Shown: one piece after another, positions 1 through 64,000 of the stretch
Numbering within the stretch: position 1 is the first letter of the stretch
Layout of the letters: every line of letters starts with the position of its first letter
From: Brachybacterium kimchii
GTDB taxonomy: Bacteria > Actinomycetota > Actinomycetes > Actinomycetales > Dermabacteraceae
Direction of reading: 5' to 3'
DNA: 64,000 nt
Assembly (NCBI RefSeq): GCF_023373525.1
Contig: NZ_CP097218.1
Coordinates: 1,364,001-1,428,000 of the forward strand
Notes under the pieces: model-generated
What the model saw: the letters and a program-made list of their open reading frames with translations, nothing else
Told to the model about the DNA's origin: nothing
The model's database searches: none
Made by a program: the position numbers and the translations under genes

Positions 1-583
1 TCCCGGGGTTCGTGATCGGACCGAGCACGTTGAACACCGTCGGGATGCCGAGTCCCTTGCGCGCCTCCGCCCCGAACCGCATGGAGGGGTGGAAGACCTG
101 CGCGAACAGGAACGCGATCCCGAGCTCGTCGAGCAGCTGCGCGGAGCGCTCGGCCGGCAGGTCGAGCCGCACCCCGAGGGCGTCCAGCACGTCGGCCGAT
201 CCCGATCGCGAGGTGGAGGCGCGGTTGCCGTGCTTGACCACGCGCCGCCCGCTCGCGGCGATGATCACGGAGGCCATCGTGGAGATGTTCACCGTGTGCG
301 CGAGGTCCCCTCCGGTGCCGACGATGTCGACCGCCCGGCGGTCCACGTCGAGCTCCCGCGCGTGCGCGACCATCGTGTCCGCGAGCGCGCCGAGCTCGAC
401 GCTCGTCACGCCCTTCGACTCGAGCGCGACCAGGAAGCCGGCGAGCTGGAGCGCGGACGCGTTCCCGGACATGACCTCGTCCATCGCCCAGGCCGCCTGC
501 GCGGCGTCGAGATCCTCGTGGCGGACCAGTCGGGCGGTCAGGGACGCCCAGGTCGGCGAGGGCGCGGATGCGGTGGCGGACAT
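1..583 (-). CDS. trpD: Anthranilate phosphoribosyltransferase, 5' part (gene runs off the left edge)
   Basis: Transfers phosphoribosyl from PRPP to anthranilate, the second step of tryptophan synthesis in the cytoplasm. My translation of the complement from the ATG at 583 gives about 194 residues beginning MSATASAPSPTW. It has an N-terminal helical domain with the family pattern MDEVMSGNASALQLAGFL and the glycine-rich PRPP-binding stretch GTGGD followed by NISTMAS near residues 85-100. RFGAEARKGLGIPTVFNVLGP is the usual motif preceding the C-terminal domain, which lies outside the window. A GATGAT hexamer lies 6 nt before the ATG, so the message may be leaderless. It is divergent from ctaE. 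Confidence 0.9.
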   Translation of the reverse strand, partial: MSATASAPSPTWASLTARLVRHEDLDAAQAAWAMDEVMSGNASALQLAGFLVALESKGVTSVELGALADTMVAHARELDVDRRAVDIVGTGGDLAHTVNISTMASVIIAASGRRVVKHGNRASTSRSGSADVLDALGVRLDLPAERSAQLLDELGIAFLFAQVFHPSMRFGAEARKGLGIPTVFNVLGPITNPG

Positions 584-700
584 GTGCCGATCATCCCATC
601 CCGGGCCCGCTCGTGCGCGTGCGCCCGGATGTCAGGATCCCCAGCTGAGAGGCCCTCGCCACAGAGCGTGTCCAGGTTCGTGACAGCGTGTCGTGAGGGT

Positions 701-706
701 TATGCT
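701..706 (+). promoter_or_regulatory. Candidate upstream promoter of ctaE (-10 TATGCT)
   Basis: TATGCT fits the actinobacterial TAnnnT -10. A weak -35 (TTCGTG, 677-682) lies 18 nt upstream. It would give a 5' leader of about 85 nt before ctaE, in addition to the closer -10 at 787. Pattern match only. Confidence 0.35.
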
Positions 707-786
707 GGCGGGGTCCGTCAGGGCCTCGCGCCCCAGCGGTTCCCCAGGTCGGCCGTGTACCCGGGGCATCGAATCTGACGACACGG

Positions 787-792
787 CATAAT
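787..792 (+). promoter_or_regulatory. -10 box placed for a leaderless ctaE transcript
   Basis: CATAAT ends 6 nt before the GTG start at 799, so transcription would begin at or next to the start codon. No good Shine-Dalgarno precedes the GTG. Confidence 0.5.
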
Positions 793-798
793 GGTGAC

Positions 799-1515
799 GT
801 GACTACTGCGACTCTGCCCCAGCGCACAGGCCCTGCCCCCGCAGTCGGCCGCCCGAACTCCACGCAGATCGGCACGCTCGTCTGGCTCTCCAGCGAGCTG
901 ATGTTCTTCGCCGGCCTCTTCGCGATGTACTTCACGCTGCACGCGATGGTCCCCGAGACGTTCGTCGCGGGCGAGGAGCACTTCACCCACGACTTCGCGA
1001 TCGCCAACACGATCATCCTGGTGCTGAGCTCCGTGACCTGCCAGATCGGCGTCATGGCCGCCGAGGGCGTGCTGCCCTGGGCCAAGGGCGAGTCCCGCAA
1101 GGGCCGCACCGGCTCGATCTTCAACATCGCCGGGTGGGGCGTCATCGAGTGGTACACCCTGACCTTCCTCATGGGCGCGGTCTTCGTGTCCGGGCAGGCC
1201 TTCGAGTACACCGAGCTGGCCGAGGCCGGCGTCTCCCTCAGCAGCTCGCCCTTCGGCTCGGTCTTCTACCTCGCCACCGGCTTCCACGGCCTCCACGTGA
1301 TCGGCGGCCTCATCGCGTTCCTGTTCGTCCTCGCCCGGGCGTTCTCCGCGAACGAGTTCACCCAGCACGAGAAGATCAGCGCCATCTGCATCTCCTACTA
1401 CTGGCACTTCGTGGACGTGGTCTGGATCGGACTGTTCTTCGTCGTGTACCTGATGGACCCGCTGCTCAACGGCACGGTCCCGTGGAACTTCGAGTTCTTC
1501 TCCTCCCTCTTCTGA
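799..1515 (+). CDS. ctaE: Cytochrome c oxidase subunit III
   Basis: Core membrane subunit of the aa3 cytochrome oxidase. 238 residues with five predicted membrane helices (about 25-46, 68-88, 112-132, 150-175, 190-218). This is the short actinobacterial COX3 form lacking the first two helices of the seven-helix version. Family features are SSELMFFAGLF near the N-terminus, FHGLHVIGG in helix 4 and YYWHFVDVVW in helix 5. The GTG at 799 is chosen because it follows a CATAAT box by 6 nt and gives the usual length. It opens the block ctaE-qcrC-qcrA-qcrB. The other oxidase subunits lie at 8747-11784 on the opposite strand. Confidence 0.96.
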   Translation: MTTATLPQRTGPAPAVGRPNSTQIGTLVWLSSELMFFAGLFAMYFTLHAMVPETFVAGEEHFTHDFAIANTIILVLSSVTCQIGVMAAEGVLPWAKGESRKGRTGSIFNIAGWGVIEWYTLTFLMGAVFVSGQAFEYTELAEAGVSLSSSPFGSVFYLATGFHGLHVIGGLIAFLFVLARAFSANEFTQHEKISAICISYYWHFVDVVWIGLFFVVYLMDPLLNGTVPWNFEFFSSLF

Positions 1516-1583
1516 TCCTCCGGATCCCCCGGCCCCGGGGGTCCCTTCCCGCCCGCCCCGCACACCGAAACGAGGTCCTCATC

Positions 1584-2384
1584 GTGAAGGCACTCGCAGC
1601 GCGTCGACACCACCCGCTGGCGTTCGTCGCGATCCTGCTGCTCGCGCTCGTCGCGACCGGCGGCCTGTACGCCGCGTTCCAGCCGCGCAGCGCCCAGGCC
1701 GAGTCGTACACCCAGGACGACGTCGACAAAGGCGAAGATCTGTTCCTGGCCAACTGCGCGAGCTGCCACGGCACCAACGCGCAGGGCATGCAGGACGACT
1801 CGGGCAACACGCTCGGCCCGTCGCTGATCGGCGTCGGCGCAGCCGCGGTCGACTTCCAGGTCGGCACCGGCCGCATGCCGATGCAGAACTCCGGTGCGCA
1901 GGCGTGGCGCAAGCCCCCGCAGATGAACGACGAGCAGACCCGTCAGCTCGCGGCCTACGTCGCCTCCCTCGGCCCCGGCCCGTCGGTCCCCGACGAGGAG
2001 GCGCTCGACTCGAAGGACGCCGACCTCGAGAACGGCGGCAACATCTTCCGCGTGAACTGCGCCATGTGCCACAACGCGGCCGGCGCCGGCGGCGCCCTGA
2101 CCCGCGGCAAGTTCGCGCCGTCGCTCAGCGGCGTCGAGTCGAAGCACATCTACGAGGCCATGGAGACCGGCCCGCAGAACATGCCCGTCTTCAACGACGA
2201 CAACATCTCCGCCTCCGACAAGCGCGACGTCGTCGCCTACCTCAAGGCGCTCGATGAGCAGGGCTCCCCCGGCGGCATCTCGCTGGGCTCCTTCGGTCCC
2301 GTGACCGAGGGCCTGTACGCCTGGACCATCGTGCTCTCCCTCCTCGTCGGCTGCGCCGTGTGGCTGGGGGCGAAGGCGAAGTGA
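1584..2384 (+). CDS. qcrC: Diheme cytochrome c subunit of the cytochrome bc complex
   Basis: Carries electrons from the Rieske centre to the oxidase in the bcc-aa3 supercomplex, replacing a soluble cytochrome c. 266 residues: N-terminal membrane anchor or signal at about 11-30, two c-type heme domains with CASCH (58-62) and CAMCH (159-163), and a C-terminal membrane helix at about 240-260 before a Lys end. The open frame extends far upstream, but the GTG at 1584 is chosen for the signal sequence that follows and the GAGG ribosome-binding sequence about 9 nt before it. The gap from ctaE is 68 bp. The stop overlaps the qcrA start by 4 nt (GTGA). Confidence 0.95.
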   Translation: MKALAARRHHPLAFVAILLLALVATGGLYAAFQPRSAQAESYTQDDVDKGEDLFLANCASCHGTNAQGMQDDSGNTLGPSLIGVGAAAVDFQVGTGRMPMQNSGAQAWRKPPQMNDEQTRQLAAYVASLGPGPSVPDEEALDSKDADLENGGNIFRVNCAMCHNAAGAGGALTRGKFAPSLSGVESKHIYEAMETGPQNMPVFNDDNISASDKRDVVAYLKALDEQGSPGGISLGSFGPVTEGLYAWTIVLSLLVGCAVWLGAKAK

Positions 2385-3451
2385 GCGACCACGTGAACGA
2401 GAACCGCGAGTCGGAGGCACGGTCCTCCTCGGTGAGCACGATCGCTCCCAAGGAGGGCGGCGGCTTCCCGAACCCCGGGCTCCCTCCCCACGTCCACCGC
2501 CAGGCCGACGAGAACCCGCGGGCCGCGAAGCGCGCCGAGCGCATGGTCGCCGCGATGTTCGTGCTCTCCGTCCTGGGCACCGTCCTGTTCGTCGCCAGCT
2601 ACTTCATCTTCACGCCGCTGGGGACGAACCTGCTGGGCACGCCGGGCACGCTGCACGCGGTGCACTGGTCCAACCTGTTCACCGGCCTCGGCCTCGCGGT
2701 CGCCGTGTTCTTCATCGGCGCGGCCGCGGTGCACTGGGCCAAGACCCTCATGCCCGATGAGGAATGGGTCGAGGAGCGTCACCACATCGAGGGCTCTGAC
2801 GAGACCCGTGAGGTCGCCGCGTCGATCATCACCGACGGCCTCGAGGAGTCCGGCGTCGGGCGTCGCCCCGTGATCGTGACGGCCATGGTCGCCGCGCTCA
2901 CCGCTCTGCCGATCGCGGTGCTCGCGCCCCTGTCGACCTTCGGCCCCCTCCCGGGCAACAAGCTGCACCACACGTTCTGGAAGAAGGGTCTGCGGATCAC
3001 CCGCGACACCGACGGGACCCCGGTGAAGGCCTCCGAGGTCGCCATGAACTCGATCTTCCACGTCATGCCCGAGGGCCTGACCGAGGACATGGAGGACTAC
3101 CTCGAGCAGCGCGCGAAGGCGGCTGCGGTGCTCATCCGCATCGACCCGGCGCTGGGGCAGAACCAGGACAGCCTGGACCACGGGTACCAGGGCATCCTCG
3201 CCTTCTCGAAGATCTGCACCCATGTGGGCTGCCCGGTCGCGCTGTACGAGCAGCAGACGCATCACATGCTGTGCCCGTGCCATCAGTCGACGTTCGACGT
3301 CACCGACGGCGCGAAGGTGATCTTCGGCCCCGCGCACCGCCCGCTCCCGCAGCTCCCCATCGAAGTCGACGCCGAGGGCTACCTCGTCGCCGGCGGCGAC
3401 TTCCCCGAGCCCATCGGTCCCAGCTTCTGGAACCTGCACAAGGACAAGTGA
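2381..3451 (+). CDS. qcrA: Rieske iron-sulfur subunit of the cytochrome bc complex
   Basis: Takes electrons from menaquinol and passes them to QcrC. 356 residues from the GTG overlapping the qcrC stop. Three membrane segments (about 55-78, 98-120, 165-187) are typical of actinobacterial QcrA rather than the single anchor of classical Rieske proteins. The C-terminal Rieske fold carries CTHVGC (Cys279, His281, Cys284) and CPCH (Cys298, Cys300, His301), which supply two Cys and two His cluster ligands plus the disulfide. A GTG at 2393 is an alternative start. The product is expected in the plasma membrane with the cluster domain outside. Confidence 0.95.
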   Translation: MSDHVNENRESEARSSSVSTIAPKEGGGFPNPGLPPHVHRQADENPRAAKRAERMVAAMFVLSVLGTVLFVASYFIFTPLGTNLLGTPGTLHAVHWSNLFTGLGLAVAVFFIGAAAVHWAKTLMPDEEWVEERHHIEGSDETREVAASIITDGLEESGVGRRPVIVTAMVAALTALPIAVLAPLSTFGPLPGNKLHHTFWKKGLRITRDTDGTPVKASEVAMNSIFHVMPEGLTEDMEDYLEQRAKAAAVLIRIDPALGQNQDSLDHGYQGILAFSKICTHVGCPVALYEQQTHHMLCPCHQSTFDVTDGAKVIFGPAHRPLPQLPIEVDAEGYLVAGGDFPEPIGPSFWNLHKDK

Positions 3452-3455
3452 TCTG

Positions 3456-5138
3456 ATGGCGACCACGACTCCCACCCGTCCTCGCACGGAGGCCCCCGCG
3501 GACTCCGGCTCCGAGGGCCGCATGCTCAAGCTCGGCGCCGTCGGCGGCGACTGGCTGGACCGCCGCGTCTCCGGCGCGGGCCTGGTCCGGTTCTTCGGGC
3601 GCAAGATCTTCCCGGACCACTGGTCCTTCATGTTCGGCGAGGTCGCGCTGTACAGCTTCGTGATCCTGCTGATCTCGGGCACGTACCTCACGATGTTCTT
3701 CGTCCCCTCGATGGATGAGGTCGTCTACAACGGCATCTACGCGCCCCTCCAGGGCGCCCACGTGTCGAAGGCCTACGAGTCCACGCTGCACATCTCGTTC
3801 GAGGTCAAGGGCGGACTGCTGTTCCGGCAGATGCACCACTGGTCCTGCCTAGTGTTCATGGTCGCGATCTTCGTGCACATGTTCCGCGTGTTCTTCACCG
3901 GCGCGTTCCGCAAGCCCCGCGAGCTCAACTGGCTCGTCGGCTTCGCCCTCATGGTGCTGGGCATGGTCGCCGGCTTCACCGGCTACTCCCTCCCGGACGA
4001 CGTCCTCTCGGGCAACGGCCTGCGCGTGGTCGACGGCCTCATGAAGGGCATCCCGATCGTCGGCACCTACATCTCGATGCTGCTGTTCGGCGGGGAGTTC
4101 CCCGGGCACGACATCATCCCGAGGTTCTTCACGATCCACATCCTGCTGGTCCCCGCGGCCATCCTGGGTCTGATCGCGATCCACATGGTGATGCTGGTGC
4201 TGCACAAGCACACGCAGTACCCCGGCCCGGGCCGCACCGAGCGCAACGTCGTCGGCTTCCCGGTGTTCCCGGTGTACGCGGCGAAGGCCGGCGGCTTCTT
4301 CTTCCTGGTGTTCGGCATCATCACGCTGATCTCGGCCACCACGGCGATCAACTCGATCTGGGTCTACGGGCCGTACGACCCCTCCCCCGTCTCGGCCGGA
4401 TCGCAGCCCGACTGGTACATGCTCTGGACGGACGGCGGCCTGCGCCTCATCCCGGGCTGGGAGTTCACCGTCTTCGGCTACACGGTGTCGCTGAACATCC
4501 TGCTGCCGATGGTGGTCTACGGCGGTCTGCTGGCGTTCCTCGCCCTCTACCCGTTCATCGAGTCGTGGGTGACGGGCGACGACCGCGAGCACCACCTCCT
4601 GGATCTGCCGTACAACGCCCCGGTCCGCACCGGCATCGGCGTCGCCTGGATCACCGAGTACCTGATCCTCGCGATGGCCGCCACGAACGACCTCATCGCG
4701 GTGAAGCTCCACCTCTCGATCAACGACCTGACGTGGACGTTCCGCATCGCCTTCTTCCTGGCACCGGTGATCGTCTTCTACATCACCAAGCGCCTGTGCC
4801 TGGCGATGCAGCGCCAGAAGCGGGACCTCGCCCTGCACGGCGAGGAGACCTCCAAGGTGGTCCGCATGGAGAACGGCGAGATGATCGAGATCCACGAGCC
4901 GCTCAACGAGTTCGATCGCTGGGTCCTGGTCCAGCACGACGACTACCGTCCGCTGAAGGCGGGCAAGGGCGTCTCGTCGCTGCGCGCCGCGGCCACCTCG
5001 TTCTTCTTCAAGGACCAGCTGGCCCCGGTCACCCCGACCGAGCTCCGGGAGGCCCTCGAGCACGCGGGCCACGAGCGCCACAAGATCGATGAGCTCACCG
5101 GCGGCGACTACCGCACTCCGGACGTGCGTTCGCACTGA
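3456..5138 (+). CDS. qcrB: Cytochrome b subunit of the cytochrome bc complex
   Basis: Menaquinol-oxidising, diheme b membrane subunit. 560 residues, the long actinobacterial form with an extended hydrophilic C-terminus. The N-terminal half has the heme-binding helices (HHWSCLVFMVAIFVHMFRVFF; GMVAGFTGYSLPDDVLSG at the Qo side). The usual PDWY..W.DG stretch follows in PSPVSAGSQPDWYMLWTDG. The start at 3456 is 4 nt after the qcrA stop. This gene ends the plus-strand respiratory block and is followed by a perfect 22-bp hairpin. Confidence 0.96.
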   Translation: MATTTPTRPRTEAPADSGSEGRMLKLGAVGGDWLDRRVSGAGLVRFFGRKIFPDHWSFMFGEVALYSFVILLISGTYLTMFFVPSMDEVVYNGIYAPLQGAHVSKAYESTLHISFEVKGGLLFRQMHHWSCLVFMVAIFVHMFRVFFTGAFRKPRELNWLVGFALMVLGMVAGFTGYSLPDDVLSGNGLRVVDGLMKGIPIVGTYISMLLFGGEFPGHDIIPRFFTIHILLVPAAILGLIAIHMVMLVLHKHTQYPGPGRTERNVVGFPVFPVYAAKAGGFFFLVFGIITLISATTAINSIWVYGPYDPSPVSAGSQPDWYMLWTDGGLRLIPGWEFTVFGYTVSLNILLPMVVYGGLLAFLALYPFIESWVTGDDREHHLLDLPYNAPVRTGIGVAWITEYLILAMAATNDLIAVKLHLSINDLTWTFRIAFFLAPVIVFYITKRLCLAMQRQKRDLALHGEETSKVVRMENGEMIEIHEPLNEFDRWVLVQHDDYRPLKAGKGVSSLRAAATSFFFKDQLAPVTPTELREALEHAGHERHKIDELTGGDYRTPDVRSH

Positions 5139-5152
5139 CGCACGAGCTCCCC

Positions 5153-5199
5153 GACGTGAGAGGGCCCGGACGGCATTGCCGTCCGGGCCCTCTCACGTC
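5153..5199. terminator. Perfect 22-bp hairpin after qcrB
   Basis: Left arm 5153-5174 and right arm 5178-5199 are fully complementary around a 3-nt ATT loop. There is no U-tract, as is common for actinobacterial terminators. It sits 14 nt after the qcrB stop and could act in either direction. Confidence 0.8.
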
Positions 5200-5583
5200 C
5201 CGGCTGCGCCGCTCCCCCAGGGCCCGTCGCTTCCCTTGACCCTGTCCGCTTCCCGGGCCCTGCCCACTCCCCGGGCCCTGCCGCCTCCCGGCGTGATCAT
5301 CGGGCTCCTCTGCCGGGCCGTGCACGCAGTGCCCCGCGTCGGACGTCGACCCGACCGCCGGCTCCGCGTGCCGTCCCCGGCGCCCATGGCGTTCCGGGCC
5401 CGTCCTCGTCCCGGTGTCGCCCCGCGTCCGCGCGCTGCACAGCGCCCGCCCGCGCAGCACGGCGCGAACGGCCCCGCGACATGCAGGGGTGCACAGCCGA
5501 CGGCGTCGCGACGAGCGTCGCCCGGCACCACCCCCACCGAACGCTTCCACCCCTCGCTCCGCGCCCCTGCAGGAGCACGACGA
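5200..5583. other. Non-coding spacer between two hairpins
   Basis: About 380 bp between the qcrB terminator and the Asp23-cluster terminator. It is GC-rich, with two near-identical copies of TCCCGGGCCCTGCC at about 5250-5282. Open frames cross it on both strands, but none has a ribosome-binding site, recognisable domain or convincing codon pattern. I assign no gene. Confidence 0.55.
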
Positions 5584-5629
5584 GGGCCCCGTCCGCCTCC
5601 CTGCCGGAGCAGGGAGGCGGACGGGGCCC
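5584..5629 (-). terminator. Perfect 21-bp hairpin closing the Asp23 operon
   Basis: Arms 5584-5604 and 5609-5629 pair without mismatch around a CGGA loop. It lies about 60 bp beyond the stop of the last minus-strand gene of the Asp23 cluster. Confidence 0.8.
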
Positions 5630-5688
5630 GGGGGACGTGATCCCGCTGTCGGGCCGGCGCACGCCGAGGGGGCTCGCGCCGACGACGC

Positions 5689-6354
5689 TCAGGGAGCGGG
5701 GACGGGGGCGGCCTTCCTCATCGTGCCGGGGCCGCCGGTGGCGGTCGCCGGCCCCTCGTCGATCCTGGTCCTCGTGGACGAGGTCGCCGAGCGCAGGGTC
5801 AGGAGCAGGTCCACGTGACGAGGCGCTGCGCCGAGCACGGTGGCGACGTCGTCGGCGAGCAGCCGGCGCGCGCCTTCGACGACCCATGCCGTCTCGGCAT
5901 CCTGGCTCGTGCTCACCGACGCCTGCACCCACGGCGACGACGTCGCGCCGCTCACCTGGACGGACGCGTCGAGAACGCCGGGGATGCCCTCGACGTGCTC
6001 CGCGAGCGCCCGCTCCAGCACGGACGGTGCGAGGGTGCCCAAGGGCCTGCTGCCCTCGGCCGTGATCCTCAGCGGGACGGTGGGAGTCCTCCGAGGCACC
6101 TGGATCACGAGCAGCCAGATTCCGACGATGACGGCGAGCACCGCGAGGACGCAGGCGACGGGGAGGATCCACGCGTGGTGGGCCTCCGCGAGCGCGGCCG
6201 GCGTGGAATCCCCGTGCGGGAGCACGGCGTCGGCACCCGGCCAGCGCCCGGCCAGATCCAGACGCCCGGCAGCGAGCCAGAGGCCCGCGAAAAGGGCGAT
6301 GATGCCCGCAAGGACGAGCAGGAGCCTGTTGCGGACTCCGGAGACGGAACGCAT
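5689..6354 (-). CDS. AmaP-like membrane protein of the Asp23 cluster
   Basis: 221 residues. Two N-terminal membrane helices (about 10-30 and 62-84) enclose a short external loop, followed by a cytoplasmic domain of about 110 residues. By position and topology it resembles AmaP, the alkaline-shock membrane anchor that recruits Asp23 to the membrane in staphylococci. The soluble part (VLERALAEHVEGIPGVLDASVQVSG...) shows an alternating pattern reminiscent of Asp23-type domains. A good site (GAGGAGG) precedes the ATG. It lies 11 bp after the preceding gene and is last in the operon. Assignment rests on neighbourhood and architecture; sequence similarity to AmaP is weak by eye. Confidence 0.65.
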   Translation of the reverse strand: MRSVSGVRNRLLLVLAGIIALFAGLWLAAGRLDLAGRWPGADAVLPHGDSTPAALAEAHHAWILPVACVLAVLAVIVGIWLLVIQVPRRTPTVPLRITAEGSRPLGTLAPSVLERALAEHVEGIPGVLDASVQVSGATSSPWVQASVSTSQDAETAWVVEGARRLLADDVATVLGAAPRHVDLLLTLRSATSSTRTRIDEGPATATGGPGTMRKAAPVPAP

Positions 6355-6365
6355 ACGTCCTCCTC

Positions 6366-6914
6366 TCAGTCGATCCGACGCATCCGCACGCGGATGCTCG
6401 GCATGGTGTCGGGGCGGAGCTCGGCGACGGCCGCCTGCGCGGCGTCGCGCACGCCGGACTCGACGGGTCCGACCTCGTCGACGACGGTGCGGGCGCGGAC
6501 GGTGACCGTGCGCCGGCCGACGTCGACCTGGGTGCCCTGCACGCCGTCGACCTCCTCGGTGCGGGCGCGCACCCGGTTCGCCAGGTCACGGCGGGAGATC
6601 ACGGTGCTGCCGGGGACGTCGTCCTCGAGCAGGTGCATGCGCGATCGGCCGCCGGGCAGGATCGCGGCGAGGACCATGAGCAGGCCCAGGACCGCGAGCA
6701 CGCAGCCGGTGACGAGGACCGGGGTCGAGTCGAGTCGCAGGGCTCCGAGGTCGGCGACCGCGGAGGATGCCGATGCGGGCCACGCGCCGTCGATCACGAG
6801 AGCGCCGAGAGTCCAGACGCCGAGCCCGCCCAGGACGAGCAGGACCAGGGCGAGGAGCACGACGGGCGTCGTGCGGGCGGGCCGACGGTCGAGGCGGCGG
6901 GGTGTCGTCATCAT
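6366..6914 (-). CDS. DUF6286-type membrane protein of the Asp23 cluster
   Basis: 182 residues with two membrane helices (about 17-40 and 65-88) and a C-terminal soluble domain. I believe this matches the DUF6286 family found beside Asp23 genes in actinobacteria, but could not search. The soluble part (VISRRDLANRVRARTEEVDG...) follows the same order of helix, ipGV-like turn and two strands seen in the neighbouring membrane protein, suggesting paralogous domains. The ATG overlaps the previous stop as ATGA, so the genes are translationally coupled. Function unknown; a membrane partner of the Asp23 proteins is inferred. Confidence 0.7.
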   Translation of the reverse strand: MMTTPRRLDRRPARTTPVVLLALVLLVLGGLGVWTLGALVIDGAWPASASSAVADLGALRLDSTPVLVTGCVLAVLGLLMVLAAILPGGRSRMHLLEDDVPGSTVISRRDLANRVRARTEEVDGVQGTQVDVGRRTVTVRARTVVDEVGPVESGVRDAAQAAVAELRPDTMPSIRVRMRRID

Positions 6915-7381
6915 CGCAGGGCCCTCCTCGTGGTCTCGGGATTCAGCCAGGAGATCTCGACGTCCATGCGCCCGACCTCGAGGCCCGTCAGGGTGCTCAC
7001 CGTCCGCTCCACGTGGGAGCGCAGCTGCGCGAGCACGTCGTGCAGCGGAGCGGGGAAGGCGACGCCGACGTCAACGCGCAGCACGGCGGTGCGGCCGTAG
7101 AGGTCGCAGTGGACGGAGGGTCTGGTGCCGAAGTCACGGCGGGCGCCGACGCCCAGCACTCCCCCGGCCGATGAGCCGATGTGCGGGACCTCGCTCGCGG
7201 CCTGCTCCGCGATCCGCGCGACGACGCGTGCGGGCACCGTGGTGGTGCCGCGGGACTCCGCGGGCCGTCCGGCGGCGCCGGAGCCCGCGCCGGGAGCGGA
7301 TTTCGGATCGCCCGCGTGATCGTCCTGCGACCAGAGGTCCGTTCCCGATGTGGTCGCCTCCTGCACGGACGCCACGGTCAC
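6911..7381 (-). CDS. Asp23/Gls24 family envelope stress protein, second paralog
   Basis: 156 residues, soluble. A disordered Gly/Ala/Pro-rich lead (1-45) precedes a single Asp23 domain with RVVARIAEQAASEVPHI, a central pair of strands (VHCDLYGRTAVLRVDVGVAF) and the terminal TLTGLEVGRMDVEISWL. Members are small cytoplasmic proteins induced by envelope or alkaline stress and held at the membrane by partner proteins. The GTG start overlaps the stop of the small upstream membrane gene as GTGA. It is shorter and more divergent than the paralog at 7648-8172. Confidence 0.85.
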   Translation of the reverse strand: MTVASVQEATTSGTDLWSQDDHAGDPKSAPGAGSGAAGRPAESRGTTTVPARVVARIAEQAASEVPHIGSSAGGVLGVGARRDFGTRPSVHCDLYGRTAVLRVDVGVAFPAPLHDVLAQLRSHVERTVSTLTGLEVGRMDVEISWLNPETTRRALR

Positions 7382-7554
7382 CGCCTCCAGCGGTCGGTGA
7401 GCCCGCGGATCTCGATCCGTCCGTCGATGACCATGCCGACGGCGAGGCCGATGGCACCGAACACGAGGACGAGGAAGAACTGGCCGAACGATCCGAAGGC
7501 GAGTGCGGCGCCGAGCAGGAGCCCGACGAGCACGGCGAATTGTGATGTCTTCAT
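7378..7554 (-). CDS. 58-residue membrane protein (DUF2273-like) in the Asp23 cluster
   Basis: A small gene on the complement: ATG at 7554, TGA at 7380-7378. My translation starts MKTSQFAVLVGLLLGAALAF and ends with RWRR. It has two closely spaced hydrophobic stretches (about 6-20 and 24-42), then GMVIDGRIEIRGLTDRW. This fits DUF2273, a family of small integral membrane proteins usually encoded next to Asp23. Its stop overlaps the GTG of the next Asp23 gene (GTGA), so the two are likely co-translated. Confidence 0.75.
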   Translation of the reverse strand: MKTSQFAVLVGLLLGAALAFGSFGQFFLVLVFGAIGLAVGMVIDGRIEIRGLTDRWRR

Positions 7555-7572
7555 GTGTGCTCCTCGATCAGG

Positions 7573-7601
7573 GGCGGGCCGGGCGTCGTGCCCGGCCCGC
7601 C
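7573..7601 (-). terminator. 12-bp hairpin between the two Asp23 transcription segments
   Basis: Arms 7573-7584 and 7590-7601 pair perfectly around GTCGT. It lies after the first Asp23 gene and before the small membrane gene, so it could terminate or attenuate transcription and let the first paralog be made in excess. Confidence 0.55.
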
Positions 7602-7647
7602 GAGGTTCTGCGCCCGGCGCAGGTCAGCGCCCGGCGCGGAGGCTCGT

Positions 7648-8172
7648 TCAGCGCAGGTCGCTGCTGCGCTGCTCGCCGCCGGACTGCTCGTCGTCCTCGT
7701 CCGGGAGGTGGACGTCGACGACGTTGACGTTGACCTCGATGACCTCGAGTCCGGTCGCCTTCTCGACCTGCTCGATGACGTTGCGACGGATCGCGTTGCC
7801 GACCTCGACCACGGAGGCGCCGTACTCCACGACGACGGTCACGTCGATCGCGGCCTGGGTCTCGCCCTTCTCGACGCCGATGCCGCCGGTGACATTGGTC
7901 TGCGAGTTCGGGATGCGGTCGGTGACGGCCGAGAATGCCCGGCGCATGGCATTGCCCATGTCGTAGACGCCGGGGACCTCGCGGGCGGCCATGCCGGCGA
8001 TCTTCGCGACGACCGTCTCCTCGACGGTGGTCACGCCGCGGTCCGTCTGCAGGGGCCCACGGGGTGCAGCGGTCTGCTGCTGGTCCTGCTGCTTCTCATC
8101 GGCCTCCTGGGCGCGTGCGACGGCCCGCTCGCGCTGCTGGCCGGTCTGAGGGATGGATGCGTTGCTCGCCAT
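7648..8172 (-). CDS. Asp23/Gls24 family envelope stress protein, first paralog
   Basis: 174 residues from the ATG at 8172, preceded by a clear GAGGAG site. An upstream in-frame start at 8223 would add 17 residues but has no comparable site. The N-terminus (1-45) is polar and Gln-rich. The Asp23 domain follows with TTVEETVVAKIAGMAAREVPG, VYDMGNAM, AAIDVTVVVEYGASV and EKATGLEVIEVNVNVVDVHLP, all typical of the family. The C-terminus is acidic and Gln/Ser-rich. First gene of the cluster and a close match to the consensus. Confidence 0.9.
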   Translation of the reverse strand: MASNASIPQTGQQRERAVARAQEADEKQQDQQQTAAPRGPLQTDRGVTTVEETVVAKIAGMAAREVPGVYDMGNAMRRAFSAVTDRIPNSQTNVTGGIGVEKGETQAAIDVTVVVEYGASVVEVGNAIRRNVIEQVEKATGLEVIEVNVNVVDVHLPDEDDEQSGGEQRSSDLR

Positions 8173-8298
8173 GAGTTCTCCTCGGTTCGGGCCCGGATCG
8201 ACCGGGCCGTTCTCAGTGGACACCAGGAGGACGTCACCGTCCGCCGGTCCCTCACGACGAAGCCTATGTGATCCCGCTCACCCGTGGGGCGCTCGGAC

Positions 8299-8595
8299 TC
8301 AGTGCAGCCGTCCCGGTCGCGGCCCTCGTTCCGGAGCCCCGCCGGGGTCCTCCTCGAGGTGGGCGACGAGCCAGCGCGCGGCAGCGAGCGTGAGACGCGG
8401 ATCCTCCGCTCGCAGCGCCCGGCTGGCCCGCAGTGGTGACCTCTCGGCGTCGAGACGTCGTCGGGCGAGGACGTCCCGCGCCCATGCGCGGGCCCGCTCG
8501 AGCGCCCCGTCGTCCGCGAAGACGCCCATCACCACGAGTCCCGCGTCCCGGACGTCCCGTGGCAGACCGCCGATCATGTGTCTGCGCAGCGCCAT
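8299..8595 (-). CDS. Small hypothetical protein
   Basis: 98 residues from the ATG at 8595 (MALRRHMIGGLPRDVRD...), preceded by a G-rich sequence that can serve as a binding site. An in-frame start at 8670 would give 123 residues. The protein is rich in Arg, Ala and Leu with a hydrophobic patch (AGLVVMGVF) and a probable helix ending VAHLEEDPGG. I recognise no family. It lies upstream of the Asp23 cluster and downstream of the ctaF terminator. It may be genuine, but the support is only an open frame of reasonable composition. Confidence 0.4.
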   Translation of the reverse strand: MALRRHMIGGLPRDVRDAGLVVMGVFADDGALERARAWARDVLARRRLDAERSPLRASRALRAEDPRLTLAAARWLVAHLEEDPGGAPERGPRPGRLH

Positions 8596-8674
8596 CCTGT
8601 CCCCCGTTCCCCGGCTCGCCTCCCCGCTCTGCGGTGCGGCCGGATCCTGCGGCCATGATCCCACGCGCACAGCA

Positions 8675-8710
8675 CGACGGCCCGCCCACCATGCGGTGGA
8701 CGGGCCGTCG
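8675..8710 (-). terminator. Hairpin after ctaF
   Basis: A 16-bp stem (8675-8690 with 8695-8710) around a 4-nt loop. The single mismatch on the plus strand becomes a G-U pair in the minus-strand RNA, pointing to use by ctaC-ctaD-ctaF. It begins 37 nt after the ctaF stop. Confidence 0.7.
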
Positions 8711-8746
8711 AGGAGTGCGCCCCCTCGGGAGGGGAGCGCCGGATGA

Positions 8747-9163
8747 TCAGTGGGCGTGCTGGCCGCGGGAGAACTCCATGACCCAGCCGACGACGCCGAC
8801 GATCACGAAGACCGAGCCGATCGCGAGGATCCACCAGCCGGCCGCGACGCCCAGGAACGCGAGACCGCAGCCGATCCCGGCCCAGAGGGGCCACCAGCTG
8901 TACGGGGCGAAGCTGCCCTGCACGCCGGCCTCGTCCGAGACCTCGGCCTCGAGGTTCTCCTCGGCCCGGTCCGGGAACCGCTTGGAGGCCCAGGTGAGGG
9001 TCGTGGCGATCATCGCCGCGAGCAGGGTCGCCATGAGCAGGGCCGGGAAGCCCGCGGTCTCGATGCCGAGCGGGGCGTACCCGCCGGTCCAGACGCCGTA
9101 GACCACGCCGACGATGAGGAAGAACGCGGCGAGGATCCAGAAGATCAATGCAGTGGTGCGCAT
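8747..9163 (-). CDS. ctaF: Cytochrome c oxidase subunit IV (actinobacterial type)
   Basis: Small integral subunit of the aa3 oxidase in the bcc-aa3 supercomplex. 138 residues with four predicted helices (about 5-27, 38-60, 92-108, 112-130). The first pair begins MRTTALIFWILAAFFLIVGVVYG, and the second pair follows an acidic loop and FAPYSWWPLWAG, which are family hallmarks. Its ATG is 3 nt after the ctaD stop, so it belongs to the ctaC-ctaD-ctaF operon and is followed by a terminator. Confidence 0.93.
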   Translation of the reverse strand: MRTTALIFWILAAFFLIVGVVYGVWTGGYAPLGIETAGFPALLMATLLAAMIATTLTWASKRFPDRAEENLEAEVSDEAGVQGSFAPYSWWPLWAGIGCGLAFLGVAAGWWILAIGSVFVIVGVVGWVMEFSRGQHAH

Positions 9164-9166
9164 GTG

Positions 9167-10872
<1,706 letters not shown>

Positions 10873-10876
<4 letters not shown>

Positions 10877-11784
10877 TTCTGGACCTCATCTCCCGTGCGG
10901 CCGTTGGCCGCGTCGTCCTTCTCGCGCATGTTCCAGTCCTCGAGGTTCCTCGAGAGGTCCACGGAGAGCTGACCGGTGTTGCCCTTGTCGCGCAGGTCCT
11001 TCATGTGCTGGTCGTACTCCTCCTGGGAGACGACCTTCACGTTGAAGAGCATGTCCGAGTGGTACTCGCCGCAGAGCTCGGCGCACTTGCCGGCGTAGGT
11101 GCCCTCACGCGTGGGGGTCACCTGGAACGTGTTGGTGTGCCCCGGGAACATGTCCTTCTTGTAGAGGAAGTCCGGGATCCAGAACGAGTGCACGACGTCG
11201 CGCGAGTCCAGGTCGAAGCGCACGGTCTGGTTCACCGGCAGGTAGAGCACGGGCAGCGACTCCGCGGCGCCCGGAGTGCCGGTCTCGAAGGACTGCACCC
11301 CCGCGTCCTCGTGGACGTCGGCGTCCACGTAGTTGAAGTCCCAGCTCCACTGCTTGGCGACCACGTTCACCGTGACGTCGGGCTTCGCCGAGGTGTCCTC
11401 GATCTCGCCCACGTCGCGCTGGGTGAAGTAGAACAGCGTCATGATCATGACGACCGGGACGAGGGTGAAGATCATCTCGATCGGCATGTGGTAGCGCAGC
11501 TGCACGGGGAAGCCCGTGTCGTCCTTGCGACGCCGGTACGCGATCGCGCTCCAGATCGCCAGGCCCCACACGACCAGACCGACGAGCACGAGAGCGGTCC
11601 AGGAACCGGTCCACAGCTGGGTGATGCGCTCGGTCTTGTCGGTGATCTGGACGCCGTCGTCGGCACCGGGGAGGAAGCCGCGCTTCTGCTCCGCGGTGCA
11701 GCCGGACAGCGCGAGCATCGCCGGCGCGAGTACGGCCGCCACGCGGCGCAGGCGCCGGCGGCGTTGTGTGGCCTGGGGGATCAC
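10873..11784 (-). CDS. ctaC: Cytochrome c oxidase subunit II (lipoprotein)
   Basis: Carries the CuA centre that receives electrons from QcrC. 303 residues from the GTG at 11784, with a GGAAGG site 7 nt upstream. A GTG at 11799 would add five residues. Basic signal peptide with lipobox LSGC (Cys29), two membrane helices (about 63-84 and 103-121), then the CuA domain with His199, Cys234, Cys238, His242 and Met245 in [13 protein letters not shown] loop at about 155-175 is an actinobacterial extension. First gene of ctaC-ctaD-ctaF, with a likely long 5' leader. Confidence 0.96.
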
Positions 11785-12091
11785 AGGATGACCTTCCACT
11801 CGTCGGCCCTCCGGGAGGAGGCGCGGCGTGCTGCCTGCTGGGGGCAGCGCGTCGCACGCGCGGGGAGGGCGGGTGCTTCGCGGGTCGGGGCAGACCCGGG
11901 GACGTGCGTCGTGCGCGGCCCGACGGCGGCGGCGTCGAGCAGGCCGGCGGGGGCGGGACCCTCACCGTCGGCGACAGCTGATCGCATCACGCGGGACGAA
12001 CATGACGGCACAGCGTCATCATACGTGTTTCCCGGACTCGGTTCAGCATTCAGGTTCCGGTGTCGTCGGGGGTGACGACGTGCACAGACGC
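11785..12091. other. Long leader of ctaC
   Basis: No gene recognised. If the promoter at 12018-12046 is used, the ctaC mRNA has an untranslated leader of about 225 nt. The leader is GC-rich, and I could not match it to a known riboswitch. Confidence 0.5.
12018..12046 (-). promoter_or_regulatory. Candidate promoter for ctaC-ctaD-ctaF
   Basis: On the complement CTGAAC (12046-12041) is followed after 17 nt by TATGAT (12023-12018), one of the closest matches to a housekeeping -10 in the window. It is oriented towards ctaC. Confidence 0.55.
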
Positions 12092-12138
12092 CGACGGGCC
12101 CGCCCTCGCTCACATGCGGAGCGAGGGCGGGCCCGTCG
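12092..12138 (-). terminator. 19-bp hairpin after erpA
   Basis: Arms 12092-12110 and 12120-12138 pair perfectly around a 9-nt loop, starting 38 nt past the erpA stop. Confidence 0.75.
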
Positions 12139-12175
12139 AGCTGCTGCGCTCTCGCGCAGGGCGCCGACGCGGACG

Positions 12176-12532
12176 TCAGCTGAAGGAGTCCCCGCAGGCG
12201 CACGAGCTGCCCGCGTTGGGGTTGTCGATCGTGAAGCCCTGCTTCTCGATCGTGTCGGCGAAGTCGATCGTCGCTCCCGCGAGGTACGGCGAGCTCATGC
12301 GGTCGACGACGACCTCGACGCCGTCGAAGCCGACGGTCGAGTCACCGTCCATCAGCCGCTCGTCGAAGTAGAGCTGGTAGATCAGGCCGGAGCATCCGCC
12401 CGGCTGCACCGCGATGCGCAGTCGCAGGTCGTCGCGCCCCTCCTGCTCGAGCAGGGACGTGACCTTCGCCGCGGCCTCGCCGGTGAGCGTCACGCCGTGC
12501 GCGGGGGCCTCGGTGTCGATGGTGGTGGTCAT
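12176..12532 (-). CDS. erpA: Iron-sulfur cluster insertion protein ErpA / A-type carrier
   Basis: Delivers Fe-S clusters to apoproteins. 118 residues, the usual length for the HesB/IscA family. The three conserved cysteines are present: Cys47 in QPGGCSGLIYQL and Cys111/Cys113 in the terminal SCACGDSFS. A strong GAGGAGGAAC site precedes the ATG and a TAACCT -10-like box lies upstream. A single-gene unit closed by its own hairpin. Its position beside ctaC-ctaD-ctaF and near the Rieske gene fits a role in supplying Fe-S respiratory proteins, though that is inference. Confidence 0.92.
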   Translation of the reverse strand: MTTTIDTEAPAHGVTLTGEAAAKVTSLLEQEGRDDLRLRIAVQPGGCSGLIYQLYFDERLMDGDSTVGFDGVEVVVDRMSSPYLAGATIDFADTIEKQGFTIDNPNAGSSCACGDSFS

Positions 12533-12624
12533 CTGGGTTCCTCCTCACTGCAGGTGCCTCCAGGTTACGCCTCGCCGGGCGCGACCGGGGACAGCGTCCG
12601 TCACGTCACATGCTCCGCGCCCGG

Positions 12625-14085
12625 TCAGCCGCGTCGCCTCTCGAGCCCCGCCGCGCCGCGCAGCAGCAGCGCCTCGGCGAGGCACACCCTGGCGAACTCC
12701 CCCAGGTGCAGGGACTCGTCGACGCCGTGGGCGCGGGAGTCGGGGTCCTCGACACCGGTGACCAGCACCTCCGCCCCGGGGAACACCTCGAGCAGGTCGG
12801 CGATGAAAGGGATCGACCCTCCGAGGCCGGTGTCCACGGGCTCCGTGCCCCAGGCATCGCGGAAGGCGGAGCGCGCGAGCCGCATGGCCGGGGTGTCCGA
12901 GGGGGCGAGGAAGGGGCGTCCCTGCTCGCCCCGGGCGATCTCGAGGACGGCCCCGCGCGGGGCGTGGGACTCGAGGTGCGCGACGAGCGCGTCCATGGCG
13001 GCCTGCGGATCCTGGCCCGGCGGGATGCGCAGCGAGATCTTGGCGCGCGCCGCGGGCACGAGCGTGTTGGAGGCATCGCGCACCGACGGGGCGTCGATGC
13101 CGATCACCGAGAGAGCGGGTGCGGACCACAGGCGCGAGGTGATCGAGCCGGTGCCCGCGAGGGGCTGGCCCTCGAGGATGCCGGCGTCGCGCCGGTAGTC
13201 GGCCTCGGGCATCTCGACCTCGGGCGCGTCCGCGCGCACGAGTCCCTCGACGGCAACGTCGCCGTTCTCGTCGTGCAGCGTCGCCACCATGCGTCCCATC
13301 TGGGTGAGCGCGTCCAGGACCGGCCCTCCGAACATGCCCGAGTGGACGGCGCGCTCGAGCACGCGCACGGTCACCGTGAGGTCGACCACTCCGCGCAGGC
13401 TCGTGGTGAGCGCGGGCGTGCCGACGGCCCAGTTCGCGGAGTCGGCGACGACGATCGCGTCGGCCTCGAGCTGGTCCCTGTGGGCCTCGATGAAGCGCCG
13501 GAAGGTCGGGGACCCCGCCTCCTCCTCGCCCTCGACGAACACCGTCACGCCGACGCCGAGCTCGGAGAGCTCCTCCCCCACCAGGCGCAGCGCGGTGACG
13601 TGGGCCATCACGCCGGCCTTGTCGTCGGCCGCGCCGCGGCCGAACAGCCGGTCGCCCTCGCGCGCGGGCGTGAAGGGATCGGTCGTCCAGGCCTGCGGGT
13701 CGCCGGTCGGCTGGACGTCGTGGTGGGCGTAGAGCAGCACGGTGGGAAGGCCGTCGCGGGCCGGCCGGCGGGCGATGACGGCAGGGGCGCCCTCGTCGAC
13801 GTGGGTGATGGTCACCTCGGGCATCCCGGCGCCGCGCAGCAGCGCGGCGACGGCCTCGGCGCTCTCGTGCACGGGGGTGCGGTCGTATCCGGGGAACGCG
13901 ATGGACGGGATCCGCACCAGGGCCGAGAGGTCCTCGATCGCGCGCGGGAGAATCCCCTCGAGGCGCGCGCGCAGTCCCTCGACCTCCTCCTGGGGCGCGG
14001 CGGCGGGGCCGACGGCGGATTCGGGGGCCGCGGGGCGGTCGGACGGACGGGGAGTGTCGCCCTCGGGGGCGGGTTCGTGGGACAT
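12625..14085 (-). CDS. M20 family dipeptidase
   Basis: Zinc metallopeptidase expected to hydrolyse dipeptides or related amides in the cytoplasm. 486 residues from the ATG at 14085. The first 35 residues are Pro/Ala-rich and probably disordered. Metal-site motifs follow: LLYAHHDVQPTG, GRGAADDKAGVMA, and FVEGEEEAGSP with the Glu-Glu pair. The dimerisation/lid domain is about 215-345, and the last conserved region contains HGVDESLHLGEF. This arrangement is the PepV/CNDP-like dipeptidase branch. A GATAAC hexamer lies 9 nt before the ATG. The substrate cannot be read from sequence. Confidence 0.88.
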   Translation of the reverse strand: MSHEPAPEGDTPRPSDRPAAPESAVGPAAAPQEEVEGLRARLEGILPRAIEDLSALVRIPSIAFPGYDRTPVHESAEAVAALLRGAGMPEVTITHVDEGAPAVIARRPARDGLPTVLLYAHHDVQPTGDPQAWTTDPFTPAREGDRLFGRGAADDKAGVMAHVTALRLVGEELSELGVGVTVFVEGEEEAGSPTFRRFIEAHRDQLEADAIVVADSANWAVGTPALTTSLRGVVDLTVTVRVLERAVHSGMFGGPVLDALTQMGRMVATLHDENGDVAVEGLVRADAPEVEMPEADYRRDAGILEGQPLAGTGSITSRLWSAPALSVIGIDAPSVRDASNTLVPAARAKISLRIPPGQDPQAAMDALVAHLESHAPRGAVLEIARGEQGRPFLAPSDTPAMRLARSAFRDAWGTEPVDTGLGGSIPFIADLLEVFPGAEVLVTGVEDPDSRAHGVDESLHLGEFARVCLAEALLLRGAAGLERRRG

Positions 14086-14178
14086 GGCTCCCACGTTATC
14101 GCCGCCCGGGGCGCCCGCGGGCGCCCCGGCGTGCGGCGTGCGTCGCCGCGGATGGTCGGGGCGGCGCCGTGCTCCGCC

Positions 14179-14184
14179 TAGACT
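14179..14184 (+). promoter_or_regulatory. -10 box TAGACT before the DUF3043 gene
   Basis: TAGACT ends 6 nt before the GTG at 14191, so the transcript is probably leaderless even though the 6 nt between also read GGAGGT. Confidence 0.5.
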
Positions 14185-14190
14185 GGAGGT

Positions 14191-14838
14191 GTGAGTCCCC
14201 GCAACACGTCCGATGCCGACACGTCCCCCTCGCCGCGCCGCCGCGGCCGCAGCCGCGGGGAGGTGCCCGGCGTGACCTCGTCGCCCGAGGGCGACCCCGC
14301 CGGTTCCGCCGGGAAGGGCCGCCCCACCCGCACGCGGAAGGAGGCCGAGGCCGCTCGTCGGCGTCCCATCGTGGAGACCGACCGCAAGGAGGCCCGGCGC
14401 CGGGACCGCCAGGCGGCCGCGCAGGAGCGCCAGCGCTCCCAGCAGGCCCTGATGTCGGGCGACGAAGCGAACATGCCCGCCCAGCACCGCGGGCGGGACC
14501 GCAGCTTCGTGCGCGACCTGGTCGACGCGCGGCGCAACATCGCGGAGTTCTTCTTCCCCGTCGCCCTGATCCTGATGATCGTGGCGCTCGTGCTCCCGCT
14601 GGTCATGCCCGGCCTCTACACGTCCATGAGCGTGATCATGCTCGTCGTGCTGTGGGGCGGGATCCTGCTGTGCGTGGTCGACTCGCTCATCCTGCGCCGC
14701 AGGATCCGCGCGCGACTGACCGAGCGCTTCGGCGAGGTCCGCCGGGGGCTCGTGGGGTACGGCATCATGCGTTCGCTGCAGATCCGCCGGTGGCGCCTGC
14801 CGCGCGCGCAGGTGCGCCACGGCGAGGACCCGCGCTGA
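14191..14838 (+). CDS. DUF3043 family membrane protein
   Basis: 215 residues. A long charged, Arg/Lys/Glu-rich N-terminal half (1-110) precedes two membrane helices (about 117-137 and 141-163) and a basic C-terminal tail. The stretch RRPIVETDRKEARRRDR followed by FVRDLVDARRNIAEFF matches what I know of DUF3043, a family confined to actinobacteria and without known function. It is divergent from the dipeptidase gene and convergent with aspS, with a shared terminator. Expected in the plasma membrane with the charged region inside. Confidence 0.8.
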   Translation: MSPRNTSDADTSPSPRRRGRSRGEVPGVTSSPEGDPAGSAGKGRPTRTRKEAEAARRRPIVETDRKEARRRDRQAAAQERQRSQQALMSGDEANMPAQHRGRDRSFVRDLVDARRNIAEFFFPVALILMIVALVLPLVMPGLYTSMSVIMLVVLWGGILLCVVDSLILRRRIRARLTERFGEVRRGLVGYGIMRSLQIRRWRLPRAQVRHGEDPR

Positions 14839-14872
14839 TCGTTCCCGCTCCCCCGCTCTCGGCGGGCGGATG

Positions 14873-14918
14873 ACGCACAGGGCGCCGGCACCCCTCGGGG
14901 TGCCGGCGCCCTGTGCGT
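14873..14918. terminator. Bidirectional hairpin between the DUF3043 gene and aspS
   Basis: Arms 14873-14894 and 14897-14918 are perfectly complementary over 22 nt. The innermost pairs must open to form a loop. Centrally placed between two convergent stops. Confidence 0.8.
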
Positions 14919-14961
14919 TCCGGCCCTGTGCGTTCCGCGGGCGGAGCGGGCCGCTCCGGGA

Positions 14962-16797
14962 TCAGGCCTGCCCGGAGGGGGCGCTCCCGTCGGCGTCCCG
15001 GGCGGCGCCGTCCTTCGTCTCGGCGCCGTCCTTCGCCCCGTCGCTGCGGGGCTTCGCGTCGACACCCGCCTCCTTGCGCTGCTGCGCGGTGATCGGAGCG
15101 GGCGCCTGGGTCAGCGGGTCGTAGCCGCCGCCGGACTTCGGGAAGGCGATGACGTCGCGGATCGAGTCGGTGCCGGCGAGCAGCGCCGCGATGCGGTCCC
15201 AGCCGAAGGCGATGCCGCCGTGGGGCGGGGCGCCGAAGGCGAAGGCGTCGAGCAGGAAGCCGAACTTCTCGCGCGCCTGCTCCTCGTCGATCCCCATCAC
15301 GCGGAACACGCGCTCCTGCACGTCCTGCTGATGGATGCGGATGGAGCCGCCGCCGATCTCGTTGCCGTTGCAGACGATGTCGTAGGCGTAGGCCAGCGCG
15401 CTGCCCGGATCCGTGTCGAACGTGTCCATGAACTCGGGCTTGGGCGAGGTGAAGGCGTGGTGCACGGCCGTCCAGGCACCCGAGCCGACGGCGACGTCGC
15501 CCGCGGCGACCGCCTCGCTCGCGGGCTCGAACATGGGCGCGTCCACGACCCAGACGAACGCGAAGGCATCGTGGTCGATGAGCCCCAGGCGCTCGGCGAT
15601 CTCGCTGCGCGCGGCGCCCAGCAGGGCGCGCGAGGACTTCGGCTCGCCCGCCGCGAAGAACACGCAGTCGCCCGGCTTCGCGCCGACCTGCGCCGCGAGG
15701 CCCGCCTTCTCCTGGTCCGAGATGTTCTTGGAGACCGGACCGGTCAGCGTGCCGTCCTCCTGGACGAGCACGTACGCGAGGCCCTTGGCGCCGCGCTGCT
15801 TGGCCCACTCCTGCCACGCGTCGAGCTGGCGGCGGGGCTGGGAGGCGCCGCCGGCCATGACGACCGCGCCGACGTACGGCGACTGGAACACGCGGAAGGG
15901 GGTGTCCGCGAAGTACTCGGTCATCTCCGTGATCTCGAGGTCGAAGCGCAGGTCGGGCTTGTCCGACCCGTAGCGGCGCATCGACTCCTCGTAGGTGATC
16001 CGCGGGATCGGCGTGGTGATGTCGTGCCCGGCCACCTTCCAGACGTTCGCGAGCAGCTCCTCGGCGAGGGCGATCACGTCCTCCTGCTCCGCGAAGCTCA
16101 GCTCGACGTCGAGCTGCGTGAACTCCGGCTGGCGGTCGGCGCGGAAGTCCTCGTCGCGGTAGCAGCGGGCGATCTGGAAGTACTTCTCCATCCCCGAGAC
16201 CATGAGCAGCTGCTTGAACAGCTGCGGGGACTGCGGCAGCGCGTACCAGGAGCCCGGGGCGAGTCGCGCGGGCACCAGGAAGTCGCGCGCGCCCTCCGGG
16301 GTCGAGCGCGTGAGCGTGGGCGTCTCGATCTCGACGAAGCCGTCGTCCAGGAGGGTCTCGCGAGCGGCCCGATTGATGTCGGAGCGCAGGCGCAGCGCGC
16401 GCGCCGGACCCGAGCGGCGCAGGTCGAGGTAGCGGTAGCGCAGGCGCGCCTCCTCCCCCACCTCGGCGTGGTCGTCGAGCTGGAACGGGAGGGGCGCCGA
16501 GGGGTTCAGCACCTCGACGTCGCTCGCGGTGACCTCGATCTCGCCCGTCGGCAGGGCGGGGTTCTCGTTGCCCTCGGGACGACGGTCCACGGTGCCGGTG
16601 ACCTTCAGCACGTACTCGTTGCGCAGGTGCATGGCCTCGTCCTCGCGGACGACGACCTGGGCGACGCCGCTGGCGTCGCGGAGATCCAGGAACGTCACGC
16701 CTCCATGGTCGCGGCGGCGGGCGATCCAGCCGGTGAGGGTGACGGTCTGGCCGATGTGCTCGCTTCGGAGCTCACCGGCATGATGGGTGCGCAGCAC
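14962..16797 (-). CDS. aspS: Aspartyl-tRNA synthetase
   Basis: Charges tRNA-Asp. 611 residues from the GTG at 16797, whose protein begins [19 protein letters not shown] as in other bacterial AspS; the open frame continues upstream without support. OB-fold anticodon domain (about 1-105, [18 protein letters not shown]), class II motif 2 ([22 protein letters not shown]), the bacterial GAD insertion (about 285-420) and motif 3 ([11 protein letters not shown]). The last 35 residues are an acidic/Ala tail. It may be the non-discriminating Asp/Asn type, which this reading cannot settle. A TAGCAT -10 lies at 16840-16835, giving a leader of about 30 nt. Confidence 0.96.
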
Positions 16798-16963
16798 GGA
16801 AGAAGTCCTTCGTCTCAGGGATGCGGTCGCCCCGATGCTATCGCGGGGTGAGCGATCTCGCCCCCTGCGCCCCTGTGCCCCGGCATGCCCGCTCCGTATC
16901 CTGGATATCTGTCCCGACCTGCACCGCTGGCGGGTCCACCCCGCCCCGCAGTCGAAGGACACC

Positions 16964-18874
16964 ATGAACGACGCACGCCCCTCCGCCACAGATCCCACAC
17001 CCGAGACCCCCTCGACCGACGAGCCCAACGGCCCGGTCGCGGAGTCCGCGTCCGAGGCGCCGTCGGCCCCTGCGGCCCCGGCCGCTCCCGAGGAGCCGAC
17101 CTTCGCGGACCTGGACCTGCCGGGCGTGCTGCAGAGCGCGGTGGACCGGCTCGGCTTCACGCGCCCCTCCCCCATCCAGAGCGAGGCGATCCCGCAGCTG
17201 CTGGCGGGACGCGACGTCATCGGCGTGGCCCAGACCGGCACGGGCAAGACGGCCGCCTTCGGCCTGCCGATGCTCACCGCGGTCGATCCCTCGGAGCGCG
17301 CGGCCCAGGCGCTCGTGCTCGCCCCCACCCGCGAGCTCGCCATGCAGGTCGCCGAGGCGATCAGCACCTTCGCCCAGGACGTCGACGGCCTCTCGGTGAC
17401 CTCCGTGTACGGCGGCTCGCCCTACGGCCCCCAGGAGCGCGCGCTCTCGCGCGGCACCCAGGTCGTCGTGGGGACCCCAGGACGCGTCATCGACCATCTC
17501 AAGCGCGGCAACCTGCACCTGGAGACCCTGAGGTACCTGGTGCTCGACGAGGCCGACGAGATGCTGCGCATGGGCTTCGCCGAGGACGTCGACGAGATCC
17601 TCTCCCACGCCCCGCAGTCCAAGCAGGTCGCTCTCTTCTCCGCAACCATGCCGCCCGCGATCCAGCGGGTCGCCGAGGAGCACATGAGCGAGCCGGTGCG
17701 GGTCTCGGTGTCGCGTCAGGCGAGCACCACGACCAACGTCTCCCAGCGCTTCGCGGTCGTGCCCTTCCGCCACAAGACCGGCGCGCTCGCCCGCGTGCTC
17801 GCGACCTCCGACGCCGAGGCGGCGATCGTCTTCGTGCGCACGCGCTCGGCCGCCGAGGAGGTCGGCACCGCGCTCGTCTCGCGGGGCGTCGTCGCCGCGA
17901 CCATCAGCGGCGACGTGCCACAGAAAGAGCGCGAGAAGATCGTCGAGCGCCTGCGCGAGGGCTCGCTGCAGGTCCTCGTCGCGACCGACGTCGCCGCTCG
18001 CGGCCTCGACGTCGACAAGATCGGCCTGGTCGTGAACTTCGACGTCCCCGGCGAGCCCGAGGCCTACGTCCACCGCATCGGCCGCACCGGCCGCGCGGGC
18101 CGCACCGGCGAGGCGCTCACCTTCGTCGCCCCGCACGAGCGGCGCAAGCTGCGCGCGATCGAGAAGACCACGCGCCAGACCCTGCAGGAGATCTCGATCC
18201 CCTCCCCGCGGGACGTCTCCGCCCACCGCACCGAGAAGCTGCTGGCCTCCGTGCCCGAGCGCGCCGAGCGCGGGCGCCTCGATCTCTACCTCGAGAAGGT
18301 CGACGCCTTCCTCGAGAGCAGCGGCATGGAGCCGCGGATGCTCGCGGCAGTGCTCGCCGCGACGGCCGTCGGCGACGACGGGCCGGGTGCCGAGGCCGAG
18401 GGCGACGAGGAGTTCACCGGCGCCCACCTCAAGGGCTCCGACCGTGATCGGGAGTCGGACGGCAAGGGCCGTCCCGCGCCCGGCCAGCCCGAGAAGGGCT
18501 TCACGAGCTACCGCGTGTCCGTCGGCCACTCCCACGGGGCGAAGCCCGCGGCGATCGTCGGCGCGATCACGGGCGAGGGCGGCCTGAACGGGAAGTCGAT
18601 CGGCAAGATCGACATCTTCGGCTCGTTCTCCCTGGTCCAGATCCGCGGGTCCCTCAAGGACGACCAGATCGACCGCATCGGCCACGCGAAGATCGCCGGG
18701 CGCACCCTGCGCATCAGCGAGGACCGCGGCCCGCGCACCGGCGGCCGCCGCGAGCACGGCTCGCGTCGTCCCGACTCCCGCGAGGGCGGACGCCACGAGG
18801 GCGGCCGGCGCTTCGGCGGACCGCGCCATGAGGGCGGGCCCCGCCGCGACAGCTGCGGACACGGCGGCCGCTGA
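16964..18874 (+). CDS. DEAD-box RNA helicase, CsdA/DeaD type
   Basis: ATP-dependent RNA unwinding, probably in ribosome assembly or RNA decay. 636 residues from the ATG at 16964, preceded by GAAGGA. The Pro/Ala-rich N-terminus (1-45) is low complexity. The helicase core has a Q motif region, AQTGTGKT (89-96), PTREL, DEAD (195-198), SAT (226-228) and HRIGRTGR. The C-terminal DbpA-like RNA-binding domain includes [19 protein letters not shown] and [15 protein letters not shown]. It ends in an Arg/Gly-rich tail (about 590-636). Divergent from aspS and convergent with the thioredoxin gene. Confidence 0.92.
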
Positions 18875-18933
18875 GCGCGCAGCGCGACGCGCACGCCGGC
18901 CCGGGCGACGCGTCGCGCCCCCGAACGGACGGA

Positions 18934-18968
18934 GAACGGCCCCGCACCCGATGGGTGCGGGGCCGTTC
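18934..18968. terminator. Bidirectional hairpin between the helicase and thioredoxin genes
   Basis: Arms 18934-18949 and 18953-18968 pair perfectly (16 bp) around GAT, midway between two convergent stops. Confidence 0.75.
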
Positions 18969-19006
18969 CGCGTGGTGGGACCGCCGGCCGCCTGCCGGCG
19001 GGAGGG

Positions 19007-19375
19007 TCAGGACTGCTGGGCCTGCGCCTCGGCGTAGGCCTTGCGGACCTCGTCCATGTCCAGGCCCTGGACCTGGGAGATGAGGTCCTCGAGCGCCGCC
19101 TGCGGGAGGGCGCCGGCCTGCTGGAAGACGGGCACGCCGTCGCGGTAGGCGACGAGGGTCGGGATCGAGGTCACGCCGTAGCGCATGGCCAGCTCCTGCT
19201 GGTCCTCGGTGTCGAGCTTCGCGAAGGTGACATCGCCGTGATCCTCCGAGGACTGCTCGAAGATCGGCGCGAAGCGCTGGCAGGGGACGCACCATCCTGC
19301 CCAGAAGTCGATGAGGACGACGCCGTCCTTGACGGTCTCGTCGTGGTTCTCGGACGTCAGCGTGACTGTAGCCAT
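19007..19375 (-). CDS. Thioredoxin-family protein with a WCVPC active site
   Basis: Thiol-disulfide oxidoreductase of the cytoplasm. 122 residues: thioredoxin fold with VLIDFWAGWCVPC (Cys29 and Cys32), the cis-Pro stretch TSIPTLVAYRDG, and a C-terminal extension ALEDLISQVQGLDMDEVRKAYAEAQ found in a recognised actinobacterial subgroup. The usual active site is WCGPC; here the residue after the first Cys is Val. That change is expected to alter redox potential or partner choice. No signal peptide. It lies 100 bp downstream of hisS on the same strand. Confidence 0.88.
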   Translation of the reverse strand: MATVTLTSENHDETVKDGVVLIDFWAGWCVPCQRFAPIFEQSSEDHGDVTFAKLDTEDQQELAMRYGVTSIPTLVAYRDGVPVFQQAGALPQAALEDLISQVQGLDMDEVRKAYAEAQAQQS

Positions 19376-19475
19376 GCCCCCCACAACGCCCCGGGCCGTT
19401 CGCACATTCCCGTGCGGACGCCCGGTGACCCATGTCTCCCGGCACCGGGGCGTCCGGCGGTGCGGCGCGAGCGGG

Positions 19476-20831
19476 TCAGCCCTCGCCGCCGGGGCCCGCG
19501 AGGACCTGCACGTGGAGGTCCTCGTGCGGGGGCTGCCAGGAGTCGGCACGGGCCTCGACCTGTTCGCCCGAACGGATGTCGCGCACCGCGTCCGCCTCGT
19601 CCTCGTGCGGGAACCACACGAAGGGGATGCCGCGGCGGTCGGCGTGCCGGATCTGCTTGCCGAGCTTCGCCGAGGTCGGCGACACCTCGGTGGGGATGCC
19701 TCGGGAGCGCAGGTCGCGGGCGACGGCCTCGCTGCGCCGCCGGGTCTCCTCGCTCTCCACGACGACAAGCACGCACGTGGGGACCGCGCGGCTGGGGCGC
19801 GCGAGGTCGACCGAGAGCATCCGCGAGACCAGGCGCGAGAGCCCGATCGAGAGGCCCACACCGGGGTAGGTGTGGCGGTTGTCCGCGGCGAGCCGGTCGT
19901 AGCGACCGCCCGAGCAGATCGAGCCCAGCGCCTCGCTGCCCTCGAGGAAGGTCTCGAAGACCCCTGCCGTGTAGTAGTCGAGCCCCCGGGCGATGGAGAG
20001 ATCGGCCATCATCACTCCGGGCACGGCCGCCTCGACCTGCTCGAGGACGGCGGCGAGCTCGGCGATGCCCTCCTCGAGCAGCTCGCCCTCGCCGCCCAGA
20101 TCGCGCACCTGCTGGGCGAACGAGTCGTCGTGGGTGCGGATCGAGGCGAAGGCCAGGCAGGTGCGCGCCTGCTCCTCGCTCGCGCCGGCGTCCTCGACGA
20201 GCAGGCGCGCGGTAGCCTCGTCACCGATCTTCGGGAGCTTGTCGATCGTGCGCAGCACGCCCTCGAAGTCCTCGAGGCCGATCGAGCGGAAGAAGCCCTC
20301 GGAGAGCTTCCGGTTGTTCGCACGGATCGTGAAGGGGGGCAGCGGGAGGCGCGAGAGGATCTCCGCCATCACCACGACGACCTCGGCCTCCTGGTGGGAG
20401 GGCAGGGAGTCCTGGCCGATGATGTCGAGATCGGCCTGGTAGAACTCGCGATAGCGGCCCTCCTGCGGACGCTCCCCGCGCCAGACCTTCTGGATCTGGA
20501 AACGGCGGAACGGGAAGGCGAGCCTGCCGGCGTTCTCGAGCACGTAGCGCGCGAGCGGCACGGTGAGATCGAAGTGCAGGCCCAGCTGACGATCGGGATC
20601 GGCGTCGGACCCGTCGTCCTCCTCGGCGTGCAGGCGCCGGAGGACGTAGACCTCCTTGTCGATCTCGCCCTTGCGCAGCAGCTGGCTCATCGGCTCGACC
20701 GCGCGGGTCTCGATGCCGGAAAAACCGTGGAGCTCGGCGACCTGGCGGAACACGTCGATGACGTGCTGCTCGACGAGACGCTGCTCGGGCAGGTGCTCGG
20801 GGAATCCGGACAGGGCGCTGATCTTCGCCAC
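19476..20831 (-). CDS. hisS: Histidyl-tRNA synthetase
   Basis: Charges tRNA-His. 451 residues from the GTG at 20831, preceded by AAGGAG at good spacing. Class II core: motif 1 region, motif 2 (FRRFQIQKVWRGERPQEGRYREFYQADLD), histidine-binding signatures ARGLDYYTAGVFE and ICSGGRYD, and motif 3 around GVGLSIGLSRL. C-terminal anticodon domain (about 340-440). An in-frame ATG about 28 codons upstream would add an Arg/Ala-rich segment with no counterpart I know, so I reject it. Confidence 0.95.
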   Translation of the reverse strand: MAKISALSGFPEHLPEQRLVEQHVIDVFRQVAELHGFSGIETRAVEPMSQLLRKGEIDKEVYVLRRLHAEEDDGSDADPDRQLGLHFDLTVPLARYVLENAGRLAFPFRRFQIQKVWRGERPQEGRYREFYQADLDIIGQDSLPSHQEAEVVVVMAEILSRLPLPPFTIRANNRKLSEGFFRSIGLEDFEGVLRTIDKLPKIGDEATARLLVEDAGASEEQARTCLAFASIRTHDDSFAQQVRDLGGEGELLEEGIAELAAVLEQVEAAVPGVMMADLSIARGLDYYTAGVFETFLEGSEALGSICSGGRYDRLAADNRHTYPGVGLSIGLSRLVSRMLSVDLARPSRAVPTCVLVVVESEETRRRSEAVARDLRSRGIPTEVSPTSAKLGKQIRHADRRGIPFVWFPHEDEADAVRDIRSGEQVEARADSWQPPHEDLHVQVLAGPGGEG

Positions 20832-21180
20832 GGGTGTGCTCCTTGCGTGCTGTGCGTGCGGCGGACCGCGCGTGCTGGCGCGACCGGTGCGGCGTGCGGG
20901 GCGCATGGGCGGTGGGTGCCCGCGCGCCGAGGACCCATTATCGACCCATGAGCCCCTCGCCCGGGACCGCGCCCGCGTGGCGGGCGGACGGGCGGGATCT
21001 GCTGCGGGGGCCCGGGGCGACCGGACGGGACCCGCAGGATGCGAGCCGCTGGGACGCGCGCGGATGCGTGCGCGATCGGCGGTAGAGTTCCCTGGCGTGG
21101 TGTTCCGCGCCACGACCATGACGCCGTCCCGGCGACGGCAGTGACCCGCGATCCAGCGGAACGAGAGAAGGAGCTCCCCC
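20832..21180. other. Divergent promoter region between hisS and the DUF349 gene
   Basis: No gene recognised. It contains GATAAT on the complement at 20942-20937, a possible hisS -10 giving a leader of about 100 nt, and TAGAGT at 21083-21088, a possible -10 for the DUF349 gene giving a leader of about 85 nt. I see no T-box features in the hisS leader. Confidence 0.5.
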
Positions 21181-22827
21181 GTGAGCGAGTCCGAGACTCC
21201 CGATGCCACCGCGCCCGACGGCGCGACCCCCGACGCCTCGACGACCGAGGGCGCGACGTCCGACGGCGCGACGACCCAGGCGGCGACGCCGGATGCCGCG
21301 GCCGAGGGGGCGACGCCCGACACCGCGCCCGAGACCGCGACGTCGGACGCCGACGACGAGGCGACGACGCCCGAGTCCGCGACCGAGAGCGAGAGCGGGA
21401 CGTCCGAGGCCGCTGCGCCCGAGTCCGCGGCTCCCGCCGCCCCGGCTCCGCGTCCGACGCCTCGGCCGACGCCTCGTCCCGGCACGCCGAGCCCGGCCGC
21501 ACTCGCCGGTCGGCGCCCGTCGGCCCCGCTGATCCCCGTCGCGCCTCCCGTGCAGGAGTACGACGACGCGGCGATCCAGGAGGCCCTGGCCTTCGGCACG
21601 CTCGAGGAGGACGGCACGGTCAGCGTGCAGGACGGCACGCAGAAGCGCTCGCTGGGGACCGCGGCCTCCACGGACCGCGAGGAGGCGCTGGCGCCCTTCG
21701 CACGCGCCTACCTCGATCTCGTGGCCTTCCTCGACGTCACCCAGCAGCGGCTGGCGGCACCGCAGCTCACGCAGGCCGATCTGAACCGACTGCTCGAGAA
21801 CCTTCGCAAGAACATGAAGGAACCGCAGGTCATCGGCGACATCCCGGCGCTGCGCGCCCGGGCGTCGGAGCTGCGCGAGAACGCCAAGGAGAAGATCCAC
21901 ACCCTCGAGGAGGAGCGTCTGCAGGCCCGCGACGCGGCGACCGCCGAGCGCACCGCGTTCGTGGAGTCGATCGAGCAGCTCGTGGAGACCGAGCCGGAGC
22001 GGATGAGCTGGAAGAGCGCCGGCGAGACCATGCGCGGCATGGTCGGCACCTGGAAGTCGATGCAGAAGGAGGGGCCCTCCCTCGAGCGCTCCACCGAGGA
22101 CGCGCTGTGGAAGAGGCTCTCGACGGCACGCAGCGCCTTCGACCGCAAGCGTCGACAGTTCTTCTCCCACCTCGACGAGCAGCACGCGGAGGCGGAGAAG
22201 GTCCGCGAGGACATCATCCGCCGCGCCGAGGAGATGAAGGACTCGACGGACTGGGGCCCGACGGTCCGCGCCTACCGCTCCCTCATGGACGAGTGGCGCG
22301 CGGCGCCGCGCGGGAACCGCAAGAAGGACGACGCCCAGTGGGCCCGCTTCAAGGCGGCCCAGGACACCTTCTTCGCGGCGCGCAATGAGGACCTCGCCGC
22401 CTCCGACGCGGAGCAGAAGGAGAACCTCAAGGTCAAGGAGGCTCTCCTCGCAGAGGCCGAGGCCGTCGACCCGGCCGAGGACCTCGACGGCGCCCGGGCG
22501 GCGCTGCACCGGATCCAGGACCGCTGGGACGAGGCCGGCAAGGTGCCCCGCGGCGACATGCGGCGCATCGAGGATCGCCTGCGCACCTTCGAGCGCTCGC
22601 TCAAGCAGGCGGAGGACGCCGAGTGGCGTCGCACCGATCCTCGTACCCGGGCCCGCGTCGAGGGGGCGTCCTCGCAGCTCCAGGAGGCGATCTCCAGCTA
22701 CGAGGACGATCTCGAGAAGGCACGCGCGACCGGCGACCCCGCGAAGATCGCGAAGGCCGAGGAGGCGCTGCGCGCGCGGCGCGAGTGGCTCGAGGTCATC
22801 GAGCGCTCCGCCCGCGATCTGGGCTGA
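21181..22827 (+). CDS. DUF349 domain protein
   Basis: 548 residues starting at GTG 21181, preceded by GAGAAGGAG. The first 125 residues are Asp/Ala/Thr/Glu/Pro-rich and low complexity, ending in a PRPTPRPTPRPG stretch. The remainder is almost wholly helical and charged, with repeated DUF349 units of about 70 residues. Each is marked by a Trp-rich hinge: RMSWKSAGETMRGMVGTWKSM, TDWGPTVRAYRSLMDEWRAAP and RALHRIQDRWDEAGKVPR-like. The family is broad in actinobacteria and lacks an agreed biochemical function. No membrane segment. Divergent from hisS and followed by a hairpin. Confidence 0.88.
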   Translation: MSESETPDATAPDGATPDASTTEGATSDGATTQAATPDAAAEGATPDTAPETATSDADDEATTPESATESESGTSEAAAPESAAPAAPAPRPTPRPTPRPGTPSPAALAGRRPSAPLIPVAPPVQEYDDAAIQEALAFGTLEEDGTVSVQDGTQKRSLGTAASTDREEALAPFARAYLDLVAFLDVTQQRLAAPQLTQADLNRLLENLRKNMKEPQVIGDIPALRARASELRENAKEKIHTLEEERLQARDAATAERTAFVESIEQLVETEPERMSWKSAGETMRGMVGTWKSMQKEGPSLERSTEDALWKRLSTARSAFDRKRRQFFSHLDEQHAEAEKVREDIIRRAEEMKDSTDWGPTVRAYRSLMDEWRAAPRGNRKKDDAQWARFKAAQDTFFAARNEDLAASDAEQKENLKVKEALLAEAEAVDPAEDLDGARAALHRIQDRWDEAGKVPRGDMRRIEDRLRTFERSLKQAEDAEWRRTDPRTRARVEGASSQLQEAISSYEDDLEKARATGDPAKIAKAEEALRARREWLEVIERSARDLG

Positions 22828-22866
22828 TCGGGCGCGGCCTCCGCGCGCCGCTCCCGCTCCTCCACA

Positions 22867-22897
22867 GCGCCCGCTCGTCCACAGGACGGGCGGGCGC
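22867..22897 (+). terminator. Hairpin after the DUF349 gene
   Basis: Arms 22867-22880 and 22884-22897 pair over 14 bp around ACA, with one G-U pair in plus-strand RNA. The asymmetric mismatch supports use on the plus strand. Confidence 0.65.
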
Positions 22898-22933
22898 CTT
22901 GATGCGCGGACTCCCACCCGGAATGCTCGGCGC

Positions 22934-23797
22934 ATGCCTCCGCCCCAGTCGCCCTCCCCCGCCGCCGCCTCGTCCACTCCGTCCGCCTCGCCCGGCCCAG
23001 CCGGCCCAGCCGCCCCCTCCCCTGCGATCTCCGCCCAGGAGTCCCCGTCCCTGCCGTGGGCCGATGCTCCGTGTGCGGCATGGTCGCAGCAGGCTGCCGA
23101 GCTCGCCGTCCCCCTCGAGCAGGAGGTCGCCCGCTGGCCGGCGACGCTCTCCCACTACGACGACGTGCGCACGGGAGCCCTGGTGCCCGTCGGGAAGGGA
23201 CGGCTGGTCCCCTTCTACCTCGCCGAGCACGCCTCGGACCGGGCTCTGCTGGTGGGCTGCGCCGTCGGCGCGAGGCTGCGCAGCGATCACGTGATCGCCC
23301 TCTGGTCGGCGCACTGGGTGCACACGGGTGCGGCGTTCCCCGATCCCATCGATCTGATGACCCTCTCCCACCGCAGCGTGATTCCGGGGGTGCGCGTCCA
23401 CCATTCCGGCGTCGTGCTCTCGGACATCGAGCAGATCGCCGGCACGCCGGTGACGACTCCCGCCAAGACGGGCGCCGACCTGCTGCGCTCCGACGGCGAG
23501 GCCGCGCTCGCGGGCGTGGAAGTGCTCGTGCGCACCGGCCTGTGCACGGGAGAGCAGATCGGAGAGCGGTTGGCGGCGGCGCGCGGAGGCTCCGGGAGCA
23601 GGATCGCCCGCAGGCTTCTCGAGCAGATCGTGCGGCGCTGCGAGTCGGCTCCCGCGGGCGCGGAGGACGCCGACACGCGCGAGCGCGCCGTGCTGCGGGT
23701 GCGGGAGGTGGAGCTCTGGGCGCGCCGAGGATACGGGGCTCAGGCCTCGACCATTCCCCTGCCCTCGACGACCTTGCCGTCGGCCGTGACCCGGTAG
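22934..23797 (+). CDS. AbiEi-antitoxin-like protein, no partner toxin seen
   Basis: 287 residues from the ATG at 22934. The first 40 residues are Pro/Ser/Ala-rich. The core carries SDHVIALWSAHWVHTGA, then GVRVHHSGVVLSDIEQIAGTPVTTPAKTGADLL. This order resembles the C-terminal part of AbiEi-type antitoxin-like proteins common in actinobacteria (a W-A-x-W-V-H stretch, then a G-x-PVTTP-x-x-T-x-x-DL stretch). I do not see the N-terminal winged helix of true AbiEi, nor an AbiEii nucleotidyltransferase nearby. The 3' end overlaps the convergent relA coding region by 58 bp, so the last 19 or so residues are antisense to relA. Function unknown. Confidence 0.5.
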   Translation: MPPPQSPSPAAASSTPSASPGPAGPAAPSPAISAQESPSLPWADAPCAAWSQQAAELAVPLEQEVARWPATLSHYDDVRTGALVPVGKGRLVPFYLAEHASDRALLVGCAVGARLRSDHVIALWSAHWVHTGAAFPDPIDLMTLSHRSVIPGVRVHHSGVVLSDIEQIAGTPVTTPAKTGADLLRSDGEAALAGVEVLVRTGLCTGEQIGERLAAARGGSGSRIARRLLEQIVRRCESAPAGAEDADTRERAVLRVREVELWARRGYGAQASTIPLPSTTLPSAVTR

Positions 23798-26094
23798 GCG
23801 TCGTAGACGCCCTCCACCTTGCGGACCTGCGCGAGGACGGCCTGCAGGTGCGAGGGGTCGGCGAGCTCGAAGGAGAAGTACGCCGTGGCCAGACGGTCAC
23901 GGTGCGACTGGCACGAGGCGGACTGCAGGCTCACCTGCTGGTCGGCGATCACCAGGGCGAGGTCCGTGAGCAGTCGGTCCCGATCGAGCGCCTCGACCTT
24001 GATGTGCACGAGGTAGACCGAGCCCATGCGGCCGGACCAGTGGACGTCCACGATCCGATCGGGCTGCTCCTCCTGCAGCTGCGTGGCGTTGAAGCACTCG
24101 CGATGGTGCACCGAGATGCCCGAGCCGCGGGTCACGAAGCCGATGATCGGATCGCCCGGCACGGGTGCGCAGCACTTGGCGAGCTTGACCCACAGGTCCT
24201 TCTGCCCGTCGACGATGACGCCCTGATCGGTCTCACTGGTGTGGCGCTGCGCCTCGGAGGGGCGCGCGAGAACCTTCGAGGGCAGGGTCGTCTCGACCAC
24301 GTCCTCCTCGGCCCCGGCGGTCCCGCCGAAGGTCGCCCGGAGCTTCTCGACGACGTTCTGGGCGCCGACGTGTCCCTCGCCGATCGCGGTGTAGAGGGCG
24401 TCCACGGAGTTCTGGTCGAGGTCCAGCGCGACCGACTGCAGGGTCTCGTGGGTGAGCAGGCGGCGCATCGGCAGGTCCTGGCGGCGCAGCGCCTTGGACA
24501 GCTCGTCCTTGCCCTTCTCGAGCGCTTCCTCGCGCCGCTCCTTCGAGAACCACTGGCGGATCTTCGTACGGGCGCGCGGAGTCTTCACGAAGCCCAGCCA
24601 GTCCTGGCTGGGTCCGGCCCCGTCGGCCTTCGAGGTGAAGACCTCGACCACGTCCCCCGTGCTCAGCGCCGAGTCCAGCGGCACGAGCTTGCCGTTCACA
24701 CGCGCCCCGATGGTGCGGTGGCCCACCTCGGTGTGCACCGTGTAGGCGAAGTCCACGGGCGTCGCCCCCTGGGGAAGAGCGATCACGTCGCCCTTCGGGG
24801 TGAAGACGTAGACCTCCTGGCTGTTGATCTCGAAGCGCAGGGAGTCCAGGAAGTCGCCCGAGTCGGAGGTGTCCTTCTGCCAGTCCATGAGCTGGCGCAG
24901 CCAGGCCATCTCCCCCGACTTCGCCGTCGGGGCCGGGTCGGGGCCCGCCATCGCCTTGTACTTCCAGTGCGCGGCGACGCCGTACTCGGCGCGGCGGTGC
25001 ATCTCGCGGGTGCGGATCTGCACCTCGACGGGCTTGCCGGTGGGGCCGATGACCGTCGTGTGCAGCGACTGGTAGAGGTTGAACTTGGGCAGGGCGATGT
25101 AGTCCTTGAACCGCCCGGGGATGGGCGACCATCGGGCGTGCAGGATGCCCAGCACCCCGTAGCAGTCGCGCACGGTGTCCACGAGCACGCGGATGCCCAC
25201 CAGGTCGTAGATGTCCGCGAAGTCGCGGCCGCGCACGATCATCTTCTGATAGATCGAGTAGTAGTGCTTGGGGCGCCCGGTGACGGATGCCTTGATCTTC
25301 GCCTTGCGCAGGTCGTCCTGGATCTGCCCGGACACGCTCGCGAGGTACTGCTCGCGGGCTGGCGCGTGCTGGGCGACCAGGGAGACGATCTCCGCGTACA
25401 CCTTCGGGTAGAGCACCTGGAAGGAGCGGTCCTCGAGCTCCCACTTCATGGTGTTCAGACCGAGGCGGTGCGCGAGCGGGGCGTAGATCTCGAGGGTCTC
25501 GCGCGCCTTGCGCTCCGCCGACGCGGCGGGCACGTACCGCCAGGTGCGGGCGTTGTGCAGGCGATCGGCGAGCTTGATGAGCAGCACACGGATGTCGCGG
25601 CTCATGGCCACGATCATCTTGCGCACGGTCTCGGCCTGGGCCGCGTCGCCGTAGGTGACCTTGTCGAGCTTGGTGACGCCGTCGACGAGCAGGGCGATCT
25701 CGTCACCGAAGTCGCCCCGCAGCTGGTCCAGCGAGTAGTCGGTGTCCTCGACCGTGTCGTGGAGCAGGGCCGCGGCGAGGACCTCCTGCGGGCTGCCGAG
25801 CTCCGCGAGGATCATCGCGACCGACACCGGGTGGGTGATGTACGGGTCGCCGCTCTTGCGGAACTGTCCCTGGTGGGCCCTCTCGGCGACGGCGAAGGCG
25901 CGCTCCAGGAGTCCCAGGTCCTCCTTGGGATGGGCCGCGGTCACCGCCTGGACGAGCGGTTCGAAATAGGCCGACGAGGGGTTCGGACTGGTCGGCGACG
26001 TGCGTCCGACCAGGAACGAGAACGGAGACCGCGAGCGCCGATGGACGGGCGCCGGGCGCGACTCCGACCGGGGGGTGGTCCCGTGTTCACTCAT
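23740..26094 (-). CDS. relA: Bifunctional (p)ppGpp synthetase/hydrolase (RSH)
   Basis: Makes and degrades the alarmone (p)ppGpp. 784 residues from the ATG at 26094, with AGGAGG 5 nt upstream and TAGACT (26124-26119) as -10; a start 7 codons further up is possible. HD hydrolase domain with His88 and HDTVEDT (112-118), so hydrolysis should be intact. The synthetase domain has RFKDYIALPKFNLYQSLHTTV and EVQIRTREMH. TGS domain (about 415-480, VYVFTPKGDVIALPQGATPVDFAYTVHTEVGH), zinc-finger-like CCAPVPGD region, and C-terminal ACT domain (about 690-770). It has its own promoter downstream of two palindromes after apt. Confidence 0.96.
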   Translation of the reverse strand: MSEHGTTPRSESRPAPVHRRSRSPFSFLVGRTSPTSPNPSSAYFEPLVQAVTAAHPKEDLGLLERAFAVAERAHQGQFRKSGDPYITHPVSVAMILAELGSPQEVLAAALLHDTVEDTDYSLDQLRGDFGDEIALLVDGVTKLDKVTYGDAAQAETVRKMIVAMSRDIRVLLIKLADRLHNARTWRYVPAASAERKARETLEIYAPLAHRLGLNTMKWELEDRSFQVLYPKVYAEIVSLVAQHAPAREQYLASVSGQIQDDLRKAKIKASVTGRPKHYYSIYQKMIVRGRDFADIYDLVGIRVLVDTVRDCYGVLGILHARWSPIPGRFKDYIALPKFNLYQSLHTTVIGPTGKPVEVQIRTREMHRRAEYGVAAHWKYKAMAGPDPAPTAKSGEMAWLRQLMDWQKDTSDSGDFLDSLRFEINSQEVYVFTPKGDVIALPQGATPVDFAYTVHTEVGHRTIGARVNGKLVPLDSALSTGDVVEVFTSKADGAGPSQDWLGFVKTPRARTKIRQWFSKERREEALEKGKDELSKALRRQDLPMRRLLTHETLQSVALDLDQNSVDALYTAIGEGHVGAQNVVEKLRATFGGTAGAEEDVVETTLPSKVLARPSEAQRHTSETDQGVIVDGQKDLWVKLAKCCAPVPGDPIIGFVTRGSGISVHHRECFNATQLQEEQPDRIVDVHWSGRMGSVYLVHIKVEALDRDRLLTDLALVIADQQVSLQSASCQSHRDRLATAYFSFELADPSHLQAVLAQVRKVEGVYDAYRVTADGKVVEGRGMVEA

Positions 26095-26118
26095 CCGAAC
26101 CTCCTGCGCAGTCACCCG

Positions 26119-26124
26119 AGTCTA
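26119..26124 (-). promoter_or_regulatory. -10 box TAGACT of relA
   Basis: TAGACT on the complement, 24 nt before the relA ATG, leaving a short leader that contains AGGAGG. Implies relA can be transcribed apart from the secDF-apt operon. Confidence 0.5.
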
Positions 26125-26147
26125 CGACCCCGTAGGGAGTGGTGGTG

Positions 26148-26188
26148 TCCGCCGTCCGCGGACGGCGGAGCCCTCCGGATCCGGAGGG
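26148..26188 (-). terminator. Tandem palindromes between apt and relA
   Basis: Two perfect palindromes almost abut: 22 bp at 26148-26169 and 18 bp at 26171-26188. They lie just past the apt stop and before the relA promoter, and probably end the upstream operon. Perfect dyads of this size could also bind a dimeric protein. Confidence 0.6.
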
Positions 26189-26231
26189 ATCCGAGCGCCG
26201 TGCCGCGGCGGGGGCGGAGCGGTCCGGCGGC

Positions 26232-26861
26232 TCAGTTCGGGACGGACTCCACGGTGACCACGGGGACGTCCGCGGGAAGGCGATCGCGCCCGCCCAGCCC
26301 CTCGAGCTCGAGGAGGAAGGAGACGCCCAGCAGCTCGACGTCGAAGCGTCGCACGAGCTCGATCGTCGCCGCGGCGGTGCCGCCGGTGGCCAGCAGGTCG
26401 TCGACCACCACCACGCGCGCGCCGCGCGGGAGCGCGTCCACCGCGATCTCGATCTGGGCGCTGCCGTACTCCAGGTCGTAGCTGATCGAGCGCGGGGCGC
26501 CGGGCAGCTTGCCCGCCTTGCGCGCGGGGATGAAGCCGGCGCCCATCTCGTAGGCCAGGGGCGCGCCCAGCACGAAGCCGCGCGCCTCGACGCCGACCAC
26601 GAGGTCCACCTGCTCGGGCAGGATCGCGCTCCAGTGCCCGATCACGGCGTGGAAGGACTCGGGGTCGCGCAGCAGCGGGGTGATGTCGCGGAAGAGCACC
26701 CCGGGCTCGGGGAAGTCCTGGTAGGTGTCGATGTGGGAGGCCATGAGCTCCCGCACCTGCTCAGGGCCGAGCCGGACGGTGGGCCGGCCGCCGACGCCGG
26801 CACCGGCGGTCGCGGGGCCGATCGGCGTCGAGCCTGCGGGGCTCGCGAGGGCGGGGGTCAT
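26232..26861 (-). CDS. apt: Adenine phosphoribosyltransferase
   Basis: Salvages adenine to AMP using PRPP. 209 residues, longer than the usual 170-180 because of a Gly/Ala/Pro-rich N-terminal extension (1-28). Core features are the FPEPGVLFRDITPLL substrate loop, GVEARGFVLGAPLAYEMG, and the PRPP-binding VVVVDDLLATGGT. An internal start cannot be excluded. The ATG overlaps the secF stop (ATGA), and the gene ends the yajC-secD-secF-apt run, the standard actinobacterial neighbourhood upstream of relA. Confidence 0.93.
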   Translation of the reverse strand: MTPALASPAGSTPIGPATAGAGVGGRPTVRLGPEQVRELMASHIDTYQDFPEPGVLFRDITPLLRDPESFHAVIGHWSAILPEQVDLVVGVEARGFVLGAPLAYEMGAGFIPARKAGKLPGAPRSISYDLEYGSAQIEIAVDALPRGARVVVVDDLLATGGTAAATIELVRRFDVELLGVSFLLELEGLGGRDRLPADVPVVTVESVPN

Positions 26862-27925
26862 CGGCGTCTCCTGGTCGTGGTGGTCGTGGAGCCCCCGGCG
26901 GTCTCGAGGTCACCGTCGGAGGCGTCGTCCTCGCCGGTTCCCTCGCTGCCCGCGCTGCGGGCCTCGAGGACCCTGCGACTGTGGGAGGCGATGTCCTTCT
27001 CGCGTCCGCGCAGGGTCACCACGAGGCCGGGAGCGAGGAACACCGAGGAGTAGGTGCCCACGAAGATGCCGATGAACAGGGCCAGGGAGATGTCCTTGAG
27101 GGTGCCCGCGCCGAGCACGAAGGCGCCGATCGCGAGGATCGAGCCCACGGGCAGCAGAGCGACGATCGAGGTGTTCAGCGAGCGCATGAGCGTCTGGTTC
27201 GCCGCGAGTTCGACGGACTCCGCGTAGGTCCTGCGGTTCTGGTCCGTCAGGTGCGCGGTGTTCTCGCGCATCTTGTCGAACACGACGATGGTGTCGTACA
27301 ACGAGTACCCGAGGATCGTGAGGAAGCCGATCACGGTGGCCGGGGTGATCTCGAAGCCGACGACGCCGTACACCGCGGCGGTGAAGAGCATGTCGTGCAC
27401 GAGTGTGATCATCGCGGCGAGCGAGGTCTTCACGTTGCGGAAGTAGAGCGCCATCACGGCGGCGACCAGGACGATGAACACGGCCACGCCACGGGCCATC
27501 TTGGTGGTGACGTCGCCGCCCCAGACCGGGCCGATGTAGGAGGTCGAGACGTCGGAGACGGGCACGCTGTAGGTGTCCGCCAGGTCCTGGGCGACCTGCT
27601 GGGTCTGCTGGGTGTCGAGCTGGGCGGTCTGCACGCGGAGCGTGCTGCCGCCGATCATCGTCACCTTCGGCTCGTTGTCGCTGACGACCTCGCGCACGAC
27701 GTCGCGCGCCTGCGACTCCTGGGACGAGCTGACGCCGGAAACCTGGAACTCGGATCCGCCGGTGAACTCGATGCCCAGGTTCACGCCGCGCACCAGCGCA
27801 ATGCTGCCGAGGATGACGACGACGATGACGCTGATGAGGTACCAGGTGCGCCGGCGCCGCACGATGGGGACGGAGACCGCACCGGTGTGCAGGTCGTTGC
27901 CGAGATTCGCCGTGCTGAGCCTCAT
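26858..27925 (-). CDS. secF: Protein translocase subunit SecF
   Basis: With SecD uses the proton gradient to pull exported proteins through the membrane. 355 residues: first helix at about 25-45, then the external domain with GIEFTGGSEFQV, then five further helices (about 140-310), including TPATVIGFLTILGYSLYDTIVVFDKMREN, the most conserved motif. The C-terminal tail is acidic with a Thr/Arg end. Overlaps secD by 4 nt and apt by 4 nt. Confidence 0.96.
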   Translation of the reverse strand: MRLSTANLGNDLHTGAVSVPIVRRRRTWYLISVIVVVILGSIALVRGVNLGIEFTGGSEFQVSGVSSSQESQARDVVREVVSDNEPKVTMIGGSTLRVQTAQLDTQQTQQVAQDLADTYSVPVSDVSTSYIGPVWGGDVTTKMARGVAVFIVLVAAVMALYFRNVKTSLAAMITLVHDMLFTAAVYGVVGFEITPATVIGFLTILGYSLYDTIVVFDKMRENTAHLTDQNRRTYAESVELAANQTLMRSLNTSIVALLPVGSILAIGAFVLGAGTLKDISLALFIGIFVGTYSSVFLAPGLVVTLRGREKDIASHSRRVLEARSAGSEGTGEDDASDGDLETAGGSTTTTTRRRR

Positions 27926-29817
27926 CGTGCGTCACTCCCGTCCTCGTCGCCCTGCGATCCGCTGTCCTCGCCGCCGGGATCCGGGCCGGTGTCCGCGGAC
28001 GCCCCCTTCCGGGTCGTCTCCCCCGTCGCCGTCCCCTCGCGGGCCTCGCGTGCCAGGCGCGCCTTGCGCTGGGCGAGGGTCTCGCGCACAGGGGCCTCGT
28101 CGTCCGCGCCGTCGACCGGGCCGCGCTCGGCGGCCGAGCGGACGCGCCCGCGGCCCGCGTAGGCGGGGACCTGGCGCCCGAGCTGGGCGGGATCGAGCCC
28201 GCTCATGGGGTGCCCCTTGCCGAAGAAGCGGCTGCGCACGAGGGTCTGCAGCAGCGGGTGGGTGAACAGGAACACCACCACGAGATCCATGATCGTGGTG
28301 AGGCCCAGCGTGAACGCGAAGCCGCGCACGCTGCCCGTGGACAGGATGTACAGCACGATCGAGGCGATGAGGTTCACCGTGTCCGAGGCGAGGATGGTGC
28401 GCTTGGCGCGGTTCCAGCCGTGGTCGACGGCCGCGACGATGCCGCGGCCGTCGCGTATCTCGTCGCGCACGCGCTCGAAGTAGACGATGAACGAATCGGC
28501 CGTGAAGGCGATCGCGACGATCAGACCCGTCACACCCGCGAGCGAGAGGCGGTAGCCGATCTCCGGGATGTGCGAGAGCACGGTGAGCGTCAGATAGGTG
28601 AGCACACCGGTGACCACGAGGCTCGAGGTCGTCACGATCGAGAGCACCCGGTACTGCAGGGCCGCGTAGGCGACCACGAGGACCAGTCCGATGATGCCTG
28701 CGATGAGGCCCTTCTCGAGCTGGTCGCCGCCGAGCGTCGCGGAGATCTGCTGCTCCGACTGGATGTCGAACTGCAGCGGCAGGGCGCCGAACTTCAGCTG
28801 GTCGGCCAGCTGCTTCGCGGTGTCCTGGTCGAAGTTGCCGCTGATCGAGGCGCCGTTGGAGGAGGGCGTCTGCACGTAGGGGGCGGAGACGACCTGGCCG
28901 TCCAGGACGATCGCGAAGGAGTCGGTCGCGCCCTTCTTGTTGTAGAGCGCATCGGTCATGGTGCCGAAGGTCTTGCTGCCCTCGGAGGTGAACTGCATGT
29001 TCACCAGGTAGGCGCCGGTCGACTGACCCGAGGAGTTCGTGTCGCTGCCCACGCTGGCGTTGGTCACCACGGTGCCGGGCAGGACCTCCGGGCCCAGCAG
29101 GTACTTGGCCGAGCCGTCGTCGCTGCAGGCCACGACGGGCTGGGAGTTCGGGGCCGAGGACGCGATCTCCTGCTGCGCCTCGGGATGGGTGCAGTCCACG
29201 GCGGCCGCCTGCGACTGCAGCGCCGTGGTCGCCCAGTCCGAGGACCACGCGGCCGGCACGTCGGAGGACGAGCCGTCGCCGCCGCTGTCGGAGGCGCCGT
29301 CGGACGCATCGGAGGCGCCGGTCGCCTGCGCGGTCGAGTTCGGCGCATACGGGTCGTCCAGCGTGAGCGCGCCGGTGAACACCTCGTCCGAGGGGTCGGA
29401 GCCCCCGTCGTCGCTGGCCTTCGCGGTGCCCGTCCCCGAGGCGTCGAGGGTGGCGAGCACGGGCCGGAACGACAGCGCCGCGGTCGCGCCGAGCGCCTCG
29501 CGCGTCTCCTCGTCGAGGTTCCCGGGCACGTCGACGACGATGTTGGTGCCGCCCTGGACGCTGATCTCCGTCTCGGCGACACCCATCGCGTTCACGCGCT
29601 GGGAGATGATCTCGCGGGCCTGATCCATCGAGTCGGCATCGATGGCGGAGCCATCGGTGGTGCTCGCCTGGAGGATGATCTGCGTGCCTCCCTCGAGATC
29701 GAGGGCGAGCTTCGGGGAGGCCTGCCAGCCGCCCTTCCAGACCCCGGCACCGACGATGCCGATCAGGATCACGATCAGGAGGACGAGTCCTCCCAGGGAC
29801 GTGCGACGTGCGCTCAT
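27922..29817 (-). CDS. secD: Protein translocase subunit SecD
   Basis: Partner of SecF. 631 residues: first membrane helix (about 8-28), external P1 domain beginning LALDLEGGTQIILQ, and five C-terminal helices with GLIVAIAFTADSFIVYFERVRDEIRDG. An Asp/Ser/Gly-rich low-complexity insert at about residues 126-190 sits inside the first external domain. The region after the last helix is long, acidic and Arg-rich. The ATG is 41 bp after the yajC stop. Expected in the plasma membrane. Confidence 0.96.
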   Translation of the reverse strand: MSARRTSLGGLVLLIVILIGIVGAGVWKGGWQASPKLALDLEGGTQIILQASTTDGSAIDADSMDQAREIISQRVNAMGVAETEISVQGGTNIVVDVPGNLDEETREALGATAALSFRPVLATLDASGTGTAKASDDGGSDPSDEVFTGALTLDDPYAPNSTAQATGASDASDGASDSGGDGSSSDVPAAWSSDWATTALQSQAAAVDCTHPEAQQEIASSAPNSQPVVACSDDGSAKYLLGPEVLPGTVVTNASVGSDTNSSGQSTGAYLVNMQFTSEGSKTFGTMTDALYNKKGATDSFAIVLDGQVVSAPYVQTPSSNGASISGNFDQDTAKQLADQLKFGALPLQFDIQSEQQISATLGGDQLEKGLIAGIIGLVLVVAYAALQYRVLSIVTTSSLVVTGVLTYLTLTVLSHIPEIGYRLSLAGVTGLIVAIAFTADSFIVYFERVRDEIRDGRGIVAAVDHGWNRAKRTILASDTVNLIASIVLYILSTGSVRGFAFTLGLTTIMDLVVVFLFTHPLLQTLVRSRFFGKGHPMSGLDPAQLGRQVPAYAGRGRVRSAAERGPVDGADDEAPVRETLAQRKARLAREAREGTATGETTRKGASADTGPDPGGEDSGSQGDEDGSDAR

Positions 29818-29858
29818 GCGATATGCGATTCCTCAGCGGGGCGACGTGTCAGGGCGTG

Positions 29859-30359
29859 TCAGCGTGCGGTGCGGGGCTCGTCGCCCCGGGTGGTGACGCC
29901 GGGGATCTCGCCCTCGCGGCCGGCATCGGCCGATGCCGGCGACTCGCTGTCGAAGTCGGGCAGGGACTCCGCGCGATCCTCGGCGCCGCCTGCGGTCGAG
30001 TCGAGCGCGGTGGCGTCCTGCGTGGGGCGCGAGGCCTCGGAGCCCTCCGTGCTCTCGACGGTCTCGCCCTCGGGGGCGGGGGCGTCGTTGTGCGCGGCGT
30101 TCGGATCCGCCGCGCCGGCGATCGCCTGGCGGGCCCACTTGGTGTGCGCGCCGGACTCGGTCTCGAGGATGACGACGTCGTCGTACTCCTCGACGATGAG
30201 CCCGAAGAAGCCGGAGTGGGTGCGGACCTCGTCCCCGACGCCGAGCGCCCGGACCTTCTCCTGCTGGGCGGCCTGGGCCTTGCGCTGGCGGCTGGACATC
30301 CAGACCATCAGCAGGATCATCGCACCGAACATCACGATGAGGGGGATCATGGACTGCAT
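29859..30359 (-). CDS. yajC: Preprotein translocase subunit YajC
   Basis: Accessory subunit of SecDF. 166 residues from the ATG at 30359 (MQSMIPLIVMFGAMILL), with GAAAGGA 5 nt upstream; the open frame extends 25 codons further without support. One membrane helix (about 3-21), then the conserved soluble part with LGVGDEVRTHSGFFGLI and VILETESGAHTKWARQAIAG. An acidic Pro/Ser/Glu-rich tail of about 80 residues makes it longer than E. coli YajC. TAGAGT at 30481-30476 is a possible -10, with a leader of about 110 nt. Confidence 0.93.
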   Translation of the reverse strand: MQSMIPLIVMFGAMILLMVWMSSRQRKAQAAQQEKVRALGVGDEVRTHSGFFGLIVEEYDDVVILETESGAHTKWARQAIAGAADPNAAHNDAPAPEGETVESTEGSEASRPTQDATALDSTAGGAEDRAESLPDFDSESPASADAGREGEIPGVTTRGDEPRTAR

Positions 30360-30554
30360 GGGGGTCCTTTCGAGCGCCGCCTGGCACCGGAGGCGCGGGG
30401 CGCGAGCTGATCGACGGGTGCGGAGGAGCCGCACGGGCGGGCGCGGGGCGGCTCGGCCGCACGCGCACCCGCACCACTCTACCTGCCGTCCCCGAACGTC
30501 CCCTCGGAACGTGGCCGCGGCGGCGCGAGGGCGGGCCGGCGGCCGTCCGATCCT

Positions 30555-31628
30555 TCAGAACCGCCCGAGCGGCGGGGTCGCGCCCTGTGCGGGCTCGGGG
30601 GCCGCGAGCCCCAGGTGCGACCAGGCCAGCGGGGTCGCGATGCGGCCGCGCGGCGTGCGCGTGAGGAAGCCCTCGCGCACGAGGTACGGCTCGACGACCG
30701 TCTCGACGGTCTCCGTCTCCTCGCCCACCGACACCGCGAGGGTCGACAGCCCCACCGGTCCCCCGGCGAACCGCTTGCACAGCGCCGAGATCACGGCGCG
30801 GTCGAGGCGGTCCAGGCCTCTCGCGTCCACCTCGTAGACGTCCAGGGCGCGACGGGCGGCGTCGAGGTCGAGCCGTCCGTCGCCGCGCACCTGCGCCCAG
30901 TCGCGCACGCGCCGCAGCAGGCGGTTGGCGATGCGGGGCGTGCCGCGCGAGCGGGAGGAGATCTCGCCGGCCGCCTCGTCCTCGATCTCGACCGCGAGCT
31001 GCCCGGCCGAGCGGGTGACCACGCGGTGCAGCTCCTCGGCCCGGTAGTAGTCGAGGTGTCCGGTGAACCCGAAGCGGTCGCGCAGCGGCGCGGGCAGGAG
31101 ACCCGCGCGCGTCGTCGCGCCGACGACGGTGAAGGGCGGCAGCTCGAGCGGGATCGAGGTCGCGCCGACGCCCTTGCCGACCACCACGTCGACGCGGAAG
31201 TCCTCCATGGCGATGTAGAGCATCTCCTCGGCGGGACGCGCGAGCCGGTGGATCTCGTCGATGAACAGCACCTCCCCCTCCTCGAGGGCGGAGAGGATCG
31301 CGGCGAGGTCCCCCGCGTGCTGCACGGCGGGACCGGAGGTGATGCGCAGGGGGACGGACAGTTCGGTCGCGATGATCATCGCGAGGGTCGTCTTGCCGAG
31401 CCCCGGGGGGCCCGAGAGGAGCATGTGCTCGGGCGCGCGCCCACGGCCCTTGGCGGCGTCGAGCACCAGCGAGAGCTGCTCGCGCACGACCTCCTGGCCG
31501 ACGAAGTCCGCGAGGCTCTTCGGACGCAGCGCGGCCTCGGCGGCCCGCTCGAGGGCGCCCGACTCCGCGCTCGTGAGGGTGCGCCCGCCGTCGTCGGCCT
31601 CGTCGAAGCCCTCCGTCGACGCGCTCAC
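30555..31628 (-). CDS. ruvB: Holliday junction branch-migration ATPase RuvB
   Basis: Hexameric AAA+ motor that drives branch migration with RuvA. 357 residues starting from GTG 31628, which overlaps the ruvA stop. [11 protein letters not shown] at the start of the ATPase, Walker [11 protein letters not shown], Walker [11 protein letters not shown], sensor region [10 protein letters not shown], arginine finger area RDRFGF, and the C-terminal winged helix [21 protein letters not shown]. Standard length. Confidence 0.97.
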
Positions 31629-32245
31629 CGGCTGCCTCCGAGACGGCGCAGCGCGGCGCGCAGCAGCCCGGCGGCGTCCTGCGGGTCCTCGGGCTCGCCG
31701 TGGACGCCGGCGACGGCGTCGGCCGCGGCCTTGTCGGGCCAGCCGAGGCCGACGAGGGCCGTGACCACCTGGTCGTCCAGCGGGTTCGCACCTGCGACGG
31801 GGGCTCCGGCGGCGTCGACCTGCGGCTCGCCCTGCTCCTCGGCGGGCGGGGCGAGCTTGCCCCCGAGCTCGAGGATCATGCGGCTCGCGACCTTGGGGCC
31901 GATCCCGGGCGTGCGGGTGATGGCCTTGACGTCCTGCGCGGCGACCGCGCGGCGAAGGTCCTCCGGGGACAGGACCGCGAGCACGGCGAGAGCGAGGCGC
32001 GGGCCGATGCCGCTCACCGACTGCACGATCCGGAAGGTCTCCGCGTCCTCCGCGGAGGGGAAGCCGAACAGCGTCATCGAGTCCTCGCGCACGACGAGCT
32101 CGGTGTGCAGGGTCAGCGGGGCGCCATGCCGGGTCTGGGTGAGGGCGGCGGGCGTGGTGCGCACGAGGTAGCCCACGCCCTGGACGTCGAGGACCAGGGA
32201 ATCGAGGCCGATCGAGGCCACCGTCCCGGTGAGAGAAGCGATCAC
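31625..32245 (-). CDS. ruvA: Holliday junction DNA-binding protein RuvA
   Basis: Tetrameric platform that holds the four-way junction for RuvB. 206 residues: N-terminal OB fold ([28 protein letters not shown]), helix-hairpin-helix pair around [15 protein letters not shown] and [16 protein letters not shown], and a C-terminal RuvB-contact domain (about 150-206) with the usual [13 protein letters not shown]. The GTG at 32245 lies 6 nt after TAGGGT, which suggests an internal leaderless promoter within the ruv operon. Confidence 0.96.
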
Positions 32246-32251
32246 GGCACC

Positions 32252-32257
32252 ACCCTA
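32252..32257 (-). promoter_or_regulatory. -10 box TAGGGT before ruvA
   Basis: On the complement TAGGGT ends 6 nt before the ruvA GTG, within the 26-bp ruvC-ruvA gap. Placement fits a leaderless ruvAB transcript. Confidence 0.45.
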
Positions 32258-32271
32258 GAACGCGTGTTCGA

Positions 32272-32862
32272 TCAGAAGCGGGAGGTCGAGGACTCCCGGG
32301 CGCGCCGCGCGCTGCGCTCCGCCTCGGCCCACACGGACTGCGCGCTCGTGCGGGCGCGGCCGCTCGCGTCCAGGCGCACCGGTCCGGGTCCGCGCCAGAG
32401 CTGGGTGAGTGCGATCGCGACGGCGTCGGCGGCGTCGGCCGGCTTCGGAGGGGCCTCGAGGTGCAGCAGCTTGACCAGCATGGTCTGGATCTGCTTCTTG
32501 TCGGCGCGCCCGCTGCCGGTGACAGCGGCCTTGACCTCGGAGGGCGTGTGCATGGCGATCCGGATGCCGCGCTGCGCGGCCAGCAGGATCGCGACCCCGG
32601 AGACCTGGGCGGTCCCCATCACGGTCGAGGTGTTGTTCTGGCTGAACACGCGCTCGATGGCGACGACGTCCGGTGCGTGCTCCTCGATCTTCTCCTCGAG
32701 GCCCCGGGAGATCACGAGCAGACGCTGGTCGATGCCCTCCTCCGGGCTGGAGCGCACGACGCCCACGTCGACGAGGGACGCCGAGCGGCCGCGCCCGGCG
32801 TCGAGGACGCCGTAGCCGCAGCGCGTGAGCCCGGGATCCACGCCGAGCACCCGGAGCGTCAT
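32272..32862 (-). CDS. ruvC: Holliday junction resolvase RuvC
   Basis: Endonuclease that cuts Holliday junctions symmetrically. 196 residues. The first catalytic Asp is in [16 protein letters not shown] (residue 8), the Glu is in [18 protein letters not shown], and the last acidic residues are in [14 protein letters not shown]. The basic C-terminal tail (about 165-196) is longer than in E. coli. Located 53 bp after yebC in the order yebC-ruvC-ruvA-ruvB. Confidence 0.96.
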
Positions 32863-32914
32863 CGCTGCGACGCTCCGGGTGCGGACGGGGACTCCGTGCG
32901 CAGGGACAGCAGGA

Positions 32915-33673
32915 TCAGTCCTCGTCCTCGAGCTGCGCGGCGACGTCCTCGGGGATGTCGAGGTTCGAGTAGACGTTCTGCACGTCGTCGCTGTCCTCGA
33001 GCGCGTCGATCAGCCGCAGCACCTTCTGGGCGCCGTCGAGGTCGACCTCGGTGCGGATGTTCGGCACGAACTGCGCCTCGGCGCTGTCGTAGTCGATGCC
33101 CGCCTCCTGGAGGGCGGTGCGCACGGCGACCACGTCGCCGGCCTCGGAGATGATCTCGAAGGTCTCGCCCTCGTCGTTGATCTCCTCGGCGCCCGCGTCG
33201 AGCACGACCTCGAGCAGGTCGTCCTCGGTGTTGCCCTCCTTGGGCACCGCGACGACGCCCTTGCGGTTGAACATGTAGGCCACCGAGCCGGAGTCCGCCA
33301 TGTTGCCGCCGCTGCGGGTGAAGGCCAGGCGCACCTCGGAGACGGCGCGGTTCTTGTTGTCCGTGAGGCACTCGACGAGCAGCGCCACGCCGCCGGGCGC
33401 GTACCCCTCGTACATGAGCGTCTGGTAGTCGACGCCGCCGCCGTCGAGCCCGCCGCCGCGCTTGACGGCGCGGTCGATGTTGTCGTTGGGGACCGAGGTC
33501 TTCTTGGCCTTCTGGATCGCGTCGTACAGGGTCGGGTTCCCCGCGGGGTCCGGCCCGCCCGTACGCGCCGCCACCTCGATGTTCTTGATGAGCTTGGCGA
33601 ACAGCTTGCCGCGCTTGGCGTCGATCGCGGCCTTCTTGTGCTTGGTCGTCGCCCACTTGGAGTGACCCGACAT
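32915..33673 (-). CDS. yebC: YebC/PmpR family regulatory protein
   Basis: 252 residues from the ATG at 33673: [25 protein letters not shown], the unmistakable family start, followed by [33 protein letters not shown] and [14 protein letters not shown]. Family members have been described both as DNA-binding regulators of ruv and quorum genes and as factors that help ribosomes through proline stretches. The conserved position before ruvC does not decide between these. A TAGACT box at 33720-33715 gives a leader of about 35 nt with GAGGAG. Confidence 0.95.
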
Positions 33674-33735
33674 GTGTCTCCTCGGCTGGTCGATCCTTCG
33701 GTCTGGACCCCGACAGTCTACGGCCGGCGCGGCCC

Positions 33736-35007
33736 TCAGCCGTCCGCGGCGGGTGCGGCGGGGGCGACGGGTCGGCTGAGCGCGCCGATCAGCCGACGGT
33801 CCGCGGTGATCCGCTCGAGCAGCTCCCGCTCGCGCTCGCGGGTCTTCGCCGTCGGCTTCCCGTGGAGCACGCCGTGGCGGGTGATGGCGAGGTCCACCGA
33901 GGCGAGGATGAGGTCGTGCATCGCCGTCCGCGGCACGGCCCCGTGCGCGGACGCCCACTTCTCGGCCCGGCGGCGGGCGCGGATCGAGACCAGCATGTCC
34001 ACCTCGCGGGGAGCGAACCATCCGGCGCGCCCGTAGGCGGAGAGCTGCGTGCGCACGATCCGCTTCTCCCGCAGCCTCAGGAAGGTCATGATGCCGGCGA
34101 GCAGGAGGAACAGCGGGAGCTGGATCGCGAGGTAGTAGCGCAGGAAGCCCGACATCGGCGCCGCCTGGTCGACCTCGATGAAGAAGGTGGAGCCGTTCCA
34201 CAGGGCGTGCAGGCACATGCCCAGCGACAGACCGCCCACGCCCAGTCCGAAGTAGAGCATGAGTGAGCGGCGCTCGGCGGCGATCCCCAGCCCCAGCCCG
34301 CACAGCGAGGTGAAGCTCGCGTGGGCGAACGGGGAGAGCAGGCCCCGCAGCAGGAAGGTCTGCCAGAAGGCGTCGACGGTGCCCGAGGCCTGGGCCTGCT
34401 GGAAGGCGCGCCCGAAGTAGAGCACGTTCTCGGTGAAGGCGAAGCCGCCGGCGATGAGCATGGCGTAGACCACGCCGTCGATCGGCCCGCCGATGAAGCG
34501 GCGCCCCCAGATCAGCAGGGCGATGAGCCCGGAGGATTTCATCGACTCCTCGACCAGGGGGGCCTGGACCACGGCGGCGAGGAAGTTCGCGGTGTTCTCG
34601 CCCGCGTCCTGCGGGGTGATCCACCAGGTCACGGCGCCGCCGATGACGAAGGTCAGCGCGACCGATCCGGCCGCGCCCCACACGAAGGAGTAGACGAGGG
34701 TGATGCGCGGCTGCGGGGTGTAGCGGTCGAGCCACCACACGGCGGCGAGCACGAGGCTCACGGGCACGAGCGCGGCGGTGAACGCGACCAGGGCGGTGCC
34801 CGTGCCGAGCGGCCGGATCGTGAAGAACCACACGCCGGCGGCGACCAGGATCAGGGCCGCGATCGCCCCTCCCCAGACGAGGAGCTGCACCCAGGGGCGC
34901 CGCCTGCGGGTGCGCCGTGCCGCGCCCGGACGCAGGTGCCCGGGCGCCTGCGGGTCCGTGCGATCGACGTCGTACCCGTAGTCGGCGGCGGTCCCCGGCG
35001 CGGTCAT
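33736..35007 (-). CDS. PrsW-type intramembrane metalloprotease
   Basis: Membrane protease of the CPBP/Rce1-like clan. 423 residues: a cytoplasmic, Arg-rich N-terminus (1-38) and about eight helices between 40 and 325. Candidate metal-site residues are Glu153-Glu154 in PLVEESMK, Glu193 in [12 protein letters not shown], His229 in FAHASFTSL and His267 in LHALWNG. These match the PrsW family pattern (EExxK, FxxxEN, H). The soluble C-terminal region (330-423) is basic. Its substrate in this organism is unknown; anti-sigma factor cleavage, as in Bacillus, is only an analogy. Coupled to the HIT gene (ATGA). Confidence 0.88.
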
Positions 35008-35636
35008 GCGCGCTCGCCCTCCCCCACCCCGCCGGGCCAGGCCGCGGCGTACTGGGCGCGGGTGTCGGCGAGCAGGATGGGCAGCGCCTTGGTGCGCCCG
35101 ATGACGGGCAGGAAGTTCGCGTCACCGATCCAGCGCGGGACGACGTGCTGGTGGAGGTGGGCGGCGATGCCCGCCCCGCCGGCCTCGCCCTGGTTCATGC
35201 CCAGGTTGAAGCCGTCGGGACGGGAGACCTCGCGCACCACCCTCATCGCGGTCCGGGTGAGGTCCGCGACCTCGACGACCTCGTCCTCGGTGAGATCCGT
35301 GTAGTCCGCGACGTGGCGGTACGGGCACACCATGAGGTGGCCGCTGTTGTAGGGGAAGAGGTTGAGGATGACGAACGCGAGCGACCCTCGATGGACGATG
35401 AGCGCGTCCTCGTCGCTCTTCGCGGGCCCCGCGCAGAAGGGGCACTGCTCGCCGTCGTCGGGGTCCTCGGGCTTGCCCTCGCCCTGGATGTACACCATCC
35501 GATGGGGCGTCCACAGCCGGTCCATGCCGTCATCCTCCCCGGCGAAGGCGCTCGGGGCCTCGACGCGCACGGGCTCGTCGGCCCGCTCGTCCTGGGCCCT
35601 CTGCTCCGCGGAGCCGTTCTGCTCGGGCGTGCCCAT
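35004..35636 (-). CDS. HIT family hydrolase (AP4A phosphorylase-like)
   Basis: Nucleotide phosphate-bond hydrolase or phosphorylase. 210 residues: acidic N-terminal extension (1-37), then [12 protein letters not shown], zinc-type CPFC (65-68), and the catalytic histidine triad [10 protein letters not shown] (160-169). [11 protein letters not shown] is characteristic of the actinobacterial group related to diadenosine tetraphosphate phosphorylase. Met38 is a possible alternative start. It lies 9 bp after thrS and is coupled to the prsW-like gene, so the three form one unit. Confidence 0.9.
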
Positions 35637-35645
35637 CGGACCTCC

Positions 35646-37646
35646 TCAGACCAGTGCGCGGGTGCGGATCGACTCGACGATGCGCTCGACGGCCTCGTCC
35701 ACGGGGATGCCGTTGTCCTGGCTGCCGTCGCGGAAGCGGAAGGAGACCGCGCCGTTCTCCTGGTCCTCGCCGCCGGCGATGAGGAGGAAGGGCACCTTCT
35801 CCTTGGTGTGCGTGCGGATCTTCTTCTGCATCCTGTCGTCCGAGGCGTCGACCTCCACGCGCACGCCCCGCTCGCGCAGCCGCTGCGCGACCTGGTCGAG
35901 GTAGGGGGCGTACTCGGCGGCCACCGGGATGCCGACGACCTGCACGGGGGCGAGCCAGACCGGGAAGGCGCCCGCGTAGTGCTCGAGCAGCACGCCGAAG
36001 AAGCGCTCGATCGACCCGAAGAGCGCGCGGTGGATCATCACCGGGCGCTGGCGGGAGCCGTCGGACGCGGTGTACTCGAGCTCGAACAGCTCGGGCTCGA
36101 AGAAGTCGAGCTGGATGGTCGAGAGCTGCCAGGTGCGGCCGATGGCGTCCTTGGCCTGCACCGAGATCTTCGGTCCGTAGAAGGCTGCGCCCCCCGGGTC
36201 TGGCACCAGGTCGAGGCCCGACTCCCGCGCGACCTCCTCGAGGGTGCGGGTCGCCTCCTCCCAGGTCGCCTCGTCGCCCACGGACTTCTCGGGATCGCGG
36301 GTGGACAGCTCGAGGTAGAAGTCGTCGAGCCCGTAGTCGCGCAGCAGGTCCAGCACGAAGGTCAGCAGGCTCGCGAGCTCGTCGCGCATCTGCTCGCGCG
36401 TGGTGTAGATGTGCGCGTCGTCCTGGGTGAACCCGCGCGCGCGGGTGAGGCCGTGGACCACGCCGGACTTCTCGTAGCGGTAGACGCTGCCGAACTCGAA
36501 CAGCCGCAGGGGCAGCTCGCGGTAGGAGCGTCCCCGGGAGCGGTAGACGAGATTGTGCATCGGGCAGTTCATGGGCTTCAGGTAGTAGTCCTGGCCCTGC
36601 TTGGTGACGTTGCCGTCCGCGTCCTGCTCCTCGTCGAGATGCATGGGCGGGTACATGCCGTCGGCGTACCACTCGAGGTGGCGGGAGGTCTCGAAGAGGT
36701 TCTTCTTGGTGATGTGCGGGGTGGAGACGAAGGAGTAGCCGGCCTCGACGTGACGACGGCGGGAGTAGTCCTCCATCTCCATCTTGATCATCGCGCCCTT
36801 GGGGTGGAACACGGGCAGCCCGGAGCCGATCTCGTCGGGGAACGAGAACAGGTCCAGCTCGGAGCCCAGGCGGCGGTGGTCGCGGCGCTCGGCCTCGGCG
36901 ATCCGCTCCTGGTAGGCCTTGAGCTCGTCCTTGGTGGGCCAGGCGGTGCCGTAGACGCGCTGCAGCATCGGGTTCTTCTCGCTCCCGCGCCAGTACGCGG
37001 CGGCGGAGCGGGTGAGGGCGAAGCCGTTGCCGATGTGCTTGGTCGAGGGCAGGTGGGGGCCGCGGCAGAGGTCGGTCCAGACCACCTCGCCCTTCTTGGA
37101 GACGTTGTCGTACATGGTCAGTCCGCCGGCGCCGACCTCGACGCTCGCGCCCTCGGCGGCGTCGTCGGCCGTGGACTTGAGGCCGATCAGCTCGAGCTTG
37201 AAGGGCTCGCCGGACTCCTCGGCGCGGGCCTCGTCGTCGCTCACCTCGCGGCGGACGAAGCGCTGGTTCTCCTTGACGATGCGCCCCATCTGCTTCTCGA
37301 GGTCCTTGAGGTCCTCGGGGGTGAAGGGGGTCTCGACGTCGAAGTCGTAGTAGAAGCCGTCGGTGATGGGCGGTCCGATGCCCAGCTTCGCCTCGGGGTT
37401 CACGCGCTGCACCGCCTGGGCGAGCACGTGCGCGGTGGAGTGGCGCAGGATGGAGAGCCCGTCCTCGCTGCCGAGCTCGACTCCCTCGATCTCCTGGCCG
37501 TCGGCCACGGCGGTCGCGAGGTCACGCAGCTCGCCGTCGACCCGCAGGGCGACGATCGTGCCCTGGCCCTCGAACAGCTCGGTGCCCGTGGTCCCCTCCT
37601 CGATCTGCTGGGGGGATCCGTCGAGGGTGATGGCGATCTGGGCCAC
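35646..37646 (-). CDS. thrS: Threonyl-tRNA synthetase
   Basis: Charges tRNA-Thr. 666 residues from the GTG at 37646, with AAGGAG upstream. N-terminal TGS domain (1-65), editing domain with [11 protein letters not shown] (HxxxH) and a later conserved Cys-His pair near DLCRGPH, class II core with [33 protein letters not shown] and [17 protein letters not shown], and C-terminal anticodon domain (about 560-660). A possible -10 TACGAT lies about 50 nt upstream on the complement. The short leader leaves no room for a T-box. Confidence 0.97.
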
Positions 37647-37800
37647 GGGGTGCTCCTTGCTGGTCGGTTCGAGCCGGCCGACGATGCCGGCTCCGCGGAC
37701 GATCGTATCCGGCCTCCGCCTCCCCCGAGAACCGCATTCGACCGCCGCGAGACGCGCGCGACGCGGGACCGGGGGCGGCGCGCGACCGGGCCCCGCGGGA

Positions 37801-39333
37801 TCAGCCCGTGAACAGTCCGACGGCGGTGATGAGCGTCTTGACGACGCCGTAGGCCAGCGCCGCGACCACGATGAGCGCGAGCACGCCGGCCGCGGCGGTG
37901 TGCGCACCGCTCGCGGACGCCGCCCCGTCGGCGCCGTGCCGGGCGGCGGACGCCTTGGCCGCGGCCTCGCGGTCGTGCTCGGCCTTCTTCGCGACGACCT
38001 CCGGGGCCTCGAAGTGGCGCGGGTCGAGGCGGCGGATCAGGAGGTTCGCGACGAAGCCGACGGCGAGGATGCCGATCATGATGATCAGCGCCAGGCGATA
38101 GAGGCCGAAGCCCTCCTGGCCCGCGCTCTTCTGGTGCTCGACCACGGAGTTCACGATCAGCGGGCCCACGATGCCCGCGGCGGACCACGCCGTGAGCAGG
38201 CGGCCGTGGATCGCGCCCACCTGATACACGCCGAACAGGTCCTTGAGGTACGCGGGCGCCGTGGCGAAGCCGCCCCCGTAGAAGGAGATGATCACGAGCG
38301 CCGAGAGCACGAAGATCGCGAGGGCCTGGGAGCCGATGGTCACCAGCAGCAGGTACAGGAGGATCCCGCCGCCGAGGAACACCAGGTACGTGTTCTTCCG
38401 GCCCAGGTAGTCCGAGGCCGTGGACCACACGAAGCGGCCGCCCATGTTGAAGATCGAGAGCAGCCCCACGAAGCCGCCGGCGGCGACCGCGGTGATGCCG
38501 GCGAAGGACCCCTGGATCATCGGCGAGGCGGACTCGAGGATGCCGATGCCGGCGGTGACGTTGGTGAACAGCGCGATCCACAGCAGCCAGAACTGCGGAG
38601 TGCGCATCGCTCCCCGGACGGAGACGTTGCCCGCCGACTGCATGGGCTTGGCCGTGGCGCGCGAGGCGTCGAATCCGGCCGGCGCCCAGTCGGGATGCGG
38701 GAGGCGGATGACGTACGCGCCGAGGGCGATGACGATCAGGTAGATCACCGCGAGGGTGAGGAAGGTGCCGGTGATGCCGTCGCCGAGATGATCGGCGCCG
38801 CCGCCGTACAGGGCCATCAGCGCGTTCGAGGTGGGGCTCGCGATGAGCGCGCCGCCCCCGAAGCCCATGATCGCCAGCCCTGTCGACAGGCCCGGACGAT
38901 CCGGGAACCACTTCATGAGCGTGGACACCGGCGAGATGTAGCCGATCCCGAGCCCGATGCCGCCGATGACTCCGTAGCCGACGTACACGAGCCAGAGCTG
39001 ACTGGTCGCGACGCCCAGGGTGGCCACGAGGAAGCCCGCCACCCAGAAGGCGCCGGAGACCACCATCGACTTGCGCGGGCCGACCTTCTCGACCCACGCG
39101 CCCGCGATCGCCGAGGAGATGCCGAGCATCGCGATCGCGAGGGAGAAGATCCACCCGGTCGCGACCTCGCCGCTGCCCTCGTCGAAGCCGAAGTGGTCGA
39201 TGAGCGGGGCCTTGAACACGGAGAACGCGTAGACCTGGCCGATGCTCAGGTGGATGGCGAGCGCCGCGGGCGGGATCAGCCAGCGGTTGAACTTCACGGG
39301 CGCGACGATCGCGTCGCGTTCGAGCACGGACAT
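37801..39333 (-). CDS. OFA-type major facilitator superfamily transporter
   Basis: 510 residues with about twelve to thirteen membrane helices. The N-terminus [29 protein letters not shown] and [36 protein letters not shown] match the oxalate/formate antiporter (OFA) subfamily. A cytoplasmic linker of about 40 residues (420-460) and one more C-terminal helix follow the last core helix. The substrate is not deducible; a small carboxylate is likely from the subfamily. The ATG at 39333 has GAGGAG upstream. TAGCGT at 39424-39419 is a possible -10. Monocistronic. Confidence 0.87.
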
Positions 39334-39530
39334 GGCGGGCTCCTCAGCATCGAGCTCGGGGGAAAGGGGCGGGGCGATACCGGTCTCCTGCACAGCATCG
39401 TGAGGACCGGACGTGCAGACGCTACACGGTCGGCGGCGGCGCACGGACCATTCGGGCCGGCGCCGCGGCGACACCTGCCCGAGGCCGTCCGGAGACGGTC
39501 GGGAGAGCTCGGGAACGGTCGGGACATGAC

Positions 39531-39565
39531 GAAGGCCCTGACCGGATGCGCCGGTCAGGGCCTTC
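39531..39565 (-). terminator. 15-bp hairpin ending the minus-strand tRNA cluster
   Basis: Arms 39531-39545 and 39551-39565 pair perfectly around ATGCG, starting 6 nt past the 3' end of tRNA-Val(GAC). Confidence 0.75.
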
Positions 39566-39570
39566 AAGGG

Positions 39571-39642
39571 TGGGCGATACTGGGATCGAACCAGTGACCT
39601 CTTTCGTGTCAGGAAAGCGCGCTACCACTGCGCCAATCGCCC
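39571..39642 (-). tRNA. tRNA-Val(GAC)
   Basis: 72 nt including discriminator A, no encoded CCA. Acceptor stem GGGCGAT/ATCGCCC, anticodon loop CTGACAC (anticodon GAC, complement of 39608-39610), T-loop GGTTCGATCC. Identical to the plus-strand copy at 40361-40432. Confidence 0.95.
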
Positions 39643-39672
39643 TGATCGTCCTCCGCACGGAGGCGGAAGCGG

Positions 39673-39743
39673 AGGTGGGTACGGGATTCGAACCCGTGTA
39701 CACGGCTTTGCAGGCCGTTGCCTCGCCTCTCGGCCAACCCACC
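39673..39743 (-). tRNA. tRNA-Cys(GCA)
   Basis: 71 nt. Acceptor GGTGGGT/ACCCACC, anticodon loop CTGCAAA (anticodon GCA), T-arm GGTTCGAATCC. Second from the end of the minus-strand cluster. Confidence 0.94.
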
Positions 39744-39819
39744 GGACGAGCGACCGACGCGAGGACGGCCCCTCATGAGGAACGGCGCTCCCGACAGTGT
39801 CGGGCGCGCCGCCTCCCGG

Positions 39820-39892
39820 AGCGGACGACGGGACTCGAACCCGCGACCCTCACCTTGGCAAGGTGATGCTCTACCAACTGAGCCACGTCCGC
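39820..39892 (-). tRNA. tRNA-Gly(GCC)
   Basis: 73 nt. Acceptor GCGGACG/CGTCCGC, anticodon loop TTGCCAA (anticodon GCC), T-arm GGTTCGAGTCC. Identical to the plus-strand copy at 40263-40335. Confidence 0.95.
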
Positions 39893-39918
39893 ATGACGAG
39901 GATCCGAGGATCCTGTCG

Positions 39919-39990
39919 TGGGCGATACTGGGATCGAACCAGTGACCTCTTCCGTGTGAAGGAAGCGCGCTACCACTACGCCAATCGCCC
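39919..39990 (-). tRNA. tRNA-Val(CAC)
   Basis: 72 nt. Same acceptor and T-arms as tRNA-Val(GAC) but anticodon loop TTCACAC (anticodon CAC), with a matching change in the anticodon stem. First gene of the minus-strand cluster. Confidence 0.95.
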
Positions 39991-40059
39991 GTCGGGCCGC
40001 CCGTGAGCGAGCCCTCCGACGTCCTCTGCGAGAGCCGGGCTCCCGATCGGACCTGGACG

Positions 40060-40089
40060 AGATTACACCACCGGCGGCGCAGATCCGAA
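40060..40089 (-). promoter_or_regulatory. Promoter of the minus-strand tRNA cluster
   Basis: On the complement TTCGGA (40089-40084) and TAATCT (40065-40060) are spaced 18 nt, about 70 nt before tRNA-Val(CAC). Confidence 0.55.
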
Positions 40090-40168
40090 CGTCAGAGACC
40101 ACTTCGGGCTGTGGCGTGAGCCACCCCGGTCGACGCCCCGCAGGGCTGGTGCCGCGCATCACGTGCAT

Positions 40169-40198
40169 TTGCACACGGCGCGCACCCACCCGTAATGT
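40169..40198 (+). promoter_or_regulatory. Promoter of the plus-strand tRNA pair
   Basis: TTGCAC (40169-40174) and TAATGT (40193-40198) spaced 18 nt. This is the best two-box match in the window, about 65 nt before tRNA-Gly(GCC). Confidence 0.65.
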
Positions 40199-40262
40199 GT
40201 CTCCTCGTCAGCAGGAACCACCCGCTCCGGGGCGATCCGGGAGCGATGGATCCGGCAGATGC

Positions 40263-40335
40263 GCGGACGTGGCTCAGTTGGTAGAGCATCACCTTGCCAA
40301 GGTGAGGGTCGCGGGTTCGAGTCCCGTCGTCCGCT
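40263..40335 (+). tRNA. tRNA-Gly(GCC), second copy
   Basis: 73 nt, identical to the copy at 39820-39892 but on the opposite strand. Same GCC anticodon. Confidence 0.95.
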
Positions 40336-40360
40336 CCGTCCCCTCGCAGCTCGGCTGCAT

Positions 40361-40432
40361 GGGCGATTGGCGCAGTGGTAGCGCGCTTTCCTGACACGAA
40401 AGAGGTCACTGGTTCGATCCCAGTATCGCCCA
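40361..40432 (+). tRNA. tRNA-Val(GAC), second copy
   Basis: 72 nt, identical to 39571-39642 on the opposite strand. It starts 25 bp after tRNA-Gly(GCC) and is followed by a terminator. Confidence 0.95.
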
Positions 40433-40437
40433 CGCTG

Positions 40438-40465
40438 AAGGCCCCGGTCATCGACCGGGGCCTTT
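40438..40465 (+). terminator. Intrinsic terminator after tRNA-Val(GAC)
   Basis: 12-bp perfect stem (40438-40449 with 40453-40464) around ATC, followed by a short T-rich TTTCT stretch. Confidence 0.8.
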
Positions 40466-40508
40466 CTCGTGTCCGCGCCCGGCTCTGGCCAGCTCCCCGC
40501 GCACGTCC

Positions 40509-40514
40509 CACAAT
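40509..40514 (+). promoter_or_regulatory. -10-like box before the epimerase gene
   Basis: CACAAT ends 6 nt before the ATG at 40521. The 6 nt between (GGCCCC) are not a binding site, so a leaderless mRNA is likely. Confidence 0.4.
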
Positions 40515-40520
40515 GGCCCC

Positions 40521-41309
40521 ATGAGCGATGACGCGAAGAAGCGGATCCTGCTGACCGGGGCGACGGGCGGGGTGGGCACGGCGCTGCTCGCCCGGCTCGA
40601 CGACGAGTACGACATCGTCCCGCAGGGTCGGCACGCACGCACCGAAGGGCTGCGCGACCGGCTGCGCATCGCCGACGTGACCGACTACGACCAGGTCCGC
40701 GCGCTGATGGACGGGATCGACGCGGTCGTCCACCTCGCGGGATCGGCCTCCCCCGAGTCCGACTGGGAAGCGGTGCTGGGCCCGAACATCGTGGGCCAGC
40801 GCAACGTGCTGGAGGCGGCGCGGGACGCGGGCGTGCGCCGGGTCGTGCTCGCCTCGTCGAACCATGCGATGGGCGGCTACGACCGCCATGAGCAGTGGCC
40901 CGTGCACAGCGACATGCCGCCCTGGCCGGACTCCCTCTACGGGGTCTCCAAGGTGTTCGGCGAGGCCCTGGGGCGCCACTACCACGACGCCTTCGGCCTC
41001 GAGGTGATCGCCCTGCGCATCGGATGGATGAGCGAGGACCCGCTGTCCACCGACGTGGACCTACTGCGCGCCATGTGGCTCTCCCCGGACGACGCGGCCC
41101 GGGCCGTCCGCAGCGCGCTCGAGGCCGACGTCCCCTTCGGCATCTACTACGCGATCTCCGCCAACCCCAATCGCCGCTGGGACATCACCGACACGATGCT
41201 CGAGCTGGGGTACCGCCCGCAGGACGACTGGACCGCCTTCCCCGGAGCGCACGAGGAGGTCGTCGAGGGCGGGGCCGACAGCCCGGGCAACTGGCCCGAG
41301 GGGTCCTGA
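40521..41309 (+). CDS. NAD-dependent epimerase/dehydratase, uronate-dehydrogenase-like
   Basis: Short extended-SDR enzyme. 262 residues: NAD-binding LLTGATGGVGTAL (10-22), conserved LAGSASPESDW, LASSNHAMGGY and the active-site pair in YGVSKVFGEALGR (Tyr and Lys). The short length and the pattern NIVGQRNVLEAARDAG ... RIGWMSED resemble bacterial uronate dehydrogenases, which oxidise galacturonate or glucuronate. A sugar-nucleotide epimerase is less likely because the C-terminal domain is small. It lies 62 bp upstream of glgX on the same strand. Confidence 0.8.
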   Translation: MSDDAKKRILLTGATGGVGTALLARLDDEYDIVPQGRHARTEGLRDRLRIADVTDYDQVRALMDGIDAVVHLAGSASPESDWEAVLGPNIVGQRNVLEAARDAGVRRVVLASSNHAMGGYDRHEQWPVHSDMPPWPDSLYGVSKVFGEALGRHYHDAFGLEVIALRIGWMSEDPLSTDVDLLRAMWLSPDDAARAVRSALEADVPFGIYYAISANPNRRWDITDTMLELGYRPQDDWTAFPGAHEEVVEGGADSPGNWPEGS

Positions 41310-41359
41310 GAGCGCCGTCGGCCCCCGCCGCGCCCCGTCCGGCCCCAGGCGGGCCCGGG

Positions 41360-41365
41360 TACTGT
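41360..41365 (+). promoter_or_regulatory. -10 box TACTGT before glgX
   Basis: TACTGT ends 6 nt before the glgX ATG at 41372, with no Shine-Dalgarno between them. Placement fits a leaderless transcript. Confidence 0.5.
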
Positions 41366-41371
41366 GCACAC

Positions 41372-43645
41372 ATGCAGATCTGGACGGGACAGCCGTACCC
41401 CCTCGGCGCGACCTTCGACGGCGGCGGCACCAACTTCGCCCTGTTCTCCGAGGCGGCCGAGCGGGTCGAGCTGTGCCTGTTCGACGAGGACGGCACCGAG
41501 ACCCGCGTGCAGGTCACCGAGGTCGACGCGTTCGTCTGGCACGTCTACCTTCCGGCGGTCCAGCCCGGCCAGCGCTACGGCTACCGCGTCCACGGCCCCT
41601 ACGATCCCGCCGCCGGCCAGCGCTGCGACCCGTCCAAGCTGCTGCTGGACCCGTACGCGAAGGCGATCAGCGGGATGGCCACGAACCATCCCTCGCTCTT
41701 CTCCTACGACTTCGAGGATCCCGAGCAGCGCAACGAGGAGGACTCGGCGCCGCACACGATGCTGGGGATCGTGGTGTCCCCCTACTTCGACTGGGGCAGC
41801 GACCACTCCCCCGGCCACGAGTACCACGACACCGTCATCTACGAGGCGCACGTCAAGGGCCTGACGATGCAGCACCCGGGGATCGACGAGTCCATCCGCG
41901 GCACCTACGTGGCGATGGGCCACCCCGAGATCATCCGCCACCTGCAGTCGCTCGGCGTGACCGCCGTGGAGCTGATGCCCGTGCACCAGTTCGTCCAGGA
42001 CGGCCACCTCGTCGAGAAGGGCCTGCGCAACTACTGGGGCTACAACACGATCGGCTTCTTCGCCCCGCACAACGAGTACTCCTACGCGGGGGACGCCGGC
42101 CAGCAGGTCCAGGAGTTCAAGACCATGGTCAAGAACCTCCACGCCGCCGGCATCGAGGTGATCCTCGACGTCGTCTACAACCACACCGCCGAGGGCAACG
42201 ACAAGGGACCCACCCTCTCCTTCCGCGGCATCGACAACGCCTCCTACTACCGGCTCGTCGAGGACGACAAGGCCCACTACTACGACACCACGGGCACGGG
42301 GAACTCCCTGCTCATGCGCACCCCGCACGTGCTGCAGCTGATCATGGACTCGCTGCGCTACTGGGTCAGCGAGATGCACGTGGACGGCTTCCGCTTCGAC
42401 CTCGCCTCGACGCTCGCCCGCGAGCTGCACGAGGTGGATCGGCTCTCCGCCTTCTTCGACATCATCCAGCAGGACCCGATCATCTCCCAGGTCAAGCTCA
42501 TCGCCGAGCCCTGGGACCTCGGCGAGGGCGGATACCAGGTGGGAGGCTTCCCGCCCCTGTGGTCGGAGTGGAACGGCCGCTACCGCGACACCGTGCGCGA
42601 CGCGGGCCGCAGCGAGCCGGGCGTGCTGCCGGACTTCTCCTCGCGCCTCGCGGGCTCCTCAGACCTGTACCAGCACACGGGCCGCACCCCGATCGCCTCC
42701 GTCAACTTCGTCACCGCGCACGACGGCTTCACCCTGCGCGACCTCGTCTCCTTCAACGAGCGCCACAACGAGGCCAACGGCGAGGGCGGAAACGACGGCG
42801 AGAGCCACAACCGCTCCTGGAACTCGGGGGCCGAGGGTCCGACGGAGGACCTCGCCATCACCTCGCTGCGCCTGCGCCGCGCGAAGAACTTCATGGCGAC
42901 CCTGCTGGTCAGCCAGGGCGTGCCGATGATCCTCCACGGCGACGAGATGGGCCGCACCCAGCAGGGCAACAACAACACCTACTGCCAGGACGACGAGATC
43001 TCGTGGGTCGACTGGGACCTCGACGACGACCAGCAGGACATGCTCGACTTCACCCGGCACATGATCGCCCTGCGCCGGGCGCACCCGATCTTCCGGCGCC
43101 GGCGCTTCCTGGGCGGCCAGAACCCCTGCGAGGGCGATGAGTCGCTGCCGGACGTGGTCTGGCTCGCGACCGACGGCACCGAGATGACGCAGGAGCAGTG
43201 GGACGACCCGCAGAACAAGTGCGTGGACGTGTTCCTCAACGGCTCCGCGATCCCCGAGCCGGACACCCGCGGCGAGCGCATCATCGACGACTCCGCGCTG
43301 CTCATGTTCAACTGGGCGGGCAACGACGTGGACTTCCGCGTCCCGCCCGAGGAGTTCGGCGCCGCCTGGTACGTCGCCTCGGGCACGGCCCACCAGCTCG
43401 ATCTGGGCGAGAGGCTCGAGCCCGGGCAGACGATCACGCGCCCCGCCCACTCCGTGCTGATCCTGGGACGGCACCCCGCCGAGCCCGCGGCGGACGAGAC
43501 CGGCGGTGCGCAGGCCGAGGAGCAGGACGGGTCCTCGGAGGCCGCCCTGCCGCCGCGCGCACCGGCGTACACGAGCGCGTCCTCGCAGTCCCCCGGCCCG
43601 CTCGCCGCGCCGCGGATCACGAGCGCCTCGCATCCGCGGCGCTGA
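41372..43645 (+). CDS. glgX: Glycogen debranching enzyme (isoamylase type)
   Basis: Hydrolyses alpha-1,6 branches of glycogen to release linear maltodextrins. 757 residues from the ATG at 41372; the frame is open much further upstream. CBM48 domain (about 8-95), then GH13_11 catalytic barrel with nucleophile Asp343 (VDGFRFDLAS), acid Glu379 (LIAEPWD) and Asp451 (TAHDGFT), plus a C-terminal beta domain. The last 60 residues are Ala/Pro/Glu-rich. Followed by treY and treZ, so it likely acts as TreX, supplying linear glucans for trehalose synthesis. Confidence 0.95.
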   Translation: MQIWTGQPYPLGATFDGGGTNFALFSEAAERVELCLFDEDGTETRVQVTEVDAFVWHVYLPAVQPGQRYGYRVHGPYDPAAGQRCDPSKLLLDPYAKAISGMATNHPSLFSYDFEDPEQRNEEDSAPHTMLGIVVSPYFDWGSDHSPGHEYHDTVIYEAHVKGLTMQHPGIDESIRGTYVAMGHPEIIRHLQSLGVTAVELMPVHQFVQDGHLVEKGLRNYWGYNTIGFFAPHNEYSYAGDAGQQVQEFKTMVKNLHAAGIEVILDVVYNHTAEGNDKGPTLSFRGIDNASYYRLVEDDKAHYYDTTGTGNSLLMRTPHVLQLIMDSLRYWVSEMHVDGFRFDLASTLARELHEVDRLSAFFDIIQQDPIISQVKLIAEPWDLGEGGYQVGGFPPLWSEWNGRYRDTVRDAGRSEPGVLPDFSSRLAGSSDLYQHTGRTPIASVNFVTAHDGFTLRDLVSFNERHNEANGEGGNDGESHNRSWNSGAEGPTEDLAITSLRLRRAKNFMATLLVSQGVPMILHGDEMGRTQQGNNNTYCQDDEISWVDWDLDDDQQDMLDFTRHMIALRRAHPIFRRRRFLGGQNPCEGDESLPDVVWLATDGTEMTQEQWDDPQNKCVDVFLNGSAIPEPDTRGERIIDDSALLMFNWAGNDVDFRVPPEEFGAAWYVASGTAHQLDLGERLEPGQTITRPAHSVLILGRHPAEPAADETGGAQAEEQDGSSEAALPPRAPAYTSASSQSPGPLAAPRITSASHPRR

Positions 43646-43703
43646 CCCCTTCGGCCCACCGCGGTCCCGCCCCGGTCCCGACCCGCGAAGGAGCACGCAG
43701 CAC

Positions 43704-46268
43704 ATGGTCACCCTCCCCGCCCCCTCCCGGATCGTCCCCACCAGCACGTACCGGCTGCAGCTGCACGCGGGCTTCACGTGCGACGACGCCGCCGCGATCG
43801 TCCCCTACCTCGCCGACCTCGGGGTGGGCCACGTGTTCTGCTCCCCGGTGCTGCAGGCGGCCCCCGGCTCCACCCACGGCTACGACGTCGTGGACCACAC
43901 GCGGATCGGCCAGGAGATCGGCGGGATCGACGCCCTGCGCAGACTGGCCGCCGCCGTCCACGCCCACGGCATGGGCCTGATCGTCGACGTCGTCCCCAAC
44001 CACATGGCGATCCCCACGCCCGTCTGGCACAACCGCGCCCTGTGGTCGGTGCTGCGCGAGGGCCCCGCCTCGCCCTTCGCCGACTGGTTCGACGTGGACA
44101 TCACCGCCCAGAACTCGATCCTCATGCCCGTGCTGGGGCGCCCCATCGGCCAGGTCCTCGCCGACGGCGAGATCGAGGTGTCGCGCGCCGACGTGCCCCA
44201 GCGCGACGGCGGCACGCGCGAGGAGAGCGTGGTGCGCTACTACGACCACGTGCTGCCGATCGCTCCGGGCACCGAGGACCTGGGGCTCGTCGACCTGCTC
44301 GAGCGCCAGTGGTACCGACTGGCCTACTGGAAGGTCGCCGACGACGAGCTGAACTACCGGCGCTTCTTCGACGTCGACACCCTCGCGGCCGTGCGCGTGG
44401 AGCTGCCCGAGGTGTTCACCGCGACCCACGCGCTGCTCCTGCAGCTGCAGTCGGAGGGCGTCGTCGACGGCTACCGGATCGACCATCCCGACGGCCTCGC
44501 CGATCCGCGCGGCTACCTGCGCGACCTGCATGAGGCCTCCGGCGGCGCCTGGACCGCGGTGGAGAAGATCCTCGAGGGCGACGAGCAGCTGCCCGGCGAC
44601 TTCCCGTGCGACGGCACGACCGGGTACGACGCCCTGTGGCGCGTGGGCGGCCTCTTCCACGACCCGCGCGGGGCCCTGGGGCTCACGCACGTCTGGCAGC
44701 GCACCACGGGGGACCTGCGTCCGTTCGAGGAGATCGCCGCCGAGTCCACGGCGCTGATCATCTCCACGAGCCTGTGGGCGGAGGTCGAGCGCCTCACGGA
44801 CCTCGTCCACCGCATCTGCGCGGAGGACATCCGCCTGCGCGACACGACGCGCCGCCAGATCCAGCGGGTGCTGGTCGCGATGCTCGCCTCGATGGACCGC
44901 TATCGCGCCTACATCGTCCCCGGTGAGAGCACGAGCGGTGCGGAGCGCGCGGTGCTCGAGGCGGCCGCCTCCCGCGCCCGCGGCCTCCTGGGCGAGGACG
45001 CGGACCTGCGGGCCGCACTCGAGGTGGTGCTCGCGCTCGTGTGCGGCGACGAGGTGGGCAGCGCCGGCCGGACGGCGGACGCGGACCGCGCCGAGCTGAT
45101 CATCCGCTTCGCGCAGACCTGCGGGCCCGTGCACGCCAAGGGCCTGGAGGACACCGCCTTCTACCGCTATCCGCGGTTCCTGCCGGTCACCGAGGTGGGG
45201 GCGGATCCCGACCGCATCGGCGTCGAGCCCGACGACCTCCACGACCACTGCGCGACGATGGTGCACACGCGCCCGGACTCCATGACCACCCTCTCCACGC
45301 ACGACACCAAGCGCAGCGAGGACGTGCGCGCCCGTCTCTCCGTGCTCACCGAGGTCCCCCACGAGTGGGGCCTCGCGGTGCTCGACCTCGAACGGGCGGT
45401 CGCCGCGCACATCGGTGACCGGGTGGACGGGGCCCTGCGCCTGCTGCTGTGGCAGACGCTGCTGGGGACCTGGGACCTGCCGGGCGGGAGCAGCGAGCGG
45501 ATCGACGAGGACCGGCTGATCGGCTACCTCGAGAAGGCCATGCGCGAGGCGAAGACCCGCACGACCTGGACGGACCAGGACTCCGAGTACGAGGACCAGG
45601 TCCGGGAGCTGGGGCGCGCGGCCCTCGACTCCTCCGAGGTCGCGTCGATCCTCGAGGACCTCACCCGCAGGACGCTCGGCGCGCAGCGTGCGGCGATCCT
45701 CGGCCAGAAGCTCGTGCAGCTGACCATGCCGGGAGTGCCCGACGTCTACCAGGGGTGCGAGTCCATCGACCTCTCCCTCGTCGACCCCGACAACCGCCGC
45801 GAGGTCGATCACGCCGGCCACGAGGCGCGGCTCGCCCGCATGCGCGAGGGCGCGCGGCCCGACGGCGTGGCCGACGAGAAGCTCTGGCTCACCCATCGCG
45901 CGCTGCGCCTGCGCCGCGAGCGTCCCGAGCTCTTCCGCGGGCGCTCCGCCGTCTACCGCCCGGTGCCGACGTCGACCGCGCACGCGGTGGCCTTCGGCCG
46001 CGCCCTCGAGGACGGCCCCCTCGAGGTGGTCACGGTGGTCACCCGCCTCGCGCACGGCCTCGCCCAGCGAGGCGGCTTCGGCGACGCCGTCCTCGTGCTG
46101 CCCGAGGGCCGCTGGCGCGATCTGCTGAGCGGCCGGGAGACGGACGGCGGCCAGGTGCGCCTGGCGGCTCTGCTCGAGGACTGGCCGGCGGCGCTGCTGG
46201 TGAGGACCGACGGGACGTCCGGGCAGGACGACATCGAGGACGAAGACGAGGACGAGGGGAACGCATGA
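43704..46268 (+). CDS. treY: Maltooligosyl trehalose synthase
   Basis: Converts the reducing-end linkage of maltodextrins from alpha-1,4 to alpha,alpha-1,1. 854 residues from the ATG at 43704, with GAAGGAG about 11 nt upstream. GH13_26 features: STYRLQLHAGFT near the N-terminus, IVDVVPNHMA, nucleophile Asp260 (VDGYRIDHPDGL), probable acid Glu287 (VEKIL) and later TLSTHDTKRSEDVRARL. VPDVYQGCE lies near the C-terminal third. The tail is acidic. The stop overlaps the treZ ATG (ATGA). Confidence 0.95.
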   Translation: MVTLPAPSRIVPTSTYRLQLHAGFTCDDAAAIVPYLADLGVGHVFCSPVLQAAPGSTHGYDVVDHTRIGQEIGGIDALRRLAAAVHAHGMGLIVDVVPNHMAIPTPVWHNRALWSVLREGPASPFADWFDVDITAQNSILMPVLGRPIGQVLADGEIEVSRADVPQRDGGTREESVVRYYDHVLPIAPGTEDLGLVDLLERQWYRLAYWKVADDELNYRRFFDVDTLAAVRVELPEVFTATHALLLQLQSEGVVDGYRIDHPDGLADPRGYLRDLHEASGGAWTAVEKILEGDEQLPGDFPCDGTTGYDALWRVGGLFHDPRGALGLTHVWQRTTGDLRPFEEIAAESTALIISTSLWAEVERLTDLVHRICAEDIRLRDTTRRQIQRVLVAMLASMDRYRAYIVPGESTSGAERAVLEAAASRARGLLGEDADLRAALEVVLALVCGDEVGSAGRTADADRAELIIRFAQTCGPVHAKGLEDTAFYRYPRFLPVTEVGADPDRIGVEPDDLHDHCATMVHTRPDSMTTLSTHDTKRSEDVRARLSVLTEVPHEWGLAVLDLERAVAAHIGDRVDGALRLLLWQTLLGTWDLPGGSSERIDEDRLIGYLEKAMREAKTRTTWTDQDSEYEDQVRELGRAALDSSEVASILEDLTRRTLGAQRAAILGQKLVQLTMPGVPDVYQGCESIDLSLVDPDNRREVDHAGHEARLARMREGARPDGVADEKLWLTHRALRLRRERPELFRGRSAVYRPVPTSTAHAVAFGRALEDGPLEVVTVVTRLAHGLAQRGGFGDAVLVLPEGRWRDLLSGRETDGGQVRLAALLEDWPAALLVRTDGTSGQDDIEDEDEDEGNA

Positions 46269-48241
46269 GTGAGCACGCGAGCGACGCGGCCGGGACCGAG
46301 GGGACGCGCACGGCGCCGTCCCCCTCCACGACGAGACCCCCGTCGGGCCCCGCTCCCCTGCCGGTGCGAGACAGCGACGGCGCCCTCGAGGTCTGGGCGC
46401 CGCGCGCACGGACGGTGCAGGTGCGCCTCGAGGCCCCGCTCCGCGGCGGCGAGACCGAGTCCGTCCCCGACCCGGAGGACGCGCACGTGCGCACCCTCGA
46501 GCCCGTCGGGGACGGCTGGCACCGGCTGCGGGACGAGGGGGCCGACGCCGAGGGCCCGGCCGCCGTGCCCGGCACGGGCGTCCGCTACGCGTTCCGCCTG
46601 GACGGGGACGGCGACTGGCTGCCCGACCCGCGCAGCCTCGCCCAGCCGGACGGGGTCCACGGCCCGAGCGAGGTCGTGCACCCCGGGCTGTTCCCGCACG
46701 CGCCGTGGGAGGGACGTTCCTTCCGCGGCGGCGTGGTCTACGAGCTGCACGTGGGCACCTTCGCGCCGCCCGCCGACGGCGGCACCGGCACCCTGGACAC
46801 CGCGATCGAGCGCCTGGAACACCTGGTCGCGCTCGGCGTCGACGCCGTGGAGCTGATGCCGCTCGCGACCTTCCCCGGCGAGCGCGGCTGGGGGTACGAC
46901 GGCGTGGACCTCATGGCCGTGCACCCGGCCTACGGCGGTCCCGCCGCCCTCGCCCGCTTCGTCGAGGCGGCCCATGCGCGGGGCCTCGCGGTGGTCCTCG
47001 ACGTGGTGCTGAACCATCTGGGTCCCGACGGCAATCACCTCAGCGCCTTCGGCCCCTACTTCACCGACCGCCACGAGACCCCGTGGGGCTGGGCCGTGAA
47101 CCTCGACGACGCGGGCAGCGACCACGTGCGCGCCTTCCTGCGCGGGGTCGCCCGGCACTGGCTCGTGGACATGCAGCTGGACGGTCTGCGCCTGGACGCG
47201 GTGCACGAGCTGCAGGACGACTCGCCCCGGCACTTCCTCGCCGAGCTCGCCGACGCCGTCGCCGACTGGGAGCGGGAGACCGGCAGGCCGCTCACCCTGA
47301 TCGCGGAATCGGACCGGAACGACCCCGCGACCGTCACCCCCACCGCTCGCGGCGGTCTCGGCATGGACATGCAGTGGGCCGACGACGTCCACCACGCCGT
47401 CCACGCGTGGATCAGCGGCGAGCGGCAGGGCTATTACGTCGACTTCGGCAGCGCCGAGGTGCTCGCACGCACCCTCACCCGCGTCTTCGAGCACGCCGGG
47501 ACCCGCTCCACCTTCCGCGGAAGGGTGTGGGGCGCGCCCGTCGATCCGGCGACCGACGCCTACGACGCGCACTCCTTCGTGGCCTTTCTCGAGGACCACG
47601 ACCAGGTGGGCAACCGTGCCCGCGGGGACCGCGTCCACCAGCTCCTCTCCCCCGCCGAGCACGCCGCCGCGATCGCTCTGATCCTGCTGGGTGCCCCCAC
47701 GCCCATGCTCTTCCAGGGCGAGGAGTGGGCGTGCAGCGCCCCGTTCCGGTACTTCACCGACCATGGCGAGCAGCTCGGGGCGATGGTCACCGCCGGGCGG
47801 CGCGAGGAGTTCGCGCAGATGGGCTGGGACTCATCGGACGTGCCCGACCCGCAGTCGCGCTCCACGTTCACCGACTCCTTCCTCGACTGGGAGGAGAGGC
47901 ACGAGGGCGCGCACGGCACGATGCTCGAGTGGTACCGCACGCTCATCGGCCTGCGCCGCGCGCTGCCGGAGCTCAGGGATCCTGACCTCCGCCGCGTCGA
48001 GGCCGTCGTGCTGGACGAGGAGTCCCTCGTGCTGCGGCGCGGGGACGTGCACGTGCTCGTCAGCCGCGCGGAGGGAGGGGCCGGGATGCCCGGGTCGGAC
48101 GCCGCTGCCGGCGGGGAGGTCCTCGCCTCCTTCGGCGCGCTGCGCCGCGATGCCCGGGAGCGGGTCGCCGGCCTCGCGGGCCCCGGCGCGCTCGTCGTCC
48201 GCGGGAGCGCCGCTGCGGCTCAGTCGGCCGAGGCGTCCTGA
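46265..48241 (+). CDS. treZ: Maltooligosyl trehalose trehalohydrolase
   Basis: Releases trehalose from the TreY product. 658 residues from the ATG overlapping treY. Disordered N-terminus (1-35), CBM48-like domain (about 38-150), catalytic barrel with nucleophile Asp311 (LDGLRLDAVHEL), acid Glu348 (LIAESDRND) and Asp446 (FLEDHDQVGNR), and ALILLGAPTPMLFQGEEW in the last part of the barrel. The 3' end overlaps the convergent zapE coding region by 22 bp, so there is no room for a terminator between them. Confidence 0.95.
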   Translation: MSEHASDAAGTEGTRTAPSPSTTRPPSGPAPLPVRDSDGALEVWAPRARTVQVRLEAPLRGGETESVPDPEDAHVRTLEPVGDGWHRLRDEGADAEGPAAVPGTGVRYAFRLDGDGDWLPDPRSLAQPDGVHGPSEVVHPGLFPHAPWEGRSFRGGVVYELHVGTFAPPADGGTGTLDTAIERLEHLVALGVDAVELMPLATFPGERGWGYDGVDLMAVHPAYGGPAALARFVEAAHARGLAVVLDVVLNHLGPDGNHLSAFGPYFTDRHETPWGWAVNLDDAGSDHVRAFLRGVARHWLVDMQLDGLRLDAVHELQDDSPRHFLAELADAVADWERETGRPLTLIAESDRNDPATVTPTARGGLGMDMQWADDVHHAVHAWISGERQGYYVDFGSAEVLARTLTRVFEHAGTRSTFRGRVWGAPVDPATDAYDAHSFVAFLEDHDQVGNRARGDRVHQLLSPAEHAAAIALILLGAPTPMLFQGEEWACSAPFRYFTDHGEQLGAMVTAGRREEFAQMGWDSSDVPDPQSRSTFTDSFLDWEERHEGAHGTMLEWYRTLIGLRRALPELRDPDLRRVEAVVLDEESLVLRRGDVHVLVSRAEGGAGMPGSDAAAGGEVLASFGALRRDARERVAGLAGPGALVVRGSAAAAQSAEAS

Positions 48242-49266
48242 GCAGCGCCCTCGAGGTCCTTCGCGCCGTCGCGCGCGAGCGAGGTCAGGCGCGAGAGGGA
48301 GCGGTAGTACTTCTTGCGGTAGCCGCTGCGCAGCAGCTCCTCGGTGAAGATGCCCGCCGCGTCCTGCCCGCTCGCGAGCACCGGGATCTCCCGGTCGTAG
48401 AGCCGGTCCACGAGCACCACGAAGCGCAGGCCGTTGTTGTGGTCGGCGATCGTGGACACCTCGGTGAGGTGGGCGAACGAGACGTCGTCGAGCATCGCCC
48501 CGTAGCGGGAGGGGTGCACGGTCTTGAGGTGCGCGAGGAGGGAGGGGAGATCGTCGAGCGTCGCACCCGGCGTGGCCTCGGCGTGCTCGCGCACGGTCTC
48601 CTCGGGCAGGGCGGGGGCCTCGGCGACGGCCTCGCGCCGCCGGTAGTCCTCGCCGTCGATCCGCAGCACGTCGAAGCGCTCGGACATCGACTGGATCTCG
48701 CGCAGGAAGTCCTGGGCGGCGAAGCGCCCCTCGCCGAGCGCCTCCGGCAGCGTGTTCGAGGTCGCCACGATCGCGACGCCGCGATCGGACAGCTCACGGA
48801 TCAGCCGCGTCATCAGCAGGGTGTCCCCGGGGTCGTCGAGCTCGAACTCGTCGATGCACACGAGCGAGGAGCCGCCCAGCAGGTCCACGGCACGGGTGAA
48901 GCCCAGAGCGCCCACGAGGTTGGTGTACTCGACGAAGGTGCCGTAGACGGGGTTCCCGTCGGTGATGTGGAACAGGGAGGTCAGCAGGTGGGTCTTGCCC
49001 ACGCCGAAGCCGCCGTCGAGGTAGAGGCCGCGCGCCGCCTGCGGCCGCTTGCGGAACATGCCCAGCAGGCCCTTCGAGCCGCCGCTGCGGCCGATGCCGC
49101 GCGCGAACTCGGCGATCCGCTCCTTGGCCTCCTGCTGGGAGGGGTACTGCGGATCGGGCACGTAGTTGTCCAGCCGCGCCTTCGCGAAGCGCGGCGGCGG
49201 CACGAGGTCGGCGACCAGGCGCTCGAGGGAGGGGGCTGGGGTGCGCGCGGTGAGGGACTCGGTCAC
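48220..49266 (-). CDS. zapE: Cell division protein ZapE (AFG1-like ATPase)
   Basis: AFG1/ZapE-type P-loop ATPase linked to Z-ring stability in E. coli and to mitochondrial protein quality control in eukaryotes. 348 residues from the GTG at 49266. Walker A GLYLDGGFGVGKTHLL, Walker B SLVCIDEFELDDPGD, sensor ATSNTLPEALGEGRF, and the family-specific IDGEDYRRRE and FVVLVDRLYDREIPVLASG. TAGACT ends 8 nt before the GTG. Divergent from the RibD-like gene and convergent, overlapping, with treZ. Confidence 0.92.
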   Translation of the reverse strand: MTESLTARTPAPSLERLVADLVPPPRFAKARLDNYVPDPQYPSQQEAKERIAEFARGIGRSGGSKGLLGMFRKRPQAARGLYLDGGFGVGKTHLLTSLFHITDGNPVYGTFVEYTNLVGALGFTRAVDLLGGSSLVCIDEFELDDPGDTLLMTRLIRELSDRGVAIVATSNTLPEALGEGRFAAQDFLREIQSMSERFDVLRIDGEDYRRREAVAEAPALPEETVREHAEATPGATLDDLPSLLAHLKTVHPSRYGAMLDDVSFAHLTEVSTIADHNNGLRFVVLVDRLYDREIPVLASGQDAAGIFTEELLRSGYRKKYYRSLSRLTSLARDGAKDLEGAAQDASAD

Positions 49267-49274
49267 GGCCGCCA

Positions 49275-49280
49275 AGTCTA
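49275..49280 (-). promoter_or_regulatory. -10 box TAGACT before zapE
   Basis: On the complement TAGACT ends 8 nt before the zapE GTG. No purine-rich site is seen in the intervening TGGCGGCC, suggesting a leaderless message. Confidence 0.5.
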
Positions 49281-49408
49281 GGGGCACGGCCGATCCGGGC
49301 AGATCCCCTGTGGGCAGGTCCACGATCGCGCGTCGGTCCGCGGGACCGTCCCAGGTGCGGGATGATCCGGAGAGCACGCAGTGCCCGCACGACGAGAGGA
49401 TCGAGGCC

Positions 49409-50170
49409 ATGCAGCTGCTCTGGGACGACGGGCGCGCGCTGGCCGCGCCGCGCGAGATCACCGAGGACGCCGCCGGCGCACGCGCGCTCGCCGAGGTCTA
49501 CGCGTACTCCGCGGACCGCACGTGGGTGCGGGCGATGATGAACACGACGATCGACGGCGCGATCACCGGTGCCGACGGGACCAGCGGTCCCCTGCGCAAT
49601 CCCACCGACTCCTTCGCCTTCGGCGTGCTGCGCGCGCTCGCCGACGTGGTGCTCGTGGGCGCCGAGACGGTGCGCGTCGAGGACTACCGCCGCCCCCAGG
49701 GCCGCTCGGACCTGCTCGCCCCGTCGCTGCGGCCGGCCGGCGGTGAGCGCCCGGCCCTGGCGATCATGTCGCAGTCCGGTCGGCTGCCCGCGAGCATCGA
49801 CCCCGCGTGGCCGACGTACCTCGTGACCGACGCCGCGCACGGCGAGCGGGCACTCGCCGCGAGCGGTCTGCCCGAGAGCAGTCTGATCCTCGCGGAGGAT
49901 CCGGAGGGCATCCGCCGCGCCCTCGCCGGCCTCGGGCACCGCGGGATCCAGCTCGAGGGCGGCCCGAGCGCTCTCGCGCGCTTCGCCGGCGCCGGGGAGC
50001 TCGACGAGCTGTGCTTCTCGGTGACCCATCGGACGGTCGGAGGGGACGCCTCCCGGGTGATGCGCGGCGTCGACGCGGAGGGCGTGTGGGAGCTGGGCTC
50101 CCTCACGGTCGGCGCCCACGCGACGCTCTCCCGCTACGTGCGCGACCGGACGGTGCGCGACCGGGCCTGA
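49409..50170 (+). CDS. RibD C-terminal-domain reductase (pyrimidine reductase family)
   Basis: Dihydrofolate-reductase-fold enzyme. 253 residues from the ATG at 49409, with GAGAGGA about 9 nt upstream. Features: VRAMMNTTIDGAITG near residue 40, ADVVLVGAETVRVEDYRRP and IQLEGGPSALARF, the usual substrate and NADPH-site motifs. No deaminase domain is attached and no other riboflavin gene is nearby, so a role in riboflavin synthesis is uncertain. It could reduce another pyrimidine or a xenobiotic. Confidence 0.85.
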   Translation: MQLLWDDGRALAAPREITEDAAGARALAEVYAYSADRTWVRAMMNTTIDGAITGADGTSGPLRNPTDSFAFGVLRALADVVLVGAETVRVEDYRRPQGRSDLLAPSLRPAGGERPALAIMSQSGRLPASIDPAWPTYLVTDAAHGERALAASGLPESSLILAEDPEGIRRALAGLGHRGIQLEGGPSALARFAGAGELDELCFSVTHRTVGGDASRVMRGVDAEGVWELGSLTVGAHATLSRYVRDRTVRDRA

Positions 50171-50216
50171 TCCCGAGGATCGGCCCGGTCGCGAGGACCG
50201 GCCCCGCGCGCACGGA

Positions 50217-51623
50217 TCACACCCGGGCGCCGATCGACCCCTCCAGGGGCGCGGCCGCGGGGTCGCGCACGGGCAGCTCCATGGCCTCGACGTCGACGTC
50301 CAGGTCCAGCAGGTCCACGAGGTGGTCCGCGAGCAGCCGCTCGTACTGGGCGGGATCGCGGTTCCACTCGCGGGTGTGGCTCGCGCCGGCGAAGGGCACG
50401 AACTCCACGAGGTCGGGGCGCAGCGCGGCCAGGCGGGCGCTCGGCGCCGGCGGCACCGTCGTGTCCTCGAGGGCGTGGATGAGCAGGGTGCGGTGACGCA
50501 GGTGCTGCGCGTAGTGCTCGGCGCGCATCTCGGCGAGCGCGAGCGGCTCGTGCAGGCGCACCAGGCGCGCTCCGAGCGGGCTCGTCATCATCCACAGGGC
50601 CAGGCGCCGCATGGGCGCGGGGGCGCGGAGCGCCGTCGCGTGGTAGGTGAGAATGTCCTGCCAGTCCACGGCCGGCGAGTCCAGGACGAGTCCGGCGATC
50701 GCCTCCGGATGCGCGGTGTGCACGGAGGTGCGCAGCGTGATGCCTCCGCCCATCGACCAGCCCATGAGCACGATCCGGCGCGCCCCGTGGGCAAGGGCGT
50801 ACTCGATGCCCGCCTCGGTGTCCTCCCATTCGTCCAGGCCCAGATGGTGCATCCGATCGGCCGACGCGGGCGATCCGAGATCGTTGCGGTAGGTCAGGGC
50901 GAGGCAGGTCAGGCCCAGCTCGTGCAGCAGGGACATGGCGCGCAGGGTCTCCCCGCGCGTGGCGCCGTGACCGTGCGTGAGCACGGCCCAGGTGTCGCCC
51001 GTCGGCCCCGCTGCGCCGTCCTCCCGCGAGGCCCCGTCCTCGCTCGAGGCACCGGGCTCCTCCCCCGAGATGCCGGGGCGCCCCGGCACCAGCCACGCCG
51101 GCATGGGGCCGACGGGCGAGGAGACCTCGACCTCCCGGGTGGGCAGGCCCAGCGACGTCTCGGGCGTGCCGGGCCAGAAGAAGCCGTCGAGGCCGACGGG
51201 ACCGATCCCGATCGGCTCGTCGGTGTCGCGGGCGAGGATCGGGCGGGAGACGGTGGTGGGCGTCGGCTCGCCGTCGACCGGGCCGAGGCGCACGTGGACG
51301 GCCCCGCCGGAGCGGCGCAGGGCGATCACGCCTCCGCGGACGGCCTCCGCCGTCCGATCGAGGTGGACACGGTCCGGATACGCGGCCCGCACCATCTGGT
51401 CGAGCTTCCCGCGCTGGGACGTCTGCGGGGTCAGCGGGACCCTCGCGAGCAGCCGGGCCCCCGCCGCGAGCGCCCCTGCGCTGAGGGCGAACGCACCGAG
51501 CGCGCCGACGCCGCCGACGGCGAGTGCCCTACCCCATCGCCCCAGCTCACGAACGGCGTCGCGCGCGTCCGGCGCCTCCTCGGGGCGGGTCGCGCGGGAG
51601 CCGAGGGAGGTGAGGCGCATCAT
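50217..51623 (-). CDS. Alpha/beta hydrolase, lysophospholipase-like, membrane-anchored
   Basis: 468 residues starting ATG-ATG at 51623. One hydrophobic segment (about 33-60) probably anchors it, leaving the hydrolase outside or at the membrane. The catalytic triad is readable: Ser290 in GWSMGGG, Asp387 in HALEDTT, His416 in GASHTREW. THGHGATRGETLR supplies the oxyanion region. A Gly/Ser/Glu-rich insert at about 183-210 separates the N-terminal beta region from the hydrolase core. TAGACT ends 7 nt before the ATG. Substrate unknown. Confidence 0.85.
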   Translation of the reverse strand: MMRLTSLGSRATRPEEAPDARDAVRELGRWGRALAVGGVGALGAFALSAGALAAGARLLARVPLTPQTSQRGKLDQMVRAAYPDRVHLDRTAEAVRGGVIALRRSGGAVHVRLGPVDGEPTPTTVSRPILARDTDEPIGIGPVGLDGFFWPGTPETSLGLPTREVEVSSPVGPMPAWLVPGRPGISGEEPGASSEDGASREDGAAGPTGDTWAVLTHGHGATRGETLRAMSLLHELGLTCLALTYRNDLGSPASADRMHHLGLDEWEDTEAGIEYALAHGARRIVLMGWSMGGGITLRTSVHTAHPEAIAGLVLDSPAVDWQDILTYHATALRAPAPMRRLALWMMTSPLGARLVRLHEPLALAEMRAEHYAQHLRHRTLLIHALEDTTVPPAPSARLAALRPDLVEFVPFAGASHTREWNRDPAQYERLLADHLVDLLDLDVDVEAMELPVRDPAAAPLEGSIGARV

Positions 51624-51630
51624 GACGCGC

Positions 51631-51636
51631 AGTCTA
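51631..51636 (-). promoter_or_regulatory. -10 box TAGACT before the hydrolase gene
   Basis: On the complement TAGACT ends 7 nt before the first ATG of the ATG-ATG start at 51623-51618. Leaderless geometry. Confidence 0.5.
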
Positions 51637-51722
51637 CGTCCGCCGTAGGATCGCAGGTGACGCCGCGGGTCCGAGGCGATCCCCGCCCCACCCGTCGGCA
51701 CCCGAACCCGGAGGTATGAGCC

Positions 51723-52145
51723 ATGAGCACCAAGCCCATCGGAAGCGGTCACTACGCCATCCAGCTGGACGACGCCGCGTGGCGGGAGAAGCTCTCGCCG
51801 GAGGAGTACCAGGTGCTGCGCCAGGCGGGCACCGAACGACCGTTCAGCGGGGAGTACGAGGAGGTGCGCCCGGCCGGGACCTACGCCTGCCGAGCGTGCG
51901 GGGCGGTGCTGTTCCGCGCCGACGAGCAGTTCGACGCGCACTGCGGCTGGCCCGCCTTCTGGGCCCCGCAGGACAACGACGCAGTGGAGCTGCTCGAGGA
52001 CGCCTCGCTGGGGATGGTCCGCACCGAGGTGCGCTGCGCGAACTGCGGCTCGCACCTGGGGCACGTCTTCGAGGGCGAGGGCTTCGCGACCCCCACCGAC
52101 CAGCGCTACTGCATCAACTCCCTGAGCCTCGTCCACGAGGACTGA
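51723..52145 (+). CDS. msrB: Peptide-methionine (R)-S-oxide reductase
   Basis: Repairs oxidised methionine R-sulfoxide in proteins, using thioredoxin. 140 residues. Zinc ligands Cys56/Cys59 (CRAC) and Cys105/Cys108 (CANC), HCGWPAFW, GSHLGHVFEGEG, and catalytic Cys130 in RYCINSLSL. No signal peptide, so cytoplasmic. A strong GGAGG site precedes the ATG. No msrA is fused or adjacent. The thioredoxin at 19007-19375 could be its reductant, which is inference. Confidence 0.96.
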   Translation: MSTKPIGSGHYAIQLDDAAWREKLSPEEYQVLRQAGTERPFSGEYEEVRPAGTYACRACGAVLFRADEQFDAHCGWPAFWAPQDNDAVELLEDASLGMVRTEVRCANCGSHLGHVFEGEGFATPTDQRYCINSLSLVHED

Positions 52146-52267
52146 GGCCCGCTCGACGAGGACCCGCTGGAGCCTCCGCACCCCCGGCCGACGGGTCGGC
52201 CGGAGGCCGGGGAGAGGTCGTCGGCGGGTCGACGGCGCGCCTCGGTCCGTGGTGACGGGTCGCGGGC

Positions 52268-52273
52268 TAGGCT
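52268..52273 (+). promoter_or_regulatory. -10 box TAGGCT before the DUF3000 gene
   Basis: TAGGCT ends 7 nt before the GTG at 52281. The spacer CGCGGCC is not a ribosome-binding site. Confidence 0.5.
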
Positions 52274-52280
52274 CGCGGCC

Positions 52281-52889
52281 GTGCCCGTCCACCAGTTCCC
52301 CGCCGCCGCCCGCGCCTTCAGCACGGCGATCGAGGAGATGACCCGTGCGCCCCTGCGTCCTGAGGTCCACTGGACCTCGATCCCCGCTCCCGGCCGGATG
52401 GCCCCGCACACGTGGGCGGCCAACGGCGAGGTGATCCTGCACGACGAGGAGGTCGCCAGCGGCCGCCTGGTGGTCCTGCACGATCCCGCGGGCGAGGAGG
52501 CGTGGAAGGGCGAGTACCGGATGGTGGTCCTCGTCCAGGCCCAGCTCGAGCCCGAGTTCGCGATCGAGGCGATGCTCGGCGACGTGGCCTGGTCGTGGGT
52601 CACCGAGTCCCTCGAGCTCTTCGACGCCGAGTCCCGCGAGCTCGGGTGCACCGCCACCCGCGTGGTGTCCCAGAGCTACGGCGCGCTCGCCGGGCGCCCC
52701 TCGACCGTCGACGTCGAGATGCGCGTGTCCTGGACGCCGACGAGCTCCGACCTGGCCCCGCACTTCGCCGCCTGGACGGCCATGCTCGCGGCGGCCGGCG
52801 GCCTGCCTCCCGCTCCCGCCCAGGTGGCGCCGCTCGTCCCCTCCCACCGCGCCCGCCCCCGGCAGGGCTCGGCGAACGAGGAGGACTGA
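52281..52889 (+). CDS. DUF3000 family protein
   Basis: 202 residues, soluble. Conserved stretches FSTAIEEMTRAPLRPEVHWTSIPAPGRMAPHTWA and DVAWSWVTESLELFDAESRELGCTATRVVSQSYG match the actinobacterial DUF3000 family, of unknown function. Its position immediately before a ribonuclease D gene (4-bp gap) is the usual context in this phylum and hints at a shared RNA role, which remains untested. Confidence 0.88.
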   Translation: MPVHQFPAAARAFSTAIEEMTRAPLRPEVHWTSIPAPGRMAPHTWAANGEVILHDEEVASGRLVVLHDPAGEEAWKGEYRMVVLVQAQLEPEFAIEAMLGDVAWSWVTESLELFDAESRELGCTATRVVSQSYGALAGRPSTVDVEMRVSWTPTSSDLAPHFAAWTAMLAAAGGLPPAPAQVAPLVPSHRARPRQGSANEED

Positions 52890-52893
52890 CCCC

Positions 52894-54249
52894 ATGAGGA
52901 CCCGCAACCGCTCCGCCGCCCGCGCCCGACGCACCGAGGACGGCGCACCCGCGGACAGCGCGACCACGGCGCGCACCGCGCCGACGACCGCCACCGGCAC
53001 GACGGACACGGGCAGGACCGGCGACGACCTCGGCGCCGACTCCCCCGCGATCGAGCCGACCCCTCTGGGCGCCCCGCGCGACGGGCTGGTCCCCGTGATC
53101 GATCGCATCCAGCCGCTGCTGGAGTGGTGCGAGCGCGCCGCGAGCGCGCCCGAGGAGCCGATCGCGGTCGACGCCGAGCGGGCCTCCTCCTACCGCTACA
53201 GCGCGAAGGCCTATCTCGTGCAGATCCGCACCGAGGCGGCGGGCACGGCCCTCATCGACCCCACGGCCTTCACCCTGCCCACCTCGTTCGTGGAGCTCAT
53301 GAACTCCCGGGAGTGGGTGCTGCACGCCGCCACCCAGGACCTGCCGAGCCTGGGCGAGCTGGGCCTGCACCCCGCGTCGCTGTTCGACACGGAGCTCGCC
53401 GCGAGGCTGCTGGGCATGCCCCGTGTGGGCCTGGGCGCGGTCGTCGAGGACACGGTGCACCTGCGCCTGGCCAAGGAGCACTCCGCCGCGGACTGGTCCA
53501 AGCGCCCGCTGCCCGAGCCGTGGCTCGTGTACGCGGCCCTGGACGTCGAGGTCCTCGTCGAGGTGCGCGACATCCTCGCCGCCCGTCTCGAGGAGACGGA
53601 CAAGACCCGCTGGGCGCGCGAGGAGTTCGCGCACGAGGTCGCCCATCCCCTGCCCGCGGCGCGCGCGGAGCCCTGGCGGAAGCTGCACGGCCTGGGCGCC
53701 CTGCGCACGCCGCGCCAGCTCGCGGCCGCCCGCGCCATGTGGGAGCGGCGCGACCAGATCGCCCGTGAGCAGGACCTGTCCCCTCACCGCGTGATCAAGG
53801 ACCGCGCGATCGTCGACGCCGCGAAGGTCTCGACCGCCTCGCACACGGCCTTCCTCGCCGCCCTGCCCAAGCCGATGCACGGCAAGGAGACCTGGTGGCA
53901 GGCGGCGCGCGCGGGCGTGAACCTCCCCGAGGCGCACCTGCCCTCGCGCTCGGAGCCCAGCTACCCGCCGCCCCACAAGCTCTGGTCCAAGAAGTGGCCC
54001 GAGGTGTGGGAGCGCTACCTGCCGATCCGCGAGGCGGTCGCGGAGCGCGCGGAGCAGCTGCACGTGCCCTCGGAGAACCTGCTCACCCCGGGTCTGCTGC
54101 GCCAGTGGGTCTGGGAGCACGAGACGCCCGGCGACGCGGAGGAGATCCGCGCCGAGCTCTCGGGGCTCGGCGCCCGCGACTGGCAGGCGGAGATCGTCGC
54201 CCCCGTCCTCGCCGCCGCGCCCGTCGCGTCGGACGCTCCCACCGAGTAG
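52894..54249 (+). CDS. rnd: Ribonuclease D-like 3'-5' exonuclease
   Basis: DEDD-family exonuclease for tRNA or other RNA 3'-end trimming. 451 residues: disordered Thr/Ala-rich N-terminus (1-60), exonuclease domain (about 75-250) with the DxE pair in VDAERASSYRYSAKAYLVQI, the later Asp in HAATQDLPSLGELGL, and YAALDVEVLVEVRDIL. HRDC domain with WRKLHGLGALRTPRQLAAARAMWERRD, then a C-terminal region with WQAARAGVNLPEAHLP. Two-gene unit with DUF3000. Confidence 0.92.
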   Translation: MRTRNRSAARARRTEDGAPADSATTARTAPTTATGTTDTGRTGDDLGADSPAIEPTPLGAPRDGLVPVIDRIQPLLEWCERAASAPEEPIAVDAERASSYRYSAKAYLVQIRTEAAGTALIDPTAFTLPTSFVELMNSREWVLHAATQDLPSLGELGLHPASLFDTELAARLLGMPRVGLGAVVEDTVHLRLAKEHSAADWSKRPLPEPWLVYAALDVEVLVEVRDILAARLEETDKTRWAREEFAHEVAHPLPAARAEPWRKLHGLGALRTPRQLAAARAMWERRDQIAREQDLSPHRVIKDRAIVDAAKVSTASHTAFLAALPKPMHGKETWWQAARAGVNLPEAHLPSRSEPSYPPPHKLWSKKWPEVWERYLPIREAVAERAEQLHVPSENLLTPGLLRQWVWEHETPGDAEEIRAELSGLGARDWQAEIVAPVLAAAPVASDAPTE

Positions 54250-54298
54250 GGCCCCCGGGGCCGCCGCCCAGCGCGCGACCGCGACGGACCGGCCGGTC

Positions 54299-56715
<2,417 letters not shown>

Positions 56716-56717
56716 TC

Positions 56718-56723
56718 AACCTA
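56718..56723 (-). promoter_or_regulatory. -10 box TAGGTT before pyrG
   Basis: On the complement TAGGTT ends 8 nt before the pyrG GTG, within the 104-bp gap after the glycosyltransferase gene. Supports separate, possibly leaderless, transcription of pyrG. Confidence 0.45.
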
Positions 56724-56813
56724 GCATCGAACGGCCCCTCGGCGCTCCCGACACCCGCGGATGTGCGAGGTGTTCCATGCGGATGAGGCGCCGTCGGGCC
56801 ACGGACGGCCGCG

Positions 56814-57950
56814 TCAGCGCAGGGAGATCCGCAGCACCTGCGTGAGCTGCGCGAGCAGGTCGTCGGGTCCGCTCAGCTCGTGGGAGCGCTCGCGGGAGGC
56901 CCGCTCGGCGCTCCGCCGCGCCCCCTCCTCGCGCAGGGAGGTGATCGCCCGGGCGAGGGCGGCCGGGTCCCCGACGGGGACGAGGTGCGCCGCCCGTCCC
57001 GTGACCAGGCGGGTGCCGCCGGCGTCGGTCGCGACGATCGCGCGGCCGGCGCGCAGGGCCTCCTGCAGGAACACCGGCTGTCCCTCCCACAGCGCCGAGG
57101 AGACCACGAGGTCGCAGTCGGCGAGCAGATCGGGAACGTCCTCGCGCCTGCCGAGCAGCTCGACGGGAAGGTGCTCGGCGCGGATGCGCCCGCTGAGATG
57201 CGACGCGAGGGGCCCGTCCCCCGCGATCCGCACGCGGAGCCCGGGAGCGGCCGGGACGGCCTCGGCGACGAGCAGGCCCAGGGCGTCCAGGAGGTCGTCG
57301 AGCCCCTTCTGCGGGGCGAGCCGGGCGACGACGAGCACGTCGAGCACGCCGGGCTCGTCGGGTTCAACGGGTTCGCCGTGCTCGTCCCGGGCGGGATCCG
57401 CCGACGCGTCGGGTGCGGTGACCCGCGCGGCGGCGTGCGCCCCGGGCCCGGGCAGCGCGGGGATGAGAGCGTGCTCGACCTCCGGGACGCCCCGCACGAG
57501 CGGGTCGAGGTCCGGGGACACGGTGAGGACCGCGTCGGCGCGGGAGCGGACGACCCGCAGCAGGAGGCGTCCCATGGCGCGCACCGCACGCGGTCCGACG
57601 ACGCGGTTGTGCAGCGTCACCACGAGGCGGGGTCCGCGGCCGCGCGGCCCGCGGGCGAGAGCGGCGAGCGCCCCGGCGCGCAGCCCGTGGCCATGGACCG
57701 CGTCGACCGGGGGCCGGGCTCCGGTCGCGCGCATGCGCTCGCGCAGGGTGCGCACGGTGCGGACGTCCGCCGGCGCGGGGCGCGAGGAGATCCGCACGCC
57801 CGCCTCGGGCAGTTCGACACCGGCCTCCGAGAGCACGGCGCGCTCCATCCGCACGTGCGCCGCCAGTCCCCCGCTCGCGGCGGGCTCGACGATCAGCACG
57901 CGGGGCGTGCGGCCGGCGGACGGCCGCTCCCCCTCCTGCATGCGCCTCAC
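56814..57950 (-). CDS. Glycosyltransferase family 4 (GT-B fold)
   Basis: 378 residues from the GTG at 57950, which overlaps the murJ stop (GTGA) and has GGAG 5 nt upstream; an ATG three codons later is an alternative. N-terminal Rossmann half starts RVLIVEPAASGGLAAHV. DAVHGHGLRAGALAAL and VVTLHNRVVGPRAV follow. The C-terminal donor half has VARLAPQKGLDDLLDAL and the E-x7-E motif in EGQPVFLQEAL. A Pro/Glu/Asp-rich linker (about 175-205) joins the halves. No membrane segment. It follows a flippase and a PNPT-like gene, so it may add a sugar to a lipid-linked glycan. Donor and acceptor are unknown. Confidence 0.87.
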   Translation of the reverse strand: MRRMQEGERPSAGRTPRVLIVEPAASGGLAAHVRMERAVLSEAGVELPEAGVRISSRPAPADVRTVRTLRERMRATGARPPVDAVHGHGLRAGALAALARGPRGRGPRLVVTLHNRVVGPRAVRAMGRLLLRVVRSRADAVLTVSPDLDPLVRGVPEVEHALIPALPGPGAHAAARVTAPDASADPARDEHGEPVEPDEPGVLDVLVVARLAPQKGLDDLLDALGLLVAEAVPAAPGLRVRIAGDGPLASHLSGRIRAEHLPVELLGRREDVPDLLADCDLVVSSALWEGQPVFLQEALRAGRAIVATDAGGTRLVTGRAAHLVPVGDPAALARAITSLREEGARRSAERASRERSHELSGPDDLLAQLTQVLRISLR

Positions 57951-59587
57951 GCCTGCTCCGTGCGCCCGCGGCGCAGGCGCGCCAGCAGCGAGGCCGCGGT
58001 GCGGCGGTCGGCGAGGGTCATGGCGACGAGGGCGAGGACCATGCCGATGCCGCCGGTGAGCACCCCGATCAGCACGCACAGCAGCTCGGACGTGCCCTGG
58101 GTGACCATCGCGCGTCCCAGGAGCAGTCCCGGGATCGCCGCGGCCACGGAGACCACGGCCCCGATCGGCACGACGCGCACCAGGGGCGCGCCGCCCTCGA
58201 CGCCCTCGAGGAGATCGGCGACCCGCGCGAGGCCGGTGATGCCCGAGACCCACATGCCAGCGCTCAGGGCGAAGGCGAAGGCGGTCGCGGCCACGGCCGA
58301 GCTGCCGGAGTTCGAGAGCACCGCCACGACCACGATGAGGATCCCGCCCACGACCCAGCCGACGGAGCCCACGAGCAGCGCGTCCCGCGCCCGCATCGCC
58401 GCGGACAGCACCCGGGTGCACTGCATGGTGATCGCGTACGGCAGCAGCCCCACGGAGAGGGCGGCGACGACCGCGCCGACGCCGACCGCGCCCGCGCGGT
58501 CGATGTGGTGGAAGAAGGCCTCGAGGGCCGGGCCGGCGGCGAACAGCGTCGCCGCGCCCACGGTCCCGATCACGACGACCGAGCGCAGGGACGCGCGGGC
58601 GGTGACGGCGAAGCCCCGCAGGTCCCCGACCAGGCGCTGCTCGGACAGATGCGGGAACACGCTCGTGATCAGCGGGACCACGAGCACGGCGTAGGGCAGC
58701 AGGTAGATCGCCTGCCCGTACTGGAACACGGGCAGGGTGCCGGTGCCGCCCGTGCGCATGGCCAGCAGCAGCACGAGCGCGAGGGCGAGCTGCTGCGCGC
58801 CGACCGCGCCGAGCCCGGCTCCCGCGAGGCGCAGGGCCCTGCTGCCCATCCCGGCGGGCATCCGCAGGGTGGGGCGCAGGCGCAGCCCGGCGCGTGCGGC
58901 CGGCACGAGCACCGACAGCGCCATCACGACGACCCCGGCCGTCGTGCCCCAGGCGAGCACTCCGTGCGCGAACGGGGAGATCGTCGAGGCCGTCGCCACG
59001 GCGGGCACCGCGGCCGCGTACACGCGGTAGGAGATGATCACGACGAGCGAGGACAGCAGCGGCACCAGGGCGGGCCACAGGAACCGCTTGCGGGCCTGGA
59101 GGTACGCGCCCAGCACCACCGTCACCCCGTACATCGGCAGCTGCAGCGCGAAGATCCGCAGCATCGACGCGCCGAGCTCGACGACCGACTCGTCGGAGTC
59201 GCCGCTGGTGAGGACGAGCGAGGCGATCGGGCCGGCGAGCAGGCCGACGAGGAGGGCGAGCGGGATCGTGAGCAGGAGCATCCAGCTCAGCATCGCGGAG
59301 ATGATGCCGTCGGCCCGTCGCCTGCCCTCCCCGGTCTCGTCGTTCTCGACCAGGCCCGCCACGAGCGGGACCACACTGGCGGCGAGCGCGCCGCCGGCGG
59401 CGACCTCGAACAGGAGGTTCGGGACGAGGTTCGCGCTCGAGTACGCGGTGCCGACGTCACCTGCGCCCACGCTCGCGCCGAAGACGAGGTAGCGCAGGAA
59501 GCCGACGATGCGCGCGACGAGGGTGACCACGAGGATCACCGTCGCGCCGCGCACGATGACCCGTGCGGTCGAGGACGGGGCGCTCAT
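57947..59587 (-). CDS. murJ: MurJ-like lipid flippase (MOP superfamily)
   Basis: 546 residues with about 14 membrane helices. N-terminal ARIVGFLRYLVFGASVGAGDVGTAYSSANLVPNLLFEVAAGGALAASVVP is the MurJ signature region (quoted positions 25-74), and GAYLQARKRFLWPAL and LLPYAVLVVPLITSVFPHLSE are also typical. Confidence 0.5.
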   Translation of the reverse strand: MSAPSSTARVIVRGATVILVVTLVARIVGFLRYLVFGASVGAGDVGTAYSSANLVPNLLFEVAAGGALAASVVPLVAGLVENDETGEGRRRADGIISAMLSWMLLLTIPLALLVGLLAGPIASLVLTSGDSDESVVELGASMLRIFALQLPMYGVTVVLGAYLQARKRFLWPALVPLLSSLVVIISYRVYAAAVPAVATASTISPFAHGVLAWGTTAGVVVMALSVLVPAARAGLRLRPTLRMPAGMGSRALRLAGAGLGAVGAQQLALALVLLLAMRTGGTGTLPVFQYGQAIYLLPYAVLVVPLITSVFPHLSEQRLVGDLRGFAVTARASLRSVVVIGTVGAATLFAAGPALEAFFHHIDRAGAVGVGAVVAALSVGLLPYAITMQCTRVLSAAMRARDALLVGSVGWVVGGILIVVVAVLSNSGSSAVAATAFAFALSAGMWVSGITGLARVADLLEGVEGGAPLVRVVPIGAVVSVAAAIPGLLLGRAMVTQGTSELLCVLIGVLTGGIGMVLALVAMTLADRRTAASLLARLRRGRTEQA

Positions 59588-60480
59588 GCGGGAGTGCTCC
59601 CCTCGTCCTCGGATCCCGCGGGATCGGGTGCGCGGCGGCCCCAGCGGTCGAGGCGGCGCAGCGCGGGCGTCGCGTCGATGACGGCGCTGAAGCTCACGCG
59701 CTCGCTCGCGAGGGTGAGGGCCCCGAGACCGCCGAGCACGAGGAGGCGGGGTCCCGCGGGGAGTCGGCGCGCGGCCGCCGCGCCCACCAGGGCGCCGAGG
59801 GCGTTGGCGCCGGTGTCGCCGAGCATGCCGCGCTCGGCGAGGTCGCCGGGCAGGGCCGCGAGCCCGGCGACGGCGGCGATCGCGGCGAGGGCCCTGCCCT
59901 CCCGTGCGCGCGGGCTGCGGGCGGGCGGGAGGGCGAGCACGAGCGCGCAGGCCGTGGTGGCCTTGAGCGCGCGCCCGGGGCGCAGGTCCAGGAGGTTCGC
60001 GAGGTTCGCGGCGCCCGCGGCGACGCCCGCGTCGACCAGTGTGCCGGCCCCGGCCCCGGCCCCGGCTCCGGCGGGGAGGGCGCGCGCGTCCGTCGGCGCG
60101 CCGGCTTCCGTCGACGCGCCCGCGTCCGGACCGAGGGTCCTCGCCGTGCGGACACGGGCCGCGGCGGCGTCGAGCAGGCAGACCACGGGGATCCCCAGGG
60201 CCTTCGCGGCGCCCGTGGTCAGGCGTCCGCGACGCAGGGCGCCGAGGTGGCCGCGCAGCCCCTTGGTCGGGGTGATCCCGCGGGAGCGCAGCCAGGGCTC
60301 GAGGACGTCGTCGGCGAGACCCAGTCCGCCGACGGCGGCGACGGCGAGCGCATCGCCGCGCAGGCCGCGCGCGGCGAGAGCGGCCACCGCTCCCCCGGCC
60401 ACGGCGACGCCCTCCGCGAGGGTCACGCTGCGACCGGCGTGGTTCGTGCGGCGCAGGGCGCCGGACATCCCACCCGTCAT
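59584..60480 (-). CDS. PNPT/MraY-superfamily-like membrane protein
   Basis: 298 residues, mostly Ala/Leu/Gly membrane segments. RTNHAGRSVTLAEG near the N-terminus parallels the entry motif of polyprenyl-phosphate sugar-1-phosphate transferases. GLGLADDVLEP corresponds to their catalytic Asp pair, and GDTGANALGALVG to the conserved GDxGS motif. The Asn-Asp loop is degenerate (ANLANLLDLRPGRALKA). The protein is shorter than MraY (320-360) and carries a Gly/Ala linker (about 135-160) coded by a hexanucleotide repeat. It may therefore be a divergent transferase or an inactive relative. It overlaps steB and murJ as ATGA. Confidence 0.65.
   Translation of the reverse strand: MTGGMSGALRRTNHAGRSVTLAEGVAVAGGAVAALAARGLRGDALAVAAVGGLGLADDVLEPWLRSRGITPTKGLRGHLGALRRGRLTTGAAKALGIPVVCLLDAAAARVRTARTLGPDAGASTEAGAPTDARALPAGAGAGAGAGTLVDAGVAAGAANLANLLDLRPGRALKATTACALVLALPPARSPRAREGRALAAIAAVAGLAALPGDLAERGMLGDTGANALGALVGAAAARRLPAGPRLLVLGGLGALTLASERVSFSAVIDATPALRRLDRWGRRAPDPAGSEDEGSTPA
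60044..60073. repeat. Hexanucleotide repeat inside the PNPT-like gene
   Basis: Five copies of CCGGCC or one-base variants in a row, encoding alternating Gly-Ala in the linker of the PNPT-like protein. Unit changes would keep the frame. Confidence 0.75.
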
Positions 60481-61508
60481 CCCTCGCCTCCGTCGCTCGC
60501 GCCGGATCCCGCCCCGGAGCCCGACGAGTCCCCGGCCCCGCCGGGCACCTCCGGCACGCGGTCCTGGGCGTCGGCGGCGGTCCCGTAGCTCCCCTGCTCG
60601 CCGCGCACCTGCTCGGCGAGGGCGAGCACGGCGATCGTCGGCCCGTCGGGCTCCTGCAGGCGGTCGCCGCTGGAGAGGTCGGTGAAGCGCGAGTCCCCGC
60701 GCACCGTGCGCAGCAGGCCCGCGCTGTCGTCGTTCGAGGGGGTCGAGCCCGAGACCACCGTGGGGATCTTCGCGCCGACCATGCGCTCGAGCAGCCCGGT
60801 CTGGGCCTCGAGCAGCATCTGGGCGCGCTCGGCCGCGGTCGAGGCGTCGTCCCCGCCCACGGTGAGGTCCGTGGGCGCGGCGCTCGCGAAGATCATCGAG
60901 TCCACGGGGGCGTCGGTGCTGCCGTCGACGTCGACGAGGCGGGCGTCCGTCAGCACGGCCCACAGCTTCTGGCGCTGCTCGTCGCCGATCGAGGTGTCCA
61001 CGAGCAGGTGGCCGATGATCGTGGAGAGAGCACCGGAGCTGGAATCGGTGTCGGACTCGGCCGCCGTGACGAGCGCGCTGTCCGCCTCCCGGAGGGAGTC
61101 GAGGGCCGTGGTGCGGGTGTCCTCCTGCTCGGGGTCCCACAGGGAGCTGTCCAGGCGCACGCTCAGCGGCGTGCCCGCGCCCGCCTCGTCCAGCAGGGAG
61201 TCGAGAGTGCTGACCTGGTTGCGCACAGAGTCGTCGTCGTAGACCACGGCGGTGCTGCGTCCGCTCAGGGTGCCCGCGACGAGCTCGGGCGAGGTCTGCG
61301 AGATGAACGCGCTGAGCTCGTCGTTCTGCGAGGTCAGAGAGTCGTTGGAGGTGCGCAGGTCGTCCTTCTCCGTGCGCAGCTGCTCGACCTGGCCGGTGAG
61401 CTGGGAGCCCAGGTTCTCGCGCAGAGGTCCGGCCCCGAGCACGATCCCCACCGCGAGGGCGAGGAACACGGAGATCAGGGAGACCAGGTGGTAGCGGAAG
61501 TCGATCAC
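60477..61508 (-). CDS. steB: SteB/MctB family membrane protein (DUF3186)
   Basis: 343 residues: MIDFRYHLVSLISVFLALAVGIVLGAGPLRE is the family N-terminus, with one membrane helix (about 8-27). A coiled coil (about 32-66, LRTEKDDLRTSNDSLTSQNDEL) follows, then an extracytoplasmic domain of about 240 residues and a Gly/Ser tail. Relatives are called MctB (copper homeostasis) in mycobacteria and SteB, partner of SteA in septation, in streptomycetes and corynebacteria. I prefer SteB because steA is 12 bp upstream. GTG start. Confidence 0.87.
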   Translation of the reverse strand: MIDFRYHLVSLISVFLALAVGIVLGAGPLRENLGSQLTGQVEQLRTEKDDLRTSNDSLTSQNDELSAFISQTSPELVAGTLSGRSTAVVYDDDSVRNQVSTLDSLLDEAGAGTPLSVRLDSSLWDPEQEDTRTTALDSLREADSALVTAAESDTDSSSGALSTIIGHLLVDTSIGDEQRQKLWAVLTDARLVDVDGSTDAPVDSMIFASAAPTDLTVGGDDASTAAERAQMLLEAQTGLLERMVGAKIPTVVSGSTPSNDDSAGLLRTVRGDSRFTDLSSGDRLQEPDGPTIAVLALAEQVRGEQGSYGTAADAQDRVPEVPGGAGDSSGSGAGSGASDGGEG

Positions 61509-61520
61509 GGACCGAGGCTC

Positions 61521-62702
61521 CTAGGTTCCGGTGGCGGGTCGGGTGGCGAACAGGGAGGTGAACCATGAGATGGCGTCGTCCCATCGTGCACCGAGGATCT
61601 GGAAGAGCGCCTGTCCGCCGGGCGTGGCCCACATGGCCACGGAGAGGGCGAGCAGGCCGGCGACGGCCAGCAGCACGAGCTGCAGGGTGGAGATCCGCTG
61701 GCGATAGAGCCGGGAGACGCCCTTGGCGTCCACGAGCTTGGAGCCCACGCGCAGCCGGGTGAGGAAGGTCGAGCTCATGCCGGCGCGGCCCTTGTCGAGG
61801 AACTCCTCGAGGGTGCCGTGGGTGCCGACGGCCACGATCACGCTCGCGCCCTTCTCGTCGGCCAGGAGCATCGCGATGTCCTCGCTGGTGCCGGCGGCGG
61901 GGAACACCACGGCGTCCTCGGCGAGATCGAGCTCCGCCAGGCGCTCCATGCCCGGGGCGCGGCCGTCGCGATAGGCGTGCACCACGAGCTCGGCGCCCGA
62001 TGCCAGCGCCCTGTCGGAGACGGAGTCCATGTCCCCGATGATCATGTCGGGCTTCCAGCCGGCCTCGAGGACCGCGTCGGCGCCGCCGTCGACGCCGATC
62101 ACCACGGGTCGGTTCTCGCGCAGGAACGGACCGAGCGTCGCGAGGTCCTCCTTGTAGTGGTAGCCGCGCACGACGATCAGGACGGGGCGGCGGTCCATGA
62201 CGGTGCGCACCTCGGGCGCGCCCACGCCGTCCAGCAGCAGGTCCTTCTCCAGGAGCATGTACTCCAGGGTGTTGCGGGCGAACAGCTCGAGCTGCTCGGA
62301 GAGGCCCTCGCGGGAGGCCTCGAGGGAGGCGGCGATCGTGGCGGGGTCCTGGCGGGTCCCACGCGCGAGCGTACTCCCGCCCTCGCGGACGACGCCGTCG
62401 GCGACGGTGAGGCGGGCGCCCTCGCGGACCTTCTCGAACAGCTCGGGGCCGCAGTCGTCGACGAGCGCGATGCCGTGGTCCACGAGGATCTGCGGCCCGG
62501 CGTTCGGGTACCGGCCGGAGGTGGAGCGGGCGGCGTTGAGGACGGCAGCGGGCGCCTTCTCGACGAGCGCCTCGGCGGCGACGCGGTCGATGTCCTCGTG
62601 GTCGATGACCGCGATGTCGCCGGGCTCGAGGCGCTTGGTGAGGTCCTTCGTGCGCCGGCCGATGCGCGCGGTCCCCAGGACGGTGCCGACGGTCGTGCTC
62701 AT
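61521..62702 (-). CDS. steA: Cytokinetic ring protein SteA
   Basis: 393 residues. An N-terminal domain (RIGRRTKDLTKRLEPGDIAVIDHEDIDRVAAEALVEK region, about 12-60) precedes a thiamin-pyrophosphokinase-like core with VVIGVDGGADAVLEAG, KPDMIIGDMDSVSD and TSEDIAMLLADEKG. One C-terminal membrane helix (about 345-365) and a short tail follow. In corynebacteria SteA joins the division ring and recruits SteB. Enzymatic activity of the kinase-like core is unproven. The ATG overlaps the recN stop (ATGA). Confidence 0.92.
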   Translation of the reverse strand: MSTTVGTVLGTARIGRRTKDLTKRLEPGDIAVIDHEDIDRVAAEALVEKAPAAVLNAARSTSGRYPNAGPQILVDHGIALVDDCGPELFEKVREGARLTVADGVVREGGSTLARGTRQDPATIAASLEASREGLSEQLELFARNTLEYMLLEKDLLLDGVGAPEVRTVMDRRPVLIVVRGYHYKEDLATLGPFLRENRPVVIGVDGGADAVLEAGWKPDMIIGDMDSVSDRALASGAELVVHAYRDGRAPGMERLAELDLAEDAVVFPAAGTSEDIAMLLADEKGASVIVAVGTHGTLEEFLDKGRAGMSSTFLTRLRVGSKLVDAKGVSRLYRQRISTLQLVLLAVAGLLALSVAMWATPGGQALFQILGARWDDAISWFTSLFATRPATGT

Positions 62703-64000
62703 CGCCCCTCCCCCGGCGCCTGCCCCGGCGCGGACTCCTGCGCCGACGGGTCCGCCGAGTCGTCGAGCAGCTCCCGTGCGTGGGCGAGGGCGAGGTCGCT
62801 GGTCTCCCCGGAGAGCATGCGGGCGAGCTCGCCGATGCGCCCCTCGCGGTCCAGTCTCTGCACGGTGGAGCTCGTGCCGCCGTCCTCGCTGTGCTTGACG
62901 ATCTGCAGGTGGGTGGAGGCGTGGGAGGCGACCTGCGGGAGGTGCGTGACGACGATGACCTGCGCGTTCTCGGCGAGCCGCTGGAGGCGCTGGCCGACGG
63001 CGAGGGCTGCGCGGCCGCCGATGCCCGCGTCGATCTCGTCGAAGACGAACACGGGGGCGGCGGTGCGGTCGTCGCGGGAGGAGCCGAGCGCGACCTCGAG
63101 GGCGAGCATGACGCGCGAGAGCTCGCCGCCGCTCGCGGCGGTCGCGACGGGCAGGTGGTCGGCGCCCGGGTGGGGCGCGAGGAGGAACGCCACGCGATCG
63201 CGGCCGTGCGGACGGGGCGAGTGCGGGGCGACCTCGACCTCGAGGCTCGCCTGCGGCATCTCGAGGTGGACGAGCTCGGACTCGACGGCGCGCGCGAGGC
63301 GCGAGGCGGCGTCGCCCCGGGCCCCGGTGAGCGCCTCCGCGGCCTCGTCGAGGGCGGTCTCGAGGCCCGTCATCTCCTCGCGGGCGGCGGACAGCTCGGT
63401 CTCGGCGCCGTCGAAGCGGTCGAGGTCGGCGGCGGCGGTGCGGGAGCTCTCGAGCAGCTCGCCGATGGTCGCGGCGCCGCCGAGGACGGGCCCGAGGTCC
63501 CGCACCAGCGTGGTCACCTCGTGGAGGCGCTCGTTGGCCTGCTCGACGCTCCCGGGAGAGGCGTCGATGCCGTCCGCGTAGCGGGAGAGGTCGGCGGCGG
63601 CGTCGGAGAGGTCGAGGCGCAGGCTCTCGAGCCTGCCGAGGGTGCCCTCGAGCTCGGGGTCCGTGCCGGATGCGGTGCGCACCTGGTCGATCGCGAGGTC
63701 GAGGAGGGAGCCGGCCGCGGGGCCGTCGTCCTGTCCGAGCAGCAGCGTGGACGCCTGCTCGGCGGCGGCGCGGAGGTCCACGGCGTGGTTGAGCCTCTCG
63801 AGCTGGGCGCGCAGGCTCTCGTCCTCGCCGTCCTGCGGGTCGACCTCCTCGATGCGCTCGAGGGCCGTGCGCAGCTCGTCCCCTCGGCGGTCGCGCTCGG
63901 CGACGAGGCGCTCGAGCTCCTCGATGCGACCGCGCAGCTCCTGGTGACGGTCCCAGAGCTCGCGGTGGCGCTGCAGCAGGGGGCCGACGGTGTCGCCGGC
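62699..64000 (-). CDS. recN: DNA repair protein RecN, C-terminal part (gene runs off the right edge)
   Basis: SMC-like ATPase in double-strand break repair. The visible 433 residues begin inside the coiled coil (LQRHRELWDRHQELRGRIEEL), include EEVDPQDGEDESLRAQLERLNHA, a second coiled-coil arm (about 105-210 of the visible part), the ABC signature GGELSRVMLALEV, Walker B VFVFDEIDAGIGG and the switch VTHLPQVASHA. The frame is open to the window edge, so the N-terminal Walker A part lies outside. First visible gene of the recN-steA-steB-PNPT-murJ-GT operon. Confidence 0.95.
   Translation of the reverse strand, partial: AGDTVGPLLQRHRELWDRHQELRGRIEELERLVAERDRRGDELRTALERIEEVDPQDGEDESLRAQLERLNHAVDLRAAAEQASTLLLGQDDGPAAGSLLDLAIDQVRTASGTDPELEGTLGRLESLRLDLSDAAADLSRYADGIDASPGSVEQANERLHEVTTLVRDLGPVLGGAATIGELLESSRTAAADLDRFDGAETELSAAREEMTGLETALDEAAEALTGARGDAASRLARAVESELVHLEMPQASLEVEVAPHSPRPHGRDRVAFLLAPHPGADHLPVATAASGGELSRVMLALEVALGSSRDDRTAAPVFVFDEIDAGIGGRAALAVGQRLQRLAENAQVIVVTHLPQVASHASTHLQIVKHSEDGGTSSTVQRLDREGRIGELARMLSGETSDLALAHARELLDDSADPSAQESAPGQAPGEGR

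Follow-up and report, generated by a model that had tools for sequence, protein, structure and literature searches.

Why two cell-division genes should stand head to tail with genes resembling those of lipid-linked sugar metabolism is the question raised by positions 56814-64000 of the window, that is, of the whole 64,000-nucleotide stretch of the Brachybacterium kimchii genome that was analysed. Six genes follow one another there: the 3' part of recN, steA, steB, a PNPT-like gene, a murJ-like gene (murJ2) and a GT4-family glycosyltransferase gene. In Corynebacterium and Mycobacterium SteA and SteB control daughter-cell separation through the endopeptidase RipA (PMC6705760, PMC12977500), and steA-steB lies downstream of recN and upstream of pyrG in these organisms as it does here. 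In Mycobacteriales, however, pyrG comes directly after steB, whereas in the window the PNPT, murJ2 and GT genes stand between the two. Term searches of PMC6705760, PMC12977500 and PMC12338722 returned no mention of PNPT, MurJ2 or GT operon partners, and the literature searched, which covered few subscription papers, contained no description of the recN-steAB-PNPT-MurJ2-GT combination and no functional data on the PNPT-like protein (P0003) or MurJ2. As SteAB is known from Corynebacterium and Mycobacterium, both of which are without these neighbours, its wider context has probably been overlooked. The reading favoured here, at a probability of roughly 0.6, is that of a small lipid-linked saccharide module, made up of the PNPT-like protein, the GT and MurJ2 and acting together with SteAB. 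Given its occurrence across most of the phylum, the cluster suggests that a lipid-linked sugar pathway not described so far is linked to the final stage of cell division.

Gene layout between recN and pyrG

Sequence and family scans located all six genes, each on the minus strand, where the initial annotation had placed them. The conserved interval opens with recN (62699..64000; TIGR00634, 313 bits), which is cut by the window edge, and its downstream boundary is pyrG (54883..56709, minus strand). The latter encodes CTP synthase, is found downstream in most loci that extend that far and is treated as context outside the claimed pathway. steA (61521..62702) scored 497.4 bits against NF040608, for which the cut-off is 150, matched PF12555 and encodes a cytokinetic-ring protein with a thiamin-pyrophosphokinase-like pocket and a C-terminal TM segment. 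steB, or mctB (60477..61508), scored 223.8 bits against PF11382 (gathering score 25.6), a family of single-pass RipA activators, and its product is a putative binder and activator of RipA. The PNPT-like gene (59584..60480) encodes P0003, a membrane protein of 298 amino acids recognized by its AF2 fold and family profile, and murJ2 (57947..59587) encodes a MurJ-like flippase with 138.2 bits against PF03023 (gathering score 27.4). The GT4 product (56814..57950) exceeded the gathering scores of both PF13692 (89.2 bits) and PF00534 (76.2 bits) and reached no specific equivalog in an NCBIfam scan. Its start is either the GTG at 57950 or the ATG at 57941, 9 nt further in.

Read off the sequence, recN and steA share an ATGA overlap, the GTG start of steB follows steA after 12 bp and steB and PNPT overlap by another ATGA, all as described in the initial annotation. 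The 4 bp gap that it gave for PNPT/murJ turned out to be a 4-nt ATGA overlap, while its GTGA overlap between murJ and GT is present if the GT starts at the GTG. Stop/start overlaps of 4 nt are found at four of the five junctions of the run, and in related loci they recur in frame at steB/PNPT (47 of 78), PNPT/MurJ2 (65 of 80) and MurJ2/GT4 (44 of 61). On account of this recurrence the coupling goes beyond chance, which bears out the earlier proposal of translational coupling. No promoter or terminator emerged when the region was scanned, and a repeat search returned GC-rich coding similarity only.

Linkage with SteA and variation in gene content

The distribution of the PNPT family was compared with that of SteA in 396 genomes sampled across Actinomycetota. 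Both were found in 131, SteA only in 23, PNPT only in nine and neither in 233, giving a Fisher p of about 4e-68 that ignores phylogeny and is descriptive only. Coordinates were at hand for 111 pairs, 110 of which lay on one contig; in 108 of the 111 PNPT lay no more than 15 kb downstream of steA, on the same strand, with a median gap of 1.7 kb. Judged by genome sequence, the tie of PNPT to SteA outside Mycobacteriales is about as tight as that of an operon partner can be. Genomes with SteA only were mainly those of a Mycobacteriaceae-like family (f22; 14 genomes), the rest including G268 and fragmented assemblies, and Mycobacteriales, where SteAB was studied, are without the PNPT family. Five Streptomyces-like genomes (L161-L165) were among those with PNPT only and carry recN-PNPT-GT4-..-pyrG without steA or steB. 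The labels Mycobacteriaceae-like and Streptomyces-like were assigned from genome size and gene order. Within the order, 22 genomes outside the genus held PNPT and MurJ2 together in 13 cases and lacked both in nine. SteA was present without PNPT in four of the 22; in two of these (G046 and G050) the contig ends in steB, and the other two (G044 and G052) represent a true joint loss of PNPT and MurJ2.

A set of 80 named loci, chosen for holding PNPT and hence biased toward close relatives, showed the arrangement recN-steA-steB-PNPT-murJ2-(GT4)-pyrG in Dermabacteraceae, Cellulomonadaceae, Intrasporangiaceae, Actinomycetaceae, Kribbella and Micromonosporaceae. SteA and SteB were missing from one of the 80 and recN from two, one of these being a short contig. 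Individual layouts differ. PNPT-MurJ2 of Nostocoides jenkinsii (L084) has neither recN nor steAB nearby, steAB of G427 (L158/L159) lies 1.8 Mb away from a MurJ2-PNPT pair still located between recN and pyrG, and at L156 (G347) PNPT is found between recN and steA, not downstream of steB.

Gene content within the interval varied considerably. The complete recN-steA-steB-PNPT-MurJ2-GT4-pyrG run was found in 52 loci, along with truncated forms, while 14 otherwise complete loci were without GT4. Another 21 loci read steA-steB-GT2-PNPT-pyrG with no MurJ2, and MurJ2 is missing from compact loci of many deep lineages, in which GT2 takes the place of GT4. As a result no single gene set is found throughout, which counts against the module, and the "minimal kit" of the initial annotation does not stand as a constant set. 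Its suggested co-occurrence check was answered favourably in that conservation of the module together with SteAB extends far outside the genus, although membership of MurJ2 and GT4 is variable. The gene order is also reshuffled with the set kept (PNPT-MurJ2-GT4, MurJ2-GT4-AP-PNPT and others). GT4 is assigned across loci by family-level matches that do not imply mutual orthology. The best matches of the GT2 proteins, a type with no member in the window, include polyprenyl-phosphate glycosyltransferases (AglJ, PpgS and dolichyl-phosphate hexose transferase), all at scores far below the curated cut-offs. In two actinobacterial families GT2 and PNPT are fused into single open frames, of 523 codons at L138:10263-11831 (minus strand) and of 419 codons at L147:7865-9121 (plus strand). 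Such fusions are the best sequence evidence at hand and support the placing of a sugar transferase and PNPT in one putative pathway.

An alkaline-phosphatase-like (AP) membrane protein is added, in various orders, at a mixed set of loci and is absent from the window. Roughly 730 amino acids long, it combines an alkaline-phosphatase-like ectodomain with a long membrane part and lies between steAB/GT4 and PNPT or pyrG (L123:10764-12956, L104:13561-15786; also L129, L139, L166 and others). In three loci (L155, L159 and L160) it is fused with GT2. It belongs to no Pfam or NCBIfam family, a PDB profile search gave only short, weak matches to the alkaline-phosphatase superfamily, and a metal Asp has apparently been lost in several copies.

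Part of the linkage described above could stem from inheritance of a stable chromosomal stretch. In its full form this explanation holds that recN..pyrG is an old and rarely rearranged neighbourhood in which PNPT, MurJ2 and GT make an envelope glycan unrelated to SteAB. The flanking of these genes by recN and pyrG in almost every lineage fits such an account, as do the PNPT that has stayed beside pyrG where steAB moved (L158/L159) and the independent losses of PNPT in Mycobacteriales and of SteAB in Streptomyces. Genes inside the interval have nevertheless been reordered and exchanged, yet PNPT has remained with SteAB; most other lineages have PNPT along with SteA, as reflected in the Fisher value given above, and the steB/PNPT overlap recurs in 47 of 78 loci. 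A conserved neighbourhood alone is accordingly held to be rather unlikely.

P0003, a divergent PNPT-like transferase

As a single sequence P0003 had no match in Pfam, NCBIfam or PDB. A PDB search with a profile of 70 relatives returned four sequences at E values up to 10, all of them MraY (E 0.018-0.068), and PF00953 was touched weakly by 29 of the 70, at best with 1.3e-4. A GT2-PNPT fusion, P0006, scored above the gathering score of PF00953 (28.3 vs 27 bits), which P0003, having no match, did not reach; this family was treated as a detection tool, superfamily membership being decided by fold and residues. The AF2 model of P0003 (pLDDT 90.8, pTM 0.88) aligned with MraY at Z 19.3 and with DPAGT1 at Z 18.1, the range being Z 15-19 over 218-239 residues, and the next fold scored 3.7. 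Foldseek E-values for the model were weak (best 0.054), as is common for remote homologues, and hhalign of P0003 with the genome's own MraY gave a probability of 6% (E 0.006). As modelled, P0003 is a real member of the PNPT superfamily and a new branch within MraY/WecA/DPAGT1, an assignment that was settled only by the family profile and the predicted fold. Both confirm the name PNPT-like, which had originally been given from motif recognition. Conservation across the phylum, together with the fold, rules out a frame artefact or chance membrane ORF.

The P0003 family is represented once per genome, in addition to proteins of the MraY and WecA/TagO types. Elsewhere in this genome PF00953 detected two MraY-type proteins and one of the WecA/TagO type (L001), so that P0003 is not its only MraY. 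The MraY-type genes are L002 (C1:2876823) and L003 (C1:1725172), and both have full motifs including the His motif. Together with a better-scoring MurJ elsewhere, these genes answer the question raised in the initial annotation of whether a second canonical mraY and murJ exist.

Residues D57, D58, D165, D222, H78 and P168 of P0003 were the same in all 132 sequences compared, which span the phylum. On the minus strand, the D57-D58 pair (60307..60312) aligns with the DD motif of MraY, D165 (59986..59988, within NLxNLLDLRPGR) with the first Asp of MraY NLTDGLDG, and D222 (59815..59817, within MLGDxGAN) matches the Mg-binding Asp in GDxGS of MraY. N162 corresponds to the Asn of NLTDGLDG in the profile alignment. 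P0003 thereby shares the whole fold, the DD motif, an N-L-x-x-x-D element and the GDxG Asp with MraY and DPAGT1/GPT, while it is shorter and only about 14-19% identical to MraY and DPAGT1. The N-x-x-N-x-x-D-G-x-D-G motif does not occur in the P0003 family, where ANLxNLLDLRPGR is found in its place, LDLRPGR standing for DGLDG with P168 at the second Asp and a nearly invariant R170. Nor does the family carry the C-terminal His motif (HHH or HxHH), H78 being the only His conserved throughout; the three PF00953 proteins of the genome carry both motifs. Loss of catalytic residues in homologs, named earlier as an outcome that would make a dedicated pathway unlikely, was thus not seen, the catalytic aspartates being kept in all 132 sequences. 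From these residues P0003 is probably active as a PNPT, though its donor or donor pocket would be a different one, and its substrate may differ because the His motif and the DGxDG uridine motif are missing. The same two changes bear on the donor assumed for the module and count against it.

The PNPT might accordingly use another donor, such as a CDP-linked polyol or other phospho-group, and make a lipid-linked phospho-compound instead of a classical lipid-PP-sugar, with the AP-like protein handling phospho-groups outside in other lineages. This overlaps with the lipid-linked saccharide module and the confidences in the two do not sum to one. The replaced DGLDG with its P168 and R170, the invariant H78, the constant neighbourhood of CTP synthase and the weak alkaline-phosphatase matches of the AP-like proteins would all be compatible with such chemistry. 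The GT partner fused to PNPT points to sugar chemistry instead, pyrG also adjoins steB where PNPT has been lost, and DPAGT1 uses UDP-GlcNAc though it too is without the bacterial His motif. A donor of this kind is therefore considered quite unlikely.

MurJ2 and the proposed pathway

By its sequence MurJ2 is an ancient paralogue and not the genome's canonical MurJ. The latter, located elsewhere, scores higher (223 vs 138 bits), and its presence rules out MurJ2 as the only flippase; MurJ2 also falls below the TIGR01695 murJ_mviN equivalog cut-off (151.2 vs 235.55 bits). A tree of 66 proteins gathered 31 operonic copies in one group, with two more (family f25) nearby, and placed 31 canonical proteins apart. 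The split between operonic and canonical actinobacterial MurJ had a support of 99-100, the 31 operonic copies being set off from all others by a branch with support 100 when two only-MurJ and two long or misread rows were left out. Among the 35 locus copies two fell with canonical MurJ, each of them the only MurJ of its genome. In two families (L148 and L157) the only MurJ of the genome, a canonical one, is found at the locus on the opposite strand. Additional MurJ copies in Streptomyces were considered as displaced MurJ2, and none grouped with the operonic clade. In common with the lipid II flippase MurJ, MurJ2 matches PF03023, a profile of its family finds MurJ of solved structure at E 2.5e-30, and R26 and R32, invariant or nearly so, align with R18 and R24 of E. 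coli MurJ; it differs in its separate clade and its score below TIGR01695, and its flipping activity is putative. The canonical MurJ of the genome adjoins DUF6049-like and pseudokinase-like genes, both named by resemblance.

A structural role, with PNPT and MurJ2 as pseudo-enzymes serving as a septal-membrane scaffold for SteAB, would be in line with the lost His motif and second DGxDG aspartate and with SteA itself being thiamin-pyrophosphokinase-like but not known as one (PMC12977500), and is nonetheless very improbable given catalytic Asp positions identical in 132/132 and the diphosphate-site arginines kept in MurJ2.

The most economical reading of the lipid-linked saccharide module is that a second series of the MraY-MurG-MurJ kind is encoded next to the cell-separation genes. 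In the cytoplasmic leaflet, PNPT would take a phospho-sugar (or a phospho-group like it) from a nucleotide donor and load it onto polyprenyl phosphate, after which GT4, or GT2 in other lineages, would add one or few sugars. The diphosphate-linked product would be flipped by MurJ2 and could then be used outside, or have its level read, during daughter-cell separation under SteA/SteB via RipA. Here we infer the substrate, the product, the flipping and any link to SteAB, be it physical or regulatory; the product put forward in the initial annotation, a septum-specific glycan or modified lipid II, is hypothetical. The module is supported by the co-occurrence and same-strand linkage of SteA and PNPT, the joint presence and absence of PNPT and MurJ2, the kept gene set, the GT2-PNPT fusions, the invariant Asp residues, the MraY/DPAGT1 fold and the MurJ2 arginines. 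Against it, SteAB controls RipA without PNPT, MurJ2 or GT in Corynebacterium and Mycobacterium (PMC6705760, PMC12977500), Streptomyces-like genomes have PNPT and GT4 without SteAB, and the G427 and Nostocoides jenkinsii layouts separate the genes. The earlier interpretation is thus supported in part: PNPT, flippase and GT appear real and are conserved, but SteAB stands alone in Mycobacteriales and PNPT with GT4 does so in Streptomyces.

The module is tied to SteAB through genetic linkage and one published hint: carbohydrate binding has been predicted for the pocket of SteA, and CgSteA is stabilised by GDP or UDP and not by ADP or NTPs (PMC12977500). An alternative role, activation of the MtrB kinase, has been described for mycobacterial SteA (PMC12338722); both the ligand and the MtrB data stem from organisms without the PNPT-MurJ2-GT module. 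Tentatively, and with some doubt, a lipid-linked glycan of its own, synthesised by a third branch of the PNPT superfamily and flipped by a second MurJ, might be delivered at the septum or sensed by the nucleotide/carbohydrate pocket of SteA. Cleavage of the wall by RipA would then be tied to lipid-carrier or nucleotide-sugar status, in an ancestral actinobacterial system lost from the mycobacterial models. Should the pathway exist, control of daughter-cell separation would include a lipid-linked sugar step, and the nucleotide- and carbohydrate-binding pocket of SteA would have an explanation. SteAB has also been reported beyond Actinobacteria, in Clostridial loci (PMC12977500).
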